The translations under genes were made by a program, and so were the position numbers. Source: a virus. From it: a stretch of 21,415 nt of DNA. Each line of letters starts with the position of its first letter. The first letter of the stretch is position 1. The stretch is from positions 1 to 21,415 of the IMG/VR virus record IMGVR_UViG_3300028844_000914, one strand, 5' to 3'. Below are positions 1 to 21,415 of the stretch, in pieces. The notes beneath the pieces were generated by a model that saw nothing but the letters and a program-made list of their open reading frames with translations, had not been told where the DNA came from and did no database searches.

Positions 1-1
1 A

Positions 2-472
2 AAGAAAGCTAAAGTACTGCATGGTAAACAAGCCATAGCTGCTATAGAAAAGAAAGAGAAAAGAAAGTTAAGCTACAAAGAATGTAGGACAGTTGAGTTA
101 GAAGGTTATGTAGATGGTATCTATACCTGTACTAAAGGGATAAAGACCACAGGGGTAGGACAAACAGGTAAATGGTTAACTAAAACTTTTAAGGAATCTT
201 TTAAGTATCACGAAGATTTAACCAAGAAATTAATACCTAGTTATGATGAACTGCCAGAAACACTACAAGCTGAGTTAGTACAATCCACTTATCGTGGTGA
301 CTTAGGTGGTAGCCCTAGTGCAGTAGCTTTATTTAATAAGGGTAAATATATATTATCAGCACAAGAGTTTTTGCGTAATGATGAGTATGAAGATGAAGAT
401 ACCCCTAAACAAATAAAGGATAGGATGGTAGCTACAGCTAAAGCAATAGGACTATACGAGGGTAAAGCTTGA
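2..472 (+). CDS. Endolysin, GH24/pesticin-like lysozyme (5' end missing)
   Basis: This is the 3' part (156 codons) of a gene that enters from the left edge. It probably cleaves the glycan chain of peptidoglycan for host lysis. Visible residue 34 is Glu, followed after eight residues by Cys43 and after five more by Thr49, then TGVGQTG. This is the E-x8-(D/C)-x5-T spacing of T4-type lysozymes, with Cys in place of Asp as in phage P1 Lyz. The C-terminal half carries the pattern QSTYRGDLGGSP, then a segment around FNKGKY and AQEFLRN, then a helix with IKDRMVATA, which I recall from pesticin-like lysozyme domains. At least 33 residues precede the catalytic Glu, more than in T4 lysozyme, so an N-terminal extension (possibly an export or anchor segment) lies outside the window. 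Its TGA stop overlaps the TTG start of TerL. The fold is fairly certain; the lysis role, rather than a virion-borne role, is inferred. Confidence 0.82.
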   Translation, partial: KKAKVLHGKQAIAAIEKKEKRKLSYKECRTVELEGYVDGIYTCTKGIKTTGVGQTGKWLTKTFKESFKYHEDLTKKLIPSYDELPETLQAELVQSTYRGDLGGSPSAVALFNKGKYILSAQEFLRNDEYEDEDTPKQIKDRMVATAKAIGLYEGKA

Positions 473-1728
473 GTACTGACTTAAATATAAAATTACTACC
501 TTGGCAACAAAAAGTATGGAATAAGGTTGTTAGATTTAAAGTAGTAGCTGCTGGTAGGCGTACAGGTAAAACTTTACTAGCTGTTTATTTATTGTTGTAT
601 TATGCTTTACAAGCTAAAGCAGGACACGTTTTTTACGTTGCCCCAACACAAGGACAAGCTAGAGATATTATGTGGCAAGTATTACTGGAAAAAGGTAATG
701 CAGTTATTAAAAGTTCACATATAAATAATTTACAAGTAACCTTAATTAATGGTGCTACCATATCATTAAAAGGTGCTGATAGACCAGAAACTATGAGGGG
801 TGTATCCCTTAAGTACTTAGTTATGGATGAGTACGCAGATATGAAGCCAGAGGTATGGGAACAAATATTAAGACCTGCCCTAGCTGACCAAAAGGGTGGA
901 GCTTTATTTATTGGTACACCTATGGGTCGTAACCATTTTTATGATTTATATAAGTATGCGGAAGATGAAGAAGGAGATGATACATGGAACGCATGGCATT
1001 TTACTTCTTATGATAATCCCCTACTGGATGCAAAAGAAATAGATGCAGCTAAAAAAAGTATGTCATCCTTTGCATTTAGACAAGAGTTTATGGCTTCTTT
1101 TGAGGCACAAGGTTCTGACTTATTCAAAGAAGAATGGATACAAATGGATACACAAGAACCTACAGACGGTAGTTATTACTTAGCTATTGATATGGCTGGT
1201 TTTGAAGATGCTACTACCAAAAAGAAAAAGAAAAGTAGATTAGATAGTACATCCATTGCTTGTGTTAAGGTAAATGAATCAGGTTGGTGGGTGGATGATA
1301 TTATACATGGTCGTTGGACTTTTGAAGAAACTGCAGAAAGAATATTTGAAGCAGTAGAAAAGTATCAACCATTAGGCGTAGGCATTGAAAAGGGGATAAG
1401 TAAACAAGCTATTATGTCTCCCCTTACAGATATGATGCGACAAAGAAATACATTTTTTACTATACAAGAATTAACACATGGTAATAAACGTAAGGTAGAT
1501 AGAATTGTAGCAGCTTTGCAAGGTAGGTTTGAGCATGGTACTATAACTCTTAACAAAGGTGAGTGGAATATACAATTCTTAGATGAGCTGTTTCAATTCC
1601 CTAACCCACAAGTACATGATGATTTGATTGACTCGTTGGCATATATTGACCAGTTAGCACAAGTTACTTATTATTATGATTTTGAGGAAGACAATTTTGA
1701 AGCACTTGACACTATAGCGGGATATTAA
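469..1728 (+). CDS. terL: Terminase large subunit
   Basis: This is the ATP-driven DNA-packaging motor and nuclease (419 aa). The ATPase domain has Walker A GRRTGKT (29-35), Walker B YLVMDE (117-121, catalytic Glu121) and the coupling motif GTP (149-151). The RNase-H-like nuclease domain shows the metal-binding acids Asp241 (in AIDMAG), Glu307 (in GIEKG) and the HDDLIDSLAY motif (Asp384/385/388). An unusual run of five lysines (251-255) lies just after the first nuclease acid, probably in a surface loop. The start is TTG: the TTGA at 469-472 overlaps the upstream stop, with GAGGG at 459-463 as ribosome site, and no ATG lies nearby in frame. The protein is shorter than T7 gp19-type terminases but complete in motifs. 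The portal gene follows after 3 nt. No small terminase is visible in this window. Confidence 0.96.
   Translation: MSTDLNIKLLPWQQKVWNKVVRFKVVAAGRRTGKTLLAVYLLLYYALQAKAGHVFYVAPTQGQARDIMWQVLLEKGNAVIKSSHINNLQVTLINGATISLKGADRPETMRGVSLKYLVMDEYADMKPEVWEQILRPALADQKGGALFIGTPMGRNHFYDLYKYAEDEEGDDTWNAWHFTSYDNPLLDAKEIDAAKKSMSSFAFRQEFMASFEAQGSDLFKEEWIQMDTQEPTDGSYYLAIDMAGFEDATTKKKKKSRLDSTSIACVKVNESGWWVDDIIHGRWTFEETAERIFEAVEKYQPLGVGIEKGISKQAIMSPLTDMMRQRNTFFTIQELTHGNKRKVDRIVAALQGRFEHGTITLNKGEWNIQFLDELFQFPNPQVHDDLIDSLAYIDQLAQVTYYYDFEEDNFEALDTIAGY
1646..1674 (+). promoter_or_regulatory. Weak candidate sigma70-type promoter inside the end of terL
   Basis: TTGACC (1646-1651) is followed after 17 nt by TATTAT (1669-1674), each 5 of 6 to consensus. 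It would start transcription near 1681, just upstream of the portal gene. It lies in coding sequence in an AT-rich genome, so it may be chance. Confidence 0.22.
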
Positions 1729-1731
1729 AAT

Positions 1732-3705
1732 ATGAATAATGAAAATGAAATATACACTAAAATGAGTTTAAAAGATTGGATTGGTGATAAATGTATGATG
1801 TGGAGAGACCACTATCAAACAAATTACCAAGAAATACATGATGAGTATTATCGTATATGGCGTGGTATATGGGATAAATCAGATAGTATGAGAGATTCAG
1901 AAAGGTCTAAACTTATTAGTCCTGCTACACAGCAAGCTGTAGAATCAGCCGTAGCCGAAATAGAGGAAGCTACATTTGGTCGTGGCAAGTTCTTTGATAT
2001 TAAAGATGACTTTCAAGATAATAACCCAGCTGATATAGCTATCATAAGAAATCAATTAGAAGAAGATATGCACTTTGCAAAAGCTCGTAGTTCTATTGCA
2101 GAATGTTTATTAAACTCTGCTATTTTTGGAACTGGTATTGGTGAGTTAATATTAGATGAAGTTACAGAATTAAAAACAGCTAGTCAACCACAACCTGAAA
2201 TGGGTTTAACAGCTGTCGGTGTAGAAAAAAGAGAAAGAGTATTAGTTAAGATAGACCCTATTATGCCTCAAAATTTTTTAATAGACCCCCTAGCTACTAA
2301 TGTAGATGATGCATTAGGTGTGGCTATAGAAAAAATGGTATCAATGCACAGCATACAACAAAGTATTGACTCTGGTATTTATCGTGACGTAGAAATAGAA
2401 AGTGTTGCTAGTGATTCTAACTTAGAAGATGCTAGTAAAATTGCTATGTCTGATACACAGGATATGGTTAAACTAACTAAATACTATGGCTTAGTACCTA
2501 CAGATTTGTTGGAAGATGAAGATATGCCTGAAGATGATGAGTCAGAGGTTGTAGAGTTTCCAACAATGATGGAAGACGAAGAAGGTGTTAAAACATCTTA
2601 CACAGAAGCTATTGTGGTTATAGCTAATGATGATACAGTTTTAAAAGTAGAACGTAACCCATACATGAAAAAAGATAGACCTATCATTGCTTTTTCTTGG
2701 GATACTGTACCATTTAAATTTTGGGGTCGTGGTATTTGTGAAAAAGCTTACAACTCACAAAAAGCATTAGACACAGAAATGAGAGCAAGGATTGATGCTT
2801 TAGCATTAACAGTACACCCTATGATGGGTATAGATGCTTCTCGTATGCCTCGTGGTGCTAAGTTAGAAGTTAGGCCCGGAAAAACTATTTTAACTAATGG
2901 TAATCCTAGAGAGATTTTAAATCCTATGAGCTTTGGCCAACTAGACCAAGTAACATTTGCACAAGCACAACAACTACAAACTATGGTACAACAATCTACA
3001 GGTGCTATAGATTCAGCTGGTATTCCCGGTTCTATCAATGGAGAAGCAACAGCTGCTGGTATATCTATGGGTCTAGGTGCTATTATTAAAAGACACAAAC
3101 GTACCTTAATTAATTTCCAAGAAAACTTTTTAATACCATTTGTAGAAAAAGCTGCATGTAGATATATGCAATTTGAACCTGAGTTATATCCTGCAAAAGA
3201 TTATAAATTTGTAGCTTCTAGTTCATTAGGTATCATTGCTCGTGAGTATGAAGTAACTCAATTAGTACAACTACTACAAACAATGTCTCCAGATTCTCCA
3301 ATGTATCCAATGCTTGTTGAGTCTATTGTAGATAATATGGGATTAGCTAACAGAGAGGCTATTATACAACAACTACAAAATGTTAATAAGCCTAACCCTG
3401 AACAACAGCAAATGCAACAAATGCAACAACAAATGGCTATTGAGCAAGCTAAATCTAGTATTGAAAACCTTAAAGCTCAAACTGCAGAAATTGTATCTAG
3501 AATACAACAAAACAATGTTGAAACTCAGTTACTACCTATAGAGGAAGAAACTAAGAGAATAGCAGCATTAGCTAAGTCTGTAGGTTTAGATGAGTTTGAA
3601 AGGCTTGTTAAATACGCTGAGTTAGAACTAAAAGAAAAAGAACTAGATGTTAAAGAGAAAATATCTGAATCACAAGTAAAAATGGCTTCTGATAATAACT
3701 CTTGA
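1732..3705 (+). CDS. Portal protein (head-tail connector)
   Basis: The 657-aa product should form the ring at the capsid vertex through which DNA is pumped by TerL and later ejected. Recognition rests on position (directly after terL, before scaffold and capsid), size, and a podovirus-like portal layout: an N-terminal region with ERSKLISPATQQAVESAVAE, a central beta/stem region, and a long helical C-terminus. From about residue 550 the protein becomes Gln-rich (runs of Q and MQQ at about 557-568), then strongly charged and heptad-like to the end (ELELKEKELDVKEK), consistent with a barrel or coiled-coil crown. An acidic stretch lies around residues 260-285. The ribosome site before ATG 1732 is weak, so coupling to terL translation is likely. 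Its TGA stop lies inside the -35 box of the next promoter. Confidence 0.9.
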   Translation: MNNENEIYTKMSLKDWIGDKCMMWRDHYQTNYQEIHDEYYRIWRGIWDKSDSMRDSERSKLISPATQQAVESAVAEIEEATFGRGKFFDIKDDFQDNNPADIAIIRNQLEEDMHFAKARSSIAECLLNSAIFGTGIGELILDEVTELKTASQPQPEMGLTAVGVEKRERVLVKIDPIMPQNFLIDPLATNVDDALGVAIEKMVSMHSIQQSIDSGIYRDVEIESVASDSNLEDASKIAMSDTQDMVKLTKYYGLVPTDLLEDEDMPEDDESEVVEFPTMMEDEEGVKTSYTEAIVVIANDDTVLKVERNPYMKKDRPIIAFSWDTVPFKFWGRGICEKAYNSQKALDTEMRARIDALALTVHPMMGIDASRMPRGAKLEVRPGKTILTNGNPREILNPMSFGQLDQVTFAQAQQLQTMVQQSTGAIDSAGIPGSINGEATAAGISMGLGAIIKRHKRTLINFQENFLIPFVEKAACRYMQFEPELYPAKDYKFVASSSLGIIAREYEVTQLVQLLQTMSPDSPMYPMLVESIVDNMGLANREAIIQQLQNVNKPNPEQQQMQQMQQQMAIEQAKSSIENLKAQTAEIVSRIQQNNVETQLLPIEEETKRIAALAKSVGLDEFERLVKYAELELKEKELDVKEKISESQVKMASDNNS

Positions 3706-3730
3706 CAAACTAAGATAAATATGATATAAT
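3702..3730 (+). promoter_or_regulatory. Perfect consensus sigma70-type promoter with extended -10
   Basis: TTGACA (3702-3707) and TATAAT (3725-3730) are exact consensus boxes separated by the optimal 17 nt. A TGn extension (TGA, 3722-3724) stands immediately before the -10. The -35 box contains the portal stop codon (TGA 3703-3705), so the promoter begins at the gene boundary. Transcription is expected to start at about 3736-3738, at or next to the ATG of the following gene. It would drive the capsid unit up to the terminator at 6102-6138. It is the only site in the window that I found matching both boxes exactly at this spacing. Host RNA polymerase use is inferred. Confidence 0.85.
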
Positions 3731-3737
3731 AAGGAAA

Positions 3738-4007
3738 ATGATGTTAGACCCTGAATTAGAAAAATATTACAACAATTATTTAGATTTGTTTATGACAGAG
3801 GGTTGGAAGCAGTTTGAAGAAGACACCAACAACGTCATACAATCTATTAATCTACTAAACCTTGAAGATGCTAAAGCATTGCATCTAGCTCAAGGTCAAA
3901 TGGAAATACTGAATTGGATTCTTGATTGGAAGAACTCTGTAAAAAATTCATACGAGACTTTACAACAAGAAACCATTAGTTCAGAAGAACAGGAAAACTT
4001 TCAATGA
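3738..4007 (+). CDS. Small unknown protein, first gene of the capsid unit
   Basis: This 89-aa (or 88-aa) acidic, mostly helical protein is not recognised. It has no cysteine, no membrane segment and no clear motif; Trp is present in GWKQFEED and in the ILNWILDWK helix, and the C-terminus is Gln/Glu-rich. Two ATG codons stand in tandem (3738 and 3741). AAGGA at 3731-3735 is too close to the first (2 nt) but well placed for the second (5 nt). A transcript from the promoter at 3702-3730 would start about at the first ATG and so lack this ribosome site. Its stop overlaps the next start (ATGA, 4004-4007), implying coupled translation. The location between portal and scaffold suggests a head-assembly or DNA-packaging accessory, which is inference only. 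Confidence 0.8.
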   Translation: MMLDPELEKYYNNYLDLFMTEGWKQFEEDTNNVIQSINLLNLEDAKALHLAQGQMEILNWILDWKNSVKNSYETLQQETISSEEQENFQ

Positions 4008-4216
4008 GCTTAATGTTGTTTGATTTTACCTGTCCTAATGGACACACAACTGAACATTTTACCAAATCCAATGTAAAGGAAGTAAAATGTCCTGATTGTG
4101 ACTTAATGAGTAGTCGGATAATTTCACCTGTTAGGTTTAAATTAGACCACACTTTCCCCGGATATCACGATAAATGGGCGAGAGAACATGAGAAAGCCGG
4201 TGCTAACAATAATTAA
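4004..4216 (+). CDS. FmdB-like zinc-ribbon protein
   Basis: This 70-aa protein has one zinc-ribbon: CPNGH (Cys10, His14) and CPDC (Cys29, Cys32), a C-x3-H / C-x2-C set that should bind one zinc ion. The layout (aromatic N-terminus, the two knuckles, then a short basic and hydrophobic tail) is that of the FmdB-type regulatory zinc-ribbon family. After the ribbon come ISPVRFKLDHTFPGYHDKW and a charged tail. It starts on an ATGA overlap with the preceding gene and is followed by scaffold and MCP. Similar small ribbon proteins occur between portal and scaffold genes in marine phages, as I recall. Whether it binds nucleic acid, host polymerase or capsid components cannot be told from sequence. Confidence 0.83.
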   Translation: MSLMLFDFTCPNGHTTEHFTKSNVKEVKCPDCDLMSSRIISPVRFKLDHTFPGYHDKWAREHEKAGANNN

Positions 4217-4254
4217 TACCCCACAATACTTTTTTAAGTACGGAGAGCATTAAA

Positions 4255-5112
4255 ATGACTAATACAACAAACCCCCTTGATAAACAAGAAGTAACATTAG
4301 AAAAAGATGAGGAGCTTGTTGACCTCTTAACAGAGATTGATAAAGAGCCACAAGCAGCTGATAGTAATCAGGAAACTGCTGAAGAAGAAATCTTAGAAGC
4401 AAGTGACGAAGTAACTGAAGATACTGAAAAACCAAAAGAACTTGAAGGTAAGTACGCTGGTAAAAGTATTGAAGAAGTTGTACAAATGCACCAAGAAGCT
4501 GAAAAACTAGTAGGCAGACAAGGAGCGGAAGTAGGAGAACTTCGTAAAATTGTAGATGAGTTTATTAAGAATAAGGTAAGTGAAACTAAAGAAAACTTAA
4601 GCAACACAGACAATGTGGATGAACCAGATTTCTTTGATAATCCAAAAGAGGCAGTAGCTAAAGCAGTATCTGGCTCTGAGGAAATGAAGCAAATAAAAGA
4701 ATTACTTGCTAAACAAAATGAGCAAGAAGTTCTTGGGAAGCTTACAACCAAACACCCTGACTATGTAGAGATTGTGAAAGACCCTGCATTTGGTGAATGG
4801 GTTAGAGGTTCAAAGGTACGAGTAGAGTTATTACAACGAGCAGATAAATTTGATTTTGATGCAGCTGATGAGTTACTTTCATTTTGGAAGGAACGCAAAG
4901 GTGTAGTTGATACAGCTAAAGCTGTTAATGACGAAGACCGTAAGCAGCAGCGTAAAGCAGCTTCTACCGGTGGTAAAGGTTCAGGAGAACCTGTATCTCG
5001 TAAAATCTACAAGCGTTCAGACATAGTCAATTTAATGACTAACAATCCTCAAAAATATATGCAAAATATTAATGAGATACAAAAAGCATATGAAGAAGGG
5101 AGAGTTAGATAA
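4255..5112 (+). CDS. Capsid scaffolding protein
   Basis: The 285-aa protein probably templates procapsid assembly and leaves before or during packaging. Identification is by position directly upstream of the MCP and by composition. The first ~70 residues are very acidic (runs of E and D), the middle is helical and charged with coiled-coil character, and the C-terminus is basic with a KQQRKAAS, GGKGSGEPVSRKIYKRSD segment and a final helix. A basic helical C-terminus is how podovirus scaffolds commonly grip the coat protein. GGAGA at 4242-4246 with 8 nt spacing fits the ATG at 4255. No protease motif is visible, so a self-cleaving scaffold-protease is unlikely. Confidence 0.85.
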   Translation: MTNTTNPLDKQEVTLEKDEELVDLLTEIDKEPQAADSNQETAEEEILEASDEVTEDTEKPKELEGKYAGKSIEEVVQMHQEAEKLVGRQGAEVGELRKIVDEFIKNKVSETKENLSNTDNVDEPDFFDNPKEAVAKAVSGSEEMKQIKELLAKQNEQEVLGKLTTKHPDYVEIVKDPAFGEWVRGSKVRVELLQRADKFDFDAADELLSFWKERKGVVDTAKAVNDEDRKQQRKAASTGGKGSGEPVSRKIYKRSDIVNLMTNNPQKYMQNINEIQKAYEEGRVR

Positions 5113-5142
5113 TTTAACTTTAACTTAAAAAGGTGATTTAAA

Positions 5143-6090
5143 ATGGCACTAGGTACAAATCATGTAACTAATACTACAGCCGCTACATTCATCCCTGAAA
5201 TTTGGTCGGATGAAATCATAGCAGCTTACAAGAATAATCTTGTATTAGCTAACGCTGTAAACAAAATGTCACATGTTGGTAAGAAAGGTGATACAATTCA
5301 CATTCCTAAACCAACTCGTGGTTCTGCTTCTGCTAAAGCAGCTTCAACTCAAGTAACATTGATTGCAGCTACAGAAAGCGAAGTTCAAGTTTCAATAGAT
5401 AAACATTATGAGTATTCTCGTTTAATTGAGGATATTACAGATGTTCAATCACAACCTTCACTAAGAAGATTTTACACAGAAGATGCTGGTTACGCATTAG
5501 GCAAACAAGTTGATTCTGACTTAGGTACATTAGGTAAAACTTTTGGTGATGATAACGGTTCTGGTTCTGACTGGATTCACTCAAACAGTTTTTATGTTGA
5601 TGGCTCTAACGGTATTGCTGCTTATGCAGTTGATACAGTTGCTGTAACAGATGTATTTACTGACTTAGCTTTCAGAGAGTTAGTAAAAGAACTAGACGAT
5701 AACGATACTCCAATGGATGGCAGATTCTTAGTAATCCCTCCATCAGTTCGTAGCACAATAATGGGCATTGACCGTTATGTATCTGCAGACTTTGTAAGTT
5801 CTAGTCCAGTACAAAACGGCTTAATTGGTCAACTATATGGTGTAGATATCTATGTATCTAACAACTTACCAGTAGTTGAAACAGCTGCAGATAACTCAGC
5901 TTCTGCTGTTGACACAGTTGGTGCAATTATGGCTCAAAGAGATGCTATGGTTTTAGTTGAGCAAATGGGCGTTAGAACTCAAACTCAATACAAACAAGAG
6001 TATCTTGGTGATTTAATGACAGCTGATACACTTTATGGTGTTAAAACTGTTAGACCTGAATCAGGTTTAGTAATCGCTGTTTCTAAATAA
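5143..6090 (+). CDS. Major capsid protein (HK97-type fold likely)
   Basis: The 315-aa protein should form the shell. It begins ALGTNHVTNTTAATFIPEIW, followed by a segment with GDTIHIPKPTRG and a long region ending YGVKTVRPESGLVIAV, a pattern shared by capsid proteins of marine podoviruses and siphoviruses. Position after scaffold and before tail genes supports the call. A strong AAGGTGA site (5130-5136, 6 nt spacing) and the terminator 11 nt past its stop fit a highly expressed gene. It is the last gene of the promoter-to-terminator unit beginning at 3702. No N-terminal prodomain is obvious. The fold is inferred from family knowledge, not demonstrated. Confidence 0.92.
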   Translation: MALGTNHVTNTTAATFIPEIWSDEIIAAYKNNLVLANAVNKMSHVGKKGDTIHIPKPTRGSASAKAASTQVTLIAATESEVQVSIDKHYEYSRLIEDITDVQSQPSLRRFYTEDAGYALGKQVDSDLGTLGKTFGDDNGSGSDWIHSNSFYVDGSNGIAAYAVDTVAVTDVFTDLAFRELVKELDDNDTPMDGRFLVIPPSVRSTIMGIDRYVSADFVSSSPVQNGLIGQLYGVDIYVSNNLPVVETAADNSASAVDTVGAIMAQRDAMVLVEQMGVRTQTQYKQEYLGDLMTADTLYGVKTVRPESGLVIAVSK

Positions 6091-6101
6091 GGAAACAAAT
6101 C

Positions 6102-6138
6102 GGGGGACTACATTCGTAGTCTCCCTTTTCCTTTTTTT
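6102..6138 (+). terminator. Intrinsic (Rho-independent) terminator after the capsid gene
   Basis: GGGGGACTAC (6102-6111), a four-base loop ATTC, and GTAGTCTCCC (6116-6125) pair along ten positions with a single G-T wobble. TTTTCCTTTTTTT (6126-6138) follows directly. It is by far the most GC-rich hairpin in the window and lies 11 nt after the MCP stop. It should end most transcripts from the 3702 promoter and lower expression of the fibre genes relative to the capsid. Confidence 0.93.
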
Positions 6139-6162
6139 AATTATAAATACATAGAGGTTTAA

Positions 6163-7488
6163 ATGGCAATATATAGAGGTGATGGTGGTGCAGGTGATGC
6201 AAATACTGATATAACAATTAACCAAGTCACAGAAAAAGCAAGTGAAGCCTCTGCCTCCGCAACAGCCGCAGCTTCAAGTGCGACATCAGCTTCCACTTCA
6301 GCTAGCAACGCTAGTACATCAGAAACAAACGCAAGTAATTCAGCCACAGCAGCAGCCTCGTCTGCTACTAGTGCAGCTACTTCAGCAACCAATGCTAGTA
6401 CTTCAGCAAGTACAGCATCAACTCAAGCGTCTAATGCATCTACTTCTGCAACTGAAGCATCAACTGCACAAACAGCAGCAGAGACAGCCCAGACAGCAGC
6501 AGAAACAGCAGAAACAAATGCTGAGACTGCAGAAACTAATGCTTCAACAAGTGCTACCACAGCAACTACTAAAGCAAGTGAAGCATCTACATCAGCTACT
6601 AATGCAGCCACAAGTGCTACAACAGCCACAACCAAAGCTTCAGAAGCTAGTACATCTGCTAGTAATGCAGCTACTAGTGAAAGTAATGCATCAACTAGTG
6701 AAACTAATGCAGCTAGTAGTGCAAGTGCAGCGGCTACTAGTGCAACCAATGCTGCAACATCTGCAACCGCAGCAGCAGCTAGTGCAACAGCAGCAGCAGC
6801 TGAATTAGAAACAGCAGCACTTAAAGCAAATAACTTATCAGACTTAGCAAGTGCAAGTACAGCAAGAACAAATTTAGGATTAGGTACAGCAGCAACAACT
6901 GCTAGTACAGATTATGCTACAGCAGCACAAGGCACTACAGCAGATAGTGCTTTACAAAATATAGTAGAAGACACCACACCACAACTTGGTGGTAATCTAG
7001 ATACACAATCATTTACTGTAGATGGCAGAGATGTATCTACTGACGGTACTAAACTAGACACAATAGAAACTAATGCAGATGTAACTGATACAGCTAATGT
7101 AACTGCTGCTGGTGCATTAATGGATTCTGAGGTAACTAACTTAGCAGATGTAAAAGCATTTGACACAGCAGATTATGTAGGTAAAACTTCAACTACTGGT
7201 TCAGGTCAACTACCAAGTGGTACAGAAGCACAAAGAGATGGCTCACCCTCCGCTGGATTTATTAGATTTAATTCTGACTCTGGAAGTTTTGAAGGGTATG
7301 ATGGGTCTGCATGGGGAAGCATAGGTGGTGGAGCTTCAGCAGGTGGAGCAATATACGAAAATACAGATGACATTACTGCTGACTATACAATAACTTCTGG
7401 CTCAAATGGAATGAGTGTAGGACCTATGACAATAGCTAGTGGTGTAACCGTAACCGTCCCTAGTGGACAAAGATGGGTGATATTATGA
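6163..7488 (+). CDS. Tail fibre with Ala/Ser/Thr-rich repeat stalk
   Basis: This 441-aa protein begins MAIYRGDGGAGD, a start common to tail-attached fibres of marine phages and probably the virion-attachment end. From about residue 26 to 220 it is almost entirely Ala, Ser, Thr and Asn in loose 7-residue units such as SATNAAT, with a near-duplicate stretch around TTKASEASTSA. Such repeats form a long trimeric fibre shaft. Then come a fibre-repeat-like region (LSDLASASTARTNLGLG), a GGNLDTQSFTVDGRD segment with similar later turns, and a short tip ending VTVPSGQRWVIL. AGAGG at 6153-6157 serves the ATG. The stop overlaps the next start (ATGA at 7485). Long open frames on the opposite strand and in frame +2 here are by-products of the repeat composition. 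Confidence 0.88.
   Translation: MAIYRGDGGAGDANTDITINQVTEKASEASASATAAASSATSASTSASNASTSETNASNSATAAASSATSAATSATNASTSASTASTQASNASTSATEASTAQTAAETAQTAAETAETNAETAETNASTSATTATTKASEASTSATNAATSATTATTKASEASTSASNAATSESNASTSETNAASSASAAATSATNAATSATAAAASATAAAAELETAALKANNLSDLASASTARTNLGLGTAATTASTDYATAAQGTTADSALQNIVEDTTPQLGGNLDTQSFTVDGRDVSTDGTKLDTIETNADVTDTANVTAAGALMDSEVTNLADVKAFDTADYVGKTSTTGSGQLPSGTEAQRDGSPSAGFIRFNSDSGSFEGYDGSAWGSIGGGASAGGAIYENTDDITADYTITSGSNGMSVGPMTIASGVTVTVPSGQRWVIL
6240..6825 (+). repeat. Degenerate 21-nt repeats coding the fibre stalk
   Basis: Tandem imperfect units code for 7-residue Ala/Ser/Thr/Asn blocks (for example SATNAAT, SASNAST). Two adjacent copies of a roughly 21-residue block containing TSATTATTKASEASTSA are nearly identical. 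Codons vary between units, which suggests selection on protein sequence with enough divergence to limit recombination. Confidence 0.75.
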
Positions 7489-8087
7489 CATGTAAAATTA
7501 ATGCAGATACAACTGATGGTTTAAAATTAATATCTGATACAAGTGGTGTAGTAGAGATACAAACTAATGGCACAACTGTTGCAACTATTAACAGCAACGG
7601 AACTGTCGTAATACCTACAGTAACCAACGGTACAGCAGTAGCAACCACATCAGGAACTGCGGTAGATTTTACTAGCATACCTAGTGGCGTTAAAAAAATT
7701 ACAGTTTTATTTAATCAAGTTAAAACAAGTGCTGCTGGTATAAGAATGTTACAAATAGGCACATCTGGTGGGTTAGTTACAAGTGGTTATATAAGTGCGG
7801 CAGGATACACTGGTTCTGGTGCTAGAGATGGTACTACATCTACGGCTGGTTTTATATTGGGAGCTGGTGGTGCAATAGCAGACAAAACAGTAGGTTCAGC
7901 AGTTATACAAACTATAGGAAGTAATACTTGGTGTATGAGTAGTGTTACAAGTGATGGTGTAGCTTCGTATGTAAAAATGGGTGGTGGCTCTATAACTTTA
8001 GGTGGTGTATTAGATAGAATTCGTGTTACTAATGTAAATGGACTAACTTTTGACCATGGTTCTGTAAACATAGCTTGGGAGTATTAA
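7485..8087 (+). CDS. Tail fibre tip / adhesin (beta-rich)
   Basis: This 200-aa beta-rich protein lacks cysteine pairs, a signal peptide or a shaft. The N-terminus (NADTTDGLKLISDTSG, VEIQTNG, ATINSNG) looks like short beta-helix turns. The C-terminal ~150 residues form a compact domain that ends FDHGSVNIAWEY, an ending typical of small receptor-binding or fibre proteins in marine phages. I place the start at ATG 7485, which overlaps the previous TGA and has GGTGA a few bases upstream. A further in-frame ATG at 7473 would add four residues but has a poorer ribosome site. It is followed 1 nt later by a 70-aa partner. It may be a separate fibre or a tip that assembles on the stalk protein upstream. 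Confidence 0.83.
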   Translation: MTCKINADTTDGLKLISDTSGVVEIQTNGTTVATINSNGTVVIPTVTNGTAVATTSGTAVDFTSIPSGVKKITVLFNQVKTSAAGIRMLQIGTSGGLVTSGYISAAGYTGSGARDGTTSTAGFILGAGGAIADKTVGSAVIQTIGSNTWCMSSVTSDGVASYVKMGGGSITLGGVLDRIRVTNVNGLTFDHGSVNIAWEY

Positions 8088-8088
8088 G

Positions 8089-8301
8089 ATGGCAAGAAAA
8101 GAAATTAATGTAATAACAGGTGAAGTTACTGAACACGCAGATGATGCTCCAGTAGTTTATGAGTTTACTTATCAAGATAAAAGAAAATATGAATATCCAA
8201 CAATTGGCGACCAGCTTGATGCTTTGTATCATGCAGGAGTATTTCCTACAGAAATGGCTAATGCAATCAAAGCAATTAAAGACAAGTATCCAAAGGAGTA
8301 A
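8089..8301 (+). CDS. Small XkdW-like tail-fibre-associated protein
   Basis: This 70-aa protein contains YPTIGDQLDALYHAG and ends AIKAIKDKYPKE. That resembles the pattern (YP-x-IxDQLD) of small proteins such as XkdW that sit next to phage tail fibre genes. Function is unknown; a fibre-assembly partner is plausible. GGGAG at 8077-8081 precedes the ATG. It lies 1 nt after the 200-aa adhesin and 3 nt before the next adhesin, so it is clearly part of the same operon. Confidence 0.78.
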   Translation: MARKEINVITGEVTEHADDAPVVYEFTYQDKRKYEYPTIGDQLDALYHAGVFPTEMANAIKAIKDKYPKE

Positions 8302-8304
8302 ACA

Positions 8305-9426
8305 ATGGCACTAACATTACATGGCACAGTAGCAGATAACACAGCAGTCTTAGATAGAAGAAGTGCTAAACCACTTGTTATTAATGGTAATATGCAGGTA
8401 TCTCAAAGAGGTACATCATTTTCTCCTAGCGGTAATACTGATTATTATTCAATAGATAGATTTGCTTATTTTGCTACAAGTGGTGCTACTGGTGATGCTA
8501 CAATTACACAAGCATCTGATGCACCATCAGGTACAGGATTTAAAAAATCTATAAAAATATCACCAGATGCAACCGAAACTCCAAGTGGAACTCACAATAT
8601 GGCTTTTGGTTATGCTTTTGAAGGTCAAGATGTGCAAGTTTTACAACATGGTCAAACTTCTCCAGAAAAAGTTACTTTAGCTTTTTGGGTAAAATCAAGT
8701 AAGACAGGTACTTATTGTGTGCAGATTAAAGAAGAAGGAATAACAGACGAAAGTTATCTGCTTTTTGAGTACGCAATATCAAGTGCTAACACATGGGAAA
8801 AGAAGATAATATCATGGACTGGTAATTCTGCTCATGCAATTAATAATGATAATACTCAGGGATATAGAATAATGTGGCATTTAGCAACTGGCTCAAGCGA
8901 CCATGCATCAGCAACTACAAGCTGGACTATATCAGAATCATTTAAAGCTACATCAAACCAAGTAAACTTTTTTGATAGCACAAGTAATGAATGGTATCTA
9001 ACAGGAGTACAACTAGAAGTAGGAGAGTTTGATGCTAACAGCATAGCTCCCTTCCAACATGAATCGTTTGGTGATAACTTAAAAAGATGTGAAAGATATT
9101 TTTGTAAGTCTTATAATTATGGTATAGCACCCGGCACTAATGCTTCATCTGACGCAAATGCTAAAAGAGGAGCGGTTTTTGTGTATAGGCAAAGGGATAC
9201 TAATTACGTTGGATTTAGTTTTTTTCACCCATCAGAAATGAGAACTAATCCTACAATGACCAATTATTCACATGATGGAACTAGTGGTAAATTTACAAGC
9301 TCAACTACTACTACAACTATTTCTACAAACGCAGCTTTAAATGGCACAAGACTTAGTATGGCTTATGGAGTTGCTTCAGCTGCAGATGATAACTATGCAC
9401 ATTTTGTTTGCGAGGCTGAATTATGA
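8305..9426 (+). CDS. Receptor-binding tail protein with carbohydrate-binding-like domain
   Basis: This 373-aa protein has three recognisable parts. A short leader (ADNTAVLDRRSAKPLVINGN) is followed by MQVSQRGTSF. A jelly-roll-like region, about residues 50-240, contains TLAFWVKSSKTGTY, ANTWEKKIISW and the hallmark TGVQLEVGEF. A C-terminal ~130 residues begins LKRCERYFCKS. This order is widespread in marine phage fibres and resembles carbohydrate-binding modules, so it probably contacts host surface glycans. A strong AAAGGAG (8292-8298, 6 nt spacing) supports the start. Its stop overlaps the next start (ATGA, 9423-9426). The glycan specificity cannot be read from the sequence. Confidence 0.85.
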   Translation: MALTLHGTVADNTAVLDRRSAKPLVINGNMQVSQRGTSFSPSGNTDYYSIDRFAYFATSGATGDATITQASDAPSGTGFKKSIKISPDATETPSGTHNMAFGYAFEGQDVQVLQHGQTSPEKVTLAFWVKSSKTGTYCVQIKEEGITDESYLLFEYAISSANTWEKKIISWTGNSAHAINNDNTQGYRIMWHLATGSSDHASATTSWTISESFKATSNQVNFFDSTSNEWYLTGVQLEVGEFDANSIAPFQHESFGDNLKRCERYFCKSYNYGIAPGTNASSDANAKRGAVFVYRQRDTNYVGFSFFHPSEMRTNPTMTNYSHDGTSGKFTSSTTTTTISTNAALNGTRLSMAYGVASAADDNYAHFVCEAEL

Positions 9427-9581
9427 CATATACTTATAGAGTTTTTACTCATACTGATGGGAGCAAAACTATTCAAAGAAAAGAAGATAACGCTTTTATT
9501 CCAGCAGATGAACAAAATACAGATTATCAAGAATACCTTGCATGGGTAGCAGAAGGTAACACAGCGGAGGCAGCAGACTAA
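9423..9581 (+). CDS. 52-aa fibre-associated protein
   Basis: This is a small acidic protein with YRVFTHTDGSKTIQR, then PADEQNTDYQEYLAWVAEGN and an AEAAD end. The DYQ-x-YL-x-W-x-AEGN pattern recurs in small phage proteins beside tail fibre genes. The gene begins on an ATGA overlap with the 373-aa adhesin and its TAA overlaps the ATG of the next adhesin (TAATG, 9579-9583). Both overlaps, and the lack of any gap, argue strongly that it is real despite its size. A fibre-assembly helper role is inferred. Confidence 0.8.
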   Translation: MTYTYRVFTHTDGSKTIQRKEDNAFIPADEQNTDYQEYLAWVAEGNTAEAAD

Positions 9582-10099
9582 TGAGTAGTATTAAATTAAA
9601 AGGTAGTACTTCTGGTGATGTAACACTTACTGTACCAGCAGTAGCTGGAACTAATACAGTAACCATACCAGCAGTAACATCTAGTGTTAATGTTGTTGGT
9701 CCTGCATTTCAAGTTTACGCATCAACTCAATCTATTGCTAATACTACATGGCAAAAAATAGTTTACGCTAATGAAGTGTTTGATACAGATGGAAAGTTTG
9801 CTAGTGATAGATTTACACCAACAGTTGCAGGGTACTATCAAATAAGTGCTGCTACCTATATGGGTTCTACTGGTGGTGCTGCTGTGTTAAGTATATATAA
9901 AAATGGTAGTAGTTTTAAAAGGGGTAGTGCATCACAAGGTACTACTGGTATGGGTTTAGCACCACATGTAAGTGCTTTGATTTATTTAGATGCGGATGAT
10001 TATGTAGAATTATATACCTATCAAGTTACTGGCGGTGCAGCAGATATTATTGGTACTGCGGATTTATCTTATTTTACTGGAGCTTACATAAGGAGTTAA
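9581..10099 (+). CDS. C1q/TNF-like jelly-roll tail adhesin
   Basis: This 172-aa protein has an N-terminal linker (residues 1-37) with beta-helix-like turns and LTVP, TVTIP, followed by a domain that matches the C1q pattern. That domain starts PAFQVYAS, has the strand pair WQKIVYANEVFDTDGKF, then the core motif FTPTVAGYYQISAATYM, IYKNG, and ends LSYFTGAYIRS. C1q-like domains form trimers and bind surface ligands; in phages they occur as fibre tips. GGAGG at 9566-9570 stands 10 nt before the ATG. The start overlaps the previous stop. It is a third adhesin type within 2.6 kb. Confidence 0.82.
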   Translation: MSSIKLKGSTSGDVTLTVPAVAGTNTVTIPAVTSSVNVVGPAFQVYASTQSIANTTWQKIVYANEVFDTDGKFASDRFTPTVAGYYQISAATYMGSTGGAAVLSIYKNGSSFKRGSASQGTTGMGLAPHVSALIYLDADDYVELYTYQVTGGAADIIGTADLSYFTGAYIRS

Positions 10100-10100
10100 T

Positions 10101-10262
10101 ATGGCAACATTATGCGAAAAGATTAAAACATTAAAATCAGATGTATCCGATATAGATTTTGTTAACAATATAATTGTACAAAATGATGGCGGTGAAAGTT
10201 ACATTGCTGTATGGAATCACCCTACTGAAACACAACCAACAGCAGAAGAGTTGGAAGATTAG
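10101..10262 (+). CDS. 53-aa protein paired with the C1q-like adhesin
   Basis: This small protein starts MATLCEKIKTLK and contains GGESYIAVWNHPTETQPTAEELED. The combination of a central Y-I-A-x-W strand and QPT-x-EEL tail occurs in small proteins near marine phage fibre genes. A strong AAGGAG (10090-10095, 5 nt spacing) supports the start; the gene lies 1 nt after the adhesin. One cysteine (residue 5) and no membrane segment. Function is not known; an adhesin-assembly role is inferred from its position. Confidence 0.8.
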   Translation: MATLCEKIKTLKSDVSDIDFVNNIIVQNDGGESYIAVWNHPTETQPTAEELED

Positions 10263-10272
10263 GAGATAACTA

Positions 10273-10467
10273 ATGAAAGAAAATGAAAAATGCTTAACTG
10301 AAGCTGACATAGATAGAATAGCAGAAAAAGCAGCTAATAGGGCATTAGAAAAAGTATATGCTGAAGTTGGTAAAAGTGTATCTAAAAAGTTAATGTGGGT
10401 TATGGGTGTTGTTTCTATAAGCTTAATAGTATGGTTATCTAGCTTTGGTGGTATAACTAAGTTATAA
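10273..10467 (+). CDS. Small membrane protein, holin candidate
   Basis: This 64-aa protein has a charged helical N-terminus (residues 1-38, DIDRIAEKAANRALEKVYAE) and one hydrophobic segment (about 40-60, MWVMGVVSISLIVWLSSF), with a short tail. AGGAG at 10261-10265 with 7 nt spacing fits the ATG. A single membrane helix with a cytoplasmic amphipathic arm would suit a class III holin or a lysis regulator, but many small phage membrane proteins look like this. It is separated from the lysozyme by about 10 kb, which weakens the lysis assignment. Confidence 0.78.
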   Translation: MKENEKCLTEADIDRIAEKAANRALEKVYAEVGKSVSKKLMWVMGVVSISLIVWLSSFGGITKL

Positions 10468-10478
10468 GAGGAGGCAAT

Positions 10479-10580
10479 ATGTATAAACTTGCAAAAATAA
10501 TGGCGGCACACCCTGATAGAAAAATTAATGGGCAATACCGTAGACTATACTTTCGTGGAAGGATGCCACATAAATTATGA
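10479..10580 (+). CDS. 33-aa basic protein
   Basis: This is a very short, very basic protein (MYKLAKIMAAHPDRKINGQ, then an RRLYFRGRMPHKL tail). A strong ribosome site, AGAGGAGG, ends 4 nt before the ATG. The stop overlaps the start of the next gene (ATGA, 10577-10580), so it is at least a translation-coupling leader and probably expressed. Not recognised; nucleic-acid or capsid contact is possible from charge alone. Confidence 0.6.
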   Translation: MYKLAKIMAAHPDRKINGQYRRLYFRGRMPHKL

Positions 10581-10861
10581 AAAAAGACAGTAGACTAACA
10601 AGAGCAGGAGTTAGTGGTTACAATAAACCTAAACGTACCCCTAACCACCCTAAGAAATCTCATGTAGTCGTTGCTAAAGAAGGTGATAAAGTAAAAACCA
10701 TAAGATTTGGACAACAAGGGGCTAGTACAGCGGGTAAACCTAAAGCAGGGGAGTCAGCTAGAATGAAAGCAAAACGTAAATCATTTAAAGCTAGGCACAG
10801 TAAGAATATAGATAAAGGAAAAATGTCAGCAGCTTATTGGGCGAATAAAGTAAAATGGTAA
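10577..10861 (+). CDS. Conserved basic phage protein (function unknown)
   Basis: This 94-aa strongly basic protein contains SGYNKPKRTPNHPKKSHVVV, IRFGQQGA, GESARMKAKRKSFKARH and a KGKMSAAYWANKVKW end. I recognise this as a conserved unknown family seen in many marine and other tailed phages (possibly DUF6321, not checked). The fold is probably small and DNA- or RNA-facing given the charge. It starts on an ATGA overlap with the 33-aa gene. It lies between the fibre block and the tail-adaptor gene. No function is known to me. Confidence 0.82.
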   Translation: MKKDSRLTRAGVSGYNKPKRTPNHPKKSHVVVAKEGDKVKTIRFGQQGASTAGKPKAGESARMKAKRKSFKARHSKNIDKGKMSAAYWANKVKW

Positions 10862-10881
10862 ACAAATAGTGAGAATATAAA

Positions 10882-11529
10882 ATGACATACTTACAAGTAG
10901 TAAACAATATTTTAAAACGATTAAGAGAAAGAACTGTAGCATCTGTAGATGAAACAACATACTCTAAACTAATAGGGGTGTTAGTTAATGATGCTTTAAT
11001 AGATGTAGAAAATGCTTGGCATTGGTCTGGACTTCGTAATACACTAACAGCTACCACTTCCAATGGAATATTTAATTATGAACTTAATGGTACACAGAAT
11101 AGATTAACAGTATTAGATGTTATAAATCAAACTGATGATTTTTTCCTAAAACAAAAAAGTTCACATGATTTTAATAATTTATTTTTGAATACAGAACCAG
11201 CAACAGGCTCACCCTATTACTATTGTTTTAACGGTATAAGTGCTGACGGAGATACACAAGTTGATTTATATCCAATACCTGATGGAGCTTATACAATTTA
11301 CTTTAATGTAATATTAAGAAGTGCAGAACTAGAAAGTGATGCAGATACTTTTAGCGTACCAACTAAACCTATTGAACTATTAGCTTATGCACTAGCTGTA
11401 GAAGAACGTGGAGAAGATGGTGGTGCTACTACAACAAGTGCATATGCTAGAGCAAACAATGCCTTACAAGATGCTATAGCTTTAGATGCAGCTAAACACC
11501 CAGAGGAGAGTATTTGGTATGAAAGCTAG
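10882..11529 (+). CDS. Tail adaptor (tail tubular protein A-like)
   Basis: The 215-aa protein is probably the ring between portal and tail (T7 gp11 / P22 gp4 role). It starts with helices (YLQVVNNILKRLRER, then KLIGVLVNDALIDVENAWHWSGLR), has a central beta part (FNYELNGTQNRLTVLDVIN) and ends with helices (PIELLAYALAVEERGED, then ANNALQDAIALDAAKHPEE). This helix-beta-helix order with a W-x-W pair is typical of podovirus adaptor proteins. The ribosome site (AGTGAG) is weak. Its end overlaps the next gene by 11 nt. It lies just before the nozzle-type gene, as expected. Confidence 0.84.
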   Translation: MTYLQVVNNILKRLRERTVASVDETTYSKLIGVLVNDALIDVENAWHWSGLRNTLTATTSNGIFNYELNGTQNRLTVLDVINQTDDFFLKQKSSHDFNNLFLNTEPATGSPYYYCFNGISADGDTQVDLYPIPDGAYTIYFNVILRSAELESDADTFSVPTKPIELLAYALAVEERGEDGGATTTSAYARANNALQDAIALDAAKHPEESIWYES

Positions 11530-11854
11530 AAGCATATTAACAGCTAATTTACCAACAAGTATTGGTACATTATATACAGTTCCTGATAATATAAGAGCAA
11601 AATGGGTATTAGCTTTTGTCTCTAATGGTACAGGTTCTACAATTAGTAATGTAGTATTACAAATTAGTAACGGAGTAACAATTAAAGTGCTTGGTTCTAA
11701 ATCTTTAGGGGCAGGTGATTTTATTCAATTAGAATCAAATGGTGGTTATGTAATGCTTGAGTCGGGAACTACAATACAAGGAAGTGCAGCGTCTACAGGA
11801 GTATCTTGTATCCTTACTGTAGAAGAATTACCATTTATAGTGAGTACAGTATAA
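11519..11854 (+). CDS. Small beta-rich neck or decoration-like protein
   Basis: I start this 111-aa gene at ATG 11519, which has GAGGAG at 11503-11508; an upstream in-frame ATG (11486) would deepen the overlap with the adaptor gene without a ribosome site. The product is beta-rich: LYTVPDNIRAKWVLAFVSNG, then VLQISNGVTIKVL, LESNGGYVMLESG and a VSCILTVEEL end. Such single beta-sandwich proteins occur near tail or neck genes in marine phages. A decoration, neck or tail-accessory role is a guess. The stop overlaps the next start (TAATG). Confidence 0.75.
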   Translation: MKARSILTANLPTSIGTLYTVPDNIRAKWVLAFVSNGTGSTISNVVLQISNGVTIKVLGSKSLGAGDFIQLESNGGYVMLESGTTIQGSAASTGVSCILTVEELPFIVSTV

Positions 11855-13416
11855 TGGCAAAACAAATATTAACAGCATCATTAGTAGCCCCAGCATTTTT
11901 AGGTTTAAATACTCAAGAGTCTAGTGTAGCTAATGACCCTAGCTTTGCTTTAGAAGCTAATAACTGTATTATAGATGAGTTTGGTAGACTAGGGGCAAGA
12001 AAGGGTTGGACATATCGTACTACTTCCGGTGGTACAGATGTTAACTTAAAAGGTATGCACCCCTTTTTAGATATAGCAGGTACTAATACTTTAGTGTCTT
12101 GGTCTAGTACTAAATTTTATACAGGACTGGCTACATTAACAGAACGCACCCCTACCACTACTGATACTATTAGTGCGGGTAATTGGAGTAGTGCTACATT
12201 AAACGATAGAGCATATTTCTTTCAAAGAGATTATAAACCTTTATATTATACAAATGAAACTACACCTAATGAATTTAAAAGTGTAGACCAACACGCTGAC
12301 TATACAGGTACAGCTCCAGAAGCTAATATTGTTGTTTCTGAATTTGGTCGTTTATGGGCTGCTGATACAGTAAATAATAAGACTACAGTATACTTTAGTA
12401 ATTTATTAAATGGTGCAGAATGGAATACAGGGAGTGCAGGTACATTAAATATATCGGGCATACTACCAAAAGGTCAAGATATTATTACAGGGTTAGGCGG
12501 TCATAATGGTAGATTAATTGTATTTTGTAAAAATAATATTATTATATTTTCTGACCGAGATAGTTTTCAAGGAAGTTTTGATGTAAATACTTTACACTTA
12601 GTAGAAGTTATAGAAGGTGTTGGGTGTATTGCTAGGGACAGTATACAAAATATAGGGGATGATATTATATTTTTATCGGCTACTGGATTACGTTCATTAG
12701 GTAGAGTAATACAAGAAAAATCACAACCAATGAATGATTTATCTAAAAATATTAGAGATACATTTATGGATATTGTAAACAGAGAAAGTGATTTAAGTTT
12801 AGTAAAATCTTGTTACTTTCCTGAAGAAGCTTTTTATTTAATTAGTTTACCGGAAGCAGCACAAGTATTTGTATTTGATACTAGAGGTGCTTTAGAAGAT
12901 GCTTCACTAAGAGTAACTACTTGGAATAATTTAGACCATACTGATTATGTTTATGATGCTACTAGTAAAGTTATGTATCTAACACAAACAGATGGTATAG
13001 CTGAGTATAGTGGTTACAATGATAATGGTAGTGCATATACTATGTCATACTTTACTAATCACTTTGACTTTAATGCACCTAATATAATTAAATTATTAAA
13101 ACGTGCAGCAGTTACAGCTATTGGAAGTTCATCACAACCATTTACTTTAAAGTGTGGTTTTGATTATACAACTAATTATTTTAGTTTTCCATTTACTTTA
13201 AGTCAATCAGCAGTATCAGAATACGGAATAGCTGAATACGGAAGTAATGCAGCAACAGTAGCAGAATATCAATCAGGTATTTCTTTAGAAAGACTTGATT
13301 CTTCAGTAGCAGGTTCAGGTTCAATAGTACAACTTGGTATTGAAACAACAATAGATGGGGCGTTATTAAGCGTTCAAAAATTAGACATTTACACTAAACA
13401 GGGTAGGATTATATAA
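11854..13416 (+). CDS. Tail nozzle / tail tubular protein B-like
   Basis: This 520-aa beta-rich protein begins MAKQILTASLVAPAFLGLNT and then has a region with ANNCIIDEFGRLGARKGW. I recognise this opening from tail proteins of marine podoviruses. The remainder has repeated blade-like strands (for example RAYFFQRDYKPLYYT, GRLWAADTVNN, IIIFSDRDSFQG), consistent with the beta-propeller architecture of podovirus nozzle proteins. The start at 11854 overlaps the preceding TAA; a longer frame reaching 11806 is unlikely because it runs through the upstream gene. It is followed by a fibre gene on another TAATG overlap. Role at the tail end, holding fibres and controlling DNA release, is by analogy. Confidence 0.83.
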   Translation: MAKQILTASLVAPAFLGLNTQESSVANDPSFALEANNCIIDEFGRLGARKGWTYRTTSGGTDVNLKGMHPFLDIAGTNTLVSWSSTKFYTGLATLTERTPTTTDTISAGNWSSATLNDRAYFFQRDYKPLYYTNETTPNEFKSVDQHADYTGTAPEANIVVSEFGRLWAADTVNNKTTVYFSNLLNGAEWNTGSAGTLNISGILPKGQDIITGLGGHNGRLIVFCKNNIIIFSDRDSFQGSFDVNTLHLVEVIEGVGCIARDSIQNIGDDIIFLSATGLRSLGRVIQEKSQPMNDLSKNIRDTFMDIVNRESDLSLVKSCYFPEEAFYLISLPEAAQVFVFDTRGALEDASLRVTTWNNLDHTDYVYDATSKVMYLTQTDGIAEYSGYNDNGSAYTMSYFTNHFDFNAPNIIKLLKRAAVTAIGSSSQPFTLKCGFDYTTNYFSFPFTLSQSAVSEYGIAEYGSNAATVAEYQSGISLERLDSSVAGSGSIVQLGIETTIDGALLSVQKLDIYTKQGRII

Positions 13417-14126
13417 TGAGTAATTATTCAAAAACAACAGACTTTGCAGCAAAGGATGCGTTATCTACAGGTAATGCAAATAAAATTGTAAAAGGTACAG
13501 AGATAGATGATGAATTTGATGCCATACAGACAGCAGTAAACAGTAAAGCTGATACTAATAATGCTGCTCTAACAGGTACACCAACAGCTCCAACAGCTAG
13601 TGCTGCTACTAATACAACACAATTATCTACTACAGCTTATGTAACAGATGCTATTACTACTGCAGTTGCTGCAACTAAAGAAGCTTTATTTCCAGTAGGG
13701 ACTATATACACACAAGCAGCAGTAGCTACTAACCCCGGAACTTTATTAGGGTTCGGTACTTGGGCAGCATTTGGTGCAGGGCGTGTTATGGTAGGTATAG
13801 ATTCTGGTGATACAGCATTTGATACACTTAACGAAACAGGTGGTAGTGCAGATGCTACTGTAGTAAGCCATACACATACAGCAACTTCTACAGTAACTGA
13901 CCCCGGACACAAACATTTATCTGCTCAAGGTACAGAGTTCCCACAATACGGTGAAAGTGGAAGTGTTAATGGCCCTAATGGTTTAAGAACTGATGGTCAA
14001 GGTTTTACAGAAACTAAAACAACAGGAGTTACTGTTGCTACATCTATAGCATCAGCTGGCTCTAGTGGTACAGATGCTAATTTACAACCTTACATAGTTG
14101 TATATATGTGGAAGAGAACTGCTTAA
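13416..14126 (+). CDS. Tail fibre with collar-like, His-rich C-terminal domain
   Basis: This 236-aa protein has an N-terminal attachment segment (residues 4-45, FAAKDALSTGNANKIVKGTE and DDEFDAIQTAVNSKAD), a short GTPTAPTA spacer, and a C-terminal domain from about residue 90 (LFPVGTIYTQ, then LGFGTWAAFGAGRVMVGID). Two H-x-H pairs, SHTH (His152/154) and DPGHKH (His165/167), resemble the metal-binding histidines of short tail fibre or collar domains (T4 gp12-like). The end NLQPYIVVYMWKRTA is typical of this family. It likely binds the host as a trimer. Start and stop both use TAATG overlaps. Confidence 0.86.
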   Translation: MSNYSKTTDFAAKDALSTGNANKIVKGTEIDDEFDAIQTAVNSKADTNNAALTGTPTAPTASAATNTTQLSTTAYVTDAITTAVAATKEALFPVGTIYTQAAVATNPGTLLGFGTWAAFGAGRVMVGIDSGDTAFDTLNETGGSADATVVSHTHTATSTVTDPGHKHLSAQGTEFPQYGESGSVNGPNGLRTDGQGFTETKTTGVTVATSIASAGSSGTDANLQPYIVVYMWKRTA

Positions 14127-14440
14127 TGAAAGTACCTGTAATACTTTATAAAGATTATACAATATTTACAGAGCAGTACAAAGACAAATTATTTTTACAT
14201 TGTGATGTTTACAAATGGAATAAGAAAACAAGAAAAGATTTACAACACAGTTTAGATTTAATACTAAGATTATACAAACAAGATGTATATGCTTTACATG
14301 AAAATACTGATGATAACAAACATAGGAAATTTTTAGAAATGTACAAATTTGAATTATATAGCACAGAGATGGGCCTAGATGGTTTGTTACATCAGGTCTG
14401 GAGAAAACGAAATAAAACTAAGGAGATAAAAAATGGGTAG
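14126..14440 (+). CDS. Unknown 104-aa protein between tail and ejection genes
   Basis: The start at 14126 overlaps the fibre stop; an in-frame ATG at 14108 lies inside the fibre gene and is less likely. The mixed alpha/beta product contains YTIFTEQYKDKLFLHCDVYK, WNKKTRKDLQHSL and HENTDDNKHRKFLEMYKFE. The last part looks like the C-terminal half of an acetyltransferase (GNAT)-like fold, where a helix is followed by GF-type residues, but no acetyl-CoA loop is evident, so enzyme activity is doubtful. Its place just before the ejection genes recalls small internal or chaperone proteins in other podoviruses. The end overlaps the next gene by 8 nt. Confidence 0.75.
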   Translation: MKVPVILYKDYTIFTEQYKDKLFLHCDVYKWNKKTRKDLQHSLDLILRLYKQDVYALHENTDDNKHRKFLEMYKFELYSTEMGLDGLLHQVWRKRNKTKEIKNG

Positions 14441-15260
14441 TAGTATAGGAAAAATATTAGGTGGAGAAAAGGCACAGCCAGCTAAAGCTGCACCCGGAGC
14501 TAAGTTTGAACCGTTTACATATACAGGTTTAGCAGGTACAGCAACAGGCACTAGAGATGGAGAAGGGTTTAAGTTTGAACAAGAACTAACCCCTGAATTA
14601 CAAGCGTTGTATGGGCAAGGTATTGCTGCAACTAGCCCCTTCCTCTCTCAATACTTAGAACAGGCACAAGCCCCTATCCCTACATTTGATTTTACGGGTG
14701 ACGATTTAAGAGCAAGGGAGCAACAAATATTACAAGAGCAAACTGCTTTATTAACACCTGAACTAGAAAGACAAAGACAACAATTAAGAAGTGATTTATT
14801 TGGGTCAGGTCGTTTAGGTTTACAAGTATCAGGTGAAGCAGTAGGTGCTGGGGAAGGTACAGGAATGGTTAGCCCTGATGCTTACGGATTAGGTTTAGCA
14901 CAATCTAGAGCATTAGCTGAGTTAGGGCCACAAGCAAGACAACTAGCTTCCGCAGAAAGATTACAAGACTTTGGTTTACAATCTGAGTTGTACAATATAA
15001 ATCAAGCAGCAAGACAACAACAATTAGCTAACTTACTAGGTGGTCTAGGGGCTGGTATGGGTACATATCAAGATGTATTAGGTATAGAACAAGGTTTAAT
15101 TGGTCAAGCTTCTGGATTAGAACAAGCTCGTGCTGCTGCAACTGCTGGGGCATTCCAAGCAGGTACACCAGCTACAGGTCGTAAGCCGGGATTATTTGAA
15201 CAAATGCTAGTAGCAGCTGCGGGTGGTGCAGCTCAAGGCTATGGCTCAACATTTAAGTAG
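14433..15260 (+). CDS. Internal virion protein (first ejection protein)
   Basis: This 275-aa protein is rich in Gly, Ala, Gln and Leu and is mainly helical, with long amphipathic stretches (REQQILQEQTALLTPELERQ, then LRSDLFGSGRLGLQVSG). Toward the end, LANLLGGLGAGMGTYQDVLG and VAAAGGAAQGYGSTF are glycine-rich and could insert in membrane. The FGSGRLGLQVSGEA region is familiar from internal core proteins of marine podoviruses. AAGGAG at 14420-14425 supports the start. With the next two genes it probably forms the channel that carries DNA across the host envelope, as in T7 gp14-16; that role is by position and composition. Confidence 0.8.
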   Translation: MGSSIGKILGGEKAQPAKAAPGAKFEPFTYTGLAGTATGTRDGEGFKFEQELTPELQALYGQGIAATSPFLSQYLEQAQAPIPTFDFTGDDLRAREQQILQEQTALLTPELERQRQQLRSDLFGSGRLGLQVSGEAVGAGEGTGMVSPDAYGLGLAQSRALAELGPQARQLASAERLQDFGLQSELYNINQAARQQQLANLLGGLGAGMGTYQDVLGIEQGLIGQASGLEQARAAATAGAFQAGTPATGRKPGLFEQMLVAAAGGAAQGYGSTFK

Positions 15261-15269
15261 GAGTATAAA

Positions 15270-15869
15270 ATGGCAGGAATGATTAAAAATATATTTGGGT
15301 TAGATACACAGGATGTATTAAAAAAACGAGCTGAAAGAAACAGATTGCTAGCAGAACAAAGAATTAAACAGGGTGACATAGACCCTACGGTAGCTATACT
15401 AGGTCAACAGTTTGGTGATATGTTAGGGCGTGGTCTAATGGAAAGATTAGGGTATGAAGACCCTGAAATGGCTAAAGCAAAAGAAAATGAAGCTTTACAA
15501 AAAACTTTAGTAGAAGATTTAGCAAAACTTGATACAGCAGACCCAGAAAGATTAAAGATATTAACAGAAGCTTATCGATTAGGTGGAAATATAGAATTAG
15601 CTACAACATATGCTAATTTGTATAGGAAAATTAAAGATGATAAAAGAAAAGAAATAAAATCAGATTGGTTTAAAACAAGTAAAGTAAGCCCCCTCACAGG
15701 TGAACCTATAAAAACAGATAAAGAAAGACTTTCAATGTTAAAAGCTTTGCATCCTAATGAAAATTTTAAAGAGTTAGAAGAATACGTTAATATGCTTAAA
15801 AAACTAGAAGTTAATAATACTAATTCAGTAAATAGTCTCCCAGACGGTTTTATATTAAATACAAAATAA
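15270..15869 (+). CDS. Internal virion protein (second ejection protein)
   Basis: This 199-aa, charged, helical protein starts MAGMIKNIFGLDTQ, continues through LKKRAERNRLLAEQRIKQ and PTVAILGQQFGDMLGRGLME, and has a TPR-like helical middle (LKILTEAYRLGGNIELATTY). It is not assigned to a named family. AGGAG (15259-15263, 6 nt spacing) precedes the start. It sits between the first ejection protein and the 1245-aa one, with gaps of 9 and 12 nt, which is the usual place for the mid-sized core protein. No membrane segment is seen. Confidence 0.72.
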   Translation: MAGMIKNIFGLDTQDVLKKRAERNRLLAEQRIKQGDIDPTVAILGQQFGDMLGRGLMERLGYEDPEMAKAKENEALQKTLVEDLAKLDTADPERLKILTEAYRLGGNIELATTYANLYRKIKDDKRKEIKSDWFKTSKVSPLTGEPIKTDKERLSMLKALHPNENFKELEEYVNMLKKLEVNNTNSVNSLPDGFILNTK

Positions 15870-15881
15870 AGGAATAATAAA

Positions 15882-18800
15882 ATGTCATTTAAAGAGGGTC
15901 AAACAGCAACAAACCCAAAAACAGGTGAAGTATTAACTTTTAAAAATGGGAGTTGGTCTAATAACGAAAACACTACTAAACCTAATAAAACAGCTACTAA
16001 TCCTGATACAGGAGAAACAGTAGAACTTGTTGAGGGGCAATGGAAACCTATTGAAACAACAACTTCTAAAAAACAAACTAATAAAGAACAAACTCTTGGA
16101 GAAGACGCTGCTGAATTAACTGCTGAAATAACTTCTTCTATAGCTGGTCAAGGGGTTTCGGCTCCTTTATTAGCTATTCCTGTTGTTGGGCCTGCTGCCT
16201 ATGGTATTTCTAATTTTGGTATAGGTTTTTCGGCGAGTGTAGTAGCACAAAAAAACATAGGTAGTCCAGAGGTAAGCTACACTAGGGCTATTGTAAATGG
16301 TATAATTAGTATGTTTCCCGGAGCCCCCGCACTAAAAGCCGTACACAGCACATCTAAAATAGGTCCTAAAGTAATAGGGGAAGTAGCAAAAGTGGAAGCT
16401 AAAAGGGGGGCTGCAATAGGTGGGGTTTCTGTAGCAGGTACCGCAGTAGAGGAAGAAAGAGTACCAACCCTTAGTGAAATCGCTATAGGAGTTGGGGGAG
16501 GTGCTGGTTTAGGTGGTTCTTTTGGTAGCATAATGCCTAAAATAAGTAAAACTTTTCAAAAATTCTTTGGTAAAACTGCACCACAAATTGAAAAAGGATT
16601 AATAGATGGTACGATAACAAAGCAAGACGCAATAAATGTGGCTACGTTTGGTAAAGGTATGCGTAACAAACCTATGCCAGTTGAGGATGCTACTAAATTA
16701 GTTGATGGGGTAATGGAGTCAATTAGTAAATCAGGTATTAAAAAATCTATATATGCTGATGATGTTTCTTTAAGTGCAAAGGGAGTAGTAAATTCTGTTG
16801 CTGCTAAGTTTACAAATGCAAAAGCTAATTTTGTACCTTCCAGAATATTAGGGCGTGAAGCGAATAGTGAAATATACAGTGCAACTAAAAAGATTGAAGG
16901 CGTTTTAGACGTAGGAGAAAAGATGGGTAATAGTGTAAATGCTTATCTAGCTAAACACCCCGCTCATACAAACTCTGTAAGGCAGGCTATTGCTGGTGGT
17001 AAATTTAATGATGATATAAGGGGCACTGCAGTAGAGGGCAGCATTCTTGCTTATAGACAACAAGTAAAAGAGTTACAAACAATAGCTGCTAGACAGTTAG
17101 ATGAAGAAGATTTTGTAAACATGACTCAGGAAAAACAAAAAGAATTATTAAAGATGTTAGATAACTCTATAAAATCTAATACAAAATGGAATACAACCGA
17201 GTATCAAATGTTTACAAATTCAAAATTTACACCTGACCCAAAGCAATTACCTTTAGCTAGAAAAGAAGTTGCACTTAGAATATTAAAACAAGACCCTACT
17301 AAATCTAAAAAACAAGCAGCCCAAGAAGCAAAAAAACATTTAGAAGAATTAACAACTCAAAGTGCAAAAAATTTACAAGCAAGTAATAAACCTACAACAA
17401 ACCCAACAGGTATTTTTAAAAGAAAAGGTGATATAGGACCAGAACAAGCTAGATATATGGGAGTAATAACTGACCCCGGTGAAAAAATAAAAGGCAGTAT
17501 AACTAGGTTGGGTAGGTATGCGTTATCTAATGAAGCAGATGTTACTATAGCTAAACAAATAGTAAAAACAGGTATGGGTGCTATAGACCCTATAAATAAA
17601 AAAGGTCTTGTACCTTTACAATTAAAAGGAAATATACAAAACAAAATTTGGGTTAAGCCGGAGTATAACTTAGCGTTAAGTAAATCTTATTTAAATGTTT
17701 CAGATGCAGTTAGTAGTAACCCAACAGCAGCTATGATTTTTGATGGTGTTACATCATCCATAGCTTTATCAAAAGCGGTTAAGGTAATATTTAATGTACC
17801 TTCTCATTTTATAAACCTTTTTGGTTCTACAGCACAAATGATAGGTATGGGTATGATTCCAATATCAAGTAGTACGGTTAAAGGTCTTAAAGCAGCAATC
17901 GGAGAGTTTAAATGGATTGAAAAATTGCTTAGTGGTAAAACAGCAAAGTCTAGACAAGCCTACTTAAAACAGGAAAAAAAATATAAGTCCTTAGGCTTGA
18001 TGAATAAAAATGTAATTATGTCAGATATTAGGGATGGTTTTTCCCAAAACCAAGGTAAGATTTCATCTACTTTAAACAAGGCAGTTGAACCTTTTGGAAA
18101 ACTTTATTCAATTTCAGACACTGCAGCTCGTATATCAGTTTTTGAAAAGACCGCTGAACGTTTTGCAAATATATTCCCTAAAGAATTAAATAAAGTCGAG
18201 GGTGCGGCTGCTAAATTAACAAATGATGTATATCAAAACTATGAGAGAATACCAACGTGGATAAGGACTCTTTCTAAATTTGGTGCTATGCCTCAGTTTG
18301 TAGCATTTACAGCTGAGTTTACTCGTAATATGTCCAACCAAGCTAGAGTTGCTGGTCAAATGCTTAGAGGTACTTTTGGAAAAGAGTATGGTTTTGATGT
18401 TAGCAAAGCTAATATAACAGAGATGAGAAAGGAAGGTGCAAAAAGATTAATAGGGCTGCTTACACTTTCTGGTGGTTCTATATATGCAGTAAAAAAAATC
18501 AATGATTCGGTTGGAATGACTTCTGAAAAAGAACAAGCTATGCGTACTTTTCACGCAGATTATAATAAAAATAAAGCATTAGTTTATACTGACATATCGG
18601 AAGACGGTAAAGAAGGTACTTTTATGGATGCTCAATATTTAATTCCACATGTTGGCCTTGGTAGTATTGTGGAATCTGGATTAAAATTGGAATCTCCCGA
18701 AGTTATTTTTGGAAAAACACTAAAAGCTTTTATAGGGGAAGGTACTTTTGTGGCAGTAAATGTTATTAACGGTGTACAAAACAGAGATGAAAATGGTAAT

Positions 18801-19619
18801 CAAATTAGTGGCGACCCTTCAGCTCTTAACAACTTTGCAGATAGATTTTCCTACGTTTTTAATGAAACATTTACACCCGGTCAATTTAGAGAGTTTGAAA
18901 AGTATTTTGAAACTAAAGAATCTATAGCACAAGGTAAAGAACCTAAAAATACATATGAAGATATAATAAAGCGTCAGTTTGGTATTAGAAAAACTAAATT
19001 TAAAGTTTCAGATATGGCTATGTTTAAGGCTAGAGCATTTAACAAGGCATCATTAGAAGCTGCCAAGGAGTATAGAAGTGCAAGAGATTATAAAGATACT
19101 TCAAAAGAAAATTTAGATAAATTATACAATGAAGCTGATAGAGTAAGAAAAGCTAACATGGATGAGTTGTCAAAAATTAATAGAGATTTAACAACGCTTG
19201 AATTTAATAAAGACGAGCGTATTCAGATATTAATGGATGGTGGTTTAAGTAACAGAGATATTTTATCTATTTTTGATGGTTCTTATATACCTTTAAAAAG
19301 AGAAAAAAGTGTATCTACTTCTGAAATATTTGAAGATAAATATATTGATATGCCAGTAAAGCAGTTTAAGAAAGAACTAAGTCTTATTGCTAAAGATGAC
19401 ATAAGGTTAGCTACTAGACTAAGAGATGAATATAAAAGAAGACTTAAAGATAATTATAAAGGTATAACAAGTACTGAAAAACTATTTAATAGTATGAGTG
19501 TAGAAGATAAAGCAGATTATATAATAAAAAATCCTAGTCTTTATAAAAAATATATAAAGAAAGGGTTAATAAAAAAATCAACATATATAGAGTTAAGGAG
19601 AAGGGGTTATCAATTCTAA
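15882..19619 (+). CDS. Large internal virion / DNA ejection protein
   Basis: This 1245-aa protein is the largest in the window. Residues 8-25 and 37-54 are two copies of a TATNPxTGE motif ending GSW / GQW. Residues about 85-220 hold several Gly/Ala-rich hydrophobic stretches (APLLAIPVVGPAAYGISNFG, AIGVGGGAGLGGSFG) that could enter a membrane. The long middle is helical and charged, with a more hydrophobic block around residues 620-690 (IALSKAVKVIFNVPSHF, LFGSTAQMIGMGMIP) and a later segment (ARISVFEKTAERF and FGAMPQFVAFTAEFTRN) that resembles regions of large polyvalent phage proteins. The C-terminus is basic and ends LRRRGYQF. Ejection-channel role by size and position; no transglycosylase motif was seen. 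AAAGGA precedes the ATG. Confidence 0.82.
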   Translation: MSFKEGQTATNPKTGEVLTFKNGSWSNNENTTKPNKTATNPDTGETVELVEGQWKPIETTTSKKQTNKEQTLGEDAAELTAEITSSIAGQGVSAPLLAIPVVGPAAYGISNFGIGFSASVVAQKNIGSPEVSYTRAIVNGIISMFPGAPALKAVHSTSKIGPKVIGEVAKVEAKRGAAIGGVSVAGTAVEEERVPTLSEIAIGVGGGAGLGGSFGSIMPKISKTFQKFFGKTAPQIEKGLIDGTITKQDAINVATFGKGMRNKPMPVEDATKLVDGVMESISKSGIKKSIYADDVSLSAKGVVNSVAAKFTNAKANFVPSRILGREANSEIYSATKKIEGVLDVGEKMGNSVNAYLAKHPAHTNSVRQAIAGGKFNDDIRGTAVEGSILAYRQQVKELQTIAARQLDEEDFVNMTQEKQKELLKMLDNSIKSNTKWNTTEYQMFTNSKFTPDPKQLPLARKEVALRILKQDPTKSKKQAAQEAKKHLEELTTQSAKNLQASNKPTTNPTGIFKRKGDIGPEQARYMGVITDPGEKIKGSITRLGRYALSNEADVTIAKQIVKTGMGAIDPINKKGLVPLQLKGNIQNKIWVKPEYNLALSKSYLNVSDAVSSNPTAAMIFDGVTSSIALSKAVKVIFNVPSHFINLFGSTAQMIGMGMIPISSSTVKGLKAAIGEFKWIEKLLSGKTAKSRQAYLKQEKKYKSLGLMNKNVIMSDIRDGFSQNQGKISSTLNKAVEPFGKLYSISDTAARISVFEKTAERFANIFPKELNKVEGAAAKLTNDVYQNYERIPTWIRTLSKFGAMPQFVAFTAEFTRNMSNQARVAGQMLRGTFGKEYGFDVSKANITEMRKEGAKRLIGLLTLSGGSIYAVKKINDSVGMTSEKEQAMRTFHADYNKNKALVYTDISEDGKEGTFMDAQYLIPHVGLGSIVESGLKLESPEVIFGKTLKAFIGEGTFVAVNVINGVQNRDENGNQISGDPSALNNFADRFSYVFNETFTPGQFREFEKYFETKESIAQGKEPKNTYEDIIKRQFGIRKTKFKVSDMAMFKARAFNKASLEAAKEYRSARDYKDTSKENLDKLYNEADRVRKANMDELSKINRDLTTLEFNKDERIQILMDGGLSNRDILSIFDGSYIPLKREKSVSTSEIFEDKYIDMPVKQFKKELSLIAKDDIRLATRLRDEYKRRLKDNYKGITSTEKLFNSMSVEDKADYIIKNPSLYKKYIKKGLIKKSTYIELRRRGYQF
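19595..19611 (+). promoter_or_regulatory. Ribosome binding site followed by a non-standard ATC start candidate
   Basis: AAGGAG at 19595-19600 is a strong ribosome site lying inside the end of the 1245-aa gene. No normal start codon stands 5-10 nt downstream in the signal-peptide frame, only ATC at 19609-19611. A single C-to-G change there would make ATG and alter the upstream protein from Gln to Glu near its end. Confidence 0.5.
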
Positions 19620-20151
19620 TAAATTTATATTCTTATTACTAGTAACCATAGTAGCTATCATAACAACCATAAACAGTTATGCAGCAGATAGTACAGTAAA
19701 TTACAAAAACCAACCCCCACCCTCTGCAATCTCTGCAGGTGTACAGTCATACAGCCAGATGATATGCAGCTTTCCCGTAGTAGGGGCTGTGCAAACTTCA
19801 GTCGTTGGTATATCTACTGGTACAACATTTACGGATTGGCATTGTGAGAGGAGACAGTTAAGTAACAGCTTGAGTAAAGCAGGATTATCCGTGGCCAGCA
19901 TTAGTATTTTGTGTGCAGGTAGCAAAGCTGTCTGGAGTGCAATGCTCCATAGTGGTACACCCTGTAGCATATGGGATGGTTCAAAGGCTCTTATTGGCTC
20001 AGAGGCCATTAAGTATTATAAAATGATGGGATATATAAATGACTATGGACAAATTCTTAGATACCCTGACTACTTGGGTCGTAATTATAACGTTAGTAAT
20101 TACACCAACTCAAATAGCCAAAGCAAAGGAAACCACAAATCTCCTAAATAA
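19609..20151 (+). CDS. Exported four-cysteine protein, apparently without a normal start codon
   Basis: The reading frame is open from the TAA at 19594 to 20151. The first ATG (19759) would cut off an obvious signal peptide coded at 19621-19683: KFIFLLLVTIVAIITTINSYA, with S-Y-A before the predicted cut. No ATG, GTG or TTG lies upstream in frame. AAGGAG (19595-19600) is 8 nt before an ATC at 19609, which would give a 180-aa precursor beginning (M)NSNK. The mature part has four cysteines (53, 79, 102, 119 in this numbering), in SQMICSF, WHCERR, ILCAG and GTPCS, suggesting two disulfides in the periplasm or outside. I recall related small exported proteins with a CERLKLS-like motif in marine phages; their function is unknown. 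The first 11 bases overlap the 1245-aa gene. Confidence 0.68.
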   Translation: MNSNKFIFLLLVTIVAIITTINSYAADSTVNYKNQPPPSAISAGVQSYSQMICSFPVVGAVQTSVVGISTGTTFTDWHCERRQLSNSLSKAGLSVASISILCAGSKAVWSAMLHSGTPCSIWDGSKALIGSEAIKYYKMMGYINDYGQILRYPDYLGRNYNVSNYTNSNSQSKGNHKSPK

Positions 20152-20776
20152 CGGTTCATTTGATAATGAAACTGAAGGGTGGGAATTAGACGGTACTGCT
20201 ACTTATGATGGTAATGACTACGGAGAACTAAATCAGTCAGTTAGATTTAGTGGTGCTGAAGGTGGTTCTATATCACAAGATATTGATTTAAAAATATTAG
20301 TAGAATCAGAAGAAAAGATTATTGATAAAGCTCATGGTAGTATTTTATCCATAGGTTGTAATAATGAAGCAACTGGAGCTTGGTGTTCAACTGAAGGTAC
20401 AGTAGATAATTTAGATACAGTTAAAACAACTATCGTATTTAATGATGGCACTCAGACAGAAACTTTAAACTATAATTTTACCAGTGATTATAATGATGGT
20501 GTTATTACTTCCACTTTTGATATTGAGTTGGAAAAAGAATTTAACATAAATAACACAACAGTAAGTGTAAATGTCTTTGGTGATGATGCTGGGGATTGGG
20601 AAGGGAAATTTGGCTCTATCATTGACGATTTAAGCCTTACTTTAACACTCTCTGACCTAGTAGTGGCCCAGCCTATACAAGTCCCTGATATCGTTAAACC
20701 AGAGCCTCCTGTGGCAATTGTTGTTCCAAAGGTAATAAAACCAGATATTAAAGTGGAAAAGTACCCCCTGAAATAG
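20039..20776 (+). CDS. Exported beta-rich, lectin-like protein (N-terminal part; probable frameshift at its end)
   Basis: The 245-aa product has a signal peptide (residues about 1-29, hydrophobic core TTWVVIITLVITPT, cut after A-K-A) and a mature domain opening NLLNNGSFDNETEGWEL, then GSISQDIDL. That opening is typical of CBM-like jelly-roll domains. The C-terminus turns Pro/Val-rich (EPPVAIVVPKVIKPDIK) and stops after KYPLK. The reading frame continues plausibly in frame -1 from a CCCCC run at 20764-20768, so the natural gene is likely longer. Two cysteines occur in CNNEATGAWC. The start lies 113 nt inside the preceding gene; ATG 20045 is an alternative. Its role could be surface binding or exclusion of other phages, but nothing in the sequence decides this. 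Confidence 0.72.
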   Translation: MTMDKFLDTLTTWVVIITLVITPTQIAKAKETTNLLNNGSFDNETEGWELDGTATYDGNDYGELNQSVRFSGAEGGSISQDIDLKILVESEEKIIDKAHGSILSIGCNNEATGAWCSTEGTVDNLDTVKTTIVFNDGTQTETLNYNFTSDYNDGVITSTFDIELEKEFNINNTTVSVNVFGDDAGDWEGKFGSIIDDLSLTLTLSDLVVAQPIQVPDIVKPEPPVAIVVPKVIKPDIKVEKYPLK

Positions 20777-20787
20777 AAGAAACTACT

Positions 20788-21162
20788 ATGGAAGAGGATT
20801 TAAAAGAAGAAACCAAAGGAGAGAGTAATGAAGTACAACAAAAAGAAACCAGCAGCAAAGAAAATAAAGAAAACAAAAAAGAAAAGAATGTACTAGATAA
20901 ACCTGTATCAGATGTAGAGGTAAAAGTTGTTGATGTACCTACCATAATATCTTTTGATAAAGAATATTTTGAAAATACATACAAGGATACAATAGATTTA
21001 ACAACAACGGAGATAGATTTTTATGACAAACAAGACGGATTCAACAATCAAGATTACGCCCAAGTTAATACTGATTTTTTTAATATCAGTAGCAGCTCCA
21101 ATGGGGAGTGGGGTGTGGTTAATAGCAGACCTGTCATCACGATTGAGCAGTTTAGAAGATAG
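20788..21162 (+). CDS. Probable C-terminal part of the exported protein, in the shifted frame
   Basis: This frame is open from 20752 (after a TAA at 20749) to 21162. From its first ATG it reads as 124 aa, but that ATG lacks a good ribosome site. Reading through the CCCCC run with one more C gives a smooth join (VEK, YPPEIEETTMEED). The segment begins highly Glu/Lys-rich (KETSSKENKENKKEK), then changes to a mixed part with ISFDKEYFENTYKDTIDL and TTTEIDFYDKQ. The last 140 nt overlap the next gene in another frame, so the true C-terminus may be shorter. It could also be an independent small gene, or be reached by programmed -1 frameshifting at GGAAAAG (20755-20761). Confidence 0.5.
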   Translation: MEEDLKEETKGESNEVQQKETSSKENKENKKEKNVLDKPVSDVEVKVVDVPTIISFDKEYFENTYKDTIDLTTTEIDFYDKQDGFNNQDYAQVNTDFFNISSSSNGEWGVVNSRPVITIEQFRR

Positions 21163-21349
21163 TATAGCTAGTACAGATACATCAGATATTGTAGAAAGGA
21201 TTAAAGCAGTTGAGTTTATATCAACTTATAACGAAAGGAAAGTTGATAAGTTAGATGTTGATATAGATAAAATTGTAGAACATGTAGATAAGTCATTTAA
21301 AAAAATAACTGACACTATGAACTCTAACCCTTTATCAGTAGGAAACTAA
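21023..21349 (+). CDS. Membrane protein with C-terminal coiled coil (spanin or holin-associated candidate)
   Basis: This 108-aa protein has a short charged N-terminus, one membrane segment (about residues 14-35, KLILIFLISVAAPMGSGVWLI) and a long charged helix with heptads (LSSRLSSLEDSIAS, then ERIKAVEFISTYNERKVDKL). GGAGA at 21009-21013 with 9 nt spacing supports the start. The N-in, coiled-coil-out layout resembles inner-membrane spanins or the small TM/coiled-coil proteins found in marine phage lysis regions. No cysteine-bearing outer-membrane partner is visible beside it. It overlaps the preceding frame by 140 nt. Confidence 0.75.
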   Translation: MTNKTDSTIKITPKLILIFLISVAAPMGSGVWLIADLSSRLSSLEDSIASTDTSDIVERIKAVEFISTYNERKVDKLDVDIDKIVEHVDKSFKKITDTMNSNPLSVGN

Positions 21350-21350
21350 T

Positions 21351-21415
21351 ATGAATAAGAAAGATTACAAACCCCACATGATGTATAACAAAAAGACTGG
21401 TAAGGTTATAAATGC
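21351..21415 (+). CDS. Start of a small basic protein (3' end missing)
   Basis: The gene opens 1 nt after the previous stop with AGGA upstream and runs off the right edge after 21 codons: MNKKDYKPHMMYNKKTGKVI. The pattern (YKPHMMYxKKTGK) is one I associate with short conserved marine phage proteins of unknown function. Too little is present to say more. Confidence 0.65.
   Translation, partial: MNKKDYKPHMMYNKKTGKVIN

Follow-up and report, generated by a model that had tools for sequence, protein, structure and literature searches.

Three adhesin genes behind a viral tail fibre are each paired with a small gene that follows the adhesin tip type

The window, i.e. the whole stretch of 21,415 nucleotides analysed here (IMG/VR record IMGVR_UViG_3300028844_000914), carries a gene for a 441-aa tail fibre with a long Ala/Ser/Thr-rich stalk (6163..7488; ORF calls and PHROG tail-fibre families) and, behind it, three adhesin genes with their small neighbours, all on the plus strand. 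The first adhesin, A1 (200 aa, 7485..8087), consists of an anchor, A1n (residues ~1-45), and a tip domain, A1c (~46-200), and precedes the 70-aa protein S70 (8089..8301). The second, A2 (373 aa, 8305..9426), combines a CBM4/16-like jelly roll (~45-240) with a C-terminal region and precedes the 52-aa protein S52 (9423..9581), which carries the motif 'IPxDxxNxDYxeYLxWxxxGN'. The third, A3 (172 aa, 9581..10099), has an anchor, A3n (~1-38), and a C1q-like tip, A3c, and is followed by the 53-aa protein S53 (10101..10262), an XkdW (PF09636) N-domain. The ATG of A1 at 7485 overlaps the TGA of the tail fibre gene, and an alternative in-frame ATG at 7473 would give 204 aa. The junctions between adhesin and small gene measure +1 (A1/S70), -4 (A2/S52) and +1 bases (A3/S53), those between cassettes +3 (S70/A2) and -1 (S52/A3), and the Shine-Dalgarno-like AAGGAG, GGAG or GAGG can be read 5' of the gene starts. 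The ORFs and the spacing of at most 4 bases thus confirm the first-pass annotation, which had described three adhesins, each followed by a gene for 52-70 aa. No close DNA relative of the whole window was found among 50,697 phage records.

The three adhesins had also been described as different in fold, which the models bear out for A2 and A3; for A1, no PDB profile match was obtained. A2 matches phrog_4492, tail fibre (E 1.8e-40), and its model (pLDDT 80) retrieves CBM4-2 with Foldseek (E 6e-7, TM to target 0.58). By this model, A2 is a CBM4/16-like jelly roll with the fold match expected of carbohydrate-binding modules. A3 matches C1q-like PDB chains at the profile level (E down to 9e-11), and its model (pLDDT 85), which matches C1q domains in Foldseek (E about 1e-8), gives its tip a C1q/TNF jelly-roll fold; Pfam C1q (PF00386) was matched in 14/28 relatives, but not in A3 of the window itself. 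The A1n anchor is common to adhesins with other tip types. In Pseudomonas phage E217, a distant fold match to A2, no match to the small families was detectable 3' of the fibre.

The small proteins have a modular organization. S70 is composed of an N-module, 'KEINVITGEVTE', the partner of A1c, and a generic C-module, 'YPTIGDQLDALY...KYPK', which covers the last 45 residues and is elsewhere fused to both other N-modules. Since this C-module is shared with partners of other adhesins, only the N-module of the 70-aa protein is dedicated to its tip and the C-terminal two thirds are generic. S52 and S53 consist of the tip-matching module alone. In longer relatives, Phage_tail_APC (PF16778, 'phage tail assembly chaperone') is joined to the 52-aa module, and XkdW-type relatives with an added C-module exist as well. 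S53 scores 28 bits against XkdW (Pfam cut-off 24.6) and matches residues 1-47 of the PBSX XkdW structure 2HG7 (E 9e-7), which to our knowledge has no assigned function. At 53 aa it covers the N-domain only, whereas full-length XkdW (~100-110 aa), such as that of PBSX from Bacillus (110 aa), has a further C-terminal part. The three small proteins of the window gave no profile match to Phage_tail_APC, no Pfam match to DUF4376 and no match to Tfa / Caudo_TAP (PF02413) at E<=1. Common ancestry of the three N-modules was not detectable either (profile-profile probabilities all <1%). An acidic and aromatic character had been proposed as a link between the small proteins, and was dropped. Their acidity (pI 5.1, 4.4 and 4.1 for S70, S52 and S53) does not set them apart, because the fibre (4.1), portal (4.6) and collar (4.7) are equally acidic and acidity is common in this genome; aromatic residues are frequent in S70 (fraction 0.114) and S52 (0.135) but not in S53 (0.057).

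Association between small protein family and tip type was counted as non-redundant cases over several hundred loci, mostly from IMG/VR. Members of the 52-aa family, which are diverse (median identity 32%, 41 clusters at 50% identity), lie behind a CBM-like, A2-type tip in 164/164 cases, and those of the 53-aa/XkdW family behind a C1q-like tip in 31/31. The 'I-VNV-TGE-T' N-module, with which the 70-aa protein starts, lies behind an A1c tip in 43/48 cases, at loci mostly chosen on the adhesin. By these counts, the adhesin plus small-gene pattern is far beyond chance, and the question whether each small protein follows its own adhesin type receives a strong, though refined, yes. Free swapping between adhesin types, which the first-pass annotation had named as a finding that would speak against dedicated partners, is seen for the generic C-module and not for the N-modules. 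The rule runs one way only, from small protein to tip. In the reverse direction, A2 tips are followed by the 52-aa family in 174/182 cases, but C1q-like domains with a readable downstream gene are followed by XkdW in only 33/64; among the remainder are distinct C1q-like genes with unrelated genes, or one for a protein of 87-101 aa, behind them. For many A1c tips, the partner is missing or the gene that comes next encodes a further A1c adhesin.

The same pairs are found in cultured phages. In 12 records selected by the small protein, from marine, freshwater and terrestrial phages, the 52-aa type lies directly behind an A2 tip; they include P-TIM68, S-2L, a Pseudomonas putida phage, Acidovorax phages ACP17 and Alfacinha1, and HTVC115P; among phages chosen on the adhesin, the same order is present in HMO-2011, P-SCSP2, HTVC100P, Melnitz-2 and Venkman. 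XkdW lies behind C1q in MEP401, ct2os315 and Pelagibacter phages HTVC010P (where the two are 181 bases apart), 019P, 026P, 100P and 203P, and in Bacillus phage PBP180 and Paenibacillus phage Unity it lies behind a previously unannotated C1q-like tip. Exceptions are A2 tips without partner in S-H34 (three) and Kolga, and XkdW genes not directly behind C1q in HTVC115P and in locus L274, where the C1q gene comes after XkdW. An XkdW scan of the genome collection retrieved a single locus, and no match was obtained when viral sequences were scanned with a terrestrial relative of the 52-aa family.

Adhesins without a small partner frequently carry a chaperone of their own. Indeed, Peptidase_S74 is present in 17/24 partnerless anchored adhesins vs 0/65 of those with a partner (p 5e-13), the other 7/24 having no detectable S74; none was found in the A2 and C1q sets. 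The S74 intramolecular chaperone and the small partner show near mutual exclusion.

The exchange of whole cassettes, as first suggested, is observed in part: tip and small gene move as a block, and the N-terminal anchor often stays in its slot. The same anchor with different tips is followed by different small genes, which represents natural swaps. The tip carries 1.18 bits of information on the small gene and the anchor 0.08 (shuffles within anchor, <=0.24); since the small gene changes with the tip and not with the N-terminal anchor, tip plus small gene is the exchanged unit. Locus L099 is 92% identical to the window in DNA over 7371-8415, and beyond it A2 and its partner are replaced jointly. 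In L098, the A1 anchor bears a C1q tip (59% identity) together with its XkdW gene (89%). The block is exchanged both between close relatives and between array slots. With C1q tips at 58-69% identity, the XkdW partner still reaches 87-91%. Codon changes in the small genes of close relatives are too few or mixed for an argument about selection.

T4 gp38, Mu and lambda Tfa and the R-pyocin chaperones are likewise encoded by a small gene right behind the fibre and dedicated to the fibre tip, and in Mu two fibre-chaperone pairs are exchanged together. The small proteins of the window resemble such intermolecular fibre chaperones in lying directly downstream of one fibre tip and being specific to it. 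The gp38/Tfa-type chaperones are single proteins of about 20 kDa (PMC7289586), whereas the window encodes proteins of 52-70 aa; the N-modules of its array are of three unrelated kinds, each linked to its own type of tip, and an interchangeable C-module is optional in these families. In marine Alteromonas phages V22 and A5, a fibre and its cognate DUF4376 chaperone are common to unrelated phages, and gp27 is required for a functional gp26 fibre but absent from the final complex (PMC7289586, PMC10579305); these chaperones have 195-239 aa with a C-terminal DUF4376, unlike the small proteins of the window. In HMO-2011, Phage_tail_APC itself lies directly behind C1q. In an XkdW-like protein, plaque mutants map to the C-terminal helix (PMC8190038); the papers found assign no function to XkdW. 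The same gene types as in the window (carbohydrate-binding, C1q, XkdW) appear among marine metaviromic-island host-recognition genes: 'Carbohydrate binding domain', C1q and XkdW are among the most frequent named genes there, and the passages found give XkdW as 'unknown' and describe no link between small proteins and particular adhesin types (PMC3909814).

In hundreds of phage sequences the small protein nearly always accompanies its tip type, and hence it probably serves that tip as a dedicated helper in folding and is exchanged together with it. It appears likely that these proteins are tip-specific intermolecular chaperones or caps, kin in kind to Tfa, gp38 and DUF4376 proteins, for which we infer chaperone activity. 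Of the dedicated assembly partner originally proposed, the pairing of N-module and tip holds across distant phages, while an assembly role is suggested by the near exclusion with S74 and by the fusion to Phage_tail_APC. The same positional logic and tip-specific pairing would also suit permanent structural subunits on the virion adhesin tip, active in receptor binding as are Mu Tfa or gp38 of Salmonella phage S16. There are precedents for a downstream protein staying bound (cited in PMC7289586), and proteins made of the tip-matching module only, as S52 and S53, could well form a cap. However, the near mutual exclusion with S74 points to a folding rather than a binding role, and variation is lower in the small proteins than in the tips, as in the XkdW/C1q comparison above, unlike a receptor-contacting surface; we regard permanent subunits as unlikely.

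Physical linkage could carry small genes of unrelated function along with the adhesins, if exchange breakpoints fell within the anchors on one side and past the small genes on the other. Indeed, any block exchange among adjoining, overlapping genes would carry both, and L099 is such a block. Yet linkage alone would not be expected to keep one family with one tip type at ~30% tip identity, from Pelagibacter to Paenibacillus hosts, and it leaves unexplained both the lack of a small gene behind tips with a built-in chaperone and the fusion to tail-assembly-chaperone domains, which makes hitchhiking very unlikely. Small acidic phage proteins often serve host takeover or superinfection exclusion, and such genes could merely be stored among the adhesins. 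We consider this extremely unlikely, as the small genes touch or overlap the adhesin genes, track the tip type and, in the loci inspected, belong to the late structural region.

In the chaperone or cap interpretation, region 7485-10262, which follows the main tail fibre, would constitute three receptor-binding cassettes, each composed of an adhesin (a short N-terminal anchor and one of three tip types) and a small chaperone or cap specific to that tip type. The overlapping or adjoining frames of each pair would be translated jointly. Through its N-module, the small protein would bind its adhesin at the C-terminal tip and help this tip to fold and trimerise, or shield it until virion assembly. 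The optional C-module, of DQLD type in the 70-aa protein, of Phage_tail_APC type elsewhere and absent from the 52- and 53-aa proteins, may have a generic role, for instance in chaperone oligomerisation. With a chaperone matched to the tip, the two genes would move as one block, possibly affecting host range, and the anchor by which the adhesin fits its slot could be retained; tips that contain Peptidase_S74 as a chaperone of their own would need no partner.

We consider it somewhat likely that a general code links tip type and N-module in tailed phages: XkdW with C1q, 'IPxDxxNxDYxeYLxW' with the CBM-like tip, 'VNVxTGE' with A1c, and none with S74. Under such a code, XkdW would therefore be the C1q-tip chaperone, in phages of both Gram-positive and Gram-negative hosts, and the partner would be predictable from the tip. 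Several phage gene families that are common but lack annotation, XkdW among them, thereby acquire a role that can be tested. As a practical rule, overlooked receptor-binding tips may be found, and expressed, via their small neighbours, and the rule has already exposed the unannotated C1q-like tips of one Bacillus and one Paenibacillus phage. Furthermore, it suggests how marine phages could trade receptor-binding tips and yet keep them foldable: the helper travels with the tip, and the anchor can stay.

The adhesin array is flanked on one side by the tail fibre and on the other by a conserved 64-aa protein (10273-10467) that has one likely membrane segment and begins MKENE(K/R)CLTEADIDRIAEKAA...; the same protein also ends the array in the collected locus L153 (downstream of 4109), despite a different last cassette there. 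The window, a 21.4-kb virus record, further encodes terminase, portal, scaffold, capsid, tail-tube-like, collar-like and large internal-virion-like proteins. Most of these names come from reading the sequences, and only the fibre, adhesins and collar are backed by family matches; DNA-level comparison with phage records gave none close to the window. Adhesins A1 (7485-8087), A2 (8305-9426) and A3 (9581-10099) are followed by genes for proteins of 70 aa (8089-8301), 52 aa (9423-9581) and 53 aa (10101-10262), with adhesin/small-gene junctions of +1, -4 and +1 bases and cassette-to-cassette junctions of +3 and -1 bases. The first-pass annotation had described just such an immediate succession, three times over, and this is confirmed; its view that the adhesins differ in fold stands for A2, assigned by modelling to the CBM4/16-like jelly rolls, versus A3, similarly assigned to the C1q fold. 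The 53-aa product is XkdW (PF09636, score above cut-off), the 52-aa product matches phrog_20370 and the 70-aa product the second half of phrog_9114, both of unknown function.

To relate small families to tip types, we built profiles of all small proteins and adhesin domains and, for each small-protein match in 256 loci from viral-contig scans, classified the gene immediately before it. After removal of duplicates, an A2-type tip was found upstream of the 52-aa family in 164/164 cases and a C1q-like tip upstream of XkdW in 31/31, in loci selected by similarity to the window proteins, so that these counts are no unbiased survey; many contigs are partial and gene calls are simple ORFs. Since script profile E-values relate to small sets, critical results relied on bit scores and independent checks. 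The A2 partners do not represent one recent lineage, as their median pairwise identity is 32% and they form 41 clusters at 50% identity. Distances of A2 tips and 52-aa partners correlate (r 0.32, shuffles ≤0.07; shared genome descent not controlled for). Conversely, the 52-aa family stands behind 174/182 A2 tips and XkdW behind only 33/64 C1q-like domains; the tip can thus be predicted from the small protein more reliably than the small protein from the tip. Some C1q-like tips have behind them, in place of XkdW, an 87-101 aa protein (ITLTDKQTKVLRHV..., ITLSAAEDKALHVV...DWIDNAV...; L238 7648-8211, L106 2208-3005, L071 458-1276; also L243, L244 and L252), and these tips may form a second C1q subtype that has a partner of its own. 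Another tip type, '...AMPDANY...', precedes a similar-looking 64-109 aa protein each time (IIY..., VP.G...YEIVEDS.IPTDR.F..AW; L144 160-648, L129 4964-5512, L095 3797-4345) and is a candidate fourth tip-partner pair.

The 70-aa protein has a composite build. Its last ~45 residues (YPxIGDQLDALY...KYPK) form a generic C-module, present behind several tip types and also fused behind XkdW (104-115 aa proteins) and behind the 52-aa module (101 aa); the latter is elsewhere fused to Phage_tail_APC. Its specific part is the first ~27 residues of the protein. In an additional scan selected on the A1-type adhesin (80 loci), A1-type adhesin runs are often followed by a 36-70 aa protein, M..RIVVNVQTGEVTQVE..., whose motif recurs in the window protein as KEINVITGEVTE. 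With a profile trained on ~40 sequences plus the window's own, N-module proteins stand behind an A1-type tip in 43/48 non-edge cases. The proposal that each small family accompanies its own adhesin type is therefore upheld for the 52-aa family, XkdW and the A1-type N-module, but not for the C-module. No common ancestry of the three N-modules was detectable. In L302, L296, L319, L351 and L366, two to four A1-type adhesins occur in tandem with a VNVxTGE protein behind only one or some, and several adhesins may thus share a single partner. In L015/L016 (5833-6555), a DQLD-module protein reaches 240 aa via repeats (MTREEWLAAQ / MTAEQWLAQQ), with an upstream gene of 997 aa.

Similar arrangements are observed in cultured phages. 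In 12 records picked by the small protein, an A2-type C-terminal domain stands immediately ahead of the 52-aa type, and in some of these the tip forms the end of a long fibre (P-TIM68, 985 aa; 7B11-B, 689 aa; a Pseudomonas putida phage, 681 aa). Among nine records picked by the adhesin, it is present in five (P-SCSP2, HMO-2011, HTVC100P, Melnitz-2, Venkman), unclear in SRB7757 and absent behind the adhesin in S-H34 and Kolga; in MinM1, a protein shows the motif on inspection by eye but gives no profile match. XkdW stands behind C1q in seven marine or freshwater phages, with a gap of 181 bases in HTVC010P; in the exceptions, HTVC115P and L274, the array does contain C1q genes, though not directly upstream. 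Directly upstream of xkdW, we also found previously unannotated C1q-like fibre ends in Bacillus phage PBP180 (L367 3178-4330; 54 bits, hhalign 97%, E 3e-11 to PDB cerebellin-1) and Paenibacillus phage Unity (L368 1650-4405; 52 bits, 96%), which suggests that the same may hold for PBSX. A few depositors had already chosen the name 'tail assembly chaperone' for genes of this sort (Melnitz-2, 7B11-B), the pairing not being stated there. No paper found in the open-access literature states the pairing rule, nor was an assigned function of XkdW found there. Plaque type in Bacillus phage Sam46 changes when an XkdW-like protein is mutated in its C-terminal helix (PMC8190038). In marine metaviromic islands, the named genes listed as most frequent include carbohydrate-binding, C1q and XkdW genes (PMC3909814).

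N-terminal anchors of the array adhesins are slot-specific. Both the A1 and the A3 anchor are seen with A2 tips, C1q tips and further types, the small gene going with the tip: A2 tips bring the 52-aa family on both anchors (7/7 and 15/16, respectively), and C1q tips bring XkdW (5/7 and 17/23). The tip carries 1.18 bits of information about the small gene and the anchor 0.08 (within-anchor shuffles ≤0.24). The window and L099 share 92% DNA identity over 7371-8415 and similarity returns at 9542; in between, A2 and its 52-aa partner are both replaced (37% and 44% aa identity). In L098, a C1q tip (59%) and an XkdW gene (89%) sit on an A1 anchor. The exchanged block is therefore the tip plus the small gene, and the whole-cassette exchange first proposed holds for these two, whereas the anchor is separable.

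Peptidase_S74 is the self-cleaving intramolecular chaperone of endosialidases. Among adhesins on A1/A3 anchors with tips of none of the three types, it occurs in 17/24 without a small partner versus 0/65 with one (Fisher p 5e-13), leaving 7/24 partnerless adhesins not explained by it; it was found in 0/53 A2-type and 0/28 C1q-type adhesins. Tips thus tend to come with one or the other, a chaperone of their own or a small partner encoded downstream, as would be expected of intermolecular chaperones. Most likely, the small proteins act as chaperones for a particular tip type or as transient caps, in the manner of T4 gp38, Tfa and the DUF4376 chaperone found in Alteromonas phages V22 and A5; there, a functional gp26 fibre requires gp27, which is absent from the final complex (PMC7289586, PMC10579305). 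They differ from these in size, in combining an N-module matched to the tip with a C-module that can be exchanged, and in the presence of several types together in one array.
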